Shown one piece after another: positions 1-64,000 of a stretch of DNA of 64,000 bases. Location: positions 1 to 64,000 of the forward strand of contig JAPPLM010000042.1 in NCBI GenBank assembly GCA_028874195.1, read 5' to 3'. How positions within the stretch are numbered: the stretch's first letter is position 1; each line of letters starts with the position of its first letter. The stretch is from Chloroflexota bacterium. Its GTDB lineage: Bacteria > Chloroflexota > UBA11872 > VXOZ01. The position numbers and the translations under genes are program-made. The notes beneath the pieces were generated by a model, which was not told the DNA's origin, made no database searches, and worked only from the letters and a program-made list of their open reading frames with translations.

Positions 1-35
1 AAGATATTGTAACAAACCCTCAAGAGGTAGTCAAG

Positions 36-533
36 TCATATATTACTAATTCCCCGTGTTACTGTGTAACCCTTTAGTTCTGTGAGAAAAACAAACAAAT
101 CTCGCGGGGACTTGCACTTCTTCTTGTAAGGAGACCTGTTTGCCGCTACACTCTGAAGAAAATGCTCAATTAGGGTGTCGTTCTCGCTAGGAGCAAGGAT
201 TGAGCGAAAGAGTTCAACCTTGCCTTTTTGGGAGCATTCTTCCACTAATTCGAAAACGTAGTCTAGTGCACCCGGTGCAAGCAAGCCGCCACAAGCTGCC
301 TTTATTCTTGCTTTCATCTCACGGTAGAGGCGATCTCTTCGCAAAAAGCCGAATCTGCATTGTAGAAAGCATCGCATATACTCTGCGGACTTTGATTCAG
401 TTAGTTGACTACGAATGCCCTCCAATCTCTCATGCACAGTATCTCTTCGTGTTTCTCTTTCTTCCCCGCTGAAGAAGGAATAAAACTTGGCCCTCCAAGT
501 ATCGACATGAGTCGAGCACGGCCTTATGCTCAA
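36..533 (-). CDS. Unknown low-GC ORF, 5' end apparently missing
   Basis: A 165-residue reading frame whose first ~15 codons read the iscS fragment out of frame, so the real 5' end is probably lost. The rest is rich in charged residues with several Cys (CFLQC, CGG, EEC) and is AT-richer than the genes to its right. I recognise no domain, signal peptide or membrane segment. It looks like the surviving 3' part of a foreign gene joined to a broken iscS. It could also be a real short gene using an internal start. No function is proposed. Confidence 0.3.
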
Positions 534-837
534 TTGCCGAAGTAACTACGTGCTGCCCACGGTTGGCGTATGCATCAGCCACACCCTTGATTGCTAAGTT
601 GTCCGATTCCGTGGCTCCCGATGTCCAAATGACTTCGTCCGGTTCGGCATTGATTAAACCCGCCAATTCCTGGCGGGCATTTTCAACCGCTTTTTCGGCT
701 TCCCAACCAAAGCGGTGTGTACGTGAAGCTGGATTGCCGAATATCCCGTCAGTTCCCAAGAACCTCATCATAGCTTTCGCAACCTGGGGATCGACGGGAG
801 TAGTTGCTGCATAATCCAGGTAAATGGCTCTCTGCAA
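430..837 (-). pseudogene. iscS: Cysteine desulfurase iscS, 5' fragment
   Basis: Residues 1-116 closely follow the N-terminus of proteobacterial-type Isc[41 protein letters not shown] and EHKAVLD are all present. Homology stops at about base 490 and the frame then runs into unrelated sequence, ending at 430. The PLP lysine and the catalytic-Cys loop are absent, so no active enzyme can be made. A complete but more divergent cysteine desulfurase is at 11748-12965, so this piece is not a second half of that gene. It is probably a transferred or recombined remnant. Confidence 0.8.
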
Positions 838-943
838 TGATTACCTTCTATTCGCTTAGGCAAAGAGACTGATTGAATTACCGCAGATTTTGTGCAAGTC
901 TAGTTTATCAACGCAGGTCGCTCACGGTCAACGTTAGGTTCTA

Positions 944-971
944 TTGACATTAGGTAGGAGAAGAAGATAAT
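944..971 (+). promoter_or_regulatory. Sigma70-type promoter for the arsR-ino1 lipid operon
   Basis: TTGACA at 944-949, a 16-bp spacer, then GATAAT at 966-971 within an A-rich tract. It lies about 75 bp upstream of the ArsR start at 1045 and points toward it. Because downstream gene spacing is short, it probably drives the lipid operon too. Confidence 0.55.
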
Positions 972-1044
972 ATAAAGAAAAATCACTTCAACGAAAGTTG
1001 ATATATTGTTTGTGAGGGTTTCCACGCGTTCGCTAGGAGAAGTA

Positions 1045-1377
1045 ATGCAACCCGTTCGTGAACTTAGCAGACAGTTGCGCGCGCTCGCCAGCCGTTCGCG
1101 CCTGGAGATACTTCAGATATTGGCTGCTCAAAAGGCCATGACGGTGACTGAATTGCGCGGGCAGGTGCACATAAGCCAGCCGTTGCTCTCGTGGCACTTG
1201 AGCATATTGCGGCGCGCTGGGTTGGTCGATGCGACCAAGGACGGGCGGCAGGTCTACTACGCGGTCAATCGCTCAGGCTTCCAGCAGGTTTCGCAAGGTC
1301 TCGATGACATTCTCGGTACGGAACCGGATGCCGATGCGGAGGCAGCGCTCGCGAAGCAGGCGGCAGGTTCATCGTGA
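1045..1377 (+). CDS. ArsR/SmtB-family winged-helix regulator
   Basis: A 110-residue protein with the ArsR fold: an N-terminal helix (LRALASRSRLEILQIL), the helix-turn-helix VTELRGQVHISQPLLSWHLSILRRAGLV at about residues 33-61, and the wing with DGRQVYYAV. No clustered Cys/His metal site is visible, so it is probably not a metal sensor of the classic type. ATG at 1045 is preceded by AGGAG at 1035-1039, which decides it over an in-frame TTG at 1006. It sits 105 bp before ino1 on the same strand, so control of inositol lipid synthesis is a reasonable inference. Confidence 0.85.
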   Translation: MQPVRELSRQLRALASRSRLEILQILAAQKAMTVTELRGQVHISQPLLSWHLSILRRAGLVDATKDGRQVYYAVNRSGFQQVSQGLDDILGTEPDADAEAALAKQAAGSS

Positions 1378-1482
1378 AGAGAGCACACATGACCACAGAG
1401 ATCGAATGGGTGCGGCAAAAAGACCGCACGCAACGAGAAGTTGGTAGGAAGTATTGTCGTAGCGGCAGGGAGAGATTAGCCG

Positions 1483-2592
1483 GTGAGTAGTAAGGTACGG
1501 GTAGCGATTGTAGGCGTGGGCAACTGCGCGTCGTCCCTGATTCAGGGTGTGCACTATTACCGAAATGCAGCGGACACGGACTTTGTGCCCGGTCTGATGC
1601 ATGTGCGCCTAGGTGAGTATCACGTCAGCGACATTGAGTTTTCCGCCGCATTCGACGTTGACGAGAACAAAGTCGGCAAAGATCTTGGCGAGGCCATTTG
1701 GCAAGCGCCGAACAACACCATCAAGTTTTCTGACGTAGAACCCCTCGGCGTGACGGTGCGTCGCGGCATGACCCACGACGGTATCGGCCAGTACCTCAGT
1801 GGGGTCGTAAACAAGGCCCCCGGTTCGACCGATGACATCGTCAACATCCTGAAGGAGACCGGCACCGACGTTCTCGTGAGCTATCTGCCCGTAGGCAGCG
1901 AAGAGGCGACGAAGTGGTACGTGGAGCAGGTTTTGCAGGCCGGTTGCGCGTTCGTCAATTGCATTCCGGTCTTCATCGGCCGCGAGCCCTACTGGCAGCG
2001 GCGCTTCCACGAGGCGGGCGTGCCGATTGTGGGCGATGACATCAAGTCACAGGTGGGGGCGACCATCGTCCATCGCGCGCTGGCGCGGTTGTTCCGAGAG
2101 CGCGGCGTGCGCTTGGAAGAGACCAGCCAACTCAACGTAGGCGGCAACACCGACTTTCTCAATATGCTCGAGCGCGCACGTCTGAGCTCCAAGAAAGAGT
2201 CCAAGACGAACGCGGTAACCTCGCAGTTGGACTACGATCCCGGCGCGGACAACGTCTATATTGGCCCCAGCGATCACGTGCCGTTTTTGGAGGACCGCAA
2301 ATGGGCGTACATCTACATGAACGGCCGGGCCTTTGGCGACGTTCCGTTGCGGGCCGAACTCAAACTGGAAGTCTGGGATTCACCCAATTCGGCAGGCGTA
2401 GTGCTCGATGCGGTGCGGTTAGCCAAGATTGGGCTCGATCGGAATTTGAGCGGCACGCTCGTAGCGGCGTCGGCCTATTTGATGAAGTCACCGCCGCAGC
2501 AAATCGCTGACGAACGGGCGCGCGCTATGTTGGAAGAATTCATTGCCGGAGCCGGTGACGATGCGGATCACGTGCTTCAGGGTGCCGAGTAG
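1483..2592 (+). CDS. ino1: Inositol-3-phosphate (myo-inositol-1-phosphate) synthase
   Basis: Converts glucose 6-phosphate to inositol phosphate with bound NAD, the first step to phosphatidylinositol. The 369-residue length and motifs match the short actinobacterial/archaeal-type enzyme: the Rossmann start [43 protein letters not shown], and the C-terminal [21 protein letters not shown]. The start is GTG at 1483, with GGGAGAG 8 nt upstream. The next gene begins 19 nt downstream. Acyltransferase, glycosyltransferase and phosphatidyltransferase genes follow, so the product is almost certainly used for inositol lipids. Confidence 0.93.
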
Positions 2593-2611
2593 TCTACTTT
2601 GAGATAGTAGG

Positions 2612-3523
2612 ATGTCAGTTGGCAACCTCTTGGGACGGCTCTTGCTGCTGATTGGCGCCGGTCTTGACGGCGCTCTGTCGCAGTCTGCCAAGTATCGCAT
2701 TGCGAGCTTGTTGGCCGGAGTGGTCTTTGCGTCGTGGCAGACCGGCCGAGAGAACGCAATTGACAATATGTCCCATGTCCTGGGGAAACCGGCGCAGCAC
2801 CCTGAGACGCGACGCGTTGCCAAGAAATCCATGGAGAACTATAGCTGGTATCTTGCGGACTTCCTGGGCTGGATGCGGATGACCCCTAAGCGCCTCCAGA
2901 GTCGTGTCCGGGAATTCAATGGTGAAGAGCACATTGACGAAGCCTTGCAGGCTGGGAAGGGCGCGATATTCGTCTCTGGGCATTTCGGTCTGTGGGACTT
3001 GGGCGGCGCGATGCTCGCGCAACGGTTTCCCGTGCTCATCCCGGTTGACGAACTGCAGAACGGAGCCATGAACTGGATTGCGTGCAGAGTGCGGGAGCGC
3101 TTGGGGATTGATACGGTTCCGGCAGAGATGGGACTGCGCGCCATGTTGCGGCAATTGCAGGCAAACCGCGTCGTTGGACTGCTGTTTGACCGGCCGATGA
3201 GAGGGCGCGGCGTTCCGGTGACGTTTTTTGGTAGCCGGGCACATCTGCCTTCCGGTCCTGCCGCACTTGCCTTGCGCACCGGCGCGCCGCTGGTGATGTG
3301 CCAGTGCCAGCGTCTCAAGGACAACGGATTGGCAGTAACCGTGTACCCGCCGATCTATGCCGTTCCCAGCGATGATGATAAGCAGGACATTGAGAGGACA
3401 ATGCAGCAACTCACGGATCAGCTAGAAGAGATCATCCGTTCGTGTCCGGAACAGTGGTATATGTTTCGCTCGATGTGGCCGCAGTCTTTGACTGGCGGGG
3501 CGCCCACTGAAGGTCAGGCTTGA
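2612..3523 (+). CDS. Lipid A/PatA-like lysophospholipid acyltransferase
   Basis: Member of the HtrB/LpxL-PatA acyltransferase family (303 residues). The catalytic HX4D motif is HFGLWD at residues 124-129, and the later block DRPMRGRGVPVTFFG is typical of the family. In mycobacteria the homologue PatA acylates phosphatidylinositol mannosides next to PimA and PIP synthase; the same neighbours occur here, so acylation of a mannosylated inositol lipid on the inner membrane face is inferred. The stop codon is 17 bases before the next start. Confidence 0.85.
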   Translation: MSVGNLLGRLLLLIGAGLDGALSQSAKYRIASLLAGVVFASWQTGRENAIDNMSHVLGKPAQHPETRRVAKKSMENYSWYLADFLGWMRMTPKRLQSRVREFNGEEHIDEALQAGKGAIFVSGHFGLWDLGGAMLAQRFPVLIPVDELQNGAMNWIACRVRERLGIDTVPAEMGLRAMLRQLQANRVVGLLFDRPMRGRGVPVTFFGSRAHLPSGPAALALRTGAPLVMCQCQRLKDNGLAVTVYPPIYAVPSDDDKQDIERTMQQLTDQLEEIIRSCPEQWYMFRSMWPQSLTGGAPTEGQA

Positions 3524-3540
3524 GAGGGAGGGGTAAGCGG

Positions 3541-4278
3541 ATGCGTCAGACACCGGAAGAGTTGCCGACCCCGACTGCCATGAGTAAAGCGGACCTGCAC
3601 ATTCATACCAAGGCGAGTGACGGCACCTTCACGCCCTATGAGATGCTCGAGTATGTCAGTGCCGAGACTGATATAGCCGTGCTTGCCGTTACGGACCATG
3701 ATGAAATCGACGGGGCATTGGAGGCCGCCGCCCTCGCCGATCAGTTCCCGGGTGTAGACGTGATTCCCGGCATTGAGGTGTCTACATTCGACGGCCACCT
3801 CATAGGTCTGTGGGTTGAGACGGCGTTTCCCGTGTTGCGCAGCGCCGAATGGACGATTGACGCCATTCGCGAGCAAGGGGGGCTCATCATCGTGCCTCAT
3901 CCCTTTTCCTGGCTAACGCTCAGCTTCGGGCAGTTCACGTTCAAGCGGCTGGAGAGAAAGGGCTACTGGTTCGATGCAATAGAAGTCATGAACGCGAGCC
4001 CAGCCGGTAAGATGAGCTACGCGAAAGCCTTGGAGATCCAGCAGAGGCTGGGAGTTGCCCAAGTGGGCGGGAGTGATGCACACATCCTGGAGGGGATTGG
4101 CAAGGCGCATACCTTGTTTCCCGGCAACACGGCCGCAGACTTGCGGGAAGCGATCAAGCAGAATACGACCCTGGCGCGCGGCGGCTACTTCGATCTCGAT
4201 GAATCGATGCTCTACTTTCGGCGCAAGATGCGGCGTTATGCGGATTGGTTGGGACAGACGCTTGTGCCCGGGAAGTGA
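3541..4278 (+). CDS. PHP-domain phosphoesterase, candidate PIP phosphatase
   Basis: PHP metallophosphoesterase: the metal-binding motifs are DLHIHT (His20, His22), TDHDEIDG (residues 51-58), PGIEVST, a PHP motif (VPHPFSW) and GGSDAHI near the C-terminus. The ATG at 3541 follows GGGAGGGG; an upstream TTG at 3520 overlaps the previous stop and is less likely. Known family members hydrolyse nucleotides, histidinol phosphate or other phosphoesters. Here it lies between PatA- and PimA-like genes, where mycobacteria carry a Nudix gene. Since the CDP-alcohol transferase should make phosphatidylinositol phosphate, a phosphatase is needed; this gene is a positional candidate, not a proven one. Confidence 0.85.
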   Translation: MRQTPEELPTPTAMSKADLHIHTKASDGTFTPYEMLEYVSAETDIAVLAVTDHDEIDGALEAAALADQFPGVDVIPGIEVSTFDGHLIGLWVETAFPVLRSAEWTIDAIREQGGLIIVPHPFSWLTLSFGQFTFKRLERKGYWFDAIEVMNASPAGKMSYAKALEIQQRLGVAQVGGSDAHILEGIGKAHTLFPGNTAADLREAIKQNTTLARGGYFDLDESMLYFRRKMRRYADWLGQTLVPGK

Positions 4279-4286
4279 GGCGAAGC

Positions 4287-5477
4287 ATGAAGATTGCCCT
4301 CGTTTCACCGTATGACTATGCCTATCCAGGCGGCGTGACTGAGCACATCAGTCACCTGAATGCACAGTTTCAAGGCATGGGACACGAGGTGCGGATACTT
4401 GCTCCTTCGTCTCAGTCGGAAGAGGAGCTACCCTACGACAACTTGTACCGCGTAGGGAAGACCATTGTCAGGGTTCCCACGAACGCTTCAGTTGCGCGCA
4501 TATCGCTCTCGCTCACGCTCTCCCGCCAGGTGAAGGAAATTCTCGCTAACGAGCGCTTTGACGTGGTGCACCTGCACGAGCCGCTCGCGCCGGCCTTGCC
4601 TATTACGGTGTTGCGCCACTCCCGCACGGTAAACGTGGGAACTTTCCACACCTACCGGCGCTCGCACTTCGCCTATCTCTACGGCAAGCCGCTGTTGAAG
4701 CGATATTTCAACCGTTTGCAGGGGCGGATTGCGGTATCCGCGGCGGCGCGAGGGTTGATCGAGCGCTACTTTCCCGCGCAATACCGCATCATTCCCAATG
4801 GCATCGACATGCAACTCTTCCAGAGCGCTTTGCCTCCCTTCCCCGAACTTGATGACGGCACGTTGAACGTGTTGTTTGTGGGACGACTGGAAAAACGAAA
4901 AGGCCTTACGTACCTTTTGCAGGCGCTACGAAGAGTGCAAGATAGCGGTACCTACAACGTTCGCCTCATTGTGGTTGGAGCCTTCACAGAAGAGCAGCGC
5001 GCGGAAAACGAAAAGAAAGTAGCGCAGCTTGGACTAGCGAACGTGCGCTTCGTCGGTTTTGTAAGCAGAGAAGACAAGGTTCGCTATTACAAGTCGTGCC
5101 ATATCTTCTGCGCGCCGTCGACGGGCGGTGAGAGTCAGGGTATCGTCTTGCTCGAGGCGATGGCTGCCGGCAAGCCGGTCGTGGCATCGAACATCGAAGG
5201 CTACCACGGTGTGCTGGAAGGGACCGGCGCCGGAGTGTTGGTGCCGCCGGAGGACGACGCGGCGTTGGCTCGCGAACTGATGCGCTTTCTCGACGATGAA
5301 TCGCTACGCCAAGAGGTTGGCGCGCAGGGACTGATTGCAGCACAGGACTATTCTTGGGAAAAGATCGCAACCCAACTGGCCGCATTCTACGAAGAGACCA
5401 TTAACAGAGCGAGGCCCCGCAGCCGCCGCTTTGATTGGGCACGTATAGAGAGGCGCAGGAAGGACCAAGTAGGGTGA
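4287..5477 (+). CDS. GT4 glycosyltransferase, PimA-like
   Basis: A 396-residue GT-B retaining glycosyltransferase. It has the N-terminal loop YDYAYPGGVTEHI, VHLHEPLAP, a second domain beginning NVLFVGRLEKRKG, and the donor-binding block STGGESQGIVLLEAMAAGKPVVAS (EX7E). These match PimA, which adds mannose from GDP-mannose to phosphatidylinositol at the cytoplasmic face of the membrane. Start at ATG 4287, with AGTGAGG 6 nt upstream. It sits 8 bp after the PHP gene, in one operon with ino1 and the phosphatidyltransferase. Donor and acceptor are inferred from context. Confidence 0.85.
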   Translation: MKIALVSPYDYAYPGGVTEHISHLNAQFQGMGHEVRILAPSSQSEEELPYDNLYRVGKTIVRVPTNASVARISLSLTLSRQVKEILANERFDVVHLHEPLAPALPITVLRHSRTVNVGTFHTYRRSHFAYLYGKPLLKRYFNRLQGRIAVSAAARGLIERYFPAQYRIIPNGIDMQLFQSALPPFPELDDGTLNVLFVGRLEKRKGLTYLLQALRRVQDSGTYNVRLIVVGAFTEEQRAENEKKVAQLGLANVRFVGFVSREDKVRYYKSCHIFCAPSTGGESQGIVLLEAMAAGKPVVASNIEGYHGVLEGTGAGVLVPPEDDAALARELMRFLDDESLRQEVGAQGLIAAQDYSWEKIATQLAAFYEETINRARPRSRRFDWARIERRRKDQVG

Positions 5478-5535
5478 CTTGGGTTAGCTCGAGGAATGTG
5501 TGGAACTGGTTGGTGAAATCAAAAGGGGCCGCACT

Positions 5536-6138
5536 ATGATACATCCCGGCGTCCGCGCTTGGGCGCAGTCGGCCATGGAGGCTTTGGTACGACCGCTTGC
5601 CCGGCTTGGGGTTCAGCCGAACATAATTACGACCCTTGGCTTCCTGCTCAGTCTTGTGGCGGCCGCGGCGGTCTGGCAAGGTGTCTGGCCGTGGGCGGCG
5701 ATCCTGGTGCTCGTTGCGAGCGCCTTCGACATGTTGGATGGCGCACTGGCCCGGGTGAGCGACGGAGGCACTACCTTTGGGGCTTTCTTCGACTCCACCC
5801 TGGACAGGCTTGCGGAAGCCGCGGTCTGTTTCGGGCTGATCGGGTACTTTCTGGGCCGGCAAGACGATCTTACCGTGCTGGCCGTTGTGCTCATGCTCAT
5901 TGGGTCGCAGATGGTGAGCTACACGCGCGCCCGGGCGGAGGGGTTGGGCCTCTCGTGCACAGTGGGGTGGTTTCAACGCCCTGAGCGCGTGATTGCGCTC
6001 GGCGTGGCGTTGCTGTTTCCCGCTGACATGGTTATCGTCCTGAAGATCGTCATCTGGCTGCTGGCTGTACTCACACTATTCACAACCGTGCAGCGCGTCT
6101 ATCACGTTTGGTATCAGTCACGCCAAGAGGAAGAGTAG
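5536..6138 (+). CDS. CDP-alcohol phosphatidyltransferase, probable PIP synthase
   Basis: A 200-residue integral membrane enzyme. The family signature is complete: D65xxD68G69xxAR, then G82xxxD86xxxD90 (DMLDGALAR ... GAFFDSTLD). Several hydrophobic helices follow. Transferases of this family move the phosphatidyl group from CDP-diacylglycerol to an alcohol; with ino1 and PimA-like genes beside it, inositol 1-phosphate is the likely acceptor, giving phosphatidylinositol phosphate. ATG 5536 is preceded by AAAAGGGG. It is the last gene of the operon and converges on metK. Confidence 0.85.
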   Translation: MIHPGVRAWAQSAMEALVRPLARLGVQPNIITTLGFLLSLVAAAAVWQGVWPWAAILVLVASAFDMLDGALARVSDGGTTFGAFFDSTLDRLAEAAVCFGLIGYFLGRQDDLTVLAVVLMLIGSQMVSYTRARAEGLGLSCTVGWFQRPERVIALGVALLFPADMVIVLKIVIWLLAVLTLFTTVQRVYHVWYQSRQEEE

Positions 6139-6206
6139 GCAAGCAGCAACCGCAAGACGTCGCCCTGCCGGACTTAACGAGGAATTGGCGCCCCTATAGA
6201 GAGAGA

Positions 6207-7388
6207 TCAGGTGGCAGCCCCGGAGAGGTTACCGGCCGCGCTGCGCAACTCTTCCGCTCTATCGGTCCTTTCCCACGGCGCATCGATGTCGGAACGGCCA
6301 AAGTGCCCATAGGCAGCGGTCTGGCGGTAAATGGGACGCCGCAGGTCGAGATCTTGGATGATTGCGGCTGGACTAAGATCGAATTGACCGCGGATTAGGG
6401 TGATCAGTTCGTCTTCGGATATTCTTCCCGTGCCAAAGGTCTCTACCATGATAGACACGGGATCCGCCGTGCCGATGGCGTACGCGATTTGGATTTCACA
6501 ACGGTCTGCCAAGCCGGCCGCCACGATATTCTTTGCTACATAACGCGTTGCATAGGCGGCGGAGCGGTCCACTTTCGTGGGGTCTTTGCCGGAGAAGGCG
6601 CCGCCGCCGTGGCGTGCCATCCCGCCGTACGTATCCACGATGATCTTGCGACCCGTCAGGCCGGCGTCACCCTCGGGGCCGCCGGTGACGAATCTGCCCG
6701 TCGGATTGATCAGGAAGCGGGTACTCTCGTCGAGCAATTCGCTTGGAATTACGGCCCGCGCGCACTGTTCGATGAGATCGCGTCGAATAGTCTCCTGATT
6801 GACGTCCGGATCGTGTTGCGCGGCAAGCACGACGGTATCTACACGGACAGGCTTGCCATAACTGTACTCGACGGTCACTTGCGATTTGCCATCGGGGCGG
6901 AGATACGAAAGCGCTCCGTCTTTGCGGAGCGCTGTGAGTTTTCGGGTAAGATTGTGAGCCCACATAATGGGCGCGGGCATGAGTTCAGGAGTCTCATTGC
7001 TCGCGTAGCCGATCATCATGCCCTGGTCCCCGGCGCCAGCTTTATCCACCCCTAGGGCAATGTCGGATGACTGTTCTCTTACTGAAACAGTCACTGTGCA
7101 CTCTTCGTTGTCTAACCCATAGTCGCTCGAGGTGTAGCCAATTTCCCCGGCAACAGCGCGGGCTCGCTTGGCAATATCCACGTTGGCCTTGGCCGTTATT
7201 TCACCGAGCACCACGATCAAATCTGCTGTCGTAGCCGTCTCGCACGCGACCCGTGCTTCAGGGTCCTGGCCGATGAATGCGTCCAGCACCGCGTCTGAGA
7301 TCGCATCGCACATCTTATCGGGGTGGCCTTCCGTCACCGACTCCGATGTGAATAGGACCCTTGCCGATGAGCCAATGCCCATACTCAT
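6207..7388 (-). CDS. metK: S-adenosylmethionine synthetase
   Basis: Makes SAM from methionine and ATP. The 393-residue protein has [13 protein letters not shown] at the N-terminus, the [12 protein letters not shown] hexapeptide region, and [21 protein letters not shown] at 7388 follows AAGGAG with good spacing. It is the distal gene of a - strand set containing methylthioadenosine phosphorylase, a PfkB kinase and adenosylhomocysteinase, so SAM synthesis and by-product recycling are grouped. Confidence 0.97.
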
Positions 7389-7461
7389 TGTTATCTCCTT
7401 ATCACCATCTCGTTCCTGATTGCTAAGGCTGTAAAGCTGCGACCGGATGCGGCAGAGAAAA

Positions 7462-9670
<2,209 letters not shown>

Positions 9671-9769
9671 GCAGCGGGTTCGGACCTCCGTCTAGCGAAC
9701 GTGAGTCGTGGGGCGCATGAACTTTGACTGCTGGTGGGGTTGTGGGACACTCGGTTTGCTTTTCCGGTT

Positions 9770-10642
9770 CTAGATGTATTTGCCGACAATCAGATCTAGC
9801 GTAGCACGCTGGGCGGCCGGAATGCTGTCAGGGGAAGTGACAATGGCGTTGGCAAGGGCTTCCGGACACTGACAGCCACGACGCTCGTTCGGTAGCGTAG
9901 TAATGGCGCGCCGCACGATCTCCTCGGCGTGATCGACATTCTGTTGCAGGTTTGCGATTACCATCTCTACCGTAACCTCGCCGGCCGTTTCGTGCCATAC
10001 GTCGTAGTCCGTGACACAAGCGAGTGTGGCGTAGCAGATTTCCGCCTCCCGCGCCAGCTTGGCTTCCGGCACGGCGGTCATGCCGATCACGTCCATGCCC
10101 CAGCCGCGGTAGACTTCCGACTCAGCTTTTGTTGAAAACTGTGGGCCTTCAATGCAAATGTACGTGCCGCCGCTGTGCATCGCAATGCCGAGCGCTTGGC
10201 CGGTCTCAAAGAGCGTGCTGCTGAGCGCCGGGCAGAACGGCTGGGCAAAGCCGACGTGGGCAACGATCCCGTCGCCGAAGAAGGTGCTCACACGTCGTTT
10301 CGTGTGATCGTACAGTTGATCCGGCACGAGAATGTGTTGGGGGGCCAGCTCTTCGCGCAGTGAACCGCACGCGGAAATCGAGATGAGAAATTCGATGCCG
10401 AGGCGTTTGAACCCATAGACGTTGGCGCGGGCATTCAGGTCACTGGGTTGGATGTAATGTCCGCGGCCGTGCCGGGGGAGAAAGGCCAGAGGGACACCGT
10501 GCAGCATGCCCAACGTGTACGCATCGCTCGGCGGGCCAAACGGGGTTGCTATATGAACGTCCCGACGGTCTTCCAGACCCTCGATATCAGCAAAGCCGGT
10601 GCCGCCGACGATGCCGACTCTGGCCGTCGCTTGCGTCCTCAT
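9770..10642 (-). CDS. mtnP: S-methyl-5'-thioadenosine phosphorylase-type PNP
   Basis: Phosphorylase of the MTAP/PNP family (290 residues) that cleaves methylthioadenosine (or a related purine nucleoside) to the base and a sugar phosphate. It shows GIVGGTGFADIEG, LPRHGRGHYIQPSDLNARANVY, YICIEGPQFSTKAES and MDVIGMTAVPEAKLAREAEICYATLACVTDYD. The ATG at 10642 has only a weak ribosome site. It is the first gene of the SAM-cycle cluster and follows a structured leader at 10805-10910. Confidence 0.92.
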   Translation of the reverse strand: MRTQATARVGIVGGTGFADIEGLEDRRDVHIATPFGPPSDAYTLGMLHGVPLAFLPRHGRGHYIQPSDLNARANVYGFKRLGIEFLISISACGSLREELAPQHILVPDQLYDHTKRRVSTFFGDGIVAHVGFAQPFCPALSSTLFETGQALGIAMHSGGTYICIEGPQFSTKAESEVYRGWGMDVIGMTAVPEAKLAREAEICYATLACVTDYDVWHETAGEVTVEMVIANLQQNVDHAEEIVRRAITTLPNERRGCQCPEALANAIVTSPDSIPAAQRATLDLIVGKYI

Positions 10643-10804
10643 CAGGTCGCTTGCATCCCCATCAGACTGGAACTCTTTCTCTTTGCGTACGAGATGATCT
10701 CACTGTCAGTTGCTCACGCTGCTTTTTCCTCTTGTCGAAAACGGACTGTAGCAAGGCCACCTGCGTACTGGCGTCCAAGTGCAGAACGCGTGGCTACACC
10801 AGGA

Positions 10805-10840
10805 TTAAACAAAACACCTTCCCGTGTTGGCACGGGAAGG
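10805..10840 (-). terminator. Rho-independent terminator before mtnP
   Basis: Perfect 10-bp stem CCTTCCCGTG/CACGGGAAGG at 10817-10840 with a 4-base loop, followed on the - strand by TGTTTTGTTT. There is no T-run on the + strand, so it acts leftward. It lies 135 bp past the YtxH stop and 163 bp before mtnP. Confidence 0.8.
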
Positions 10841-10910
10841 CTTGGGGAGGTAATTGCTTTAGGATACGGTCTCTCCCCGTTTGTCTTTGCCGATCGGCCT
10901 GTCCCAAGCT
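10805..10910 (-). promoter_or_regulatory. Structured leader / candidate attenuator upstream of mtnP
   Basis: On the - strand CTTGGG (10908-10903) can pair with CCCAAG (10846-10841), enclosing hairpins built on the palindrome GCCGATCGGC and on ACGG/CCGT. This three-way fold is followed at once by a terminator. ACGGGGAG (10880-10873) can instead pair with CTTCCCGT of the terminator's left arm (8 pairs, one G-U), a classic antiterminator arrangement. No known riboswitch consensus (SAM-I, SAH, others) was recognised. It may instead be just the terminator of the upstream YtxH gene. Confidence 0.4.
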
Positions 10911-10975
10911 ACAGAATGAGCGACGTGCCTCTAGGTTAGCCTCGAGCGACTACCGTCGTGCTGCTGCAGGACTGA

Positions 10976-11290
10976 TCAGACTTGGACCTGGCTCTCCGCT
11001 CGTTCCGGCTCCGGCTGCGGCTCGGGTGCGGGTTGCTCGGTGGCATGCAGTCCGTGCAGCCGCGTTTGCGCATCTTCGGCGATATTGCGACCACGCTCCA
11101 CGAAGCCCGCGGTGCTCTCACGCGCGCGCTCGACCGCATCTTCGGCGCCTTTCCTCAGGACATCCGTCTTCTTGCCAAGGAGTTCGCGGGTCTCTTCCCC
11201 GCTCTGGGGCGTCAGCAGCAGTGCCATGACTACACCGCACAGCGCACCGAACGTCAAGCCGAATATGAAACTTCCCGTATTCTTGGGCAT
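10976..11290 (-). CDS. YtxH-domain small membrane-anchored protein
   Basis: A 104-residue protein. The N-terminal segment FIFGLTFGALCGVVMALLLTPQSGEETRELL matches the YtxH family: one membrane helix with a Gly-rich face, followed by charged helix repeats (about residues 35-80) and an acidic/Pro tail. Related proteins in Firmicutes are general-stress associated. Function here is unknown. It lies 70 bp after another small membrane protein gene. Confidence 0.75.
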   Translation of the reverse strand: MPKNTGSFIFGLTFGALCGVVMALLLTPQSGEETRELLGKKTDVLRKGAEDAVERARESTAGFVERGRNIAEDAQTRLHGLHATEQPAPEPQPEPERAESQVQV

Positions 11291-11360
11291 TCCTTGCCTT
11301 CCTGCGCTTCAAGGGTACCGAATCACGGTACCAAAACGATCTCTCTGTACTAAAATTGTA

Positions 11361-11666
11361 TCAACTGCGCACATAATCCGCAATATATAGCAGCGTAATA
11401 CATGCGGCCGAAGCTTCCGCCGCGTGGAGCAGCCCCACCGGTGGGAAGATGGCGCCTATGTATTCCGCTGCGAGATGGCCCAACCAGAATCCCGCGAGCC
11501 CAATTCCCAAGTACCAGAACGTCGTGCGGTCGCCCCGCCCAAAGAAAACGTGATAGGCAGTCGACTCGAGGCTTGCCAACAAGAAGCCAAGGACCACCAC
11601 CGGTGGCGCCAGGGCGAGATAGTCGCCGAGTGTGTGCGAAAAGATCTCAACGTCAAGCAAGTTCAT
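11361..11666 (-). CDS. Small polytopic membrane protein, unknown
   Basis: 101 residues with three hydrophobic stretches at about 16-38, 48-66 and 72-98. I do not recognise a family. The codon pattern and its placement on the same strand between a cysteine desulfurase and the YtxH gene support a real gene. No catalytic motif is visible. Confidence 0.6.
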   Translation of the reverse strand: MNLLDVEIFSHTLGDYLALAPPVVVLGFLLASLESTAYHVFFGRGDRTTFWYLGIGLAGFWLGHLAAEYIGAIFPPVGLLHAAEASAACITLLYIADYVRS

Positions 11667-11747
11667 CGTAGGGTCAACCGGCAGAATCTATCGTCATTTG
11701 GAGTGAAACGCGGACGTTAGCTACCGCCAAGCACGTCGCTGGTTCGT

Positions 11748-12965
11748 TCAAGACAAGCCGCTACTTTCGAAAGCGACTGCTGTTTCCGCGCGCAAGGCAT
11801 GAACGGTACTATCCAAGATCTCAAGCGCAGCATTGATGTCTTCAGAGGTGGTCTCTTTGCCCAGGCTGAAGCGGAGCGCGCTGGCAGCCACTTCATCCGA
11901 CTTGCCGAGCGCGCGCAGCACGTGTGACGGTTCGACCGTGCCGGAGGTACATGCCGCGCCGTTCGAGACGTCTATGCCGGCCAAGTCCAGGCGCAGGAGG
12001 AGAATCTCATTTGAAATGCCGGGAAACGAGACGTTCGCGATGTTGGCGACGCGCCGGGTAGGGTGTCCGTTCTTCTGTGCCCAGGGTAGGCGGGTCTCGA
12101 TGCCTTGCTCCAACTGCTCGCGGAGCGCCTCGGCATGCGCGACGCGACTGGAGCGCTCTTCATGGGCGATGCGGAGCGCTGCTGCCATGCCGACGATTGC
12201 GGCGACGTTCTCAGTACCGGGGCGCTGCTCGCGTTCTTGACCGCCGCCGGCCATCAATGGTTGGAACGGTAGGCCGTGGCGCAAGACCAGGAGTCCCACA
12301 CCTTTCGGCCCATAGCATTTGTGGGCAGTGAGCGAAAGCGCATCCACGCCCCAAGCGGCAACGCTTACTTCCAGATTACCCATGGCTTGGATCGCGTCGG
12401 TGTGCAGCGGAACGTCGCGGCGCCGGCAAATTGACGCGATCTCCGGGACAGGCTCGGTGGTGCCGATTTCGTTGTTAACCGACATAATGGAGACGAGCAC
12501 TGTGCTGTCTGACAAGACCGCTGCCACGGCGCACGGGTCCACCAAGCCGTACTCGTCAACCGGCAGATACGTGACGCGGAAGCCTTCCGCTTCAAGCTGG
12601 GCGCACGCATGGAGCACGGCGTGGTGCTCGATCTGGCTGGTGATGACGTGGTTGCCCCGTCCTGCAGCCCGCTGCGCCCGGGCGATGCCGAGCACGGCGC
12701 AATTGTCGCTCTCGGTGCCGCCGCTCGTAAAGAGGATCTCGGTAGGTTGACACTCCAGAGTGGACGCGATTTGCTCGCGAGCGTCCTCTACCGCGCGCCG
12801 GGCGTGCCGTCCCGTTGCGTGCAAGCTGGAAGGGTTGCCATAGACATCGGTAAGATACGGGAGCATTGCCTCCACGACGCGTGGATCGAGCGGGCTCGTG
12901 GCGGCATAGTCCAGATAGATTCTGCGCTGTGGCATCACATTCACGGTATCAGAAGTCGCAGCCAT
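11748..12965 (-). CDS. Cysteine desulfurase (NifS/IscS class I)
   Basis: PLP enzyme that takes sulfur from cysteine for Fe-S clusters or tRNA thiolation. The 405-residue protein is complete: [23 protein letters not shown], the PLP lysine in LTAHKCYGPKG (Lys216), and the mobile-loop Cys in NGAACTSG (Cys339). An alternative ATG at 12935 would start at MPQRRIYLDY. It lacks the iscU/mnmA neighbours often seen. It is clearly more divergent than the broken iscS piece at 430-837. Confidence 0.93.
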   Translation of the reverse strand: MAATSDTVNVMPQRRIYLDYAATSPLDPRVVEAMLPYLTDVYGNPSSLHATGRHARRAVEDAREQIASTLECQPTEILFTSGGTESDNCAVLGIARAQRAAGRGNHVITSQIEHHAVLHACAQLEAEGFRVTYLPVDEYGLVDPCAVAAVLSDSTVLVSIMSVNNEIGTTEPVPEIASICRRRDVPLHTDAIQAMGNLEVSVAAWGVDALSLTAHKCYGPKGVGLLVLRHGLPFQPLMAGGGQEREQRPGTENVAAIVGMAAALRIAHEERSSRVAHAEALREQLEQGIETRLPWAQKNGHPTRRVANIANVSFPGISNEILLLRLDLAGIDVSNGAACTSGTVEPSHVLRALGKSDEVAASALRFSLGKETTSEDINAALEILDSTVHALRAETAVAFESSGLS

Positions 12966-13084
12966 AGGGGCTTACGCGAGCATTGAGCGCCTGACTTAGT
13001 CTGGGGAGAGGGCGTGAGAGCGGGTCGGCTTGGTGACGTTCAGCGAGATTACGTAGTGCCAGTAAGAAAACGTGGGTAGCGTAC

Positions 13085-13104
13085 GTTCATACTATAGCAT
13101 GAAC
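13085..13104. promoter_or_regulatory. Near-perfect 20-bp palindrome upstream of tpiA
   Basis: GTTCAT and ATGAAC arms flank a CTATAG core, with only one mismatched pair in the 20 bp. It lies 128 bp upstream of the tpiA start and 120 bp from the divergently placed cysteine desulfurase gene, and contains a TATAG that could be part of a -10 element. An operator is plausible. No repressor is identified. Confidence 0.3.
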
Positions 13105-13231
13105 TCGTTCTCTCGTGTTTGAATAGGCTGAACAGATCAGGGTGTCGGTGAAATTGCCGATGCTGCGGCAAGAAGATTGGGCTGCCTGGCAGCCAAGCTT
13201 TGCAAAATTGAGTGTTAAGGACAGAGGAAAT

Positions 13232-14011
13232 ATGCGAAAGTTTGTCATCGCCGGAAACTGGAAGATGCACAAGACCCTCCCTCAAGCCGTCGCGCTTGCA
13301 AGCGACATGAAAGAGGGGCTGCGCACACTGGAGGAAATCGACATAATTATTTGCCCGCCGTTCATAGCGCTTGATGGGGTGCGGGACGCGGTGCAGGGTA
13401 CCAAAATCTGCATCGGCGCGCAGAACATGCATTGGGAAGCCGAAGGGGCCTTTACGGGTGAAATATCTCCGCCGATGGTGCAGGATCTTTGCACCCATGT
13501 GATCATCGGTCACTCTGAACGGCGGAGCCACTTTGGGGAAGCTGATACCATGGTTAACCGCAAAGTCGTGGCGGCAATCGCGCACGGGCTGACCCCTATC
13601 GTCTGCGTGGGTGAGACCGACGACGAGAACCGGGCGGGCAAGACCCGCGAAGTGCTGGACCGCCAAACCACACGGGCGCTTGCAGGGCTATCCGCTCAAC
13701 AAGCCGCAGCGGCAATCGTGGCGTATGAGCCTGTGTGGGCCATTGGCACCGGCCGCGCCGCATCACCGGCAGAAGCGAACGAGACGATTGGTCTCGTCCG
13801 CGAAGTAATTGGGCGTGAATTCGATGCGCCAACGGCTGCGGCGATACGCATACTGTACGGTGGCAGCATCAATCCCGGCGTATGGCCCGACATCATTGCA
13901 CAGCCGGAAGTCGATGGCGGGTTGGTGGGCGGCGCAAGCCTGTTTGCCGAGGACTTCATCGCGCTTGCCGTTCAGACCCGTGCCGCCTACGCTGCGAGCT
14001 TGAGACCCTAG
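13232..14011 (+). CDS. tpiA: Triosephosphate isomerase
   Basis: Interconverts dihydroxyacetone phosphate and glyceraldehyde 3-phosphate. The 259-residue protein has GNWKMHKT at the N-terminus, catalytic His94 in GHSERR, catalytic Glu166 in AYEPVWAIGTG, and the phosphate-binding YGGSINP and GGASL. ATG 13232 follows AGAGGA; the in-frame extension upstream to 13142 lacks homology to the family and is rejected. It stands alone on the + strand, without gap or pgk beside it. Confidence 0.97.
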   Translation: MRKFVIAGNWKMHKTLPQAVALASDMKEGLRTLEEIDIIICPPFIALDGVRDAVQGTKICIGAQNMHWEAEGAFTGEISPPMVQDLCTHVIIGHSERRSHFGEADTMVNRKVVAAIAHGLTPIVCVGETDDENRAGKTREVLDRQTTRALAGLSAQQAAAAIVAYEPVWAIGTGRAASPAEANETIGLVREVIGREFDAPTAAAIRILYGGSINPGVWPDIIAQPEVDGGLVGGASLFAEDFIALAVQTRAAYAASLRP

Positions 14012-14164
14012 ATCGACGCCGACCTTTGCGGCTGCGGCTGTTCCCACGCGCAGGCATGATGGATGTCGTTTTTAGTATCGCTTGCTTTAGCTTGGTTGCT
14101 TGGCTGAGACCGGGAGCCGGGTAGTCGTCAGTCGTCCAGAAGCGATTATGCGCGGCAGCGCTGG

Positions 14165-16330
14165 CTACCCTGCTTCGATGCGCAGCACCGCAAACTGCGA
14201 GGGCGCCAGTGTGGTAATGATCAAGTTGTCGCGGGTACGCGCGGGCAGACCTTCCCAAACTTCCTCCGCGAACAGCCCCCCGTCACCGTTGGACGCTGCG
14301 CCGGCCACCTCGACTAAGATGTCCTGATCATTGCCGGCCCCGTTTAACAGAAGCAAGAGCATTGATCCCGAACCCCTGTACCAGTACCCGTACAACGTGC
14401 TGGGCGGCTGTACTATGAGGCGTTCCTGCACTATCCAGTACGGGTGCCAGGATGCATTGCCAAAGCCCAGGCTCAGGCGCAGTTCTTCCAAGCGGGCTAG
14501 GTCTGCCAAAGGAGCGAAAGGCGTTAATTCTTCCGGCCACAGCGAGGTATTGTGCACCGCCGCCAGACCGAATAACTCCTGGTCGGTCGTCAATCCTTCG
14601 CGCTCATAACCCCCAGCGCCAAGGCTGAAGAACGTATCGGCCGTAGGCACTTGGAAGAGCGTTGGTACCCTGTGGGTCACGTCGCCGTAGAGGTAGGGTA
14701 TTTGCTCGGGTTGCCAGCGTTTGGCGAGCGCCTCGTCGCTGAGACCACGAAAAAGAATAGACCGGTAGACGTTAAGTCCCGTTACGAGCAGATCGGCATA
14801 GCTATGAATCATGCTCCAGGGCATTGGCGAGTGCGCTATCACGATGCCGTCTTCATCTCTCTCGCGCAGGCCGCCGTGAAAAAGCGCATAGAGGCGACGC
14901 AAGAGTTCGCGCCGGCCCTGGATGTCCAGTGCGGCCCCGGCGCCCGCACGGCGTTCATTTCGGAGTAGCGACCGTACCGTCGGCTCACCGATGAGCACAT
15001 TCACGCCGTCTATTGAAAACTTCTCGGCAAATGCGCGCACAGCCTGTTCGAAAAATGCGGCCGTAGCTTCTGTGTGAAACATCGCCGAGACCCGATCGGC
15101 AGGCGCTCGCGACACGTTTATGATATTCGTTTGGATCGGCCGCGGCATGTCTGAAATAACCTCTGCCGCTCCGGGGGCCTTGAAGGAAAGCATATCAGCG
15201 GAGATGGTGGGGATCACCATCAAGCCGGTGTCGTGGGTCAGGCTTACCAGGTCGTGAAACGCGCCTTCATGCTCCGAGCTCGCGAAGTGCGGAAACCCCG
15301 GCACGTCCGACCAGCCATCCTCCAGGATGATTGCCTCTGTGCCCTGATCACGCAGTGACTCAAGCGTGCTGCGCGTATCGCCGGTCGCGCGCATGGGAAA
15401 TTGCGTCACCATGCGGCTGTCTTCCGGCCACCACTCGGCGCGGGCAGGCTTGATGGCGCTCCTCCGGCTCTCCGGCGGCCGTACCGGAGTCGGCTGCAAG
15501 CCAAAGTCGAGATGCACGGTGTCCGGCATGTCGAGCGGCGCGGTGATGAAGTCCACCAGGAGACGCATGGCTCCCTCTACCGGCCGCAATTGAATTTGGA
15601 TCGTGGGTTCCTGGCGTTGCTGGTCAGCCAATTGCTCGGTGAACCAGACAAGGCCCCGGTCAGGATTTCCCACCCAGAATAGCGGCGTAATCTCTCCCGA
15701 CCAACCGTTATCGGGAATGCGGCCGCCTCCCCAAATGGACTGTCGTCCTTCTATCAATCTGCCGATTTCCAGTGAGGAGTAGGTGAGGGCGGCAGCGCCC
15801 AGCAGGTGATGCGCGTAGTGGGTTGTCTCGCCACGGAGGATTGGAATGTCGAGCAGAATGGAGTCAATGGTAACGATGCCTTGTGGGATGAGGCTTACGC
15901 GAAAGCGGCACGCGCCGTCGTAACTGATGGTTACACGCGTTTGCGCAATCAGATCGCCCGCGTTGCCCCGCGCCAGCAACTCTACTGTCGTGGCGTCCAC
16001 CGAGACCGTGCGCGCGCGCTGCCAGACGAGCAATTCTTCCTGGACGCGGATATCAAGATTGATAGCGTCGAAGAGGAACTCGGGGCCGCTAACTTCCAGA
16101 CTTGTCGGAAACGGACCGGCATCGAACCGATAGCGGTGGCCGGCAACTTCAATCGCCGTGCCGCGCACAACCATTGGCACCCATGGTGGCGGCAATGGCG
16201 CCGCGGCCAAGCCCTGCTGAATAGACTTGAGCGGGTCGCGACCGCGGGCCGGCCCGCCGCAGGCGGCTAAACCGAGTGCGGCGCCGCTAACCAATAGTTC
16301 GCGACGGCTTAAGTGAGGTAGACGTTCCAT
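14165..16330 (-). CDS. Tat-exported lipoprotein, glycoside hydrolase-like (DUF6067/GH123-related)
   Basis: A 721-residue secreted protein. The N-terminus has a twin-arginine motif (SRRELL) and a lipobox LAAC with Cys24, so it should be an exported lipoprotein. A beta-rich N-terminal half is followed by PLFWVGNPDRGLVWF, the block I associate with DUF6067/GH123-like glycosidases. A TIM-barrel region (ILEDGWSDVPGFP ... GLMVIPTIS) and a C-terminal beta domain follow. The substrate is unknown; extracellular glycan breakdown is inferred. It converges on tpiA with no obvious terminator between them. Confidence 0.65.
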   Translation of the reverse strand: MERLPHLSRRELLVSGAALGLAACGGPARGRDPLKSIQQGLAAAPLPPPWVPMVVRGTAIEVAGHRYRFDAGPFPTSLEVSGPEFLFDAINLDIRVQEELLVWQRARTVSVDATTVELLARGNAGDLIAQTRVTISYDGACRFRVSLIPQGIVTIDSILLDIPILRGETTHYAHHLLGAAALTYSSLEIGRLIEGRQSIWGGGRIPDNGWSGEITPLFWVGNPDRGLVWFTEQLADQQRQEPTIQIQLRPVEGAMRLLVDFITAPLDMPDTVHLDFGLQPTPVRPPESRRSAIKPARAEWWPEDSRMVTQFPMRATGDTRSTLESLRDQGTEAIILEDGWSDVPGFPHFASSEHEGAFHDLVSLTHDTGLMVIPTISADMLSFKAPGAAEVISDMPRPIQTNIINVSRAPADRVSAMFHTEATAAFFEQAVRAFAEKFSIDGVNVLIGEPTVRSLLRNERRAGAGAALDIQGRRELLRRLYALFHGGLRERDEDGIVIAHSPMPWSMIHSYADLLVTGLNVYRSILFRGLSDEALAKRWQPEQIPYLYGDVTHRVPTLFQVPTADTFFSLGAGGYEREGLTTDQELFGLAAVHNTSLWPEELTPFAPLADLARLEELRLSLGFGNASWHPYWIVQERLIVQPPSTLYGYWYRGSGSMLLLLLNGAGNDQDILVEVAGAASNGDGGLFAEEVWEGLPARTRDNLIITTLAPSQFAVLRIEAG

Positions 16331-16458
16331 CGGCTATTTCCACTATGCGCTTCCGCAGAATGCGGTCGGTAGCCTTAAGGTCTATGGGGTGGATGCGGAA
16401 CAATTCAGGCAGCACTATCGATTAGGCGGCATGGGGTCAAGAACTGCCAAAGTGCCTA

Positions 16459-16893
16459 CTAATCCGACTCCTGCTCCCCAGGCAATTCGTAGTTCAACTG
16501 CCAGTGGATGCCGAACTTGTCGGTGCATGACCCGAAGTACGCGCCCCAAAACATCTCTGCCAGCGGCATGTTTACGGTCCCGCTTTCGGAGAGTTTGGCA
16601 AACACTTCATCAGTTTCTTCTCTGCTTGCGGGCGTATAAGAGAGGGAGACATTGTTGCCGGGAGTGAGCGGTTGGGGATAATTCGAAGGCGTGTCACTGC
16701 CCATCAGGATGCTATCGCCAAGCGAAATTGTCGCATGCATGATCCTGTCCCCATCTGACTCGGGTACTCCCATGTCACCCGGGCCGTCGGCGAATGTCTG
16801 AACGATCAGGTATTCGCCGCCAAAAACGGAGCGGTAAAAGTCGAAAGCTTCGCGGCAGTTGTCTGCGAATGTCAGATACACATTGAGTGGCAT
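16459..16893 (-). CDS. VOC/PhnB-like glyoxalase-fold protein
   Basis: About 144 residues in the two-module VOC fold of the PhnB/YqcI type: VYLTFADNCREAFDFYRSVFGG, GDRIMHATISLGDSILMGSD, and the end DKFGIHWQLNYELP. This subgroup is mostly of unknown substrate. ATG 16893 has GGAGAA just upstream; the longer frame to 16968 is unlikely. Single gene between convergent or divergent neighbours. Confidence 0.85.
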   Translation of the reverse strand: MPLNVYLTFADNCREAFDFYRSVFGGEYLIVQTFADGPGDMGVPESDGDRIMHATISLGDSILMGSDTPSNYPQPLTPGNNVSLSYTPASREETDEVFAKLSESGTVNMPLAEMFWGAYFGSCTDKFGIHWQLNYELPGEQESD

Positions 16894-17177
16894 GAGGTTC
16901 TCCAATCCACTGATTCTGTGCCCGCAAAGCGTCTGCCTGCATGGGCTGTGAACGGCTGGTTGGGGCAACGCTGCGTTTCACGGGTTGGCGCAAACGCGCT
17001 GCCTGCCCCTTAATTTCAGTCTACCGCAAATGTGACCGCCGTGGTCGAGAGCGGTCCCTGAAGATGCCGCTTACGCGCATAGACGCCATGCAATCCGTCG
17101 CTTAGAATGGGAGCACCCAATTCCAGTCGCAGTGCAGAGTTGCACACTTGGGAATCAGCAACAAAGGAGTAGGCGTG

Positions 17178-17999
17178 ATGTCCAAACAAACTCAGGCGGA
17201 ATCTTCCTACACCATGGGCTATGGGGAAGAATTCTTGCAAATGCTCGATAGACGCAGCGCCCAAACCAACGCGGCGCGGCTGCTTCCCCATCTCACGCCG
17301 GGCCAAAGGCTGCTGGACTTTGGCTGTGGGCCGGGCACAATCTCCGTTGGTCTAGCCAAGGCGGTAGAGCCGGGTGAATTCCACGGCATCGACATGGAAG
17401 AGTCCCAAATCGCTATCGCCCGTGGTGCTGCTGAGGCCGGCGGTCACGCAAACGCGACGTTTCACGTGGGAGACGTGACCGATCTGTCTTTCGATGATGA
17501 CTATTTTGACGTGGCCTTTTGCCACACCGTGCTCACCCACGTCCCGAATACCGCCGCGGCGCTCAGCGAGGCGAAACGGGTCTTGAAACCGGGCGGCCTC
17601 ATCTTCAGCCGCGAGCTCATCGTCTCCGCTTCCTTCATCGAGCCGGGAGAGGACAGGATGCGGTCTGCCTGGAACACGTTTGCCAAGCTGCTTGCGGGCA
17701 ACGGCGGCCATCCGGAAATTGGCAAAGAGCTAGGGGCGCACTTCCTTACGGCTGGGTTTGTTGATGTGCGCGGGAGCGCTTCTTTTGACTCGTTTGGCAC
17801 AGCACAGGACGTGGGGTTCTTTTCTCAGTTTGTGAAGGACTGGTTCATCGCCCCCGAGATCGTGGATGTGGCAACGAAGCACGGTCTGGCCACGCGTGAG
17901 CAGTTCGACGAGTGGCGCAACGATCTTGACGAGTGGAAAGGCCTCCCCGGCGGCATGGCAGCCCTGGCGTTTGGCGAATGTATGGGGACGAAGGCCTAA
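17178..17999 (+). CDS. Class I SAM-dependent methyltransferase
   Basis: A 273-residue methyltransferase with motif I LLDFGCGPGTISVGLA, the acidic GIDMEESQ, motif IV-like FDVAFCHTVLTHVPN, and RVLKPGGLIFSRE. The C-terminal extension contains FSQFVKDWFIAPEI. The closest style is the UbiE/arsenite-type small-molecule methyltransferase group, but the substrate is not readable. ATG 17178 is chosen because AAAGGAG lies 8 nt upstream. Confidence 0.85.
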   Translation: MSKQTQAESSYTMGYGEEFLQMLDRRSAQTNAARLLPHLTPGQRLLDFGCGPGTISVGLAKAVEPGEFHGIDMEESQIAIARGAAEAGGHANATFHVGDVTDLSFDDDYFDVAFCHTVLTHVPNTAAALSEAKRVLKPGGLIFSRELIVSASFIEPGEDRMRSAWNTFAKLLAGNGGHPEIGKELGAHFLTAGFVDVRGSASFDSFGTAQDVGFFSQFVKDWFIAPEIVDVATKHGLATREQFDEWRNDLDEWKGLPGGMAALAFGECMGTKA

Positions 18000-18100
18000 G
18001 GCACGCTTGAGCTCGCTTAAGTTCACCCAGCCACACCTAGCGCAATGCCCGCGCCGCATGCGCACGTTTGCCTAATCAGGAGCAGAATACTCCTTGGTAT

Positions 18101-18244
18101 GAGACCTTTGCATAGCTCCGTCATTCCGGCAAAAGCCGGAATCCAGAAGTTCGTGGGCAGGCTACGGTTGCCAGCTATGAAGCCAATGTTCACCCCCATT
18201 CCGTCTTTCCTCCATCAAGGGTGAAGGGGTTTCGCAAAGGTTTC
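18101..18244. mobile_element. 144-bp MITE with terminal inverted repeats and target duplication
   Basis: The left end GAGACCTTTGCATAGC (18101-18116) and the inverted right end GTTTCGCAAAGGTTTC (18229-18244) match as GARACCTTTGC. Both ends are flanked by the same TTGGTAT (18094-18100 and 18245-18251), a 7-8 bp target duplication. There is no coding capacity. Inside is the hairpin ATTCCGGC-AAAA-GCCGGAAT (18123-18142), related to the element inside the glycosyltransferase gene at 44.8 kb. It lies 36 bp from the 3' end of the scramblase-like gene. Confidence 0.65.
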
Positions 18245-18279
18245 TTGGTATGGAGAAGTTTAACGGGTAGCGCGCACGC

Positions 18280-18870
18280 CTACTTCTCAAAGAAGTCGAG
18301 ATCGATCGAGATGGCGCTTGCGAGCATGAGCAGCGCAAAGTCCTGGTCCGTCCGGCTGGTGTCCACCTCTACCTTGAAGGTGTCGGCGTCGGTAAACGCC
18401 TCCCGGCCGAGACCGCTCCACTGCTTCGTCACGCGGCCGATTTCCTGTCCTTGTTGATAGACCATGAAGGTGAAGGGCCGGAAGATTGGGCCGCGCATCT
18501 CTGCGACTATTCTGCCGGTTGCGTCCATCAGGTCGAATTTGCGATTCAGGAATGAAAACCGCCGCTGCATCGAGCCGATGCGCTGCCCCGTGCCGTCGTT
18601 GACGTGCAGGTGCGATAGGAACCAGAAGAAGCTCCGGCTGGCGTTGATGACTTCCGTGTTGTCCCTGTCGACAACGTGGATTGTCAGCGGCCGGTGCGAA
18701 CTGAGAAACGAGCGTCCCAGCAAGCCCGATTCCTCGAAGGCGTAGAGGAGCTGCTCTCCGCTGGGAGTCCTCACGCTGTAGCGATTCTTGGTCTCGAAGC
18801 CCGTAAAGACTTCCAGGTGCTCTATTTCTTGCCTCACGTAGAGTTCCGAGTGCTGGGAGAGATCGATCAT
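18280..18870 (-). CDS. Phospholipid scramblase-like (LURP-one/Tubby-type) protein
   Basis: A 196-residue beta-rich protein of the scramblase-related family, with features such as RYSVRTPSGEQLLYAFEES, RPLTIHVVDRDNTEVI, RRFSFLNRKFDLMDATGRIVAEM and GQEIGRVTKQW, ending in a hydrophobic helix (FALLMLASAISIDLDFF). Bacterial members are of unknown role; lipid binding is the usual guess. Monocistronic on the - strand, immediately downstream of a lipoprotein gene and a ~390-bp gap. Confidence 0.7.
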   Translation of the reverse strand: MIDLSQHSELYVRQEIEHLEVFTGFETKNRYSVRTPSGEQLLYAFEESGLLGRSFLSSHRPLTIHVVDRDNTEVINASRSFFWFLSHLHVNDGTGQRIGSMQRRFSFLNRKFDLMDATGRIVAEMRGPIFRPFTFMVYQQGQEIGRVTKQWSGLGREAFTDADTFKVEVDTSRTDQDFALLMLASAISIDLDFFEK

Positions 18871-19258
18871 GTGGCCTCCAATGCCCCAGTCTGTGGGGCT
18901 ACTGAATCATTGAATGTGCTGAACTCACCAAATTAGAAAACAGAGCGAAAAAGGGGGAAAATACCCTCACTGCAGAGGCAGGGCTAACGAACGGAATACA
19001 CAAAACATTGAGGGCGCGAGATATGCGAGAAAGGCGTAGGCTAGCTTAGCTCAATTATACTCTCTCCAAGCTGCTGTCGTCTCTCCTGAACAGCCTGACG
19101 CCACGCACCCACGGCACACAAATAGACTGTTAAGTCCTGCCAGCGGTCGCACACAATATCACGATTCGCAGTTGGCTTCTTGATGAAAAGAGGCGCAGAG
19201 GCTCGCGTTTGCTGGCGATCCCGCACCAGGAGAGCGTCTTGCTAATGCACGGGCTTGA
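18871..19258. other. Gene-free interval
   Basis: 388 bases between the scramblase-like gene and the lipoprotein gene. A 61-codon frame at 19041-19226 lacks a ribosome site and any recognisable sequence. No hairpin with T-run, tRNA or repeat stood out. Confidence 0.5.
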
Positions 19259-20413
19259 CTAACGAGCGATAAACGACTGACTATTCTCCCCGTTTATGCT
19301 CACGGTATACTCCAAACCTTTCTCAAAGTCGGAACCGAGCGGGACCACGGTCTCGATAATGGGATCGTTGGCGGTGCAGGCAATGTCCTTCTCGACGACG
19401 CGGTGGTGGGTGATGCGGACGTCAATTGCGTTGGAGTTGTCCCGCCGGATCTCGTAACCGTTGAAGTGTGAGCAACTGCTGCTAGGCATGCCGGAAACTA
19501 CGCGCAGTTGGTATGCTTGTGGGTCGCTCCCCAGCACCTCGAGTGCCGCGTGTTCAATGGGCGACTCTCGAAGAGCGGAAGCGGGAAAGTCGGGTCGCGG
19601 AAGGGAGATTGTCGACATGACACGATCGTTGACGATGATGCGGTAAGCCTGCTCCGAGTGCAGCGCAGCCAAGATGGGCAGGACTGTGTCGAACTCTACC
19701 ACCTGCTCTTGGCACGGTATGGCCCATTTCGTCGTCGGCGGCTGCATCAGCGTGACTGTTGCAATGATGTCGGTACCCTCAACCCGCAGTTCCTCGCTGC
19801 CGGGGCGGGCGCAGCCTTCGATAGTTGACTGGTAGTACGCGACCTGCAGAAAGTGCTCCGGTTCGTTTGGAAGCAAGTTGGCCCAGATGACCGGCGCCGG
19901 CGCTTCCACCCACGTGCGCCAGTCCTGCCCTTCCTCCACCTGGTCGGGCGGCGGTTCCACCAGAATGAGAAGCATATCGACCTTGCTGGGATTGCCGCCG
20001 GTAATCACCTCATAGGCCGTACCGTTCGTGAAGGCCAACCGGCCGTCGGATTCAACAATCCTGGCCTGGATCGCATAGGTATTTCGGGAATTTATGTCCT
20101 CCCGGCTGTACTCCACCCTAAACGCAATGGGCACCTGACCGGGGTTCTCAATAGTCTGCCGCGCAATCAGCGGCGCCGCCGTATCTTGCAACGCCACATC
20201 ATACAAGCTCACGATCAGCTTCGCCCCCGGCGTCAGCGCAATCCGCTCCCGATACGTCACCGACCCACTCAACGCCGCATCCGCCTCCCGCCCGGACGGT
20301 ATTTCCAAAGTCCCACCAGACGGCCTCGGTGCGGTCTGACAACTAAGTGCAACAAGCATGAGGGCGACACTGATAACCCAAAGAAGTAAGCGATTGTTTA
20401 ATTTGGCACCCAC
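19259..20413 (-). CDS. YbaY-type lipoprotein
   Basis: A 384-residue exported lipoprotein: hydrophobic signal with lipobox ALSC (Cys25), then the YbaY/YscW-like domain LSGSVTYRERIALTPGAKLIVSLYDVALQDTAAPLIARQTI (about residues 48-90), which is characteristic. Such domains occur in envelope lipoproteins of unknown function. The C-terminal part has four Cys that could pair. It is 83 bp downstream of hsdR on the same strand and marks the left border of the defence island. Confidence 0.75.
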   Translation of the reverse strand: MGAKLNNRLLLWVISVALMLVALSCQTAPRPSGGTLEIPSGREADAALSGSVTYRERIALTPGAKLIVSLYDVALQDTAAPLIARQTIENPGQVPIAFRVEYSREDINSRNTYAIQARIVESDGRLAFTNGTAYEVITGGNPSKVDMLLILVEPPPDQVEEGQDWRTWVEAPAPVIWANLLPNEPEHFLQVAYYQSTIEGCARPGSEELRVEGTDIIATVTLMQPPTTKWAIPCQEQVVEFDTVLPILAALHSEQAYRIIVNDRVMSTISLPRPDFPASALRESPIEHAALEVLGSDPQAYQLRVVSGMPSSSCSHFNGYEIRRDNSNAIDVRITHHRVVEKDIACTANDPIIETVVPLGSDFEKGLEYTVSINGENSQSFIAR

Positions 20414-20496
20414 GTTCAGTTCCGTTGAAAGACTGGAAATTACAGGGCATCAGCCGCTCCCAGACTTGCAGGTCCTACAACACACAAGGGATGCAG

Positions 20497-23400
20497 TCAC
20501 AGTTGACTTGGCGAGCCACCGGATGCCTTGTATGTTTCCTCAAAGAGCTTGGCAAAGAGCGACCGTTGAAAGGAGGGGTTTTCCTTGAATTGCTTATAAA
20601 GCTCCATGTAGTCTCCAACAAGCTCTGTAACGACGCGCTCCAACGCGCTCTCGAACTCAATGCGCGCATTCTGCTGGTCGGAATTCGCCATAGCGTTCTG
20701 ATACGCCCGGTCCTGCGCGACCTTCGGCGGCAGTTCTTCGTCGATGACTGTTCTAATCTTGTCCTTATCAGTCCAGTCTATGTTGTCGAATTGGTTGTTA
20801 AAGTCTCTGACTATGTTCGATAGGCGGTCAAACTCCGCCTCCGGCTTGTGCCCGCCGCCGTTAGTAGGCACGGGATCAATCTCTGCATCCACATCTGAAA
20901 GGATGATTTCTTGCATTGCCTGCTTTTCAACTCGATAGCTGTCCATGTCGATCGCTTCGAGTATTCCCTTGGAAATGTCATCATCCGGGGGTGCGGGTAA
21001 CTTAGGTACGAGGAAATTCAAGAAGATCGAGAGTTTTTCCCACTCAGCGTCGCTGTACGGCAATATGGTGGCCAGGAACCCGTACGTCCGCAAGAAGGCC
21101 TTCGCCTTACTCTTGAAGTCTACTTGCCCGTCCTCGTCCAGGTTCTCACGATAAGCGGCAACGCAAGCATCCAAGATTGGATCGAGGTTGTCTCGGGGAA
21201 CGGCAGCGAGATACTTCTCCACCACTGCGTCCACGTCCTCTTGGCTGTGGATCTGGTGGCCGTCGAGGTCCGCTTTCAGGTCGTGTAGCTTGTTCGGGTC
21301 GGTCTCCTCTGCCAAGACGGTGGTGCGGTAATACGCCGAAAATGAGTCCTCGATTATCTGGGTGTCGTTGCTGAAGTCCAACACAAAAGCATTGTGCTTC
21401 TTGGTGTGCGCCCGGTTGAGACGCGAAAGCGTCTGCACAGCCTTCACGCCCGCCAATGGCTTGTCCACGTACATAGTATGCAGCAGCGGCTCGTCGTAAC
21501 CGGTTTGAAACTTGTCGGCGCAAACAAGGAAGCGGTAAGGGTCTTCCTGGATTCTTTCAGCTATCAGGTTTGAGGAGAATCCGTTAAGGGAGGCCTCCGT
21601 CACCGTCGTGCCGTCGAAGGGATGTTCCCCCGAGAAGGCGGCGATGGCCTTGTATGGACTCTTGCGCTCTTCCAGGTACGCTCGGATTGCGAAGAAATAC
21701 GTGATCGCGCGCCTGATGCTGCTCGTAACCACCATCGCCCGCGCTTGCCCGCCAATCAACTGCTTGGCTGCCACCTGCTCGTGAAAGTGGTCAACTATGA
21801 TTTCCGCCTTCTGCCGGATGGCCTGCTGGTGGTCTTCCACGTAGCGGCGCAGCTTCTTGGTGGCGCGGGCGGTATCGAATTCCGGGTCGTCTGGGACCGT
21901 CTTGATGAGTCGGTAGTAGCTGCTGACCGGCGTGTAGTGCCGCAACACGTCGATGATGAAGCCCTCCTGGATGGCCTGCTTCATTGTGTAGGCATGAAAC
22001 GGCAGATGCTGCGTGCGCTCTCCCTCTGGGGCGGGCGTACCGAAGATCTCCAGGGTCTTGTTCTTGGGAGTGGCGGTGAAGGCAAAGTAGCTGGCGTTTG
22101 GCAGCAGCTTCTTGGCTTCCATCAGCCGGTTGATCTTGTCCTCGTTCGTTTCAACCTCATCATCGCTGCCGACCTCGCTAAGCACCTGAGACATCTTGGA
22201 AGACGTCGCGCCGCCCTGGCCGGAGTGCGCCTCGTCGATGATGATGGCGAAGCGCCGGCCCCGGTGTTCGTCTCCAATCGCGTTCAGAATAACCGGGAAC
22301 TTCTGCACGGTAGAAATAATGATGCGCTTGCCTTCTTCGATAAAGCGCTTGAGGTCGCGGGAATGCTCGGCGGCGCCGACGAGGGATCCCACTTGCGCAA
22401 ATTGCCGGATGGTATCGCGGATTTGCTTGTCCAGCACGCGCCGGTCGGTGACAACCACCACCGAATTGAAGAGTTCGCGGTTGTCGTACTGCAGCCCGAT
22501 GAGCTGGTGCGCCAGCCAAGCGATGGAGTTGGATTTGCCGCTGCCGGCTGAGTGCTGTATCAGATAGCGTTTGCCAACTCCACTCTCTTCTGCATCCGCC
22601 AACAGCTTGCGTACCACGTCCAACTGGTGGTAGCGGGGCCAGATTTGGTCACGCCTATTGCGCTGTGACTTTTCATCCTGCTTTGCTACGACCTGAGCGT
22701 AGTTCTCGATGATGTTCGTCAGGCTCTCGCGGGTGAGCACCTCTTGCCAGAGGTAGTCGGTCATGAGGCCGTTGGGATTCGGCGGATTGCCCGCGCCGTC
22801 GTTCCAGCCCCTATTGAAAGGCAGGAACCATGACTCTTCGCCGCGCAGGTGCGTGCAAAACTCCACCTGCTGGTCGTCCACCGCGAAGTGCACCAGGCAG
22901 CGGCCGAAGGCGAAGAGCTTCTCGCGGGGATTGCGGTCGCGCTTGTACTGTTCCACGGCATCGGCCACGGTCTGTTTCGTAAGGTTGTTCTTGAGCTCGA
23001 ACGTGGCGACCGGCAGGCCGTTGATGAAGAGGCAGATATCGAGGGAGTTGTGGGTGTCGACGCGGCTGTAATGCAGTTGGCGGGTCACGCTGAAGCGGTT
23101 CTGACGGTAGAGCGCCCTGGCCGTCTCGTTGCCGGGCGTTGGGGTGCCGTAGAGCAGGTCAAGGGTGTGGTTACGGTGTTTGAGGCCGTTGCGCAGCACG
23201 TCAATGGTACCCCGCTTGGCGATTTCGCCTTCCAGCCGCGCCAGAAAGCTGCGCCGGGTCGGGCTATCCTCGCCGAGGTCGAGGGCTGTAGCGGTCTCCG
23301 GTTGGGTGGCCTGGAGAAAGGCGCTCAGTTGCGCCAGGTCCACGCAGTACTCGCGGTCGTAGTCGCCGGAATCGCCGCACGTCCAGCCCACGCCGTAAGC

Positions 23401-23508
23401 GGCGGGCCGCTCACGCACGGCGCCCGCTTGCCCCGGTTCGCACGGTTCTCCCGTCAACGCCGTGCAGATGAGGCATTCCAGTCCCCGTTCAGTGGTGTCG
23501 GTTGTCAT
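20497..23508 (-). CDS. hsdR: Type I restriction enzyme R subunit
   Basis: Motor-nuclease subunit that translocates DNA and cleaves it in complex with HsdM and HsdS. A PD-(D/E)XK nuclease core is seen at D157 and E171-L-K173 (ATFELKNN). SF2 helicase motifs follow: Walker A HSAGSGKS (319-326), DEAH at 425-428, FTATPKNKT, and DKFQTGYDEPLLHTMYVDK. At 1003 residues it is full length. Its start overlaps the end of the PIN toxin gene by 4 bp (ATGA), so it is translationally coupled to a toxin-antitoxin unit rather than to hsdM/hsdS. Confidence 0.96.
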   Translation of the reverse strand: MTTDTTERGLECLICTALTGEPCEPGQAGAVRERPAAYGVGWTCGDSGDYDREYCVDLAQLSAFLQATQPETATALDLGEDSPTRRSFLARLEGEIAKRGTIDVLRNGLKHRNHTLDLLYGTPTPGNETARALYRQNRFSVTRQLHYSRVDTHNSLDICLFINGLPVATFELKNNLTKQTVADAVEQYKRDRNPREKLFAFGRCLVHFAVDDQQVEFCTHLRGEESWFLPFNRGWNDGAGNPPNPNGLMTDYLWQEVLTRESLTNIIENYAQVVAKQDEKSQRNRRDQIWPRYHQLDVVRKLLADAEESGVGKRYLIQHSAGSGKSNSIAWLAHQLIGLQYDNRELFNSVVVVTDRRVLDKQIRDTIRQFAQVGSLVGAAEHSRDLKRFIEEGKRIIISTVQKFPVILNAIGDEHRGRRFAIIIDEAHSGQGGATSSKMSQVLSEVGSDDEVETNEDKINRLMEAKKLLPNASYFAFTATPKNKTLEIFGTPAPEGERTQHLPFHAYTMKQAIQEGFIIDVLRHYTPVSSYYRLIKTVPDDPEFDTARATKKLRRYVEDHQQAIRQKAEIIVDHFHEQVAAKQLIGGQARAMVVTSSIRRAITYFFAIRAYLEERKSPYKAIAAFSGEHPFDGTTVTEASLNGFSSNLIAERIQEDPYRFLVCADKFQTGYDEPLLHTMYVDKPLAGVKAVQTLSRLNRAHTKKHNAFVLDFSNDTQIIEDSFSAYYRTTVLAEETDPNKLHDLKADLDGHQIHSQEDVDAVVEKYLAAVPRDNLDPILDACVAAYRENLDEDGQVDFKSKAKAFLRTYGFLATILPYSDAEWEKLSIFLNFLVPKLPAPPDDDISKGILEAIDMDSYRVEKQAMQEIILSDVDAEIDPVPTNGGGHKPEAEFDRLSNIVRDFNNQFDNIDWTDKDKIRTVIDEELPPKVAQDRAYQNAMANSDQQNARIEFESALERVVTELVGDYMELYKQFKENPSFQRSLFAKLFEETYKASGGSPSQL

Positions 23509-23930
23509 TGCGCTTTCGTCTGTATGCGAAAGGGGTTGACTGCGCGCAGTCCGTCATAGTCTTGGTCGTCGCTCAGGTCTTCAGAGTACACTACCTCACA
23601 GCCGAGGACTTTGGCCGCTGCCAGGATTGCGCCATCCCAATAGGAAAGCCGGAAGCGCTGGCTGATGGCGACGGCGAGGTCGAAGAGCGCGGGAGTCAAT
23701 TCCTGGATTGGAAAGAGACGCAGCGGCTCAAGGAATGTCAGCGCTTGCTCCGGCGTCAGCCGCCCCTCACGGCTGCGTCGGGTGGCTTGGTGATAGAATT
23801 CCTGCAGCACCTGCACCGATAGCGCCAGATCCGGCTCGGCCAGCAGCTCCAACGCGCGGCGCCGCTTTGCGGCATCCCGCGATGTACGGCAAGCAGCGTA
23901 CAGGAGAACATTGGTGTCAACAAACTGCAT
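23505..23930 (-). CDS. PIN-domain ribonuclease toxin (VapC-like)
   Basis: A 141-residue PIN domain with FVDTNVLLYA (first Asp), LQEFYHQATR (Glu), YWDGAILAAAKVLGCEVVYSEDL (acidic pair). Toxins of this family cut RNA and are held by the antitoxin encoded just upstream. It begins 9 bp after the antitoxin stop and overlaps hsdR by 4 bp. Confidence 0.88.
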   Translation of the reverse strand: MQFVDTNVLLYAACRTSRDAAKRRRALELLAEPDLALSVQVLQEFYHQATRRSREGRLTPEQALTFLEPLRLFPIQELTPALFDLAVAISQRFRLSYWDGAILAAAKVLGCEVVYSEDLSDDQDYDGLRAVNPFRIQTKAQ

Positions 23931-23939
23931 AGCCCGGGC

Positions 23940-24473
23940 TCACCGGCTGGGTTCCGCTGCGTTGTCCGGCGCATCCATAGAGTTGATGCGTGCCTTGAGA
24001 GCGAAGAGTTCTCCCTCGAGCTCTTCACCCCGCTCCTCGGCGACCGCCAGTCTTGCCTCAAGGCGGGCCCTGTCCCGGTCGTACATCTCATCCCGATTCA
24101 CGTTACCGGGCATGCGTATGCCTATACCCTGCGCGTCGAAGTCAGACGCCACTTGCTTAAGCAGGCGCCGGCGCATCTCCACGAGTTCTTGTACATTCTT
24201 AATGGGACTTCCCGCCATTGCCTCCGCCCTGGCCTGCGCCTCGCCATACAGTCGCTGCACGTGCTGGTGGGTCGCAGCGTCCTGAGCGGCGGTCTGCGAC
24301 CAGCGGGCATCCGCCCCAGTATCGTCTTGCGGCGAATCATCATGCGCCAGCGTTTGCAAATACTTCCGCACCAGCGCCAAGACTGAGGTGTCCATCTCCG
24401 CCGCCCGGATGCGGGCGCGACGATGGGTCTCCTCGTCGATTGATACGGTGATGTTCTTTGTCTTTATTTTCAC
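23940..24473 (-). CDS. Ribbon-helix-helix antitoxin with long C-terminal region
   Basis: About 177 residues. The N-terminus (KTKNITVSIDEETHRRARIRAAEMDTSVLALVRKYL) is a ribbon-helix-helix DNA-binding domain typical of PIN-partner antitoxins. The C-terminal half is charged and helical, longer than usual for an antitoxin (~80 residues). GTG 24473 is preferred to GTG 24497 because AGGA precedes it and because the operator at 24478-24492 then lies in the leader. Confidence 0.78.
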   Translation of the reverse strand: MKIKTKNITVSIDEETHRRARIRAAEMDTSVLALVRKYLQTLAHDDSPQDDTGADARWSQTAAQDAATHQHVQRLYGEAQARAEAMAGSPIKNVQELVEMRRRLLKQVASDFDAQGIGIRMPGNVNRDEMYDRDRARLEARLAVAEERGEELEGELFALKARINSMDAPDNAAEPSR

Positions 24474-24503
24474 AGTCTCACAGTTCCTGTGAATCACAGT
24501 ATA
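24471..24503 (-). promoter_or_regulatory. Autoregulatory promoter-operator of the antitoxin-PIN-hsdR unit
   Basis: TCACAG-TTC-CTGTGA at 24478-24492 is a perfect 6-bp inverted repeat, flanked by two more CACAG half-sites (24471, 24495). On the - strand TATACT (24503-24498) is a plausible -10 box directly upstream of it. No good -35 is seen. Multiple short half-sites suit a ribbon-helix-helix repressor, so autoregulation of the operon is inferred. Confidence 0.5.
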
Positions 24504-24584
24504 GAAGGGCGGCGCGCAATGGCTGCCCGTCAGCGCCGCGCAGATGTAGCTTTTCGATCTGCGTACGATGGTGTTGGGGTCACG

Positions 24585-24920
24585 TTAGCCCTCGTCCCTC
24601 ATCGGGATGTAGATTTCCCGCAACTCCCCAAGCTTGATATTGGCGACAGTGTCCCGGATCTCTTCAATCCTTGACCTCGCGTAGGGCCAGGCCTGAGAGA
24701 GCAGCACGATGATAGCCAGGTGCCTGCTCGAGAGGTTCTGCTGATGCCTCATGCTCCGGTCGGTAGTAATCAGAATATCGAATCCATCCCGTTCGGCGCT
24801 GTCAAGCAAGTCTCCGTTGGCCAGCCGGTCCCATCCCCTGTCTGCCGCCATAGCGACCGAATGTCCAGGAAGCTCCCTCGTGAGGGGTCTCGGTGTGCCG
24901 TGGTCAAACAGAATCTTCAA
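24585..24920 (-). CDS. DUF5615 PIN-like putative toxin
   Basis: A 111-residue protein of the DUF5615/Mut7-C-like group: KILFDHGTPRPLTRELPGHSV, DRGWDRLANGDLLDSAERDGFDILITTDRSMRHQQNL. The acidic positions are those of a PIN-type nuclease. Its start overlaps the end of the DUF433 gene by 17 bp, the usual arrangement of this pair. Toxin role is inferred. Confidence 0.82.
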   Translation of the reverse strand: MKILFDHGTPRPLTRELPGHSVAMAADRGWDRLANGDLLDSAERDGFDILITTDRSMRHQQNLSSRHLAIIVLLSQAWPYARSRIEEIRDTVANIKLGELREIYIPMRDEG

Positions 24921-25152
24921 GGCTGCTTACCGGCACTGGCGCCCTAAGCGAGGCGGCAACGTGTTCCAGTACGGCCCTCACCTTCCATTCATCCACCGGC
25001 CCGAACCACTCCATGAATTCCTCGACGGTAGCGCCAGCCTCCAGGTTCTCGAATAGGGCGGATACGGGCAGTCTGCTATCTGTGAAGAGCCAGGCGCCGC
25101 TGACTTTGCCAGGAATTCGCTCCACTGCCGGGCACGTGCTCCAATCAATCAT
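24904..25152 (-). CDS. DUF433 antitoxin-like protein
   Basis: An 82-residue winged-helix-like DUF433 protein; MIDWSTCPAVERIPGKVSGAWLFTDSRLPVSALFENLEAGATVEEF carries the family blocks. Pairs of DUF433 and DUF5615 genes are recurrent and treated as toxin-antitoxin modules. It starts 27 bp after the hsdS remnant. Confidence 0.82.
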   Translation of the reverse strand: MIDWSTCPAVERIPGKVSGAWLFTDSRLPVSALFENLEAGATVEEFMEWFGPVDEWKVRAVLEHVAASLRAPVPVSSLEDSV

Positions 25153-25178
25153 CGGTTCATCTCCGTCTGCATTGCCGG

Positions 25179-25340
25179 TTATTCTCCCGGCCGGTTGATG
25201 CTTTGAGCGTCATCGTTCATAGCATCATTGTCCGTCATCAATCCGTTTTCGTCTAGCGGCTCTTTCGCGTCCGCCGCAGCCGGCAGTTCCGCCGCCGCGC
25301 GCACGTCCGGCTTTGCCGGTCACCACATCGGCGGTTTGGG
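25179..25340 (-). pseudogene. hsdS 3'-end remnant
   Basis: On the - strand GCCGATGTGGTGACCGGCAA encodes ADVVTGK as in the end of the intact hsdS (LIADVVTGKLDVRAAA). A one-base shift then restores DVRAAA followed by an acidic tail ending RPGE and a TAA at 25181-25179. The similarity begins right at the hicA stop. It is thus a second, different hsdS tail placed on the far side of the hicBA pair. Confidence 0.7.
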
Positions 25341-25598
25341 TTAGCGCTGGCTCCCGAATAGCTCACCGCGCGCTTCCTCCGGGGTTACGCCCAGGTGCGC
25401 GGCAACGTCGGCCACAATTCTGCTGAGCGTACCCACGCGGACGACGCGATGGCGCGGGACGGTCACACTGTGGGACATACTGCCGACGGTTCGGGTCAAC
25501 GTCGTATGGCTGCCGCTCTGTCTGACAAGGCGATAGCCATAGCGGCGGCGCAACCGTGCTGCCAGCTCTTCGCCTGACATGTCGCGCGGCAGCCTCAT
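25341..25598 (-). CDS. hicA: HicA mRNA interferase toxin
   Basis: An 85-residue HicA with the double-stranded-RNA-binding-like fold. The active His31 lies in QSGSHTTL; the core is MSGEELAARLRRRYGYRLVRQ and PRHRVVRVGTLSRIVADV. It overlaps the hicB stop by 4 bp (ATGA). It appears intact, unlike the second copy at 29.6-29.8 kb. Confidence 0.88.
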   Translation of the reverse strand: MRLPRDMSGEELAARLRRRYGYRLVRQSGSHTTLTRTVGSMSHSVTVPRHRVVRVGTLSRIVADVAAHLGVTPEEARGELFGSQR

Positions 25599-25810
25599 AC
25601 CGCGATGGCTTCGTCCTTGACGAAATGCAGCCTGACGACTTTGGGCGCGCCTTCGTCACCGAAGTGGCAGAGCACGGCATCCTTGACCATCGTCTTGAGG
25701 TCGGCCCAGTCTTCTCCCTGCGTGAAGATGCTGTAGCCGAGCGCCCGCGCGTCGAAACCGCCCTCCGCGGCCTCCGTAACCTCGAATATGATCTCGGTCG
25801 GCGCCTTCAT
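25595..25810 (-). CDS. hicB: HicB-like antitoxin
   Basis: A 71-residue short HicB: EIIFEVTEAAEGGFDARALGYSIFTQGEDWADLKTMVKDAV, lacking the C-terminal DNA-binding domain. ATG 25810 follows GGAGGAG at ideal spacing; a frame up to 25876 is rejected. It lies 97 bp after the hsdS stop. A clear paralogue is at 29832-30050. Confidence 0.88.
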   Translation of the reverse strand: MKAPTEIIFEVTEAAEGGFDARALGYSIFTQGEDWADLKTMVKDAVLCHFGDEGAPKVVRLHFVKDEAIAV

Positions 25811-25907
25811 GGTCTCCTCCAAGTCGTACTCCCTACCGTTCTCCGTGCCTTTCGCCCTAAGAGTTGCGTGTAACACAGTCTAAGCGGGCGGAAACCGCGG
25901 CGCAATG

Positions 25908-27242
25908 TTAGTCCGCCGGCGCCGCCGCGCGCACGTCCAGCTTGCCGGTGACCACGTCCGCAATCAGCCGCGTGCGGTACTCCTCCAGCAGTTCGACCTG
26001 CCGCCGTGCGCGGGTGATGGCTGTTTCGATTCTCAACGTGGCTTCTAGGAGATACTCACTAATTGCATGTTGCTCTTGGAGGGGAGGAAACGCAACTGCC
26101 TCACTGAAGTATGAGGATGTATCAAGATTCTGTATCCCTGTTGTTTGCTTGATAGATCGCACGTTAATCCTTACGGCATAAAGAGCGCCATGTAGGAATG
26201 TTAGGAATTGTGGGTCATACCCACTCCTTAAGGTGATCTTTTGAATAAAGTTTGAGCACACTGAAGGAATGTCGTGGTCGTATAGAATCACCACGCCAAC
26301 TGGCTGCTGCTCGCCTCCACCAGATACTTCTAGCAGCAAGTTCCCAAAAAGCAAAGTTCTGCCGCGGCGTTCACTAGGTCCAATTGCACGCACTGTTGGG
26401 ATTGGTGTGCGCACTCGTAGCCGATGTCGGTCAAAGTCAGCTACGCGGACGCAAGCAAGGTCATTTATGCCGTCAGGATCAGCACCCCACACTCCATTCA
26501 CCGCCTCTAGGATAGAGTTTCGCAACCGGCGAATCTCCCAATGTGCTGGGATGTCGCCGAGCCATTCGACACCGGAGGGTTTGAGGGGGACGTTGGGGTC
26601 CAGGCCCCGCGTCACCGCTTGGTGGATAACCGCCTGCCGCTCCTCCTCCAGCAACGCAATCAGCTTCCGCTTCGCCGCCACATACCGCCGCACCCGCCGG
26701 TCCACATAATCCAAATACCGCACAATAGCCCGCTGCTCATGGAGGGGTGGAAGGCAGAACTGTATCATCTTGAAGTGCTCTGGGCGGAGGCTCCACATGT
26801 CAGAGGCGATACCATATGACCATCTCTCCGCTTCTGTTGCAAAGGCAGGTAGTCTCACCAAATGGTGGAAGTACGACGGCTCTGAGCCAAGACGAGGCCG
26901 TTGTACGATGTAAGCAGGGCTAACGATTCCCCTGAAAGCTGACATGCCGACAGCCCCCTGCCATGCTCGCATCTTGTTGTATACGATGTCGCCAGGACAA
27001 ACCAGCTTGTAATCAGACTTGTCAAGCCGTGAACTATCTTTCTGCGAGCTATCTTGCAGTAGTATTTCTTGTGCAATGACTCCCCGCGCGATGGTCACGG
27101 ATAACAACTGCTCGTCTGGATTGTCCCGTTCAACGACTTCTTGGAAGGCCGCCCGACCGGGCCGCACCTCCCAGTGCGCCGGCACATCTCCGAGCCACTC
27201 GACGCCAGAGGGCTTGTAGCTGGGGTAGTGGTGGAGGGTCAT
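25908..27242 (-). CDS. hsdS: Type I restriction-modification specificity subunit
   Basis: A 444-residue HsdS with two target-recognition domains, each introduced by the same conserved segment: KPSGVEWLGDVPAHWEVR (near residue 10) and KPSGVEWLGDIPAHWEIR (near 220). Central and C-terminal conserved helices (PPLHEQRAIVRYLD, PPLQEQHAISEYLL) follow. It determines the DNA site for HsdM and HsdR. The start overlaps the DUF6602 stop by 4 bp (ATGA), so it is translationally coupled to that gene rather than to hsdM, which is 2.8 kb upstream. Confidence 0.95.
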   Translation of the reverse strand: MTLHHYPSYKPSGVEWLGDVPAHWEVRPGRAAFQEVVERDNPDEQLLSVTIARGVIAQEILLQDSSQKDSSRLDKSDYKLVCPGDIVYNKMRAWQGAVGMSAFRGIVSPAYIVQRPRLGSEPSYFHHLVRLPAFATEAERWSYGIASDMWSLRPEHFKMIQFCLPPLHEQRAIVRYLDYVDRRVRRYVAAKRKLIALLEEERQAVIHQAVTRGLDPNVPLKPSGVEWLGDIPAHWEIRRLRNSILEAVNGVWGADPDGINDLACVRVADFDRHRLRVRTPIPTVRAIGPSERRGRTLLFGNLLLEVSGGGEQQPVGVVILYDHDIPSVCSNFIQKITLRSGYDPQFLTFLHGALYAVRINVRSIKQTTGIQNLDTSSYFSEAVAFPPLQEQHAISEYLLEATLRIETAITRARRQVELLEEYRTRLIADVVTGKLDVRAAAPAD

Positions 27243-28183
27243 GGTTTTTCCCCACTTGCCGTATTGTATCGGGCACCATCGTATGGATAGGTCCAGTATT
27301 TTGGAGGACTCTGGCCATATCCATCTGTGATACCAGTTGTAGCAAGAACGGAACGGTATAGGTGTCCAGAAAGATGCTCGTAGAGTCTGTAGAAAGTGTT
27401 CATCTGATCGTCCTCGCTATTGTGAACACTTAGCTGAAGGTCATCATGCCTGTCACCCATGAAGGTAGCGTTCATAGTGTCTCCACCTTTCACTGAGTAC
27501 CAAGCTGATCCATGCCCTAGGACGCAAAGCACAGTTACCATGTCCCTGCGGCCCAACTGGTAGTTAATCTGGCCAAAACGAAAGGCCAAATCCTGGAATT
27601 GCACACCGGACTGAACATTGGTAGCAAAAACCGTCGTGTGTAGAGGGTTGAGTATCCATCCCTTCTTGTCGAACAGCGGCAAGTGCTGGTTTTCTGTGAT
27701 GTGTCCATAGGGATTGTCCGGGCGATTGAGCCGAGCGAGCTTGACCAACTTCTCCATCGCCTCGTCGAGCTGCTGGAACCCGAGCGTCTGTTTCACTTCA
27801 ATCGCAGAATAGATGCTCTCAATGGCAAAGTGATAGCGCCGTGATGAAGGGGTGGCTCCTAACTTTATCGCAGGAGACCATGTGCGGTCGCGTATAAGTA
27901 TGTCAATTTCTCCAGCTGTCTTGCCATCGCGATCGTTCACGACTCCTGGGTCTATCGCGTAGCGGCTGGGTAAAAGCTTGGCCAACTCCTGCCGAACGAT
28001 GTCCTCCACTCCCGGTCCGGAGTCGAAATTATGTATGTTGAACCCTCGCTCAATCGCTGCTTCGGTGACGATCCGAGCTTGGGACGCCTGGCAAGTCAAG
28101 AGCAGACCGGCGCTCAGGGTCTCGTGGTGGGCAGAATTCGGTTGCCATTTGTTGACGTCAGGCAGATTTTCGTTCCATTCCAT
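27239..28183 (-). CDS. DUF6602 nuclease-like protein
   Basis: A 314-residue protein resembling DUF6602: GVEDIVRQELAKLLPSRYAIDPGVV, GEIDILIRDR, IESIYSAIEVKQTL. Glu60, Asp94 and Glu129-x-Lys131 form the D...ExK spacing of a PD-(D/E)XK nuclease, so DNA or RNA cleavage is an inference. ATG 28183 has GAGG 6 nt upstream; the in-frame stretch up to 28414 overlaps the TIR gene and is not credible protein. It is 122 bp after the TIR gene and overlaps hsdS by 4 bp. Confidence 0.7.
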   Translation of the reverse strand: MEWNENLPDVNKWQPNSAHHETLSAGLLLTCQASQARIVTEAAIERGFNIHNFDSGPGVEDIVRQELAKLLPSRYAIDPGVVNDRDGKTAGEIDILIRDRTWSPAIKLGATPSSRRYHFAIESIYSAIEVKQTLGFQQLDEAMEKLVKLARLNRPDNPYGHITENQHLPLFDKKGWILNPLHTTVFATNVQSGVQFQDLAFRFGQINYQLGRRDMVTVLCVLGHGSAWYSVKGGDTMNATFMGDRHDDLQLSVHNSEDDQMNTFYRLYEHLSGHLYRSVLATTGITDGYGQSPPKYWTYPYDGARYNTASGEKP

Positions 28184-28305
28184 GCTGAGCCTCAGTGTGT
28201 TCGAAGTGTCTTCATGCTTGCATGGTGCCTTCTGTCTCCTCCGCCAGGCGCAAGGGCTGAGGCTTGTAGACAAGGCAATGGATGGAGGCGTACACAGACA
28301 TCGCT

Positions 28306-28878
28306 CTAGTTCTGCCACCCTTTCTTGTAGTCCCTCGTCCTGTTCAGCGCAAACGGACTCCGTGAGTTGTTGGGTGGGATCCCGTCCCGACGCACGAAGG
28401 CACGGTGGATCCACTCAGCAACCTGAGCAGGTGCCCACGGTTCTGGCCAGTCGTATATGAGTGCGTAGGAATCATCTCCCGTCCAGTTATCCGCTAGGCG
28501 CGGGGGAATCAGGTGAGGGTCAAGATTCTTTCTCTTCCCATGATTGGGGTGATTGGGAAGTACAATTCCCAGCAACCCGCACCTAGGGTTCTTCCTGGTC
28601 TTCCTGATACTCGACCCAATCTCCCAGTCCACATGCCTGCGTTGCCACGTGCGAGGACCTATCAGGACGATGGTCACTGTGGCGTCTCGGATATACTCGT
28701 CTCGAATCTTCTGGCGCACTGTTGCAGTCTTCAGGCCGGTATCGTCGATGTTGCCGGTGTCAACTGACCTGTCTACGATGCGCTTCCCCATCATGCGAAC
28801 GAAGTCTTCCTTGTACTTGATGTCTTTCTCATGGAAGCTGATGAAGACCTTGTGCTTGGTTGTCTGTTTCTTCGCCAA
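28306..28878 (-). CDS. TIR protein of the MTH538/ThsB type
   Basis: About 190 residues. It has KHKVFISFHEKD (start of the TIR sheet), IDDTGLKTATVRQKIRDEYIRDATVTIVLIG, and RTWQRRHVDWEIGSSI with Glu86, which falls where ThsB-family enzymes have their catalytic Glu (ThsB Glu85, from memory). ThsB proteins make cyclic-ADP-ribose-type signals from NAD during phage infection. The start is TTG at 28878 (MAKKQTTKHKV) with AGGAG just upstream and 8 bp after the membrane-protein stop; an ATG at 29007 would overlap that gene by 120 bp. Confidence 0.8.
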   Translation of the reverse strand: MAKKQTTKHKVFISFHEKDIKYKEDFVRMMGKRIVDRSVDTGNIDDTGLKTATVRQKIRDEYIRDATVTIVLIGPRTWQRRHVDWEIGSSIRKTRKNPRCGLLGIVLPNHPNHGKRKNLDPHLIPPRLADNWTGDDSYALIYDWPEPWAPAQVAEWIHRAFVRRDGIPPNNSRSPFALNRTRDYKKGWQN

Positions 28879-28886
28879 GACTCTCC

Positions 28887-29342
28887 TCACGTTACAAGAG
28901 TGTTGGACGGGACTATCACCAACCAGGAAAGGACTATTGTCACCACTAATAGAAGGTAGAACGGCAATATCGAGACGGACCACAGACATCGCCAATCCAG
29001 CTTCCATCCCATGCCAGTTGGCTTGACCAAGTATATGTCGGATGAGGCCAAGTCACCCTTGTGCAGTTTCGATACGAACGTCTCGTAAGAATTGCGGAAT
29101 GCCCTTTCAAGCGCTAAATAATACGTGTCGAGCACCAGAAAGAGCACTGTGGGAACGAGCGCGATTAAGGCATTTTGCGCATTTCCGGTCTGTGCCACCA
29201 AGACCAGCGTAGCGGACACTAATGTCACGCACCAAACTTTACATGAGCGGCTATTCTCCGCCATGCGCCGGATAACATCCTGCATGATTTGCAGGTGCGT
29301 TTGCACGGCAGAAGAATCCGGGTCTAGCTTACGTTCACTCAT
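28887..29342 (-). CDS. Three-helix membrane protein, TIR partner
   Basis: 151 residues with hydrophobic helices at about 34-51, 57-78 and 118-144, separated by a charged loop (residues 79-117, FVSKLHKGDLASSDIY). The N-terminal helix QTHLQIMQDVIRRMAENSRSCK is amphipathic. ATG 29342 follows AAAGG. Tight spacing to the TIR gene (8 bp) suggests one functional unit: a membrane effector or sensor. I recall similar small membrane proteins next to MTH538-TIR genes but cannot verify a named family. Confidence 0.7.
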   Translation of the reverse strand: MSERKLDPDSSAVQTHLQIMQDVIRRMAENSRSCKVWCVTLVSATLVLVAQTGNAQNALIALVPTVLFLVLDTYYLALERAFRNSYETFVSKLHKGDLASSDIYLVKPTGMGWKLDWRCLWSVSILPFYLLLVVTIVLSWLVIVPSNTLVT

Positions 29343-29378
29343 TTGACTAACCTTTACTGTGGGTCTGCCCCACTACCG

Positions 29379-29582
29379 CTAAGACGCACTCATAATCTCG
29401 TTGAGCAACCCATCCGTCTCTTTCTCTAGTGCCAGTATATCAGCCCGGATTTCGTCCAACGGCCGCCGGGTTTGGAGCTTGTAGAAGTAGCGGGTGAAGC
29501 TGACCGCATGGCCCACCATCACGGTGGCAGGAGTGTACCAGGCTTCGGAAGGGCGGTAGAGGGGATAGGACGTGAAATTGGC
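29379..29582 (-). pseudogene. hsdM 3'-end remnant
   Basis: Open for ~65 codons with stop TAG at 29381-29379. The reading contains FTRYFYKLQTRRPLDEIRA and DILALEKETDGLLNE, nearly identical in part to the end of the intact hsdM (FTRYFYKPQPLRPLEEIRA; DILALEKETDGLLAE). Upstream it is cut off by a stop and joins directly to the broken hicA. There is no start codon with a ribosome site. It is a second hsdM tail on the far side of a hicBA module. Confidence 0.8.
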
Positions 29583-29600
29583 CTATGGGACGGCCGGCAC

Positions 29601-29835
29601 TCATAGCTGCAACTCGCTGAGGAGTTCCTCGACACTCATTCCGTGATGCCGCGCGACGCTCTTCAAAATACTCAACAGCGTCTTCGCTTTGACCGGATTG
29701 TGTTGAGGGATGACTTCATGGTGTTCGCCGTTGACCTGCGTCGTGACTCGCACGTGAGTGCCGTACGGCTTCGTAGCCCAACCGTCGCAGCGAAGCCAGG
29801 AGAGCCGCGCCGCTCACATCGCGAGGCAATCTCAC
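29601..29835 (-). pseudogene. hicA: HicA toxin, frameshifted
   Basis: Begins at GTG 29835, overlapping the hicB2 stop, and reads RLPRDVSGAALLASLRRLGYEAVR. The expected Gly-x-His active segment then continues only in another frame (GTHVRVTTQVNGEHHEVIP, then KAKTLLSILKSVARHHGMS), ending TGA at 29603-29601. A small deletion near the active-site codon explains the shift. The toxin is therefore probably dead while its antitoxin stays intact. Confidence 0.75.
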
Positions 29836-30050
29836 GCGATCAGTACCTCTTCCCGGACGAAGTGCAGCCGAATCAGCTTGGGTCGCGGTATCGTGTCGTC
29901 GAAGTAGCAGTCAACGGCTTCTCTAACGTTGCCGCGAAGTTCTTCCAGGGATTCGCCCTCCGTGTGGATGCCGTACCCCAGGGCGCTGGCGGTGTATCCG
30001 CTGTCCACCTCATCCTCGCTGACTTCAAAGATAATCTCGGTCTCAGACAT
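29832..30050 (-). CDS. hicB: HicB-like antitoxin, second copy
   Basis: 72 residues: TEIIFEVSEDEVDSGYTASALGYGIHTEGESLEELRGNVREAV, ending LIRLHFVREEVLIA. It is clearly paralogous to the hicB at 25.6-25.8 kb (same start IIFEV and end RLHFV). It starts 41 bp after the hsdM stop. Its toxin partner is frameshifted, so it may serve as an orphan or cross-acting antitoxin. Confidence 0.85.
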   Translation of the reverse strand: MSETEIIFEVSEDEVDSGYTASALGYGIHTEGESLEELRGNVREAVDCYFDDTIPRPKLIRLHFVREEVLIA

Positions 30051-30091
30051 TGGCTTTTCCTGTTGGAATGGTTTGCTCTTTCAGCAAGATG

Positions 30092-32041
30092 CTACCTGAC
30101 ATCCGTAGGTCCGCCTGCGACCAGTATTTCAGCCAGCAGTCCGTCCGTTTCTTTCTCTAGTGCCAGTATATCAGCCCGAATCTCCTCCAAAGGCCGCAGG
30201 GGTTGGGGCTTGTAGAAGTAGCGGGTAAAGCTGATCTCGTAGCCGATCTTGACGCTGGAGGCCACGTACCAGGCGTCGGGCGCGTAGGGCAGCACCTCGC
30301 GCTGCAGGAAGGCATCAATGCCGCCCTCTTCCAGCAAGGGAATCTGTTCGGTGTCCCGCAGGTTCGTGTCCGGCTCGTATTCGACCACGGCCGGTTTGCC
30401 GTTGACGGTGGCCGCGAACAGCCCGCGCAAGGGGTCCGGTTCGGTCCCGCGCTTGTGGGCCTTCTTGATGACGGGCAGGGCACCTTCGGCGCGCTCCCGC
30501 GTCTCCTTCAACTGCTTGATCTCTTTGGCCGTGTAGACCCGCTCGGGATCGATGCCCGCCAGCCGCAGGGGCCGCTCCACGGTGACTTTCCAGTAGCCAA
30601 AGGCCGCATTGGGAAAGATCTTCGACTGCTCCGTTTCCGCAAAGTCCTCGAATGTGTCGCAGATGCGCTGAATGTCCTCTTCCGCCAACTCGCAATTCTT
30701 GCTGCCCAGGTTCTTGCGCAGGGGCTTGAACCACTGGGTAGCGTCGATGAGCTGCACCTTGCCCCGGCGGTGCGGCGGCTTGCGGTTGCTGAGCACCCAG
30801 ATGTAGGTGGCGATGCCGGTGTTGTAGAACATGTTGAGCGGCAGGGCAACGATGGCTTCCAGCCAGTCGTTCTCGATTATCCAGCGGCGGATGTTGCTCT
30901 CGCCCTGGCCGGCGTCGCCGGTGAAGAGGGAACTGCCGTTGTGCACCTCGGCGATGCGGCTGCCCATGGGCGTATTCTGCTTCATCTTGCTCAGCATGTT
31001 GGCGAGAAACATCATCTGACCGTCGCTGGAGCGGGTGACGAGGGAGTAGTCCGGCTCGCCGTCGTGCTCCACAAGAAAGCGCTGGTCGATGAGGTCCTTC
31101 TTGCCGCCCATACGGTCCAGATCGCCCTTCCAACTCTTGCCGTACGGCGGATTGGACAGCATGAAGTCAAACTTCAGGGCAGGATAGGCGTCGGCCGCGA
31201 GGGTTGTGCCGTACTTGATGTTTTCCGCCTCCGCGCCTTCGCCTTTGAGCAGCATGTCGGCCTTGCAGATGGCGTAGGTTTCGGCGTTGACGTCCTGACC
31301 GTAAAGACGAATCTTGAGTTCTTTGTCCTGGCCGTTGCCGAGCTCTTGCAGCGTTTCTTCCGCCACGGTGAGCATGCCGCCGGTGCCGCAGGCGCCGTCG
31401 TAGACCAGATAGGTGCCGGACTGCACCTTGTCGGCGACGGACAGGAAGACGAGGCGCGCCATGAGCTGCACGACGTCCCGCAGTGTAAAGTGTTCCCCGG
31501 CCTCTTCGTTGTTCTCCTCATTGAAGCGGCGGATAAGCTCTTCGAAGACCGTGCCCATGCTGTGGTTATCCAGGCCCGCCAAACGCACTGAACCATCGTT
31601 GTGCAGCACGGGCCGGGGACTGAGGTTAATCGAAGGGTCGAGGAACTTCTCAATGAGGTAACCGAGGGCGTCGGCATCCACGAGTGTTGGTATCTGATTG
31701 CGGAACTTGAACTTGTCGAGGACTTCCTGGACGTTGGGCGAGAAGCCATCCAGGTAGTTTGCGAAGTCGCTGCGGAGTTGCTGCTGGCGGCCGGCTGCGG
31801 TCAGGTCGCGGAGGCAAAAACCTGAAGTGTTGTAGAAGGCCTCGCCGGAGGCGTTGCAGAGAGCGGAATCTTGGCTGGTGATGCCTGACTGGTCCAGCCG
31901 CTCCTTCATGTGCAGCACCGCGTCCTTGGTGGGCTCCAGCACGGCATCCAGGCGGCGAATGACGGTCATGGGCAGAATGACGTCGCGCAGTACGTCATCG
32001 GCGATACCCCAAATGAAGCTGCTGATATTGAGGGCGTTCAC
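30092..32041 (-). CDS. hsdM: Type I restriction-modification methyltransferase subunit
   Basis: N6-adenine methyltransferase subunit. The 649-residue protein has the HsdM N-terminal helical domain, the SAM motif DGACGTGGM (215-223) and the catalytic NPPY (297-300, FMLSNPPYGKS). It protects host DNA and is required for cleavage by HsdR. The start is GTG 32041 with GAGGAAG upstream. It is the promoter-proximal gene of the defence island; hsdS and hsdR are separated from it by inserted cassettes. Confidence 0.95.
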   Translation of the reverse strand: MNALNISSFIWGIADDVLRDVILPMTVIRRLDAVLEPTKDAVLHMKERLDQSGITSQDSALCNASGEAFYNTSGFCLRDLTAAGRQQQLRSDFANYLDGFSPNVQEVLDKFKFRNQIPTLVDADALGYLIEKFLDPSINLSPRPVLHNDGSVRLAGLDNHSMGTVFEELIRRFNEENNEEAGEHFTLRDVVQLMARLVFLSVADKVQSGTYLVYDGACGTGGMLTVAEETLQELGNGQDKELKIRLYGQDVNAETYAICKADMLLKGEGAEAENIKYGTTLAADAYPALKFDFMLSNPPYGKSWKGDLDRMGGKKDLIDQRFLVEHDGEPDYSLVTRSSDGQMMFLANMLSKMKQNTPMGSRIAEVHNGSSLFTGDAGQGESNIRRWIIENDWLEAIVALPLNMFYNTGIATYIWVLSNRKPPHRRGKVQLIDATQWFKPLRKNLGSKNCELAEEDIQRICDTFEDFAETEQSKIFPNAAFGYWKVTVERPLRLAGIDPERVYTAKEIKQLKETRERAEGALPVIKKAHKRGTEPDPLRGLFAATVNGKPAVVEYEPDTNLRDTEQIPLLEEGGIDAFLQREVLPYAPDAWYVASSVKIGYEISFTRYFYKPQPLRPLEEIRADILALEKETDGLLAEILVAGGPTDVR

Positions 32042-32137
32042 CCACTCTTCCTCACTGAATCGTAGGGACGAAGATGAAACATAGTATACGCAACGCGGCC
32101 TTGAGGTGCAGCACTGAAGACGCGCCGTATTTTGACG

Positions 32138-33883
32138 TTAGGATTCCGGCGCGGTGACGCGGACGGTGATGACGTCGTTGTCCTGGTACTGCTTGTGCTG
32201 GACGGAGTCGGCGAAGCCGCGGAGGAGGCGGAGGGAGAGCTCTTGTTCGATGGGGGTCTCGGAGTCGTGTTGCTGGAGTTGGCGGATGCGGTCTTCCAGG
32301 TTTTCTTCGTCACCGCCGCCGATGAATTCCAGGTCGGCCACCGGGCCGTCGCTGGTGGCAAGCACGACGAGTAGTCGATCGTCGCCTTCCTCTTCATCGC
32401 TTTCCAGGTCGAGGTCGAGAGGAGCGAGCGTGAGGAGGGTCTCTTCCCCGACTGCCATGAGCCGGTCGGTCATGGCTTGGTCCCACCCTCTGCTCTTGGA
32501 AAAGTGTGTGATGAACTCATTGAGGTCGGGCAGCGCATCGATGTTGAGCCGGGAACTGAAGCGCATGCTGCGGTGGGAGGTGAACTCCAGGAAAAGCAGC
32601 ATGATGATGGCCAAGAATCCGCCGGTGGAGATACCGCTCTTGAGGAGCGTATCCCATACGGGACCGAGTTCGGGCAGGGCGAAGAGCTTGAACTGAAAGG
32701 CCGCGCCAACCCAGAACGATACGCCCGCCACGACGACCTTCTGCCGGTTCTGTTCGCTACTGATGACAAGCTGCGCGCCGTCCACAAAGAGTGTGCCGGT
32801 CACCAGGGTGAGGTAGCCTGCCATGACGGGGCCGGGAATGGTGCTGAGCAAGCCGGAGACTTTCGGCACAAAGGCCATCAAGATGAAAAGCGAACCAATG
32901 AGGTAGCCAACTCTGCGGGACGCAACGCCGGTGACTTGCGTGAAGGCGACCGTGCCCGGATGGATGATGATGGGCACCGCGCCCGCGATGCCGCTGAGGA
33001 TGTTGCCCACGCCGCCGCCAGCGAGGGTGCCCTGCACCTGGCGAAAGTCGATGGCCTTGGGTTCGCGGGTCGCTACCCGCTGCAGAGCGATGGATTCACC
33101 GTTGGCTTGTATGGATATGATGATGCCCAGAAAGACGAATGACGGGAGTATCGTCCAGAACGGGATGCCAAAGTTGGGCGTGAGATCCGGCCATTCGCTG
33201 GGCAGCCCCACCCACGGCGCTTGAATAACTCTATCGATCTCATACGTGCCAAAAGCTGCGGCAACGAGGCAGCCGACGACGATAGCAAGTGGCGCCGCCC
33301 AGAGGCGCAGAAAGGGCGTGCCGCGAAAAGTGAGAACGGATACGACGAGCAGTGTTGCCAGCGCGGTGACTGTCGCGGACGTGGGTTCAGCGGTCGATGC
33401 TTCATCCAGGAGAGCGAACACGACGGAGGCCAACGTGACGGAGAGAATCATCATCACGGTGCCGCCAACCGTCGGCGTAACGATGCGCCGCAAGATGAAG
33501 AGCCACTTGGAGATGATCAATTGGCAGATGCCGGAAACGACGACCAACATGCCGAGCGTCGCCGGGCCGCCGTCCACAACTGCCGTGATACAGAAGGGAA
33601 TCGAGAAAGCCGCAGTGAACATGGGCAGCACGGCGCGGCCGCCAACGGGTCCGATTTGGCGAACCTGCAGCAGGGTGGTGATGCCCACCACGAGCAGAGA
33701 GGCAAAGACCATCCAGAGAAGGTAGGAGTCGTCTCGACCGGCGGCTTTTGCCACGATAACGGGCGTGACAAGCAGAGTGGCGGAAGCAAGCAGACTGAAT
33801 TGGAACCCGTAGCCTAGTGTGGCTAAGAAAGGCGGGTTCTCATGCGCCTCGTAACGGGGACTCTGAGAGGCTACGGTAGCGAT
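32138..33883 (-). CDS. SLC23/NCS2-type permease with C-terminal ATPase-like domain; apparent ATC start
   Basis: A nucleobase-cation-symporter-2-like transporter (GFQFSLLASATLLVTPVI, PTVGGTVMMILSVTLASVVF, TLAGGGVGNILSGIAG, PGPVMAGYLTLVTGTLF). After the last helix, ~150 residues (RLMAVGEETLLTLAPL ... QELSLRLLRGFADSVQHKQ) resemble a degenerate RsbW/HATPase-type domain. GTG 33754 would cut off the first helix; family-like sequence continues in frame to 33883 with no ATG, GTG or TTG. GGAGG at 33897-33893 lies 9 nt before an ATC, the best start. Substrate unknown. Confidence 0.7.
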   Translation of the reverse strand: MATVASQSPRYEAHENPPFLATLGYGFQFSLLASATLLVTPVIVAKAAGRDDSYLLWMVFASLLVVGITTLLQVRQIGPVGGRAVLPMFTAAFSIPFCITAVVDGGPATLGMLVVVSGICQLIISKWLFILRRIVTPTVGGTVMMILSVTLASVVFALLDEASTAEPTSATVTALATLLVVSVLTFRGTPFLRLWAAPLAIVVGCLVAAAFGTYEIDRVIQAPWVGLPSEWPDLTPNFGIPFWTILPSFVFLGIIISIQANGESIALQRVATREPKAIDFRQVQGTLAGGGVGNILSGIAGAVPIIIHPGTVAFTQVTGVASRRVGYLIGSLFILMAFVPKVSGLLSTIPGPVMAGYLTLVTGTLFVDGAQLVISSEQNRQKVVVAGVSFWVGAAFQFKLFALPELGPVWDTLLKSGISTGGFLAIIMLLFLEFTSHRSMRFSSRLNIDALPDLNEFITHFSKSRGWDQAMTDRLMAVGEETLLTLAPLDLDLESDEEEGDDRLLVVLATSDGPVADLEFIGGGDEENLEDRIRQLQQHDSETPIEQELSLRLLRGFADSVQHKQYQDNDVITVRVTAPES

Positions 33884-33968
33884 TGGATAGTGCCTCCGGG
33901 TCTATCTCCGATCACGACACGACATAGTATACAGTTCAATGCCCGCGAACGGTTGCTACAATTCTACC

Positions 33969-34018
33969 GCAATAAAGGACCTTCCGCTCCATGTGGAGCT
34001 AACAAAGGTCCTTATTGC
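33969..34018. repeat. Imperfect 15-bp inverted repeat, long hairpin
   Basis: GCAATAAAGGACCTT (33969-33983) is matched by inverted AAGGTCCTTATTGC at 34005-34018, one base shorter. A second small hairpin CTCC-ATGT-GGAG lies in the loop. It sits directly at the 5' border of the IS1595-like remnant and may be a product of that element. Confidence 0.5.
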
Positions 34019-34019
34019 T

Positions 34020-34260
34020 GCGATGACTGGAAAGCGTATCGGGGTTTGGAGGGATGCTGGCACGCCTAGTACGATATAGCTGGAAGGAGTGCGTGCAGGG
34101 CGATACGCACACGAACGGTATCGAGAGCTGCTGGGCGTTGCCCAAACGAGGGCACAAAGGTGTCTCCCCAGCATGAGCACTAGCATTTGCACCGCTGCAC
34201 CAACGAATTCGACGAGCCATCAATACTATAAGCCTGAGTGCTCTAGAGAGTCTGGCTGAG
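34020..34260 (+). mobile_element. IS1595/ISXO2-type transposase C-terminal remnant
   Basis: Fragments in shifting frames recall the ISXO2-like DDE domain: DDWKAYRGLEG, then GDTHTNGIESCWALPKRGHKG, then HLHRCTNEF. HTNGIES-W-KRGHKG is the family's C-terminal signature. Stops and frameshifts interrupt all frames and the N-terminal half is missing. It fills most of the ~500-bp gap between the permease and the next small gene. Confidence 0.65.
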
Positions 34261-34385
34261 GTTGTGCCTCGGGCGGTATAGGGTGGTCTAGCGTATCGGG
34301 ATCTGGTGCATCGTTGGCCTTTCCGGTCGGATAGCGAGAAAGGCCTTGGTTATCTCACCGAACGTTGGGTCAGTTTTGCTTATCG

Positions 34386-34592
34386 CTACTCTTCTCGCTG
34401 ACTGGCTTTTAGAAAGTACGTGTCCAGTACAGTCTCAATGCGAGTCACGCGACTTTCAAGCCCTTGTAGTAGTCCCTCGATGTGAGAAACGCGCTCTGAG
34501 AGCCCCGTTATCCTCGTCTCGAACCGCCAGAGCAAACCAATGCTTGTAAGGATGATGGTGGCTATCGTGATTGGGAATTCGTAATTCTCCAT
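34386..34592 (-). CDS. Small membrane protein with coiled-coil
   Basis: 68 residues: an N-terminal hydrophobic helix (FPITIATIILTSIGLLW) followed by heptad-like RITGLSERVSHIEGLLQGLESRVTRIETVL. The start follows GAGAGGGGTAAGT. A short anchored coiled-coil of unknown function; phage- or mobile-element-type small proteins look similar, but no family is claimed. Confidence 0.6.
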   Translation of the reverse strand: MENYEFPITIATIILTSIGLLWRFETRITGLSERVSHIEGLLQGLESRVTRIETVLDTYFLKASQREE

Positions 34593-34807
34593 ACTTACCC
34601 CTCTCCTCTACACTTGTAACATACCACACGTTAGCCAGCTCAGAAGCGAACCCCTTGAAGCCTCCAAGAAGCGGTTGAAACGTGTCGTTACGCTGTTATT
34701 GATGCATTGCACTGTCGCAGCGTAGGCTTTGCGAACTATCATTGCGGTTTGCGGGGTACTCATAGTGTTGGCGCTTCACATTATCACCTCAACCTTGCAC
34801 AGCATGC

Positions 34808-35659
34808 CTAGTCGTCTCGCAGGCGCTGTTCGAGCTTCTGGAGAGCGTTTTGCGTAGCGCGGAGTTCGCGCAGCAATTCTTCCCTTGACACCGGGGTCTC
34901 AATGTCACGGAGGCGTTCGAGCTTCGCTTCATCCAGGTTGTTGATGATGATGGCGATGAACAGGTTGATTATGACGAATGTGCCAACGACGACAAAGCTT
35001 ACGAAGTACACCCACGCGAGGGGATGGAGTTCCATGGCTTTGAACATGACCACCGTCCATCCCTCCAGCGTAATGACATTGAAGAGCGTCAGGACAGACA
35101 TACCGAGATTGCGCCAGTTCTCCGGGTCGTGTTCGCTGAAGAGATGGTAGCCAATGATGGCGTAGATATATACGATGATGCTCATCAGCATGATGACGTG
35201 TCCCACGCTGGGAATGGAATGGACAAGCGCGGTAACAATGAGCCGCAGTTCGCGAATCGTCGACACAAGGCGCAGAACCCGTAGCAGCCTGACGAGGCGG
35301 GCGATGGTGGCGAACTGCCCGGTCACCGGTATCAAGGCAAGGACAATTACAAGAAAGTCAAAGACATTCCAGCCGTCGCGAAAATACCCGAATACGCGCG
35401 GCGAGGAAGCAAACATCTTGAGCAGCGCCTCCAGCACGAATATGCCCAAGGCTACCTCGTAAAAGAGGTGAATCCACGTGCCGTACTGCCGCTCCAAAGT
35501 GTGGGAGGTGCCAACGCCTAGCAGAATCGCATTTATGATGATGGCAATGATGCCGATTTCGAAGGCGCGCGCATCTGTTATTCGGCGGGCTATGTTTGTA
35601 AACCTATCCATTACCGGAAATCTTCGCTTCGTGAAGTCTCGAAGTGGATGTTCGCGCAA
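34808..35659 (-). CDS. BacNav-type voltage-gated sodium channel
   Basis: A 283-residue six-helix ion channel subunit. S4 carries Arg at every third position (R121, R124, R127, R130 in ARLVRLLRVLR). The pore has FNVITLEGWTVVM; NaChBac has TLESW at this place, so Na+ selectivity is likely. The C-terminal helix (EELLRELRATQNALQKLEQRLRDD) is a coiled-coil for tetramers, as in NaChBac. A shorter start at MDRFTNIARR (35611) is possible; the TTG at 35659 has GAGGG upstream. Confidence 0.88.
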   Translation of the reverse strand: MREHPLRDFTKRRFPVMDRFTNIARRITDARAFEIGIIAIIINAILLGVGTSHTLERQYGTWIHLFYEVALGIFVLEALLKMFASSPRVFGYFRDGWNVFDFLVIVLALIPVTGQFATIARLVRLLRVLRLVSTIRELRLIVTALVHSIPSVGHVIMLMSIIVYIYAIIGYHLFSEHDPENWRNLGMSVLTLFNVITLEGWTVVMFKAMELHPLAWVYFVSFVVVGTFVIINLFIAIIINNLDEAKLERLRDIETPVSREELLRELRATQNALQKLEQRLRDD

Positions 35660-35723
35660 TCGGCCCTCAGGAAGCTAAGCGCGATGAGAGTCATTGAATA
35701 TGATAGCGCGCAATGCGATTACT

Positions 35724-36419
35724 CTAAGGCGAAAGGCTGTTAACAGGCAGGATGCCCAGACGTATGCCGGTGACCACCGCCTCCAGCTTGGTGCTGGCTT
35801 GGAGTTTTTTGCGCAAATTGCGAATGTGGTTGCGCACGGTATGCCGGCTGATGCCCAATTCCACGGCAATCTGTGGGGTGGCCCAGCCGAGCGCCATCAA
35901 ACGGAGCACTTCTTGCTCCCGTTCGGTCAGAATTGGAGTCTCCGCGCGAGGCTCGGGTGCGGTCGGAGCGTCCGACAAGATGTCCGCGCCTCCCGCGACC
36001 AGCACGTCCCGCAGCGTTTCTTTGGCTTCGTCGAAGTCTTCTGATCCCTCTTGGTCAGCAAAGAGGTGCACGAGGAGGGGCGCGTTCTTGAAGATGCCCG
36101 ATACCACCATGGGCATAATGTTGACCCATTTGCGCTCACCGGAAGAGCAAAGCACCTGAAGTCGTGACGTGGCCGGCACCAGACCGGCGCGCAAGCAATG
36201 GAGCGAAGGGCATCCCTGCAAACACTGCGGCGTCAAGGCGCCCGGAGCGATGCCCGCGACGACCTCGTAGCAGCGGCGGCCCAAAACCGCCTGGGAAGGG
36301 AAGCCCAATATCCGCTCCGCAGCGCGATTCCAGAAGACAATAGTCTGGTCCACGGTGACCCCGTATGCGCCGCAGGAAGCGTTAGCCAGAGATGAAAGTA
36401 ACCCAGCCGCAGTGGTCAT
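35724..36419 (-). CDS. PAS-LuxR transcriptional regulator
   Basis: A 231-residue regulator. An N-terminal PAS domain (YGVTVDQTIVFWNRAAERILGFPSQAVLGRRCYEVV) contains a Cys cluster (CLQGCPSLHC, residues ~66-75) that may sense redox or bind a cofactor. The C-terminal LuxR helix-turn-helix is LTEREQEVLRLMALGWATPQIAVELGISRHTVRNHIRNLRKKL. No cognate target is visible. Confidence 0.88.
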   Translation of the reverse strand: MTTAAGLLSSLANASCGAYGVTVDQTIVFWNRAAERILGFPSQAVLGRRCYEVVAGIAPGALTPQCLQGCPSLHCLRAGLVPATSRLQVLCSSGERKWVNIMPMVVSGIFKNAPLLVHLFADQEGSEDFDEAKETLRDVLVAGGADILSDAPTAPEPRAETPILTEREQEVLRLMALGWATPQIAVELGISRHTVRNHIRNLRKKLQASTKLEAVVTGIRLGILPVNSLSP

Positions 36420-36726
36420 AGCCCGAGACCACGATGGGTTGCATGAACGGGTGGATTCTGGGTGGTAGTCAAGAGATGCCTATGGCCCTCTAATCCGGCT
36501 TGTGGCAACCTTTACAACCCTTTACGCAACGCATAGAGATAGATTCTACTGACGGTAGGGTCTTTCACGCAGTTGGCCTATGACACCGTAGTGGCGCTAT
36601 TGCAATCCGGTGCAGCTCAAGTTCGGGATGTGAAGTTTCCCAATGGTACCAGACAAGTCGATGTGCAACAAGGCAAAAAAAAGACAGAGAACCGGAAGAG
36701 GAATGGCACACAGAATAGCACGTATG

Positions 36727-36735
36727 TGCTATAAT
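36727..36735 (+). promoter_or_regulatory. Extended -10 promoter of the ncRNA candidate
   Basis: TGCTATAAT at 36727-36735 is a perfect TGnTATAAT extended -10. No good -35 is present, as allowed for extended -10 promoters. The predicted transcription start is around 36740-36742, which is exactly the 5' end of the closing stem of the structured RNA. Confidence 0.6.
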
Positions 36736-36739
36736 ACTT

Positions 36740-36987
36740 CACAGGCTTAAATATTACGAATTGCTGTGAACAAGCACGGCGTTTGACAACTTGCGGCCTC
36801 GGACAGACTTACGAATTGGAGCAAGCATTGTACCATAACGTTCGATTAGACCTTCGGGTGCCCTCGCCGGGCGACCGGCTAGGCTGATTTCCGAGGCAGA
36901 ATGCCTGTGGTTCAATTGCCTGCGACCCATTCCACTATCCCCAAGACCCCGCGCTACACCACCACCCGGCGCGGGGTCTGTCTTTTT
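36740..36987 (+). ncRNA. Candidate structured non-coding RNA, ~245 nt, unknown class
   Basis: Between a strong extended -10 and a strong terminator there is no credible protein. CACAGGC (36740-36746) pairs with GCCTGTG (36903-36909); inside it GCCTCGGA (36796-36803) pairs with TCCGAGGC (36890-36897). Small hairpins include ACC-TTCG-GGT (36850-36859) and GCCGG-GCGA-CCGGC (36866-36879), both with stable tetraloops. I checked for tmRNA, SRP, RNase P and 6S hallmarks and did not recognise them, although the nested stem-bubble-stem layout loosely recalls 6S RNA. Confidence 0.45.
36944..36986 (+). terminator. Rho-independent terminator
   Basis: Perfect 11-bp stem AGACCCCGCGC (36944-36954) / GCGCGGGGTCT (36969-36979), a 14-base loop, then TCTTTTT. 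It acts on + strand transcripts, for which the only source nearby is the promoter at 36727. Confidence 0.85.
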
Positions 36988-37324
36988 CAGACGATTGCGC
37001 GCATGGTCGGCTCTACGTAGCAAAGCGTTGGTGAGAGTGTGCTTGGCAGCGAGCACCGTAAAGACGGAGAAGGGTCTACCTGCGGCAGCAGAGCCGCAAG
37101 ATTCTCACCATCTTACCCCGTGCGAGCTTGAGAAACGATGAGAAGGGTTGCCGATACCCGAAGATACGGACGATTGCCAGCTACCAGAGGAAAAGCTAGC
37201 CCCTCATTCTACAGGATCGGCCAGCCACGCACGGAAGAGGGGCAGGCAGAGGCCGCAAGAGCGGCGAACTCCCGCGAGAAAGCTGGGAGTTATGGGGACT
37301 ACACGTCTAATAGGTCGAGCAGGG

Positions 37325-37396
37325 TGGACCGAGGGGGATTTGAACCCCCGACTTCTGCGATGCGAACGCAGCGCTCTCCCACTGAGCTACCGGCCC
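37325..37396 (-). tRNA. tRNA-Ala (CGC anticodon)
   Basis: A cloverleaf can be drawn: acceptor GGGCCGG/TCGGTCC with two G-U pairs, D-arm GCTC...GAGC, anticodon stem CTGCG/CGCAG with loop TTCGCAT (anticodon CGC), T-arm GGGGG-TTCAAAT-CCCCC. The discriminator is A. The CCA end is not encoded (the next bases are CCC). It reads GCG codons. Confidence 0.93.
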
Positions 37397-37419
37397 AAAG
37401 CGTGGTCTGGCTGATTGTG

Positions 37420-37677
37420 CTAGCCGAGCGGAACCACGATGGCGCGCTTGGATTCGCGGCCGAAGGTCTCGAACTTGACGACGCCGTCCACCATGGCAAA
37501 GAGCGTGTGGTCCTTGCCGATGCCGACGTTTTCACCGGGGCTGATGGGCGTGCCGCGCTGGCGCACCAGGATGTTACCCGCACGCACGAACTGCCCATCG
37601 GTGCGCTTGACGCCGAGCCGCCTGCCGGCGCTATCGCGTCCGTTGCGGCTGCTGCCGCCGGCTTTTTTTTGTGCCAT
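37420..37677 (-). CDS. rpmA: 50S ribosomal protein L27
   Basis: 85 residues, complete: [18 protein letters not shown] with the conserved N-terminus, [12 protein letters not shown], and the end of the barrel [11 protein letters not shown]. No cleavable N-terminal extension is present. It follows rplU by 76 bp in the usual rplU-rpmA order. Confidence 0.97.
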
Positions 37678-37753
37678 ATTCCCTAGTGGCTCCTCATTCT
37701 ACTTTGGCGCGCTCGTTGGAGCGCAAGCGAGATCTGTTCAAGTCTAGCTGTGT

Positions 37754-38065
37754 TTAGGTTTCAATGGAATCTATCTCGAGCACCGTGTGCGTCTGGCGGT
37801 GACCTGAGAGGTGCCGGTAGCGGTTCTTGCGCTTGTACTTGAGCACGAGCACCTTGCTGTCCTTCTCTTCACGAACCACCTGGGCGCGTACGCTTGCCCC
37901 ATCGATCACCGGCGTACCGACGGTAACGCCATCGTCCGTGGAGGTCAGCAGGACAGAATCGAGCGAAATCTCGCTGCCCGGCTCTGCGTCCAGTCTTTCA
38001 ACCGCGATCCGGTCGCCGGGGCTGACGCGGTATTGCTTCCCGGCTATTTCTACAACTGCGAACAC
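37754..38065 (-). CDS. rplU: 50S ribosomal protein L21
   Basis: About 103 residues: VFAVVEIAGKQYRVSPGD, VLLTSTDDGVTVGTP, KYKRKNRYRHLSGHRQTHT. GTG 38065 is preferred because GAGGG precedes it at good spacing and the protein then begins as in homologues; an ATG at 38080 is in frame. First gene of the ribosomal pair. Confidence 0.95.
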   Translation of the reverse strand: MFAVVEIAGKQYRVSPGDRIAVERLDAEPGSEISLDSVLLTSTDDGVTVGTPVIDGASVRAQVVREEKDSKVLVLKYKRKNRYRHLSGHRQTHTVLEIDSIET

Positions 38066-38231
38066 GGTGTCCCTCAACATTCACTTTAACTTGCGCTTAC
38101 GAAGACCCTAACAGCATAATTCAGAGCGCACAAACCCAGAGGCCCGTACAGCCCTGCATTGCTTAGCATAGCAATGGGGAGGCGGCAATGTCAACGTCAC
38201 AAGTAGGTTGGTCGCCCAGTGGCAGGACTTT

Positions 38232-39371
38232 CTACCGCGATTCAGGAAGTGGATGATGCAGCGACTGCAGTTTGCCCGGATCGAGCGTGACGCCAAGGCC
38301 GGGGCCGTTTGGCACGCGCAAGAAGCCGTTGTCCCACTCCCACGGCTCGTGAAGCACGTCGTCCGTGTACATGCGCGGCCCGATGAGGTCCGAAGGCCAG
38401 TCGACGCGCCACGATGAAGCGGCGAGTGCCAGTTGCGCGGCCGTGCCGACGCCAAGCTCCACCGTGCTGCCGAGCAGCGCGTGCAGTCCGGCGGCCTCAG
38501 CAACCGCGATAACCTTCTTGGCGCGATAGATGCCGCCACAGCCTACGGTTGACACGTTGAATACGTCCATTGCCTCGTGGCGCACCAGTGCGAGGGCGTA
38601 TTCCTGCGTGCCTACGTGCTCGATGATGGGCGTGTCTACTGCCTCGCGCACCTGCGCCATGCCGGTGACATTCTCTTTATCGATGGGTGTCTCCACCCCG
38701 GCAAGGTTATATTTTTCCAGGCGGCGAATAAAAGCAATCGCCTCATCGACGTTCCAGGCCGCGTTCGCATCAAGCTTTAGATTTAGGTCGTTGCCGCCGA
38801 TTGCGCGGAATAGCTTAATGCGTTCTTCGTCCAGGTCAATGTCGCGGCCGACCTTGAACTTGAAAGCGTCGAAACCCTGCGCCAGTTTTTCCTCGATTTC
38901 GGGCGCCATGGCTTCAGGCTCGCGGATGTAGGCGACCCAGGAGACCCAAATCTTCTCGCGCAGGCGACCGCCGGCCAATGCAGTGGCGGATGCGCCGTAG
39001 GCCTTGCCGGCAATGTCGTAGCAGGCAGTGTCTATCGCGCAGTTCACAAGTCCGCCTTGATCCACTTCCAACGTAAGCCGTTCCAGGTCGGTCGGGTTGC
39101 GGCCTACCAAAACGGAGTTAAGCTTCTGCGTCACGTTATCTAAATCCATCGGAGAGCCGTCAACGAGACGCGCGCCTGGTTCGATGTCGGAGATCTCACC
39201 AAGGCCAACGATGCCGGCATCGGTCTCTACCTCAAGGATGTAGAAATAGGAAAGCGTAACAGTAGGGGCATCAAGGATTCCCCGGCCTTCCTGACCGCCC
39301 GATGTGAGAGTGCCGTATTGCCGAGCCACCGCTACCGGATGAACTCTAACGTCCACAATTTTCACGGACAT
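38232..39371 (-). CDS. Enolase-superfamily enzyme, MLE-like
   Basis: A 379-residue TIM-barrel enzyme of the mandelate racemase/muconate lactonizing superfamily. It has FKFKVG (Lys171, Lys173), metal ligands Asp201 (KLDANAAW), Glu227 (VETPID) and Glu251 (IEHVGT). The position where muconate-lactonizing enzymes carry a second lysine reads FNVSTVGCGG, so that Lys is missing and the reaction may differ. It is 12 bp downstream of a CehA-type hydrolase and in the same set as another superfamily member. Confidence 0.85.
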   Translation of the reverse strand: MSVKIVDVRVHPVAVARQYGTLTSGGQEGRGILDAPTVTLSYFYILEVETDAGIVGLGEISDIEPGARLVDGSPMDLDNVTQKLNSVLVGRNPTDLERLTLEVDQGGLVNCAIDTACYDIAGKAYGASATALAGGRLREKIWVSWVAYIREPEAMAPEIEEKLAQGFDAFKFKVGRDIDLDEERIKLFRAIGGNDLNLKLDANAAWNVDEAIAFIRRLEKYNLAGVETPIDKENVTGMAQVREAVDTPIIEHVGTQEYALALVRHEAMDVFNVSTVGCGGIYRAKKVIAVAEAAGLHALLGSTVELGVGTAAQLALAASSWRVDWPSDLIGPRMYTDDVLHEPWEWDNGFLRVPNGPGLGVTLDPGKLQSLHHPLPESR

Positions 39372-39382
39372 TCCTCCTCGTT

Positions 39383-40279
39383 CTATTCGTCCCCTTCAAG
39401 CCAGATCGGATTGCTCCATGCCCGGCGTCCTTGAAAGTCGACGCACTCCAAACGCACGTACGTGTGCTCGTTCCGCAGATCATAGTGGGCGGATGAGATC
39501 GGATCCCCCTGCGGAGATCTGATCGCTCTCCCATGTGATCGTTCCGACATGAATGCAATGGTGCGCACGGGAGAGGTTTCGGCCGATGCCACGCCGTTCT
39601 CAATACGAAAGTCATGGATTTCCGGTCCCTGGGACGCATAGAAGTCACCACCTGCGATCGCGGCCAAGATTGCATCCGGTGCGCACTCCGCGGCTTTCGC
39701 CATCACCCAGCCGCCGCCAGCGTCAGGCAGTTTCCAATGGGTGTCGTCCACGGCCAGGCCCAGGAGCGGCCGCTTGCGGTCAAGCAGGCCGTCCCAGAGA
39801 TAGGTGCTATCGCCCTTGTTGATGCTGACGTCCGTCCCGTAATTGAAGACTTCCAAGCCGGTAGCGCCTTCCAGGTGCGTGAGATCGGTGGTGACGTGTC
39901 CCAGCCAGTAGGGATGGGCCAGCACCGCCAGTCCGCCGTCCGCGCGGATAGCGTCGATTGCGCCTTGTGCGTCCAGGTCGGGCGGCTGTACGTGCATGTC
40001 ACGCAGGCCGAGTCCGACGATGTGGTAGCCGCCGCCGGCGCGCGCGTCATCACCGTTAAGTTCCATCCCCGGGATTAGCACAGGGCTGGGATTCGGCGGC
40101 GTCTCAAAGAGGGTGAGCGTGCGATGGTCGGTTATCGAGAGAAAGTCATAGCCTGTAGTCCAGTACCAAAGACACACCATCTCCGGAGAATACAGACCGT
40201 CTGAATTCGTCGAATGGGTGTGGAGGTTGCCCTTGTACCAGTTGCCGGGCTTTTGAAATACCGTCATCGGCTTGAACAC
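39383..40279 (-). CDS. CehA/McbA-family PHP metallohydrolase
   Basis: A 298-residue PHP-fold hydrolase: GNLHTHSTNSDG, LSITDHRT, PGMELNG, AVLAHPYW and the late DDTH. CehA/McbA-type members hydrolyse carbamate or ester bonds; others are uncharacterised. Position between two acid-sugar-type enolase enzymes suggests a catabolic set. An alternative start is five codons in. Confidence 0.82.
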   Translation of the reverse strand: MFKPMTVFQKPGNWYKGNLHTHSTNSDGLYSPEMVCLWYWTTGYDFLSITDHRTLTLFETPPNPSPVLIPGMELNGDDARAGGGYHIVGLGLRDMHVQPPDLDAQGAIDAIRADGGLAVLAHPYWLGHVTTDLTHLEGATGLEVFNYGTDVSINKGDSTYLWDGLLDRKRPLLGLAVDDTHWKLPDAGGGWVMAKAAECAPDAILAAIAGGDFYASQGPEIHDFRIENGVASAETSPVRTIAFMSERSHGRAIRSPQGDPISSAHYDLRNEHTYVRLECVDFQGRRAWSNPIWLEGDE

Positions 40280-40424
40280 TCGCTTTCTCGCCGTTTGGGG
40301 CGTCGGTGTGGCTGGCAGTTGTCCTCCCTATTCTAACGTATCGCTGCTGGCGCTCAAACACCGGACTAGGGGAGTGTCCTGCCGCTGGGAAGAGACGATT
40401 AGCCGAAATCTTGCCGTGTTGTCG

Positions 40425-40450
40425 GTAGGGGCGGTTCGCGAACCGCTCCT
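40425..40450. repeat. Short palindromic repeat
   Basis: GCGGTTCGCGAACCGC at 40431-40446 is a perfect 16-bp palindrome in the 200-bp gap between two - strand genes, with purine-rich GGGG/CTCCTCC flanks. REP-like elements of this sequence type are common in related metagenomic genomes (recollection). No T-run follows, so it is not a clear terminator. Confidence 0.4.
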
Positions 40451-40478
40451 CCTGAAACGCACGTATGCTGTGGCCGTT

Positions 40479-41558
40479 CTATGAGACACGATATTCGGCT
40501 AAGGCCTCTTCATTGAGCGTTATGCCAAAGCCCGGTCTATCCGGCGGCGCGAGCATGCCGTCCGCATCCAATACGAGGGTCTCCTCAAATGTCTTGCCCC
40601 ACATCGGGTCTACAGTATCGCGGTAGTACTCGAGAATGAGCCCATTGGGGATGCCGGTAACGAGGTGGATATGAATATCTTGCGAACCGTGGGGGGCAAT
40701 CACCAGGTCGTGGGCGGCGGCAAGCGCGGCGATGCGGCGAAACTCCGTGACGCCGCCGCAGATGTTGGCATCGGCGTTGAGGATGCTCGCCGCTTGGTGT
40801 TGAATGAGGTCGCGAAAGCCATAGCGCGTGTATTCGTTCTCGCCGGTGGCAATAGGGATGCTGGTCGCCTGGGCCACACGTGCGCAGCCTGCGTAGTCGT
40901 CAGCTCCGACGGGTTCCTCGAACCAGTAGATGTCGTACTTCTCCATCTGCGCCGCAATGCGGATGGCTTCGTGGGCCGGATAGGCATTATTCGCATCCAC
41001 CATCACGGCCACGTCGGCGCCGACAGTCTCACGCACGACGCGCACGCGTTCAACGTCCTCACCGATAGGCACGCCGCCAATCTTCATCTTTACCGCTTTC
41101 GCGCCCATCCGCAGGTTCTCTTCCATTTCTTCGGCTAGCTCTTTGAGTCCCTTTCCTTCCTCGTAGTAGCCGCCCGCGATGTATACGGGAATGCGCTCGG
41201 CGTAGCCGCCAAGCAATTGGTGCACAGACTTGCCGGTCGCTTTACCGAGGAGATCCCAGAGGGCAATGTCGATGGTTGAAATCGTGCGGGTTTCTGTGCC
41301 GCGCCTTCCCACGAGTTTTGGCACCCACAGGGCGTGCCAGAGCCGCTCCACGTTGCAAGGGTCTTCACCAATGAGCAGCGGCGTGAACTGCTCCAGGAGC
41401 GAGGGGTTTACCCCGCCCAGTCCCAGACCGACCAGCCCTGCATCGGTTTCAATCTCCACCACGGATAGCGTGACGTCGGTGTAGGTGAACATGCCGTTGC
41501 GGATGGGTTTCCGGCGGGGCCATTGATACTGACGATGGGAAATGTCGGTGATTCTCAT
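40479..41558 (-). CDS. Enolase-superfamily acid-sugar dehydratase-like enzyme (MR type)
   Basis: 359 residues with the mandelate-racemase-type active site: Lys157/Lys159 (KMKIG), metal ligands Asp188 (MVDANNAY), Glu214 (WFEEPV), Glu240 (GENEYTRYG), and the Asp263/His290 dyad (NADANICGG, IAPHGSQDIH). This pattern fits acid-sugar dehydratases. Substrate not readable. It probably acts with the hydrolase and the second enolase enzyme downstream. Confidence 0.88.
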   Translation of the reverse strand: MRITDISHRQYQWPRRKPIRNGMFTYTDVTLSVVEIETDAGLVGLGLGGVNPSLLEQFTPLLIGEDPCNVERLWHALWVPKLVGRRGTETRTISTIDIALWDLLGKATGKSVHQLLGGYAERIPVYIAGGYYEEGKGLKELAEEMEENLRMGAKAVKMKIGGVPIGEDVERVRVVRETVGADVAVMVDANNAYPAHEAIRIAAQMEKYDIYWFEEPVGADDYAGCARVAQATSIPIATGENEYTRYGFRDLIQHQAASILNADANICGGVTEFRRIAALAAAHDLVIAPHGSQDIHIHLVTGIPNGLILEYYRDTVDPMWGKTFEETLVLDADGMLAPPDRPGFGITLNEEALAEYRVS

Positions 41559-41644
41559 GATCCGTCCTTTGCCTCGTCTCAGATAGTTGGTTGACGGGTG
41601 TTGCCCAAGGATACCTACGCGTCTCCACTCAAAAGCTGATCTTG

Positions 41645-43045
41645 CTAATAGGCCGGTTGCCTGAAGACGGCAATGATGGTGCGCAGCAGAATGCGAATAT
41701 CGAAGAATATCGACCAGTTCTCGATGTAGTAAAGGTCATATTGCGTACGTTGATCGATGGGTACGTCACCCCGCAAGCCATTTACCTGCGCCCAGCCGGT
41801 CATCCCAGCCTTTTCGCGGTGACGCTCCATGTACCGCGGTATTTCCGTGCTAAATTGCCTGACGTACTGGGGCTGTTCCGCGCGCGGACCGACCAGACTC
41901 ATATGGCCGGCCAGCACGTTGATAAGGTTGGGCAATTCATCTATTGAGAATCGCCTGAGGAACTTGCCGAGCCGGGTGCGCCGCGGGTCGTTTGGCACGG
42001 TCCAATCACGGTTGTCACTGCCGGTATCGTCGTCTACCATAGTGCGAAACTTGATGATCGGGAAGGCTCTGCCGTCGCGCCCCACGCGCTCCTGGATGAA
42101 GAAGGTAGGGCCGACCGAGTCTAGTCGAATCAAGAGAGCGACGAGCAGCAACGGACCGGACAGGACGACTAACGTAAAGGCAGCGACAATGACATCCAGC
42201 GAGCGTTTTGCCACGCGATGCCACCCTGCGAGGCGGGGTTCTTTTACCGTCAGCAGCGGGAGGCCGGAGATTTCATCCACTTGCACTGTGCTCACCAGGA
42301 ACTGGAAGAGATCGGGATGCACGCGTATGTGGACATTCTCTGTGGGACAGAGGTCCAGGATGCGGAGAAGCTCTTCGGTGTTGAGCGTAGGCAACGTGAT
42401 GATTACCTCTCGCACGTCATACTGCCAGATTACGCTGGGCAGTAAACTTACCTTGCCAAGCAAGGGGTAACGCAAGGGAAGCAGGGAGGCATCGGGGTGG
42501 TCGTCCAGGATGCCTACTACTTCATAACCGAGTTGGGGGAGGCGCTTGAGATGCGCCTGCACAAGTTCGCTGCCAGCTCCATGCCCCACGATGACAGTGC
42601 GGACTGTTCCCATCTTCTTTTGATGCAGCACGCCGCGCGCCAGTGATAGGATTATACGCTCGAAGGTAAGGAGGAAGACGCTCAGGATCGCCGCATAGCC
42701 AACGAGCAGACGGGAATAGTCGAACCCTTCACGCCAGAAGAATGTGGCGACGCCAACGGTAACGACGGTCCCAAGAGCAACAGATGCAAGGATCTTGAGG
42801 AGAAGCTCTTCCGCAGGCACGTGGCGCTGCGGGCGGTAGAGTCCATTAATCATCATGGTGACCGTATAAACGACGGTCAGAAGAAACCACAGGCGATAGT
42901 ACATTGCAAAGCCGTGGGTTTCCTCCGGCGGCGGCCAGCCTAAACTAAATCGCACATAATAGGAAGTCACGACGGCGAGCCCGATTGCCAGCGCGTCGCA
43001 TACGAGCCAGAGTGGTATGAAGATGAGGTTTAGGTCTCTCTTCAA
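41645..43045 (-). CDS. Polyprenyl-phosphate phosphoglycosyltransferase (WcaJ/WbaP type)
   Basis: About 466 residues. Four N-terminal membrane helices, a Rossmann-like central region (GTVRTVIVGHGAGSELVQAHL) and the C-terminal catalytic domain (KRSLDVIVAAFTLVVLSGPLLL, FFIQERVGRDGR, FSIDELPNLINVLAGHMSLVGPRAE). It transfers a sugar phosphate to undecaprenyl phosphate and starts exopolysaccharide repeat-unit synthesis. TTG 43045 is chosen: the longer frame overlaps the upstream glycosyltransferase and has no family similarity there. Confidence 0.9.
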   Translation of the reverse strand: MKRDLNLIFIPLWLVCDALAIGLAVVTSYYVRFSLGWPPPEETHGFAMYYRLWFLLTVVYTVTMMINGLYRPQRHVPAEELLLKILASVALGTVVTVGVATFFWREGFDYSRLLVGYAAILSVFLLTFERIILSLARGVLHQKKMGTVRTVIVGHGAGSELVQAHLKRLPQLGYEVVGILDDHPDASLLPLRYPLLGKVSLLPSVIWQYDVREVIITLPTLNTEELLRILDLCPTENVHIRVHPDLFQFLVSTVQVDEISGLPLLTVKEPRLAGWHRVAKRSLDVIVAAFTLVVLSGPLLLVALLIRLDSVGPTFFIQERVGRDGRAFPIIKFRTMVDDDTGSDNRDWTVPNDPRRTRLGKFLRRFSIDELPNLINVLAGHMSLVGPRAEQPQYVRQFSTEIPRYMERHREKAGMTGWAQVNGLRGDVPIDQRTQYDLYYIENWSIFFDIRILLRTIIAVFRQPAY

Positions 43046-43065
43046 TGTCGTACTTCTCTTTCCCG

Positions 43066-43971
43066 CTAAAGAGCGGAGATTCGCGGGGCGTGGCGGGCGC
43101 CGCGTTGTGTCCACACTCGCAGCATTGCGGCGAGGCAGAAAAACCAGATCGCCGCAATGACGAGCACGTTCAAGATTCTTGGGTTGCGCGGCGCTTGGTG
43201 CTTGGCGTAGAAGACATGCATTGAGCGAAAAAACTCGAATGTCATGCGACCGGGACGCTGGCGGGCGCTCTCGCCCTTCATGTGACGTACCGTGACTCCC
43301 GGCCAATACCACACTTGCCATCCAGCTTGCTTGACTCGGAAACAGAGGTCAAGGTCTTCGCCGTACATGAAGAAGGTGTCATCCAACGGGCCGGCTTCAA
43401 CAAGCGCTTCCCGGCGGATGAACATGAAGGCCCCAACTACCGCGTCGATGGCATGGCATTCGTCAGGGTCGAGGTACGTGAGGTTATAGCCCGCAATGAC
43501 ACGGGAAGTGGGAAACCGCCGTGCCAGACCGCTCGCCTTCATGAGCGCGTTCCAGGGCGTTGGAAACGACCGGCGGCACGCCAGGTCCAAGCTCCCGTCG
43601 GCACGAATGAGCTTTGGCCCCACTATTCCCCAATGCGGGTGCGCTTCCATTACCGCATGGAGTTGTGAAAGCGCCGTTGGCGGGAGTTCCGTATCCGGGT
43701 TAAGCAAGAGAATGTAGCGGCCGCTGGCTTGGGCGAGCGCGAGGTTATTCCCCGCCGCGAAACCAATGTGCGGCGATCCCAGAATGCGCTTCACTCCTGG
43801 GAATTCGGACGCCACCATTGCGAGGGATTCGTCGGTGCCGTTATCCACTACGAATACCTCACATTGGTCTGCGAAGTCACTGGCATAGATCGACGTGAGG
43901 CACGTGCGCAGCAGCGCCAAGACGTTGTGCGTGACAACGATGATGGATAGTTTGATAGGAGCGGGATTCAT
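43066..43971 (-). CDS. GT2 glycosyltransferase, WbbL-like
   Basis: About 301 residues: LSIIVVTHNVLALLRTCL, VVDNGTDES, LNPDTELPP (DxD-type), MYGEDLDLCFRVKQAGW. A C-terminal hydrophobic helix (VLVIAAIWFFCLAAMLRVW) anchors it. This resembles rhamnosyl/galactofuranosyl-type transferases. ATG 43971 overlaps the previous stop as ATGA. Confidence 0.88.
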   Translation of the reverse strand: MNPAPIKLSIIVVTHNVLALLRTCLTSIYASDFADQCEVFVVDNGTDESLAMVASEFPGVKRILGSPHIGFAAGNNLALAQASGRYILLLNPDTELPPTALSQLHAVMEAHPHWGIVGPKLIRADGSLDLACRRSFPTPWNALMKASGLARRFPTSRVIAGYNLTYLDPDECHAIDAVVGAFMFIRREALVEAGPLDDTFFMYGEDLDLCFRVKQAGWQVWYWPGVTVRHMKGESARQRPGRMTFEFFRSMHVFYAKHQAPRNPRILNVLVIAAIWFFCLAAMLRVWTQRGARHAPRISAL

Positions 43972-45017
43972 TGGTTTCGCTGTCTGCGACAAAGTCGCCA
44001 CCAGACTCCAACCGGATAGCCAAGCATCTTTGCGATGTCGCCAACCACGCGGATGAACAAGATACTACTGAGCGAGGCAATGAGGCTCTTCTTATCGCGG
44101 GGCGCGGGCTCCGTGAGCACCCGAAGCAGCGGTTTGCGGGAGGCCGCGACTGCCGCCAAGGAAAGCATGACCCACCACAGGGGATTCTGCTTGCCGCGCC
44201 ACAACAGTACGGTCCCGAGAGTGTACGCAGTATAACGAAGAACGTGACGCTCCGGCCATAGGTTCGCTTTGCCGTCTCCCCGGGCATACCGGTAGTACTG
44301 CAAGAAGAACGCCCACAGATGCGGACGCGGACGAAAGCGCACGCTCGCCGCCGGCTGAAAGACAACGCGCGCGCCAACTTTCTTGCATTCAAGATCGAAG
44401 ACGACGTCTTCGCAATAGTCGAGCCACTCAGGATAGCCGCCCGCCTTCTCCCATAGTTCACGGCGGAACGCCACGGAGCGGCTTGACGCCAGGTATGACG
44501 CTTCACGCACCTCGCTAACCAGCGGAAGCGTTGCCGCGGCTAGGAGTTCTTCGAAGCGCGTGTGGGGGTCCGGGCGAGAGTATCCGCTTACCATGTCAAC
44601 TTCCGGGCGGTCTTCCAGCGGACGCACCAACTCGGCCAGCCAATAGCGAGGCAGAGAAACGCCGGCATCGGTCACGGCAATTATGTCGCCGGTGGCTGCG
44701 CCTATGGCGGCATTGCGCCCTTCCGCGATGTTGGCCTCTGGTAGTTCAAGCAGGACGACGCGGGGCTGGATTCCGGCCCCGTATCGCGTCGATACGCCGT
44801 ATCGGGTACGGGGCAGGCTTTGCGCCGGAATGACGGAGCGCTGCTGGTCCGCTGCAAACGCTCGCAATAAAGGCACGGTACCGTCGGATGACCCTCCGTC
44901 CGCGATGACGATCTCGTCCGGTGGGCGAATTTGCTTTTCAAGCGGAGTGAGCAGCGCGGGCAACGCTTCCTCTTCGTTTCTCACCGTAAAGATCAGAGAG
45001 ACCCTAGGCCTTGGCAT
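43968..45017 (-). CDS. GT2 glycosyltransferase with in-frame repeat insertion
   Basis: 349 residues. The GT2 core is VSLIFTVRNEEEALPAL, EIVIADGGSSDGT, NIAEGRNAAIGAATGDIIAVTDAG, YCEDVVFDLE, with C-terminal hydrophobic segments. Residues ~59-86 (from QRSVIPAQS to AGIQP) are not GT2 sequence: they are the translation of the palindromic element at 44765-44837. Flanking domain sequence resumes in frame, so the gene may still work, with a surface loop added between the second strand and the next helix. Confidence 0.85.
   Translation of the reverse strand: MPRPRVSLIFTVRNEEEALPALLTPLEKQIRPPDEIVIADGGSSDGTVPLLRAFAADQQRSVIPAQSLPRTRYGVSTRYGAGIQPRVVLLELPEANIAEGRNAAIGAATGDIIAVTDAGVSLPRYWLAELVRPLEDRPEVDMVSGYSRPDPHTRFEELLAAATLPLVSEVREASYLASSRSVAFRRELWEKAGGYPEWLDYCEDVVFDLECKKVGARVVFQPAASVRFRPRPHLWAFFLQYYRYARGDGKANLWPERHVLRYTAYTLGTVLLWRGKQNPLWWVMLSLAAVAASRKPLLRVLTEPAPRDKKSLIASLSSILFIRVVGDIAKMLGYPVGVWWRLCRRQRNQ
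44765..44837. repeat. Palindromic repeat inserted within a coding region
   Basis: ATTCCGGC (44770-44777) and GCCGGAAT (44824-44831) are inverted, with inner palindromes CCCCGTA/TACGGGG and GTATCG-CGT-CGATAC (44781-44795). Outer sequences CTGGATTCCGG and CCGGAATGACGGAG match, on the opposite strand, the hairpin inside the MITE at 18.1 kb (CTCCGTCATTCCGGC and GCCGGAATCCAG). Confidence 0.7.
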
Positions 45018-46212
45018 GGCGTGCCTCCATCAGGCTCCCATAGAATTCCAGGAGGCGAGGCGTGAACCGGCGCCAATCATAGAGTTCTTCCGCGAGCCGC
45101 TTGGCGGCGTGGCTTTGCTCTTGCGCCAACAGACGATCGCGCAGCAGATCGACCACGTGCGCGGCAAAGTCTTCCGCAGTGTCGCCAATGCGCACGTGTT
45201 CGTTGGGTGTAGCGGCGATGCCCTCAATACCTATGCTTGTGGTTACAACCGGTTTGCCCCACAGGAACGACTCGAGAATCTTAACGCGCATGCCGCTTCC
45301 CGCTCGCAGGGGAACAACCGATACCCACGCGCTGCCCAGGGCTTGTGAGAACTCGCTGTCATTGAGGGAGCCTAACGTTTGAATCCCCTGCTGTCGAAGC
45401 CGGCCCCGGCGGATGCTTGCGCCGGAACCGATACCGATAAGCTCCGCAGTTGGCACTTCAGCACGAATGAGCGGCCAGACGTATGTGCAGAACCACTGTA
45501 AGCCGTCCCGATTCGGGCGGTAGTCCAGCGCACCCGCGTAGAACAGGCGGGGTGAGGTAGCGAGAGGTATGTTCTGAGGAGTGTGCGCTTCAGGATCAAC
45601 GCCGGTGGGAATGACCGTGTGCGGCTTGCCGCTGGCAAGTGGCTCAAGGAAGCCTGCATCAACCTCGGAGACACAGAGCCAGCCGTCGCTGGCAGCGAGC
45701 GCGTTTGCCTCATATTCTCGCAGCCGACGGGCTTGGTCCTGTGCATACCAGCGTCCCAGCGCCTGCGACGCGGCGGCGAGGCGTTCTTGCAGCAGATACC
45801 CCACATTGTGCTCGTCGAGTACGAGCACGCTGCCGGGGTTCTCTTCTCTTGCCACCGGAAGGTACGGGGCCATTTCCAACCCCCCGAATTGGATGAGATC
45901 GAAGCGCTGATTTGCCAGCATGAAGCGCAGACGCTCCGCCAGGGCCTCACTTTGCAGGCGGAGGGCGAGTTCGGGCTCGGAACTCCGCAGCAGATGCAAG
46001 ACACGGTCGCTCAGAGCCGGATGAGGCCGCGCCACCCATCCTGCCCAACTGCACATCTCGTTGAGCGCCGAGAGATCGGTGCTGGCATCACCAAAGCACA
46101 GCACGTAAACCTGGTGCTGTGTGGCAGCGCCGGCGATGAGTTGATAGTTGCGAATTGCGGGGCTGGTGTGGGGCGGCCAAGGCGGTTGGGGAGTGAGGAA
46201 GAGGACACGCAT
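45004..46212 (-). CDS. GT4 glycosyltransferase
   Basis: About 402 residues: MRVLFLTPQPPWPPHTSPAIRNYQL, LIQFGGLEMAPYLP, LVLDEHNVGYL, RLFYAGALDYRPNRDGLQWF, VVPLRAGSGMRVKILESFLWGKPVVTTSIGIEG. It looks like a sugar transferase of the GT4 'exosortase-style' family. It overlaps the next - strand gene by 14 bp at its 3' end and the previous gene's stop by 4 bp at its start. Confidence 0.85.
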   Translation of the reverse strand: MRVLFLTPQPPWPPHTSPAIRNYQLIAGAATQHQVYVLCFGDASTDLSALNEMCSWAGWVARPHPALSDRVLHLLRSSEPELALRLQSEALAERLRFMLANQRFDLIQFGGLEMAPYLPVAREENPGSVLVLDEHNVGYLLQERLAAASQALGRWYAQDQARRLREYEANALAASDGWLCVSEVDAGFLEPLASGKPHTVIPTGVDPEAHTPQNIPLATSPRLFYAGALDYRPNRDGLQWFCTYVWPLIRAEVPTAELIGIGSGASIRRGRLRQQGIQTLGSLNDSEFSQALGSAWVSVVPLRAGSGMRVKILESFLWGKPVVTTSIGIEGIAATPNEHVRIGDTAEDFAAHVVDLLRDRLLAQEQSHAAKRLAEELYDWRRFTPRLLEFYGSLMEARHAKA

Positions 46213-47335
46213 CAAAGTGATCCTGCGTTTGCGACGAAGTCGGCGGCCTCGCGGTAGACGGCTAACGTCTGTTCCGCCGTAGATTGCCAGGAGAAATCCT
46301 TCACTCGTGTGAACCCTTTGGCAATCATGTTGTCGCGCCGCCCTGAATCATCCAACAGAGTCTTGATCCCCTCCGCAATCGCTTCGGCGGAGGTCGGATC
46401 TACGAGTACGGCGGCGTCTCCGGCTATCTCCGCCATGCTGCTGTGGTTGGAGGTAATCACCGGACAGCCGCACGCCATCGCCTCCAGAATAGGCAGGCCG
46501 AATCCCTCATAGCGCGAGGGGTACAAAAGGCCGGCCGCCCCTGTGTAAAGCACTGGAAGGTCATCTTCGTTCACGTAGCCAAGAAATTTGACCTGGTCCT
46601 CGAGGCGATGTTCCTGAACTGCTTCGAGCACCCGATCGTAATGGTAGCCTCGTCCACCGGCAAAGACGAGATGGGGACGACTCTTGCGCGGCAGCAAGGC
46701 ATATGCCGCGAGCAAGCGCTCAAGATTCTTACGTGCCTCGATGTTGCCGACAACGAGAAAGTATGAATCCGGGACGCTAAGGCGATTCCTGACAGTCTCG
46801 CAGTCAGCTTGGGCGCGCGGAAAGTAGGCCGGATCAGCCGCCAAGTGAATCGTCACCACTCGCTCCGGTGCGATAGAAACACGGTTGAGCACTTCACTTC
46901 GAGTGAAGTCCGAAATAGCAATCACTTTTGCTGCCTGCGTGAGTGTGCGGAATACCTGGAAGTGGTGCGCAGGCTAGCGGTGTCATAGGCTTCCGGACGT
47001 GCGAGGAAAGAGAGGTCTTGCACGGTAACCACACTCTGCCAGCCAAGCCGATGCGGGGCGACATGGTCGGGACTGTGGAGCAGATCCACGTTTCTCGGTG
47101 CAAGCTCTGTTGCCAGAAGCCAACGCTCCCAGCGGTGATGAGCCGGGGTTATGACCTTGCGGCTGCGAATTGCCGGCGCTTGGACAAGAGACTCCCGCTC
47201 CCGTCGGCTTTGGAAGAGAACCAACTCCACATCACCGATGGCACATTCCGGCAACGCGCGCACGAGGTTGCGAATGTAGCGACCTATACCCGTGCGATTG
47301 TAGTAGTGCAGGCGACAATCGATGCCAATCTTCAT
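46212..47335 (-). pseudogene. GT4 glycosyltransferase split by a one-base frameshift
   Basis: Residues 1-~121 (MKIGIDCRLHYYNRTGIGRYIRNL ... VVTVQDLSFLARPEAYDTASLR) and a second frame (VIAISDFTRSEVLNRV ... PSRYEGFGLPILEAMACGCPVITS) are the N- and C-terminal halves of one GT4 enzyme. Insertion of one C in CTGCGCACCACTTCC (near 46966-46970) would restore LRHHFQVFRTLTQAAKVIAISDF. Either a real mutation or an assembly/sequencing error; the rest of the gene looks undamaged, which favours a recent event or an error. Confidence 0.85.
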
Positions 47336-47431
47336 GCCATGATGTGAGAAACGGCTGCGGTACTGCTTGATTCACGGAGGCCCGAGGAACTCTCAGAATG
47401 GCAGACCCCTCAGTAAATCATAGCACTGTGA

Positions 47432-48892
47432 CTATACATCGGCAGAGCGGTTTGGACTGCGCCGCGTCCAAGCAGTGGCGACACCGAGCCCGGCAACCAT
47501 CCAGAACATGGTTGCCATGTGGGGCATGCTCACGTAGTGGTGGTCGAATAGTCCGGTGACGAGCGCGCCAAGCACGCCCGCGATGGCGCCAAACACTACC
47601 CACTCACTGTCGGGGTTCACGTCCATGCGCCACCCGCGCCACATGCTCCAGAGCGCGGCTCCGACAGCCAGACAGAAGGCGGCAAGGGTAAGCAATCCAC
47701 CAAATTCGGCCAGTTGCAAGTAAAGGCTGGAGACGCCCACGAACGTATCTATGGTGGGCGGCGGCCCAAAGCCCACACCGAGCCACGGGTGATCTTGAAT
47801 GAGTTGGATTGACTTTGCGTACTCGTCTAGACGCATTGCTGCCGCGCGGTCCTGCGCGCGCAGCCCGGACAAGAGATGCAAGAGCATGGCTCGGGTTTGC
47901 GGCAATGCGATGAGTGCCAGACCGCCAAGAGGGTAGAACCATAGCATCATGCGGTACCGGAGGATAGTGAGAACGGCGATAGCCGCGCCGCTTCCTAGCA
48001 AAGCGGCTCGCGAACGGGTGAGAAGGAGACAGAGCAGCAGGATACCAAGCACACCGAGCAGCCACCAGCGCCGTGGATGGCTGGCCCAAAGCGCCACGCC
48101 AAAGGCGATGGCAAAGACCAAGACGCCGCCGAGCATATTAGGACCGACGCTCGTTCCCGTAGCGCGCAGCAAAGGGGTGTCGGCAATGTACCGAAGCACG
48201 TCCCCACCCACCGGATAGCCAATTCGCCCCAACGTTGAAAGTAATCTGATTGCATAGCCGGCGGGAATGAGGTATAGCACCACGCCAAGCAAGGCCTGTC
48301 CGGCGGCGAATGCGAGGAACCACGTGGCCGCGCGCCGCACGGCCTTTCCTGTCTGCAGCCAAGTGGTGAGCATGACGAATACGAAGGCGCTGGAGGCTAA
48401 CTTGATTGCCTGCGTGATGGCATCTTCGGTCAAGCCAAAACGCAGGCCATTGCCGGCAACGACCAAGAGTAGAACGGCGTAGAGTGTAACCGCGATAACG
48501 TCGGCACGGGCGGGGAGGCGCAAGCGATGCGTGCATACCTGCCAGGCAAAGAGAAAGAGCAGCGCGCCGGTGGCAAGGTCTAGGAAGCTGAAGCGGAATC
48601 CAATGCGAAACGGCAGCGTACCGAATGGCAGCAACCACACTATCGCTGTAAGCCCGATGACGGCGAGGCCGGGTGAAAACGCAACGGCGACGCTGCCGCA
48701 TAATCCTGCCAGGAGTAGGACGAGTATGAATGGAGAGTAGTTGGCCGCACCCCAACCTATGAAGGCGCCGAGCAAGACGGCGATCAAGAGGAAGAGCATT
48801 GTCCACGCGGCACGGTTCAGTGTCTCGTTGCGCAAGAAGCCGGTCGGCAGTCCTAAGCTCATTACAGGCACTCTTTTCTCATCCGGATGCAT
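47432..48892 (-). CDS. O-antigen ligase/polymerase-like membrane protein
   Basis: 486 residues, about 11-12 hydrophobic helices. The periplasmic-loop signature is in the second half: SRAALLGSGAAIAVL and SIQLIQDHPWLGVGFGP, typical of the O-antigen ligase (WaaL/Wzy) domain. It should link or polymerise lipid-carried glycan outside the membrane. A start at 48862 (MSLGLPTG) is also possible. Confidence 0.85.
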   Translation of the reverse strand: MHPDEKRVPVMSLGLPTGFLRNETLNRAAWTMLFLLIAVLLGAFIGWGAANYSPFILVLLLAGLCGSVAVAFSPGLAVIGLTAIVWLLPFGTLPFRIGFRFSFLDLATGALLFLFAWQVCTHRLRLPARADVIAVTLYAVLLLVVAGNGLRFGLTEDAITQAIKLASSAFVFVMLTTWLQTGKAVRRAATWFLAFAAGQALLGVVLYLIPAGYAIRLLSTLGRIGYPVGGDVLRYIADTPLLRATGTSVGPNMLGGVLVFAIAFGVALWASHPRRWWLLGVLGILLLCLLLTRSRAALLGSGAAIAVLTILRYRMMLWFYPLGGLALIALPQTRAMLLHLLSGLRAQDRAAAMRLDEYAKSIQLIQDHPWLGVGFGPPPTIDTFVGVSSLYLQLAEFGGLLTLAAFCLAVGAALWSMWRGWRMDVNPDSEWVVFGAIAGVLGALVTGLFDHHYVSMPHMATMFWMVAGLGVATAWTRRSPNRSADV

Positions 48893-49138
48893 ACGTTGCG
48901 GGCCTTGAATTGAGCGTCATTCCTCGTTTTGGGAAACCGGCCTGCTTAGGCTAGCAAATGCCGCGTAGAAAGGTGGAGTAGACACCGTGCCTGGAACCGA
49001 CAGTGAGCACATGAAGGGCGGCCGGACAGGATTCCTCTTTTAAAAAAGTGGCCGTAGGAACTCACCCAAAGGACAAGATGCGAGCAATATCAATCGCCGT
49101 CCGTGCATACCAGTTGTCGCGGCAATTGGTCGCGTCTG

Positions 49139-49495
49139 CTAGAGTTGCTCTTCCCCGTTGGCGCCGGCACGGTACTCTTCAGCAGTAATGAACCTGCCAC
49201 CCTCGATGTGTCTGCTTTGCTCTTCATACTTGGTGTTGTAGTGAATCTCAATGCGCATTTGTTGGAAGCACGTGTCACTCCGGCCCATGACGTCTTTGAA
49301 GAGACTGTAACCGGTAGGGGAATCGCTGCCGCCGGATTCTTCGTACTCTTCCACAAGGTCGTATCCCTTGCGGGCCATCACAGCCACGGTCTCATCGCAT
49401 CTGTTGCAGCGTACGTAATACCAAAGCAAATTAGGATCGGCGGCCGATTCATTATCGTCGCCAGGACCGGAGAGAAAGCGCTTGAGGAATTTCAT
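49139..49495 (-). CDS. Small protein with CxxC motif, unknown
   Basis: 118 residues with YYVRCNRCDETVAV (a CxxC knuckle) and a second Cys further on (TCFQQMRIEIHYN), ending EGGRFITAEEY. The strong ribosome site GGGAGGGG lies inside the last codons of the ORF immediately upstream. I recall such short proteins as conserved in Chloroflexota but give no function. Confidence 0.6.
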   Translation of the reverse strand: MKFLKRFLSGPGDDNESAADPNLLWYYVRCNRCDETVAVMARKGYDLVEEYEESGGSDSPTGYSLFKDVMGRSDTCFQQMRIEIHYNTKYEEQSRHIEGGRFITAEEYRAGANGEEQL

Positions 49496-49500
49496 CGGCG

Positions 49501-49644
49501 TTACCCCTCCCAGATAGTGCCTAGAGCTTGAAGCCGGTCGAATACATGCGGGTCTTCATCTCCCATTACTATTGTACGGTTTCCCCGGCCAAGGGGTTGT
49601 GCCATTAGTCTTTGCACTGCAGCGCAGAGTGAGTCACACCTCAT
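49501..49644 (-). CDS. Possible 47-codon ORF coupled to the CxxC protein
   Basis: MRCDSLCAAVQRLMAQ ... EDPHVFDRLQALGTIWEG. The stop codon overlaps the ribosome site of the next gene, as in translational coupling. There is no good ribosome site of its own and no recognisable domain. Weakly supported. Confidence 0.3.
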   Translation of the reverse strand: MRCDSLCAAVQRLMAQPLGRGNRTIVMGDEDPHVFDRLQALGTIWEG

Positions 49645-49722
49645 GTTTGCGTGCTGAGTTACCCATATGTATCTGACCGCTCGTGTTGGCATGAGGCCCC
49701 ACACTCAGCGCTCCAGGCAGTT

Positions 49723-50730
49723 TCAATGCCGCTCCTTGTCGAGAGGCAACACCCAAGGTCCCATAAGTTTCTCTACCTGCGCCAGGTCAGCCGTGACGTG
49801 ACCTTGCACCACGCGACGTTTACGCAGCATTGCGGGGATCGAGGCGAGTCCGGCAATCTGACCGCGCAAGCGCGCGCGTGCCGCTTCACCGCGAAAGTTG
49901 CGCAGCGCCTGGAAGGCGATCACCAATTGCTGCCCGATTATGCGCATCCAGTAGCGGCGCCAGAAAGGTCCTGGGATGTCTTTCACTGCGACAGATATGA
50001 AGTTTCGCCCGCAATAATAGCTGGCAAGCACTCCCCCTCCGGTTGCGGATACGTGGTGGAAGACCCGTGCCTCGGGGACATAGAGACAGCGATAGCCTTG
50101 GAGGTTAGCGCGCCAACTCAAGTCCACGTCTTCGCAATAGGAGACAAGGTTTTCATCGAAGAAGCCAATGGCCTCCAGCAAGCTCCGGCGGTAGGCACAA
50201 GCAGCCCCCTGCGCGCCGAATACCCAACCGCGTTCGCTAAAGGTGGGACCGTCCGGCTCCCAGACCCCGCGGTTGCCCGGCACGCCATCCAAGCCATAGT
50301 AATCACCCGCGGAGTGCAAGCGTGCGCGATCCTGATGGAGGAGGATCTTGCAAGCAAATGACGCCGCTTCGGGATGATCGTTTGCCGCAGCCACAAGCTC
50401 TGCGAGCCACGTAGGCGCGGCTTCCGTGTCATTGTTGAGCAATACAATCAACGCGCCGCGTGCAACGTCATACGCCGCTTGCACACCGCGAGCAAAGCCG
50501 AGGTTTCGCTCGAGAGCGACAATGCGTACCCATGCAAACTCCTGTGCCAGCATCTCCGCTGTACCGTCGGTTGACCCATTCTCCGCCACGATCACTTCGA
50601 AGTCCTTGAACGTCTGTTGCGCGAGAGAATCGAGGCAGGAGCGCAGGATGTCTTTGCCATTCCAGGTCGGAATGAGCACGCTAACGGGATTGGGAGTTTC
50701 TGCGGCGCCTGCCGCGGGAAGTTCTTTCAT
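49723..50730 (-). CDS. GT2 glycosyltransferase
   Basis: About 335 residues: NPVSVLIPTWNGKDILRSCLDSLAQQTFKDFEVIVAENGSTDGTAEML, IVLLNNDTEAAP, VSYCEDVDLSWRANLQGYRC. It acts on exopolysaccharide or cell-surface glycan. ATG 50730 (MKELPAAG) is chosen; the upstream in-frame 49 codons do not fit the family. Confidence 0.88.
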   Translation of the reverse strand: MKELPAAGAAETPNPVSVLIPTWNGKDILRSCLDSLAQQTFKDFEVIVAENGSTDGTAEMLAQEFAWVRIVALERNLGFARGVQAAYDVARGALIVLLNNDTEAAPTWLAELVAAANDHPEAASFACKILLHQDRARLHSAGDYYGLDGVPGNRGVWEPDGPTFSERGWVFGAQGAACAYRRSLLEAIGFFDENLVSYCEDVDLSWRANLQGYRCLYVPEARVFHHVSATGGGVLASYYCGRNFISVAVKDIPGPFWRRYWMRIIGQQLVIAFQALRNFRGEAARARLRGQIAGLASIPAMLRKRRVVQGHVTADLAQVEKLMGPWVLPLDKERH

Positions 50731-51265
50731 TCTGCGATTCTCAGCGAGCATACGCGAAGTGCCGTGTGGAAGGTCGTTCAAGTAACTGAGCAAACATGGT
50801 CTTGGTCCGGACAATAGACAGCGCCGCTCCGTGCAGTCTTCGTGCGACTTAACCGCCCACAGGAGTCTGCGCACCATTCCGCAACGTTTTTGACTTTGCC
50901 CAAAAGTTCAAGGCGGTAGATCAGTTGCGCTGCGGCGGTTCAATTGATCGTCTCAACGGCGCCAAACCGGAAAAATGCCGTGGAAGTCCTGGTTTTCAAG
51001 CCGAATTTTTCGATTTTTTTGCCTGAATTTCGCGCTTAGGGTATTGGAATTGTGAATCTCTGTGCTATAGTATATGGGTACATTGACTTGTAACTACCCC
51101 CTAGTGCAAGTCGAGTATAGCACTGGTTACGGCGAAAGATGCTTCCACCTACAATTCCCTGGGAGTGCTTTGTCCGTAGCGATTTTTTCCACCGATTAGC
51201 ATGCATGTCATGCTGATTCTTATAACCTTCTGTGTTGTTCACATCTGTCTGTGTGAGGGCAAGGC
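50731..51265. other. Divergent intergenic region
   Basis: Between the - strand glycosyltransferase and the + strand TPR gene. It holds the promoter at 51044-51071 and a ~190-base leader. T-rich tracts around 51005-51020 are seen. No further gene is supported. Confidence 0.5.
51044..51071 (+). promoter_or_regulatory. Promoter for the TPR protein gene
   Basis: TTGGAA (51044-51049), 16-bp spacer, TATAGT (51066-51071) preceded by TGC (extended -10). It implies a 5' leader of ~190 nt before 51266. Confidence 0.5.
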
Positions 51266-52078
51266 ATGTCACAAGTCATAAGTACCGACCGCAACCGTTT
51301 CAAGCGGTATTGGGAGCAACAGGCAATTCAATGCGCTGCGCATCAGCAGTGGGCCGAAGCCGAGAAGATCAATCGCTCGATCGTAAAGCTATGGCCGGAG
51401 GATGTTGACGCCCACAATCGTCTCGGCAAGGCCCTTTGGGAGATGGGGTTGCTGCGGGAAGCGAAAGATACGTACCGGCGGGCGCTCGATCTCGATCCGG
51501 TAAATGCGATTGCCGGGCGGAATCTCGAGCGGCTCGCATCATCTCTCTGCGCCGCGCCCGAATCTACCGGCGCCGACGACATACCGCATGTTCCCGCGGA
51601 TATCTTCATCGCCGAATCCGGCAAGACCACGATTGTAAAGGTGCTTCCGCTGCCTGGACGGGTCAGTAACGAGTTACCATTGCCAGGAGACCCGTTGCGT
51701 TTGCACCAACATGGCAGCATAATTCGCTTACTGAGCCGCAGCGGACAACCGTTAGGCCAACTCGGCGCCGCGCTCTCGCAGCGGCTTGGCTTCTTGATTG
51801 AATCCGGCAATGCTTACGCCGCCGCGATTGTGGGAATACAGAACGGTGACATCTACATTGTAATCAAGGAAGTATACCAGCACCCTAGCCTGGTTGGGCA
51901 GCACTCCTTCCCTAGTCAGAGTCGCACGCTGAACGGGAAGTTGGCACTTGTGCGACATTCCGCAGTTGCGTTTGAAAGCGACGCGGCGGATGATTTCGGT
52001 GACTCTGATGATTGGGCAGACCTCGAAGCGGAAGCGGTTGATCATGAAGACCTCATGCTGATCGAGGACGACCTCTAG
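51266..52078 (+). CDS. TPR protein with HIRAN-like C-terminal region
   Basis: 270 residues. Two TPR units at about residues 24-90 (WAEAEKINRSIVKLWPEDVDAHNRLGKALWEMG, LLREAKDTYRRALDLDPVNAIAGRNL). The region ~150-205 (LGQLGAALSQRLGFLIESGNAYAAAI) looks like a HIRAN-type fold, a weak resemblance. An acidic tail (EDLMLIEDDL) follows. It probably mediates protein contacts; 41 bp before a lipoprotein gene. Confidence 0.65.
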   Translation: MSQVISTDRNRFKRYWEQQAIQCAAHQQWAEAEKINRSIVKLWPEDVDAHNRLGKALWEMGLLREAKDTYRRALDLDPVNAIAGRNLERLASSLCAAPESTGADDIPHVPADIFIAESGKTTIVKVLPLPGRVSNELPLPGDPLRLHQHGSIIRLLSRSGQPLGQLGAALSQRLGFLIESGNAYAAAIVGIQNGDIYIVIKEVYQHPSLVGQHSFPSQSRTLNGKLALVRHSAVAFESDAADDFGDSDDWADLEAEAVDHEDLMLIEDDL

Positions 52079-52119
52079 CCTTAGGTGTTTCGGTTAGTGC
52101 TGGCTTATGGGTTCACGCC

Positions 52120-53922
52120 ATGATCCGACCAGGGCTCGTTACGAGAGCATTGGCTCTCTGCTCGCTGATTTCCCTCTTTTCTCTCGGTTGCAGTTCCCTC
52201 CCCTCAACGGTTCCCCCGGTTCAAGCGCCTGAGAGCGTTGCCGACCAAGCTGACGACCGCATCGGTCAAATCTCCCGCGATGTCATTCGCGTTCTCCGTC
52301 ACCTCAATATCAACAATCTTGCCTTTGCCCGCCAATCGCTTACTCCAGGCAAGTATCGCGTGGCGCTTGACTTCCTCATTCCTGAGATTCAGCTCCTGGC
52401 TCAGCAAGTGGTCGAGGTCAATGCAGGTGGCACAGAGGCTGCGCCGGCCGCCTTGCTCAGCGCGGTTGATCCGCTCGCGCGCGCGGCGGCGGAATTTCGC
52501 CGATACATCGAAACTGAGCAAGATGCCGCCCTGGCTGCGGCGTATTCCCAGCTCTCCGAAGCGCACGTTCAGCTTGAGCATTTCCTCGCCAACAGTGCCT
52601 TAGCGGAGGGCCCAACGCTGCAAGAACTCCTCTTGCAGGCGGGAAGAGTAGAGATCGAGGCAGAGCCAATAGCGGTATCGCGCGTGGTGTTGGGACCTTT
52701 TGCGAACATGGAAGATGCCAAAACGGTACAAGAGGCGGCGGCAACCTATAACGCTGTGATCAGGCAGGATGAATTGCCCTCGGTCTGGTTGGGTCCGTTC
52801 CGGGTTACGGCAGAGGCGGGGGCGGTGGCGGCGCAGTGGCGGGAACTTAAGGTGCCGGCAGCCGTCCATGAGGATACGGTGTACGAGTTTCGCGCTACTG
52901 AGGTCTCGCCGGTTCAGGGCCGCACGTGGCGTGAATTAGCCTGGTTTCACGACATGGAGATAGCGGCGCACTTCATCGCGGTATCTCCCGAAGGGAATGT
53001 CGTGCTTGCCGGCGATACGAGTGGTACGATCCAGCGCCGGACCGGGCAGGGTGAACACTTTTGGACCCAGTCATTTGCCCTACCCACGTATGCGCTCGCG
53101 GTGACCCGAGAAGGAGGAGCAATCTTTGCAGCAGGAATTGGGGCGCATGCCCTGAGTGGAGATGGAGCCAGGCTCTGGCGTGACTCGCTGGAGGAGTATG
53201 AGGTCATCCTTGAGCGAGCCGCAATTAGCAATGACGGGCGGACAATGGTTGCGGCCACGTCGAATGCAGAGGGATTGGGTCGGGCTTTCGGATTCAATGA
53301 GTCAGGGTTAGCGTGGTCGACGTCTGTCGAATACCACGCCATACCCGGCCTCAATAGTTTCCATCTCTCACCGGACGGCGATCGGGTCGCGTTGGGAGGG
53401 AACGGCCAAGGCCGCTATCAGGTGATGGTGGTCAACGAACGCGGCGAGAAAATTATGGGATCGGATTTCATCGAACCTGTCGTTGACGTCGCCCTTGCCG
53501 GTCTCAACCAAAAGGTAGTTGTGCTCACCGAACGGCACGTCAGCCAGTTTGATATAGCGTCGCAGCAGATAGAGTGGCAGGCGTCGGCCCGTGGGCGCGC
53601 GCTGGCGGTCTCGCAGCCTGGCGACATCATCTACGTCGGCGGTGTGCAAGGTATTACCGCGTTCTATCAGGATGGCCGCCGGTTGTGGACGCAAGACGCC
53701 ATGCCAGTGTCCCAGATTGTGGCCAACTACAACTACCTCATCGGTCTTTCCAAGAACATTCGGCTGGTTGTAGTCAAGTACGACGGCAGCATCCTCGGGA
53801 CGGTGAGCCCGCTCGTCCCTATCCGCGATTTCGCCGTGGCGACGGACGGCGACCTCCTCATCGCGCTCGATGAGGAAAACCGATTGTCGGTGTGGCGCTT
53901 GCCGCCTCCTGCCACGGAATAG
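52120..53922 (+). CDS. Lipoprotein with SPOR-like and beta-propeller domains
   Basis: 600 residues. Signal peptide with lipobox SLGC (Cys24). A helical part (~45-165) is followed by SPOR-like repeats (~185-270, VVLGPFANMEDAKTVQEAA, VWLGPFRVTAEAGAVAAQW). The C-terminal ~320 residues are PQQ/WD-like blades (AVSPEGNVVLAGDTSGTIQR; HLSPDGDRVALGGNGQG; ALDEENRLSVWRL). SPOR domains bind denuded peptidoglycan, so an envelope role is inferred. Confidence 0.75.
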   Translation: MIRPGLVTRALALCSLISLFSLGCSSLPSTVPPVQAPESVADQADDRIGQISRDVIRVLRHLNINNLAFARQSLTPGKYRVALDFLIPEIQLLAQQVVEVNAGGTEAAPAALLSAVDPLARAAAEFRRYIETEQDAALAAAYSQLSEAHVQLEHFLANSALAEGPTLQELLLQAGRVEIEAEPIAVSRVVLGPFANMEDAKTVQEAAATYNAVIRQDELPSVWLGPFRVTAEAGAVAAQWRELKVPAAVHEDTVYEFRATEVSPVQGRTWRELAWFHDMEIAAHFIAVSPEGNVVLAGDTSGTIQRRTGQGEHFWTQSFALPTYALAVTREGGAIFAAGIGAHALSGDGARLWRDSLEEYEVILERAAISNDGRTMVAATSNAEGLGRAFGFNESGLAWSTSVEYHAIPGLNSFHLSPDGDRVALGGNGQGRYQVMVVNERGEKIMGSDFIEPVVDVALAGLNQKVVVLTERHVSQFDIASQQIEWQASARGRALAVSQPGDIIYVGGVQGITAFYQDGRRLWTQDAMPVSQIVANYNYLIGLSKNIRLVVVKYDGSILGTVSPLVPIRDFAVATDGDLLIALDEENRLSVWRLPPPATE

Positions 53923-53981
53923 TCGCAGCAGGCGTGTAATAGGCGCGGAGACTCAATGCCGTCGCGCTCTTCGTGCGAGCT

Positions 53982-54719
53982 TTACACTCGCGACCGATAG
54001 TGCGCCGCAATGAATAGCCCCTCCACTTTCTTGATCGTAAGCTGTTCGGCGAAGGGTTCCAACACGCGGGCGAGCCCTTTCGTGCCGTAATAGACTTTCA
54101 GGGCGGGGTGAAGGGAGCCGTCGCGCAGAGGACGCGTTTGAATCTCGGTCTCCACCGCGTCAAGCGACGGCAGGCTTGAATCGAAGATGCAGACGCGGCC
54201 GCCGGGGCGTACGACGCGTTGCACTTCGCTGAGAAAGGGTACGACGTCCTCGTGGGGCACGTGGCTGAAGAAGAAGCCGAAGAAACAGCCGTCGACAGAA
54301 TTATCGGCAAACGGCAGCGCATACGCGCTGGCGCGCACGAGCGCGGCGTGCGTCTCGTTGAGATCAAGCCGCTTGCGGCACTCCGCTAACATGCGCGGGC
54401 CATAATCGAGCGCCACGACCTCCCGACCGGATTGAGCCAGAAGCGACGTCCACCAGCCGATACCGCAGGCCAATTCCAGAATGCGTCCTTCGCCAAAGGA
54501 AGCCAGTTCTTCTTCGAGTTGGCGTATGCCAGAGAGGAAAGGTTCGTTTGTCTCCGGACGGTCGTAGAGCCCGGTGCGGAGAAACCAGTCCACGTATTCG
54601 CTCGCCCGCTGGTCGTAGTAGACCTGCATGGACTGCTTGAGGGTCTCGTTGTCGAGATCTTCTTCCCAGGCATCATAATCGAAGCCGGTGCTCTTCCCGG
54701 TCGGCGGATTCTCAGACAT
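53982..54719 (-). CDS. Class I SAM-dependent methyltransferase
   Basis: 245 residues: RILELACGIGWWTSLLAQ (motif I), VVALDYGPRML, RVVRPGGRVCIFDSSLPS. Start overlaps the nucleotidyltransferase 3' end by 8 bp, so the two are one operon. The substrate may be a sugar or a lipid-linked intermediate. Confidence 0.88.
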   Translation of the reverse strand: MSENPPTGKSTGFDYDAWEEDLDNETLKQSMQVYYDQRASEYVDWFLRTGLYDRPETNEPFLSGIRQLEEELASFGEGRILELACGIGWWTSLLAQSGREVVALDYGPRMLAECRKRLDLNETHAALVRASAYALPFADNSVDGCFFGFFFSHVPHEDVVPFLSEVQRVVRPGGRVCIFDSSLPSLDAVETEIQTRPLRDGSLHPALKVYYGTKGLARVLEPFAEQLTIKKVEGLFIAAHYRSRV

Positions 54720-55413
54720 GGGGGAGTGGGTTCTCCGCTAGCTCGATCTCTGCTTCGGATAGGTCCTTGGCCGTATCGACCGCACGCCAATACGCCTTCG
54801 TCTTGAAAGCGCTGAGCTTGCCTTCTGCAGCGATACTTGGAAACGTGCTGCGCTCGTGATCGCCCTTGTCCGGCAGAAGTTCCCTGATAGCAGGAGACAA
54901 GGCATAGACGCCTGCGCTTAGCCAATAGGGCAGGAGCGGTTTCTCGTGAAAGGCGGTCACCTTGTGGGCGCTGTCAGAATCGACGATGCCATAGGGACTT
55001 TGCAGTTGCGTGAGTGAAATCGTTGCCAAGTTTTCACTTGCTGTGTGCAAGTCTATTAAGGAGGCGATGTCCATGTCGGTGAGAATGTCGCCATTCGTAG
55101 CGAGGAGAAACGGATCGGAAGAATCCGCGGCCCCAAGCGCAAGTTTCAGGCCGCCTCCCGTGCCGAGCTTCTCCCGCTCGATTGCATACTCGATTTGGAC
55201 GCCCAAGCCCTCACCATTGCCGAAACGGTCCTGGATAACCTCATGCCGGTAGCCGCACGAAATGATGAAACGCGTTACGCCGCTGCTTCTCAGCCAAGCA
55301 ATCTGATACGCCAGGATTGGGACGCCAGCGACCTCAACCATGGTCTTCGGTCGGTCGGCAGTGAACGGGCGCAATCGCTCTCCTAATCCTCCCGCGAGGA
55401 CAATGGCCTGCAT
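54712..55413 (-). CDS. Sugar-1-phosphate nucleotidyltransferase
   Basis: 233 residues with the NTP-transferase signature AIVLAGGLGERLRPFTADRPKTMVEVAGVPILAYQ, GTGGGLKLALG, LATNGDILTDMD and EKPLLPYWLSAGVYAL. It makes an NDP-sugar (UDP, dTDP or GDP not decided) for surface glycans. Operon with the methyltransferase at 53982-54719. Confidence 0.88.
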   Translation of the reverse strand: MQAIVLAGGLGERLRPFTADRPKTMVEVAGVPILAYQIAWLRSSGVTRFIISCGYRHEVIQDRFGNGEGLGVQIEYAIEREKLGTGGGLKLALGAADSSDPFLLATNGDILTDMDIASLIDLHTASENLATISLTQLQSPYGIVDSDSAHKVTAFHEKPLLPYWLSAGVYALSPAIRELLPDKGDHERSTFPSIAAEGKLSAFKTKAYWRAVDTAKDLSEAEIELAENPLPHV

Positions 55414-55854
55414 ATGCTCTGTTTACGCTCCTTATATCGTGACGTAGTGGGCGTGTGCACTCCCAGACATGGTGCTTTTGGCCAACCGTGGGGTAGATAT
55501 TTCTTACCGAGGCTTCCACAGAAACTTCGGTTTGCAATTAGCCACGATGAGAACTGGTTGCCTTCAGCGCCGTGTATAGAGAGGCTGTGACGCAACCGGC
55601 GTAGATTGAGAGCCAACCGGTTGCGAATGATCCGGCTTGCGTGATATTCGGTTTCAATTGTATAGAGGATGGGTGCGCCAGGCAAAACGGCGCTTTGCAC
55701 GCAAGGTATCGCAGCTCTCGCCGCGCGGAAATACGATCCAATTGCCACGGTATCGTGCGCTTCCGGTAGTAAATAGCCGCATAGATACGGCGCCGCGTTC
55801 TTTGGCAATGCCGCGGCGACGGCAGTTCCCAAGAGAATCCGCCGTGGCATGTGC
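55414..55854. other. Gene-free interval
   Basis: About 440 bp with several overlapping frames in both directions (the longest reads from 55949 to 55383) that have no domain or ribosome site; none is credible. No terminator or tRNA was recognised. Confidence 0.5.
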
Positions 55855-56313
55855 CTAAGATCTGAACATAGAAGTGCGAATCGAAAAGCCGGTGAACATC
55901 CCCGGACGCGTGACGTGTACGGTGATCTGGCGCAGGTCGCGGTCGGCATACTCTACGTCAGCCGTGATGATGTATTCATAGGACGGCTGCGCAATGAAGG
56001 CATCGAGCCACAGGGGTTCGTGGGCGCGAATCCGCACCCTGGTCACTGTATAGCGTCGTATGGGGTAGTAGCGGATACGCTCGGGTAGAGAGCCATCGGT
56101 TTCGACGATCTCGATGTCTTGCTTGGGCAGTCCTTCAGCCCGCGCGAGAATATCATCCATGATCTCCTGGGGTCTCTTGGTCACAATAGCGGTGTTGCGT
56201 TCGTCGATGCGGGGGTCGTAGACGTGGTTGCGCGGTGCCGTTATGGTCATGAGACCAAGGCCAAGTAAACCGGAAAAGGCGATGACAAAGACCCATGTGA
56301 GTTTTCTTTGCAT
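55855..56313 (-). CDS. Small membrane-anchored protein, unknown
   Basis: 152 residues. A hydrophobic N-terminal helix (LTWVFVIAFSGLLGLGLMTI) anchors or exports it; the remainder is a beta-rich domain (RYTVTRVRIRAHEPLWLDAFIAQPSYEYIITADVEYADR). No family is recognised. Monocistronic, flanked by gene-free stretches. Confidence 0.5.
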   Translation of the reverse strand: MQRKLTWVFVIAFSGLLGLGLMTITAPRNHVYDPRIDERNTAIVTKRPQEIMDDILARAEGLPKQDIEIVETDGSLPERIRYYPIRRYTVTRVRIRAHEPLWLDAFIAQPSYEYIITADVEYADRDLRQITVHVTRPGMFTGFSIRTSMFRS

Positions 56314-56697
56314 GGCATTGCCCTTTAGCCGTCAAGCACTGAATTCGCGTGGCTCTTCTGTCTTGGTTGCGGTACTACTCGCTAAGGCCCCGCCGGGGAG
56401 TCAATGGCGAACCGCATAGTCTCAGTATATAATGCGAAATAGGAATAGCAATCGCCCTTATTGCGGGAAGAATGTGGGTGACGAAGGGTAAGCGCAGTTG
56501 TGTGCGCAGGCATTGCCGCCTTGTGTCCATACAGAAAGGTTCCTGGGAGCAGGGACCAGCGATTTGGTTAGGGCGTAGCGACCGCAGCGATGAGCAAGCG
56601 CAATCCCCGGACGCGCACAAGCGCTTTCTGGCGGTTAACTGCTAGGGTTCTTGGTCGCGTTGTGAACAATAGAAGATAACGAGAGACAGGAGAGCAC
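56314..56697. other. Gene-free interval before isocitrate dehydrogenase
   Basis: 384 bp with a T/A-rich part around 56420-56450 (TCAGTATATAATGCG; TATAAT at about 56427-56432) that could be a -10 element but lacks a clear -35. A ribosome site AGGAG at its right end serves the dehydrogenase gene. Confidence 0.4.
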
Positions 56698-57780
56698 TTG
56701 GTGGGATATACAATCACGCTTATCCCGGGCGACGGCGTCGGTCCTGAGATCACGGAGGCAACCTGCCGTGTGATTGAGGCCTTGGACGTTGGTATAACGT
56801 GGGACGTCCAAGAGGCGGGTCTACACGTCTTTGAAGAAACGGGAGAACTGCTGCCGCAGTCCGTGATCGATTCGCTGCGCCACAACAAAGTGGGCATCAA
56901 AGGGCCGATTACGACACCGGTGGGTACCGGGTTTCGCAGCCTCAACGTCACACTGCGCAAAGAGCTGAAGTGCTACGCCAACTTGCGGCCCTGTAAGAGT
57001 TACGAAGGCGTGCAGTCGCGCTTTGATGCTATTGATATTGTGGTCGTGCGAGAGAACCTCGAAGACTTGTACGCCGGTATAGAGTTCGAGGAAGGCGCCG
57101 GGAATGCATTGGAACTTATCCACTTTATCCGTGCCAACCACGGCAGCCATATCCCGTTGGACGCGGGCATTACCATCAAACCGATCACGGTGGAGGGCTC
57201 CCGCCGCATTGTGAAATTCGCCTTCGAGTATGCGCGGGCGAATGGACGCAAGACCGTTACGGCTATTCACAAAGCGAATATCCAGAAGCACTCAGACGGC
57301 CTCTTCCTGCGGGTGGCCCGCGAGGTGGCGGAAGACTATCCCGATATCGAGTTTTGGGACATGATCGTGGATGCGACGTGTATGCAGCTTGTGCGCAGGC
57401 CGGAGCAATTCGACGTTATGGTCATGCCGAACCTGTACGGCGACATTCTCTCCGACCTCTGCGCCGGGCTGGTTGGCGGCCTGGGCGTTGCTCCCGGCGC
57501 GAACATCGGCGACCAGATGGCGCTCTTCGAGCCGATTCACGGCAGCGCGCCGAAATATACGGGCCAAAACAAAGTCAATCCAATGGCGCAGATGTTCTCC
57601 GCGGTGATGATGCTGCGCCACATCGGCGAACGCGAGGCTGCCGAACGAATGGAGACAGCGCTCGCGGACGTCATCGCTGAGGGCAAGCACGTCACCTACG
57701 ACATGAAGCCCGACCGCAATGATCCGACCGCGGCGAGCACGTCGGGAGTGGCAGACGCCATCATCGAGCGTTTGGGCTAA
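56698..57780 (+). CDS. NAD-type isocitrate/isopropylmalate-family dehydrogenase
   Basis: 360 residues; [36 protein letters not shown] (isocitrate/homoisocitrate-type Ser and Arg positions), [46 protein letters not shown] and the IDH-type [17 protein letters not shown]. It resembles NAD-dependent isocitrate dehydrogenase of the bacterial short type; homoisocitrate or isopropylmalate use cannot be excluded. The start is TTG 56698 or GTG 56701, both behind AGGAG. Confidence 0.88.
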
Positions 57781-58002
57781 CCCAAATGCGCCGCGCCACC
57801 GTAGCGACCTAGTTCCATAGTTGACTGTGCCTAGGCTAGTCCAAATGGGATGGTGCGCGCGCACCGCCTCAGAGTGGGTGAGGCGGTCGCCGTGAGCACG
57901 TGGAATTTTGGTGACGCGCGCAAAGGCCAGTAACCTAGTTATACAAGGGAAGCGACGCGCCCTCTTGGGCTTGAGGCTGCCCTGGGCAAGGAGTGTCACA
58001 GC

Positions 58003-58344
58003 ATGGACAATGGCATGAAGCTCGTCGTGGCGATTGTCCAGGACGAGGACGCGGGAAATCTCGTAGATAGCTTAGTGCAAGCCGGCTTTGGCGCCACGCG
58101 CATCAATACGGCCGGCGGTTTCCTGCGGCATGGCAATGCGACGGTGCTCGTTGGCGTGGAGGAAGAGCGGGTCAGTGAAGTACTGGTCGTCGTTCGGCAA
58201 AACTGCACGACCCGCATGCAGTACATCAATCCTATGCCGCCGGCCATGGAACCCGGTGAGTTCTATATGCCGTACCCGGTCGAAGTCCAGGTTGGCGGCG
58301 CCGTGATCTTCGTTCTGGATGTTGAGCGGTTCGAGCGATTCTAG
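58003..58344 (+). CDS. PstA/DarA-type cyclic-di-AMP receptor
   Basis: 113 residues, PII-like fold: MKLVVAIVQDEDAGNLVDSLVQAGFGATRINTAGGFLRHGNATVLVGVEEERVSEVL, matching DUF970 (PstA/DarA). These trimeric proteins bind c-di-AMP. AAGGAG lies 9 nt upstream of the ATG. No diadenylate cyclase gene is in the window, and the neighbour relation to murT is not conserved to my knowledge. Confidence 0.85.
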   Translation: MDNGMKLVVAIVQDEDAGNLVDSLVQAGFGATRINTAGGFLRHGNATVLVGVEEERVSEVLVVVRQNCTTRMQYINPMPPAMEPGEFYMPYPVEVQVGGAVIFVLDVERFERF

Positions 58345-58492
58345 AGTAGAACGAACTTTCCACTTTCCCCTCCGCTAACTCCGTGCTGAAGTATCGACAA
58401 GCGCCGCATCTTCATCTGTTTTGATTTGCGGGGCGGCGCAGTATTAAACGGCAATCACCAGGTGTGCTGCGTGGCGTGCCGGATGGACATCT

Positions 58493-59941
58493 ATGCCAGT
58501 TTCTGCAGGCAATGGGACAAGAGGGGTGGATGACCAAAGAATCCCTTTCTCCCGCTTGCGGCGCATTGTTGCGATACTGCTAGCCAAGATCGCGGGCGCT
58601 ATTTCACGCCGCTTGCAGTGGGGCGGGGGCACGGCGCTCCCCGGGCTGGTGGCGGAGCACCTTTCGCCGGACCTGCTTGGCTTTCTATTGAGCCACGTGC
58701 CCGGGGGCGCAATCTTCGTTACCGGCACGAACGGCAAGACGACAACTGCTGCCTTGCTGCGCAACATCCTTGCCGCTGACGGCCGCACCGTCTTGCATAA
58801 CGCCACGGGGTCAAACCTAACGCGCGGCGTCTTGAGCATGCTGCTCGAGCACACGGCTTGGCATGGCAGGCTGTGTGTCACGCCGGACAGTATCGCCGTC
58901 TTGGAACTGGATGAGGCGGCAATCGTGCAAGCGCTCCGGCAGCACCAACCGTCTAGCATCGTTGTGACGAACCTGTTCCGAGACCAACTCGACCGCTACG
59001 GCGAGGTGCAGACGATTGCCGCGGCCCTGCGCTCCGCGTTCGCGCAATTGGACGCCACCACCGCATTGCTTTTGAATGGCGATGATCCACTCGTTGCCAG
59101 TCTGGGAGAGTCCTACGGCGGGCCGGTGCGCTACTTTGGGCTAGATGATCCGGACCTGGCACGCGACGACATAGAGTTGGCGGCTGATTCGCACTACTGC
59201 CCGCATGAGGCGACCCCATTGCAGTATGCCACTGCTTACTATGGGCACCTTGGGGAGTATGTGTGCCCCACGTGCGGCTGGCAGCGACCGGAGCGCGACG
59301 TGCGCGTGACGCAGGTTGCGCTGCAAGGCTTTGCCGGCGTGAGCCTCACCGTCACTTTTCCCCAGGAAGAGCTTCACGCTCGCTTGCGCGTACCGGGCCT
59401 TTACAACGTGTACAATGCGCTCGCTGCGACCACGGCGGCTTGGCACCTCGATACAGCAGCAGAGGCAATGTCCGAAGGACTCAATGCCACAGTTCCCGCC
59501 TTTGGCCGCGCAGAGCGTATCGAGTTTGGCGATCGCAAAGCCTGGCTGCTGCTCATAAAAAATCCGGTCGGCGCAAACCAGGTCTTGCGGCTGCTCGCGG
59601 CTGAAGACGGCCCTTTGAGTATCCTCGCGATTCTCCAGGATCGAGCGGCGGATGGGCATGATGTTTCGTGGATATGGGACGTTGATTTTGAGTGCCTCGC
59701 CAGTGCTGCGGTCACGACCGGCGGCCGTCGCGCGGAGGACATGGCGGTGCGCTTGAAGTACGCCGGGCTGCAAGACGTGACTGTCATCCGTGACATTGCG
59801 AACGCGTTCGACCGTGCGGTTGAGGCTATGCCGGCAAACAGAACACTCTTCATTCTTGCCACGTACACCGGTATGCTGGAAATGCGCCGGGTCTGGGCGG
59901 AGCGGGGACTTGTCCGTCAGTTCTGGGAGGGAGAAGAATGA
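58493..59941 (+). CDS. murT: Lipid II isoglutaminyl synthase subunit MurT
   Basis: Amidates the alpha-carboxyl of glutamate in lipid II, with GatD as glutaminase. The 482-residue Mur-ligase-type protein has the ATP site GTNGKTTT (78-85), NLFRDQLDRYGE (161-171) and LLKNPVGANQ-like LLIKNPVGANQVL. The zinc-ribbon insert is C236-P-H238 ... C258-P-T-C261: the second Cys of the usual CxxC is replaced by His. GatD starts inside the stop codon (ATGA). Confidence 0.93.
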   Translation: MPVSAGNGTRGVDDQRIPFSRLRRIVAILLAKIAGAISRRLQWGGGTALPGLVAEHLSPDLLGFLLSHVPGGAIFVTGTNGKTTTAALLRNILAADGRTVLHNATGSNLTRGVLSMLLEHTAWHGRLCVTPDSIAVLELDEAAIVQALRQHQPSSIVVTNLFRDQLDRYGEVQTIAAALRSAFAQLDATTALLLNGDDPLVASLGESYGGPVRYFGLDDPDLARDDIELAADSHYCPHEATPLQYATAYYGHLGEYVCPTCGWQRPERDVRVTQVALQGFAGVSLTVTFPQEELHARLRVPGLYNVYNALAATTAAWHLDTAAEAMSEGLNATVPAFGRAERIEFGDRKAWLLLIKNPVGANQVLRLLAAEDGPLSILAILQDRAADGHDVSWIWDVDFECLASAAVTTGGRRAEDMAVRLKYAGLQDVTVIRDIANAFDRAVEAMPANRTLFILATYTGMLEMRRVWAERGLVRQFWEGEE

Positions 59942-60666
59942 AGCTCGTCATTGGGCATCTCTACCCGCGCCTCATGAATATGTACGCCGATCGCGGCAAC
60001 GTGATCTGTCTGGAGCAGCGCTGCCGCTGGCGCGGCATCGATGTAGAGGTACGGAGCCTTGGTCCAGGGCCGCTGCACAATGCCGCCGAGCTCGACTTGC
60101 TGCTGGTGGGTGGCGGGCAAGATCGAGAGCAGTACTTGGCCTCACACGACTTGGTGGAGACGAAAGGATCGGTGTTGCGAGATGCCATGCGCGACGGGCT
60201 GGTTGCGCTGGCGGTGTGCGGTGGATACCAACTCTTTGGCGAATACTATCGCGATCACACCGGCGCCGAACTGCGCGGCATCGCGGTGTTGCCGGCCCAT
60301 ACCATGCACCCCGGTGAAGGCAGCCAACGCTGCATTGGCAACATTGTCACGACGTGGCATGGGATCAAATTGGTTGGATTCGAGAACCACGGCGGACGAA
60401 CCTATCTGCACGAGCCGTCAGCCGCGCTCGCAACCGTTGAAAGCGGATTTGGGAATAACGGTGAAGATCGCACGGAAGGCGCGCAGTGGCAGAACGTCTA
60501 TGGCACCTATCTCCACGGTTCACTGCTGCCGAAGAATCCGGCCTTCGCCGATTATCTGATCGTGCAGGCCCTGCAACGGCGTCATGGTGTCGCGTCGCTG
60601 CCTCCGCTTGATGACGCTGTAGAGGCAAGCGCACACGAACGAGCGCTAAAGATCGCTGGAAGATGA
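59938..60666 (+). CDS. gatD: Lipid II isoglutaminyl synthase glutaminase subunit GatD
   Basis: Class I glutamine amidotransferase-like protein (242 residues) supplying ammonia to MurT. The nucleophile Cys94 sits in AVCGGYQLFG, and the catalytic His193 in YGTYLHGSLLPKN. GNVICLEQRCRWRG and HTMHPGEG are typical. The 4-bp overlap with murT indicates translational coupling. Confidence 0.95.
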   Translation: MKLVIGHLYPRLMNMYADRGNVICLEQRCRWRGIDVEVRSLGPGPLHNAAELDLLLVGGGQDREQYLASHDLVETKGSVLRDAMRDGLVALAVCGGYQLFGEYYRDHTGAELRGIAVLPAHTMHPGEGSQRCIGNIVTTWHGIKLVGFENHGGRTYLHEPSAALATVESGFGNNGEDRTEGAQWQNVYGTYLHGSLLPKNPAFADYLIVQALQRRHGVASLPPLDDAVEASAHERALKIAGR

Positions 60667-60846
60667 CCGTTGCTCCTATAGGCTTGTAGTGGGGGAGGGC
60701 ATGCCCCCCTGTTGAAGAAGCTAACCGGCGGGAGGCAGCGATGTGCCGCTCGGAGAGTGCCCATACAGCGGGTACGAGTTCACGCAATGAGATCAAGGTA
60801 ATGCGGTGGACGAAAACGCGGTGGGGCGATACTTCTCAGGCGGAAG
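60667..60846. repeat. GC-rich palindromic intergenic segment
   Basis: GGGCATGCCC (60697-60706) lies within a G-run/C-run hairpin between gatD and the convergent Fur-family gene. There is no T-run, so a terminator is not proven. Confidence 0.35.
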
Positions 60847-61299
60847 CTAGCTCGTAGCGGGGGCCTCGCAGTTCGAACAGAGTCCGCCAACTTCAAGTTC
60901 GACGTTTCTGATGGTGAACCGGTGCTCGTCTTGGAGCGTTTCCTTGAGACGGTCGATATGCGGGCTGCTAAACTCGATGACTTCCTCACACGATACACAG
61001 ACGAGATGGTGATGTTCCTCGTCACCGGCGGCTTTGAAGTGACGGTGGTCTTGCTGTAGATTCGCTGCTTCCACGAGCCCCTGCTCTCGCAGGAGATCGA
61101 GCGTGCGGTAGACCGTGGAAAGACTGACGCGGTGGCCGCGCTGCCGGGCGATCTGAAAGACCTCATCCGCGCCCAAGTGTCCGGGCTGCTCGCGGATGAT
61201 CTTCAAGATAGCCTCGCGCTGTCGCGTGAAGCGGCGGCCGGATGAGCGGAGCAGCCGCTTGGCATTGGAGGTTGCGAGTTGTGATCTAGATGCTGCCAA
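60847..61299 (-). CDS. Fur/Zur/PerR-family metal regulator
   Basis: 150 residues. Winged-helix domain (RFTRQREAILKIIREQPGHLGADEVFQIARQRGHRVSLSTVYRTLDLL) and dimer domain with structural zinc Cys101, Cys104, Cys141, Cys144 and His96-98. Whether it senses Fe, Zn or peroxide is not decidable from these motifs. A palindrome at 61391-61402 lies 92 bp upstream. Confidence 0.92.
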   Translation of the reverse strand: MAASRSQLATSNAKRLLRSSGRRFTRQREAILKIIREQPGHLGADEVFQIARQRGHRVSLSTVYRTLDLLREQGLVEAANLQQDHRHFKAAGDEEHHHLVCVSCEEVIEFSSPHIDRLKETLQDEHRFTIRNVELEVGGLCSNCEAPATS

Positions 61300-61390
61300 T
61301 GTCTTTCCCTCTTGAAGCAGGCACTTCCAGGGAGGGCCAGTCTCACAAAGTCCCTATGAGACCTAATTCCTACCTCGCAGGTGGCAATTC

Positions 61391-61402
61391 TATGATATCA
61401 TA
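61391..61402. promoter_or_regulatory. AT-rich palindrome, possible Fur-family operator
   Basis: TATGATATCATA is a perfect 12-bp palindrome 92 bp upstream of the Fur-family gene and ~190 bp from the AAC(3)-like gene's 3' end. Fur boxes are AT-rich palindromes with GATAAT-like arms; this matches only loosely. Confidence 0.3.
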
Positions 61403-61595
61403 TTCGCTGATGCGGATTTGCCGCTTCGCGAGGCCTGCCAGACCGCGCATGGCTGCTCTCTTGCCAATGAGTGCCGGTTTTCTTAACGAGCAGTTCCCTT
61501 CGCCTCAAACTGGACTTTGCCGTGTGCAGATTCCCATTCACACGCAATTTGCTGGTCAGGTGTGTTGGCGTAGCATCCCATACTGTGCCAGGGAA

Positions 61596-62381
61596 TCACC
61601 CGAGCAGGAAGAGCGGATCTTTCTCGAGGATACTGACGCCTATTTCCAGGAAGGGCTGCGCCTCAATGAGGCGCAGTGTGGCATTGCCGATTTGTCCAAC
61701 CTGCATGATGCCATGCTCCAGGCAGACGGCATCCATCTTCTCAAAAGCACGGGGATGGTTGGGCAAATGAGCCCGCGTAGGAACCGTCACAATGCGCCCT
61801 TCCAGGTCTACCACCATGGGGTAGAAGACTTCCTGGCTCAAGATCGGGGCGCCGCCGGCCTCTTCGATGGTATGAATGGTCGTGTTGCTATTCTGGCCGA
61901 TGCCTATCAACAAGACCTTGCCGCCCCCGATGCAATTCCGGTGCCACGGCGTGCCGGGGCCGGTGGGATAGACGGCGGTTTCGGCACCTGCCAGCAGCCA
62001 GTCGCGCTGCCCGCCGATCGCGTGCAACGTGTGGCACGCCGAAAGTGAGGGTCGGGCCTCCGGCCTTACCCGCAGCGCATTCGTGATAGCGCCGAGCTTG
62101 GAGGGAGTCACGCGCAGGTCGAGGATGGGATTGTGCTTGATGTAGTGAAAGTGCGACCCTCCCTTCCAGATCACCGGGCTCGTTGGAACTGCTACCGTCC
62201 CCTCAGGGCCCACCGCGGCGAGCAGCGCGTCCACTACGGTATCGGCGCCGCCCTCGACGTAGCCAAAGCGAGATAAAGATGAGTGCACGATAACTGTGTC
62301 GCCGTCCGTAAGTCCAAGACTACGCAAGCCGTCGAGCAGCATCGTGTACGTTACATGTGGGCGGGCTTCTTCAGTGGACAT
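61596..62381 (-). CDS. Aminoglycoside 3-N-acetyltransferase-like protein
   Basis: 261 residues of the AAC(3) family: VTYTMLLDGLRSLGLTDGDTVIVHSSLSRFGYVEGGADTVVDALLAAVG, GTVAVPTSPVI, and HRNCIGGGKVLLIGIGQNSNTTIHTIEEA. Many environmental members do not confer drug resistance; the natural acceptor may be another amine. Single gene. Confidence 0.88.
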   Translation of the reverse strand: MSTEEARPHVTYTMLLDGLRSLGLTDGDTVIVHSSLSRFGYVEGGADTVVDALLAAVGPEGTVAVPTSPVIWKGGSHFHYIKHNPILDLRVTPSKLGAITNALRVRPEARPSLSACHTLHAIGGQRDWLLAGAETAVYPTGPGTPWHRNCIGGGKVLLIGIGQNSNTTIHTIEEAGGAPILSQEVFYPMVVDLEGRIVTVPTRAHLPNHPRAFEKMDAVCLEHGIMQVGQIGNATLRLIEAQPFLEIGVSILEKDPLFLLG

Positions 62382-62596
62382 AAATGCTCTCCGTTGTCCT
62401 TGGGTAAGTATCTGTCGTAAATGTACTGGGGAAATGTATGGCTTGCTATCGTATATGCAGAAGTCTAAGCTCGTTCACGCTCCAGAGTCCCACCGCGAGC
62501 GAAGGGCGAAATGGTCTTGCTCGATGAGAAATAGACGGCTTGAAAAAGGAGACGAGGCAGACTCTGCCAACTACCTAGGTTACGCCGGGCCATTGC

Positions 62597-63616
62597 TCAA
62601 AAGGCTATCACCTCTCCCGATTCCATAGAATCGGTAATAGCCAGTCCCACGCGCAGCGCCCGCCTGCCGTCGTCGCCGGAGACGCGGGGCGGTTCGCCGC
62701 GACGAATGCGGCTAGCGAATTCTTGAATGGCCTCAGTGTAGGCGTGTTGGGGTTGAAATTCGTACTCTTGCGTTTCTCCCAGGTTGTTCTTGTGCGTGAA
62801 TTGGGTGGGTTGAATGTTGGTGATTACCCCTTGCGGCCCAATGAGCTCTTCCTCGTGCGTCCGGAATGGCTTGAACTCCGGGCGCATACCACAAGATGCG
62901 GTAATGACACCAATGTCCCCAGAGCCATACTCGATGAGCACGACGCCGGTATCCGGTGCGCTGCCCAGTCGCATGCGCTGATCCGATTTCTTATCTTCCC
63001 ACCTGAACCCACGAGCAGTCACGCGAGCCACATCACTACGAAAGAGCCACGCCCACAGATCGTAGTGGTCTGCAAACAGGTCGAGGAATACTCTCATGTT
63101 AGCTGACTCGCCGCTTGCGGAGGTGCTGCCCAAGGCGGGCATGAGACAATGCACACGGTAAATCACCGGCCGGCCGAGCAACTCCTCATCCATTAGCTCG
63201 CGGATGCGCGTAAAGCTGGGCGAAAACCGGCGTGGGAAACTCATGCCAACTGCCACCCGCTTACGGCGCGCCGTTGTCAAGAGTTCGTCATACTCGCCCA
63301 ATACGTGAGTGGTATTGCGTTCGCAGAAGATGTGTTTGTGATTGCCTACGGCGTCCAGGGCAATGGGTCCGTGCAGCGCGGTAGAGGAACACAGAGAGAT
63401 TATATTGACATCGGGGCGCGCAATAGCCGACTGGTAGCCGGTGCTGGTATTTTCGATACCAAACTCCAGCGCCAAACCGCGAGCGCGGGACTCGTCCAGA
63501 TCGACCACCGCAACCACTTGGGAATCTTCTACCGCTTGCCAGCCAACGATGTGGTGGCGCGCACTGGTACCGGCGCCGATGATGCACGTGCGAACGCGAC
63601 TAACCGGAGCGATCAT
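62597..63616 (-). CDS. Gfo/Idh/MocA-family oxidoreductase with altered EKP motif
   Basis: 339 residues: NAD(P)-binding TCIIGAGTSARHHIVGW and VVAVVDLDESR, and the C-terminal substrate domain. The usual CEKP, whose Lys is important for catalysis, reads CERN (residues 98-101). This suggests a different chemistry or a non-oxidoreductase role. The substrate is unknown. Confidence 0.85.
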   Translation of the reverse strand: MIAPVSRVRTCIIGAGTSARHHIVGWQAVEDSQVVAVVDLDESRARGLALEFGIENTSTGYQSAIARPDVNIISLCSSTALHGPIALDAVGNHKHIFCERNTTHVLGEYDELLTTARRKRVAVGMSFPRRFSPSFTRIRELMDEELLGRPVIYRVHCLMPALGSTSASGESANMRVFLDLFADHYDLWAWLFRSDVARVTARGFRWEDKKSDQRMRLGSAPDTGVVLIEYGSGDIGVITASCGMRPEFKPFRTHEEELIGPQGVITNIQPTQFTHKNNLGETQEYEFQPQHAYTEAIQEFASRIRRGEPPRVSGDDGRRALRVGLAITDSMESGEVIAF

Positions 63617-63813
63617 GGTATTGAATCCTTATTGCGTTCGTGAACTACGCGGAGCGAAGGGGCCTTAACGGGGACTACCACAGGAACAAACTGATACGCA
63701 GAGGGGCCGAAGTCTGGATGCGGGTTCGTATACATAGTGTAGCGCATATCGGCTGTGTACGCGATACTAGAGGCTATCTCACAAATCGTCTCGACATGCG
63801 TTTCGAGCTTCGA

Positions 63814-63907
63814 CCCTTCGACAAGCTCAGGACAGGCAAGAGCTTCGCGCAGCCCTCAACACGAACGGATTTTTCGCTCTTCCGTTCGCCCTGAGCTTGT
63901 CGAAGGG
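63814..63907. repeat. Nested inverted repeat (REP-like)
   Basis: CCCTTCGACAAGCTCAGG (63814-63831) and the exact inverted CCTGAGCTTGTCGAAGGG (63890-63907), 58 bp apart, with an inner CGAACGGA (63862-63869)/TCCGTTCG (63881-63888). The sequence type is widespread in environmental bacterial genomes (recollection). It lies in the 380-bp end stretch of the window, which has no other feature. Confidence 0.7.
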
Positions 63908-64000
63908 CAGGTCTGCGCAGACAACGTATTTATGAGATGAGTTCTAGACGCATGCCCTGGGACATCGGAGGCTTACAACAGTGCGGGTATACATGAGCGT

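Follow-up and report, generated by a model that had tools for sequence, protein, structure and literature searches.

Does an intergenic stretch that carries a promoter-like element and a terminator-like hairpin constitute a small RNA (sRNA) gene, and if so which part of its transcript is under selection, what might it act upon and does it belong to a known family? The question is raised by positions 36727-36987 of a 64,000-nt stretch of DNA from a Chloroflexota bacterium (positions 1 to 64,000 of contig JAPPLM010000042.1, assembly GCA_028874195.1), referred to in full as the window, for which a preliminary description had proposed a novel structured sRNA. We analysed the 3.5 Mb assembly containing the window together with five congeners, a small sample of six genomes of which three are close to one another (those of the window and of the homologous loci L003 and L004).

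A probable small RNA gene and its neighbourhood

The candidate gene occupies about 245 nt of the plus strand (36740-36988), the start being placed about 6 nt past the -10 element and the end at the T-run, and homologous loci are present in all six genomes of the genus. The extended -10 promoter element reported previously, TGC-TATAAT (36727-36735, plus strand), is shared without change by the two closest relatives, while the other three carry the recognisable variants TATGCTACAAT, TGTGCTATATG and GTGTTATAAT, with a distance from the -10 to the end of the 3′ hairpin of 235-270 nt in the genus relatives. No convincing -35 box was found in the window sequence upstream of it. Direct reading of the sequence reveals an inverted repeat, TAGCAC-GTAT-GTGCTA (36716-36731, plus strand), that overlaps the promoter and is perfect in the window, has one mismatch in L003 and L004 and is unclear in the other genomes; it is a possible operator. 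Intergenic location combined with an independent promoter and terminator was thus evident from sequence and conservation, and conservation across six genomes supports well the proposal of a novel sRNA gene with its own transcription signals. We consider it highly probable that the stretch is a real, previously uncatalogued sRNA gene.

In all six genomes the sRNA lies upstream of, and divergent from, a gene encoding a PAS-LuxR regulator (35724-36419, minus strand). The 231 aa protein combines an N-terminal PAS domain with a C-terminal LuxR-type HTH, and its gene is followed by one for an ion-transport (voltage-gated-like, Ion_trans) channel (34808-35659, minus strand) in a synteny that is kept across the genus. 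The divergent arrangement gives about an even chance that the PAS-LuxR protein controls transcription of the sRNA. Midway through the LuxR-sRNA intergenic region, at 36572-36600, is a GTCTAYG block (GTCTATGA / GTCTACGC) that keeps its position in nearly all of the six otherwise poorly alignable regions and possibly represents a regulator site or a second promoter. The tRNA-Ala and ribosomal protein genes described as neighbours do adjoin the sRNA, as tRNA-Ala and rpmA, in the window and in L006; they do not adjoin it in L003 and L004, and this adjacency is therefore incidental. The sequence at 36990-37320 differs between the relatives L003, L004 and L006, with tRNA-Ala-rpmA in some and unrelated sequence in others, and the differing downstream DNA marks a rearrangement point directly behind the sRNA hairpin.

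Conservation of the 3′ module

At the level of the alignment, conservation is carried by a C-rich linker and the loop of the terminator hairpin, both of which the preliminary description had missed; it identified the gene correctly but emphasised the wrong structure. The conserved module consists of an unpaired linker, CCACUAUCCCC (36932-36942, plus strand), near-invariant in the six genomes and proposed here as a first seed, followed by a hairpin with ACCACCACCC in its loop. This GC-rich hairpin of 11 bp with a 14-nt loop (36944-36979, plus strand), a probable terminator stem supported by the alignment of six genomes, is present as originally described, with arms at 36944-36954 and 36969-36979 followed by GTCTTTTTC. 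The loop motif CACCACCACCC (36957-36967, plus strand), a proposed second seed, is kept in all six genomes and predicted to be unpaired in each, with a probability of about 1.0. The T-run past the hairpin (36983-36987, plus strand) is TTTTT in the window and interrupted or absent in the relatives. Our terminator scan missed the hairpin because a 14-nt loop exceeds the limit of the scan.

The six-genome consensus comprises the linker CCACU(A/U)UCCCC, the hairpin stem and the loop (A)CCACCACC(C). Across the six genomes 38 of the 67 columns of the 3′ module are invariant, while the 5′ 190 nt can be aligned only among the three close genomes. L012 has a rebuilt stem around a preserved loop motif, and two stem pairs are changed on both sides (n = 6 sequences), which is supportive of the hairpin without being conclusive at this number of sequences. 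The predicted unpaired probability of the linker is 0.50-0.98 across the six RNAs (0.92 in the window RNA) and that of the loop at least 0.97 in all six, against an RNA mean of about 0.4. In both sequence and predicted unpaired state the motifs thus have the conserved accessibility looked for in the seeds of base-pairing sRNAs.

The remainder of the RNA offers far less. Folding energy of the whole RNA is below that of shuffled sequences (z about -3; -3.2 for the window RNA), and upon removal of the 3′ hairpin and linker z becomes -1.7 in the window RNA and +0.3 and +0.6 in L005 and L006, so the fold signal stems mostly from the 3′ hairpin. The closing stem that had been proposed, CACAGGC/GCCUGUG, forms 7/7 pairs in the window and 5/7 in each of the two closest relatives (L003 and L004), the nested helix GCCUCGGA/UCCGAGGC declines from 8/8 pairs to 7/8 and 6/8 in the same two genomes and the UUCG-like tetraloop is CUCG in both. 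As substitutions break them in the two closest relatives, the closing stem and the nested 7-8 bp helices are unsupported, and we rejected these helices as conserved structure. The GCCGG(GCGA)CCGGC hairpin, also put forward previously, does not vary among the three close genomes and hence carries no information. An imperfect rod-like hairpin (36813-36932, plus strand) is predicted in the window, L003 and L004 and was unrecognisable in the other three genomes (L005, L006 and L012); we give it little weight because it shows almost no covariation. The 5′ part (36740-36809, plus strand) is less conserved even among the three close genomes, with 19-25 invariant columns per 30-column block versus 24-30 downstream.

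Distribution and relation to known RNA families

DNA searches recovered the full RNA in two congeners (89-90 % identity) and only its 3′ 60 nt in two further congeners, and a diverged copy in the sixth genome was located using the adjacent LuxR-like gene as an anchor. A covariance model of the 3′ module matches all six genus genomes and returned nothing convincing outside the genus among 400 Chloroflexota genomes; the strongest of the outside matches (L020-L033), upon inspection, were ordinary terminators behind a tRNA-Met or a protein gene. When 84,980 genomes were scanned for the pattern, the only matches besides genus members were two, in Maribacter and Aestuariivirga, both of which have poor model scores and were dismissed as chance, and a DNA search of plasmids gave no match to the sRNA. 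An Rfam scan, which had been suggested as a check on novelty, produced only a tRNA at gathering score in the window and no family for the sRNA, while permissive thresholds yielded nothing credible in the region or the homologous loci. Judged by these searches, the sRNA is most likely a new RNA family of a familiar kind, confined to one Chloroflexota genus.

A similar mode of conservation has been described for the rhizobial sRNA alpha-r14 (NfeR1), which has three hairpins with an ultraconserved unpaired CCUCCUCCC and variable stems, pairs with G-rich leader sequence and is expressed under a transcription regulator (PMC10746234). Both RNAs keep short C-rich unpaired motifs amid variable stems, and the model RF02344 (ar14) shows a weak resemblance over the terminator, at 20.6 bits versus a gathering cut-off of 58.8 bits. 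However, alpha-r14 carries CCUCCUCCC in three hairpins whereas our sRNA lacks it, having ACCACCACCC in one loop and CCACUAUCCCC in the linker, and alpha-r14 comes from a different phylum with no evidence of homology. We rejected membership of alpha-r14, as the motif differs and the score is far under the cut-off, and on these two grounds the sRNA would constitute a new family.

The genomic arrangement has its own precedent in E. coli, where gcvA encodes the activator of the divergently transcribed gcvB (PMC1557403). Here too the sRNA is divergent from the gene of a DNA-binding regulator in 6/6 genomes, although GcvA is of LysR type and the regulator here a PAS-LuxR protein, and the sRNA has no sequence relation to GcvB. 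Control by the neighbour has been shown for gcvA/gcvB, whereas for the PAS-LuxR protein we infer it.

A candidate target and a proposed mode of action

To look for partners we searched the six genomes for exact complements of the linker and loop and then picked orthologous matches. One cluster fell in the sense strand of a leader, the linker complement GGGGATAGTGG being present in four of the six genomes (G000, G002, G004 and G005) in front of the gene next after a Mur-ligase (murF-like) gene, at a distance of about 56 nt from the ATG. All four leaders also have GGGTGGTT on the 5′ side of this site, and the GGGTGGT part of GGGTGGTT, spotted after the linker complement, is complementary to ACCACCC of the loop. 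The leader segments GGGUGGUU and GGGGAUAGUGG, both invariant, are arranged antiparallel to loop and linker, as simultaneous pairing with both would require. An alignment of the four leaders contains three invariant runs of at least 8 nt, CGGGGATAGTGG (12), TGTGCGTCCG (10, in a hairpin) and GGGTGGTT (8), of which the longest and third-longest (12 and 8 nt) are the two complements; column shuffling gives P = 0.016 for an invariant run of 12.

The leader, with several hairpins, was delineated at L105:2503-2690 (minus strand) and upstream of position 1501 in L106, L107 and L108. Its consensus fold has six covarying pairs, for which reason we regard the leader itself as a structured RNA, and places GGGGATAGTGG between hairpins, with the first motif partly drawn into a weak outer helix; the sites are only partly unpaired in predicted folds (0.27-0.62). 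In two genomes the downstream reading frame stays open some way upstream through the site, and in the other two it closes just before the ATG, showing that the leader is not coding.

The downstream gene (L098:1497-2507, minus strand), conserved in all six genomes, encodes a predicted secreted HNH/GmrSD_C-like nuclease. Its product has a secreted-like start and the HNH/GmrSD_C-type nuclease pattern DIDHMVPLAEVH...NDLTL...SNRSKG, together with a TP-rich linker and an Excalibur-like end, DGDGDGxVCE. Both Pfam matches sit just below the curated cut-offs (22.2 versus 23 and 21.5 versus 22 bits), making the designation of secreted nuclease probable, not certain. A secreted nuclease could possibly allow use of extracellular DNA.

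When targets were ranked by the energy of a two-part duplex over a sample of about 470 kb of the sRNA's own genome, the nuclease leader came 4th, excluding the antisense of the sRNA itself; the three better-ranked sites lie inside coding sequence or antisense and are overlapping sites, not two-site leaders. A reversed-pattern control gave no comparable leader cluster in four genomes. Exact 11-mer complements outside the sRNA locus are not clearly commoner than in the reversed control (26 versus 17), and searching the six genomes for the loop complement as an 11-mer turned up no conserved leader cluster other than the sRNA locus. Further orthologous pairs sharing the linker complement, where inspected, were antisense to coding genes and were set aside.

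Neither site occurs in the nuclease leader of G001 or G003, although both genomes keep the 3′ module of the sRNA, and it is these two whose LuxR proteins are the most distant. In these two genomes the structured leader is replaced by unrelated sequence. The nuclease therefore is not the reason why the module is kept there. We attribute the sites to the closer clade, and an sRNA that acts by base pairing must have further, shared targets. Among the six genomes we saw no position at which sRNA and target had changed in a compensatory way. Taking these observations together, we put the chance that the nuclease mRNA is a real target somewhat below even.

The best explanation of the locus, and one that these sequence patterns make reasonably likely, is a trans-acting base-pairing sRNA of about 245 nt that is probably controlled by the divergent LuxR protein. 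We think it similarly likely that it acts by base pairing through its C-rich motifs. The PAS-LuxR protein would sense a signal and control transcription of the sRNA, in an arrangement like that of gcvA/gcvB, transcription would end at the 3′ hairpin, and the two C-rich unpaired motifs would serve as seeds for G-rich mRNA leaders. The candidate target in 4/6 genomes is the leader between murF and the predicted secreted HNH-like nuclease with its Excalibur-like domain. Pairing would be expected to lower translation or stability of the nuclease mRNA, the sign of the effect being a guess. GcvB relies on Hfq, whereas Hfq was not detected in this genus, so any sRNA chaperone would be another protein. 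A more specific proposal is that the PAS-LuxR sensor and the divergent sRNA form a signalling unit in which linker and terminator loop clamp two G-rich segments of the structured nuclease leader, a two-point contact between folded RNAs apparently made without Hfq; this we regard as doubtful.

Alternative explanations

If only the 3′ hairpin mattered, as a conserved terminator or 3′ element insulating the intergenic region with no function in trans, it would be natural for the best-conserved element to be a terminator-like hairpin and for model matches outside the genus to be the ordinary terminators of a tRNA-Met and a protein gene. A terminator however needs a stem and a U-run, yet here it is the linker and loop that persist, whereas the stem has been rebuilt and the U-run is decaying; moreover conservation extends to the promoter, and on the plus strand there is no upstream gene whose end the hairpin could mark, the LuxR gene being divergent, and we judge this reading unlikely. 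The retention of short C-rich unpaired motifs while all else drifts, in a genus where Hfq was not detected, would also suit an RNA that titrates a protein, its repeated ACCACC / UCCCC motifs sequestering an RNA-binding protein as CsrB-like RNAs do. Against this, there are two motif sites only and no array of many, no candidate protein was identified and base pairing accounts better for the complementary sites in the nuclease leader, which leaves titration quite unlikely. A short mRNA for a small protein is suggested by a short plus-strand frame in the window, with an ATG near 36901, that crosses the 3′ module, but in L005 a stop codon interrupts this frame and in L006 the frame is shifted, and 1-nt indels occur in the sRNA region between close relatives. 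Just one ORF reaches 60 aa, an overlapping one of 100 aa on the minus strand, and it has no Pfam match, in keeping with the initial reading that no credible protein is encoded, and a coding function is highly improbable.

The remaining alternative is a diverged housekeeping RNA, chiefly 6S RNA (RF00013), acting on RNA polymerase via a long rod with a central bubble. Our sRNA is of similar length, the three close genomes fold the rod-like hairpin at 36813-36932 and the genus has no recognisable 6S RNA, even behind aspS. The 6S explanation had been raised at the outset; a search of 36600-37100 gave no 6S match even at E up to 10, nor did the model match elsewhere in the same genome or, at E up to 3, in the five homologous loci. 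The same model found 6S RNA in 44 of 201 Chloroflexota genomes, 36 of them over the cut-off, including three of the same class and another family (L095, L096 and L097), where RNAs of 170-180 nt lie behind a gene that we take, from its protein sequence, to be aspS, a location different from that of the sRNA. In the genus itself no 6S RNA was detected behind aspS (L100-L104) or elsewhere in the genomes searched, and it is therefore missing or unrecognised there; in 4/5 genomes where aspS was found, what comes after it is a short hairpin and then another gene. This amounts to an apparent loss or extreme divergence of 6S RNA in the genus. A common fold of rod, closing stem and central bubble was not found in L005, L006 or L012, and the closing stem is broken in L003 and L004. 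Unlike the constrained 6S RNA, the sRNA has a body that cannot be aligned between congeners and gives no fold signal in L005 and L006, while its conserved C-rich linker and terminator loop are features that 6S lacks. With no score, no conserved rod and another genomic position we rejected a 6S identity, and consider a diverged RNA of this kind very unlikely.

Conclusions

No characterised sRNA from Chloroflexota was found in the literature that we searched. The locus described here offers, within one genus, a conserved sRNA together with its likely regulator and a specific candidate mRNA partner. If the proposed two-point pairing is true, it would represent an sRNA-mRNA circuit outside the usual model phyla, tied to the degradation of extracellular DNA.
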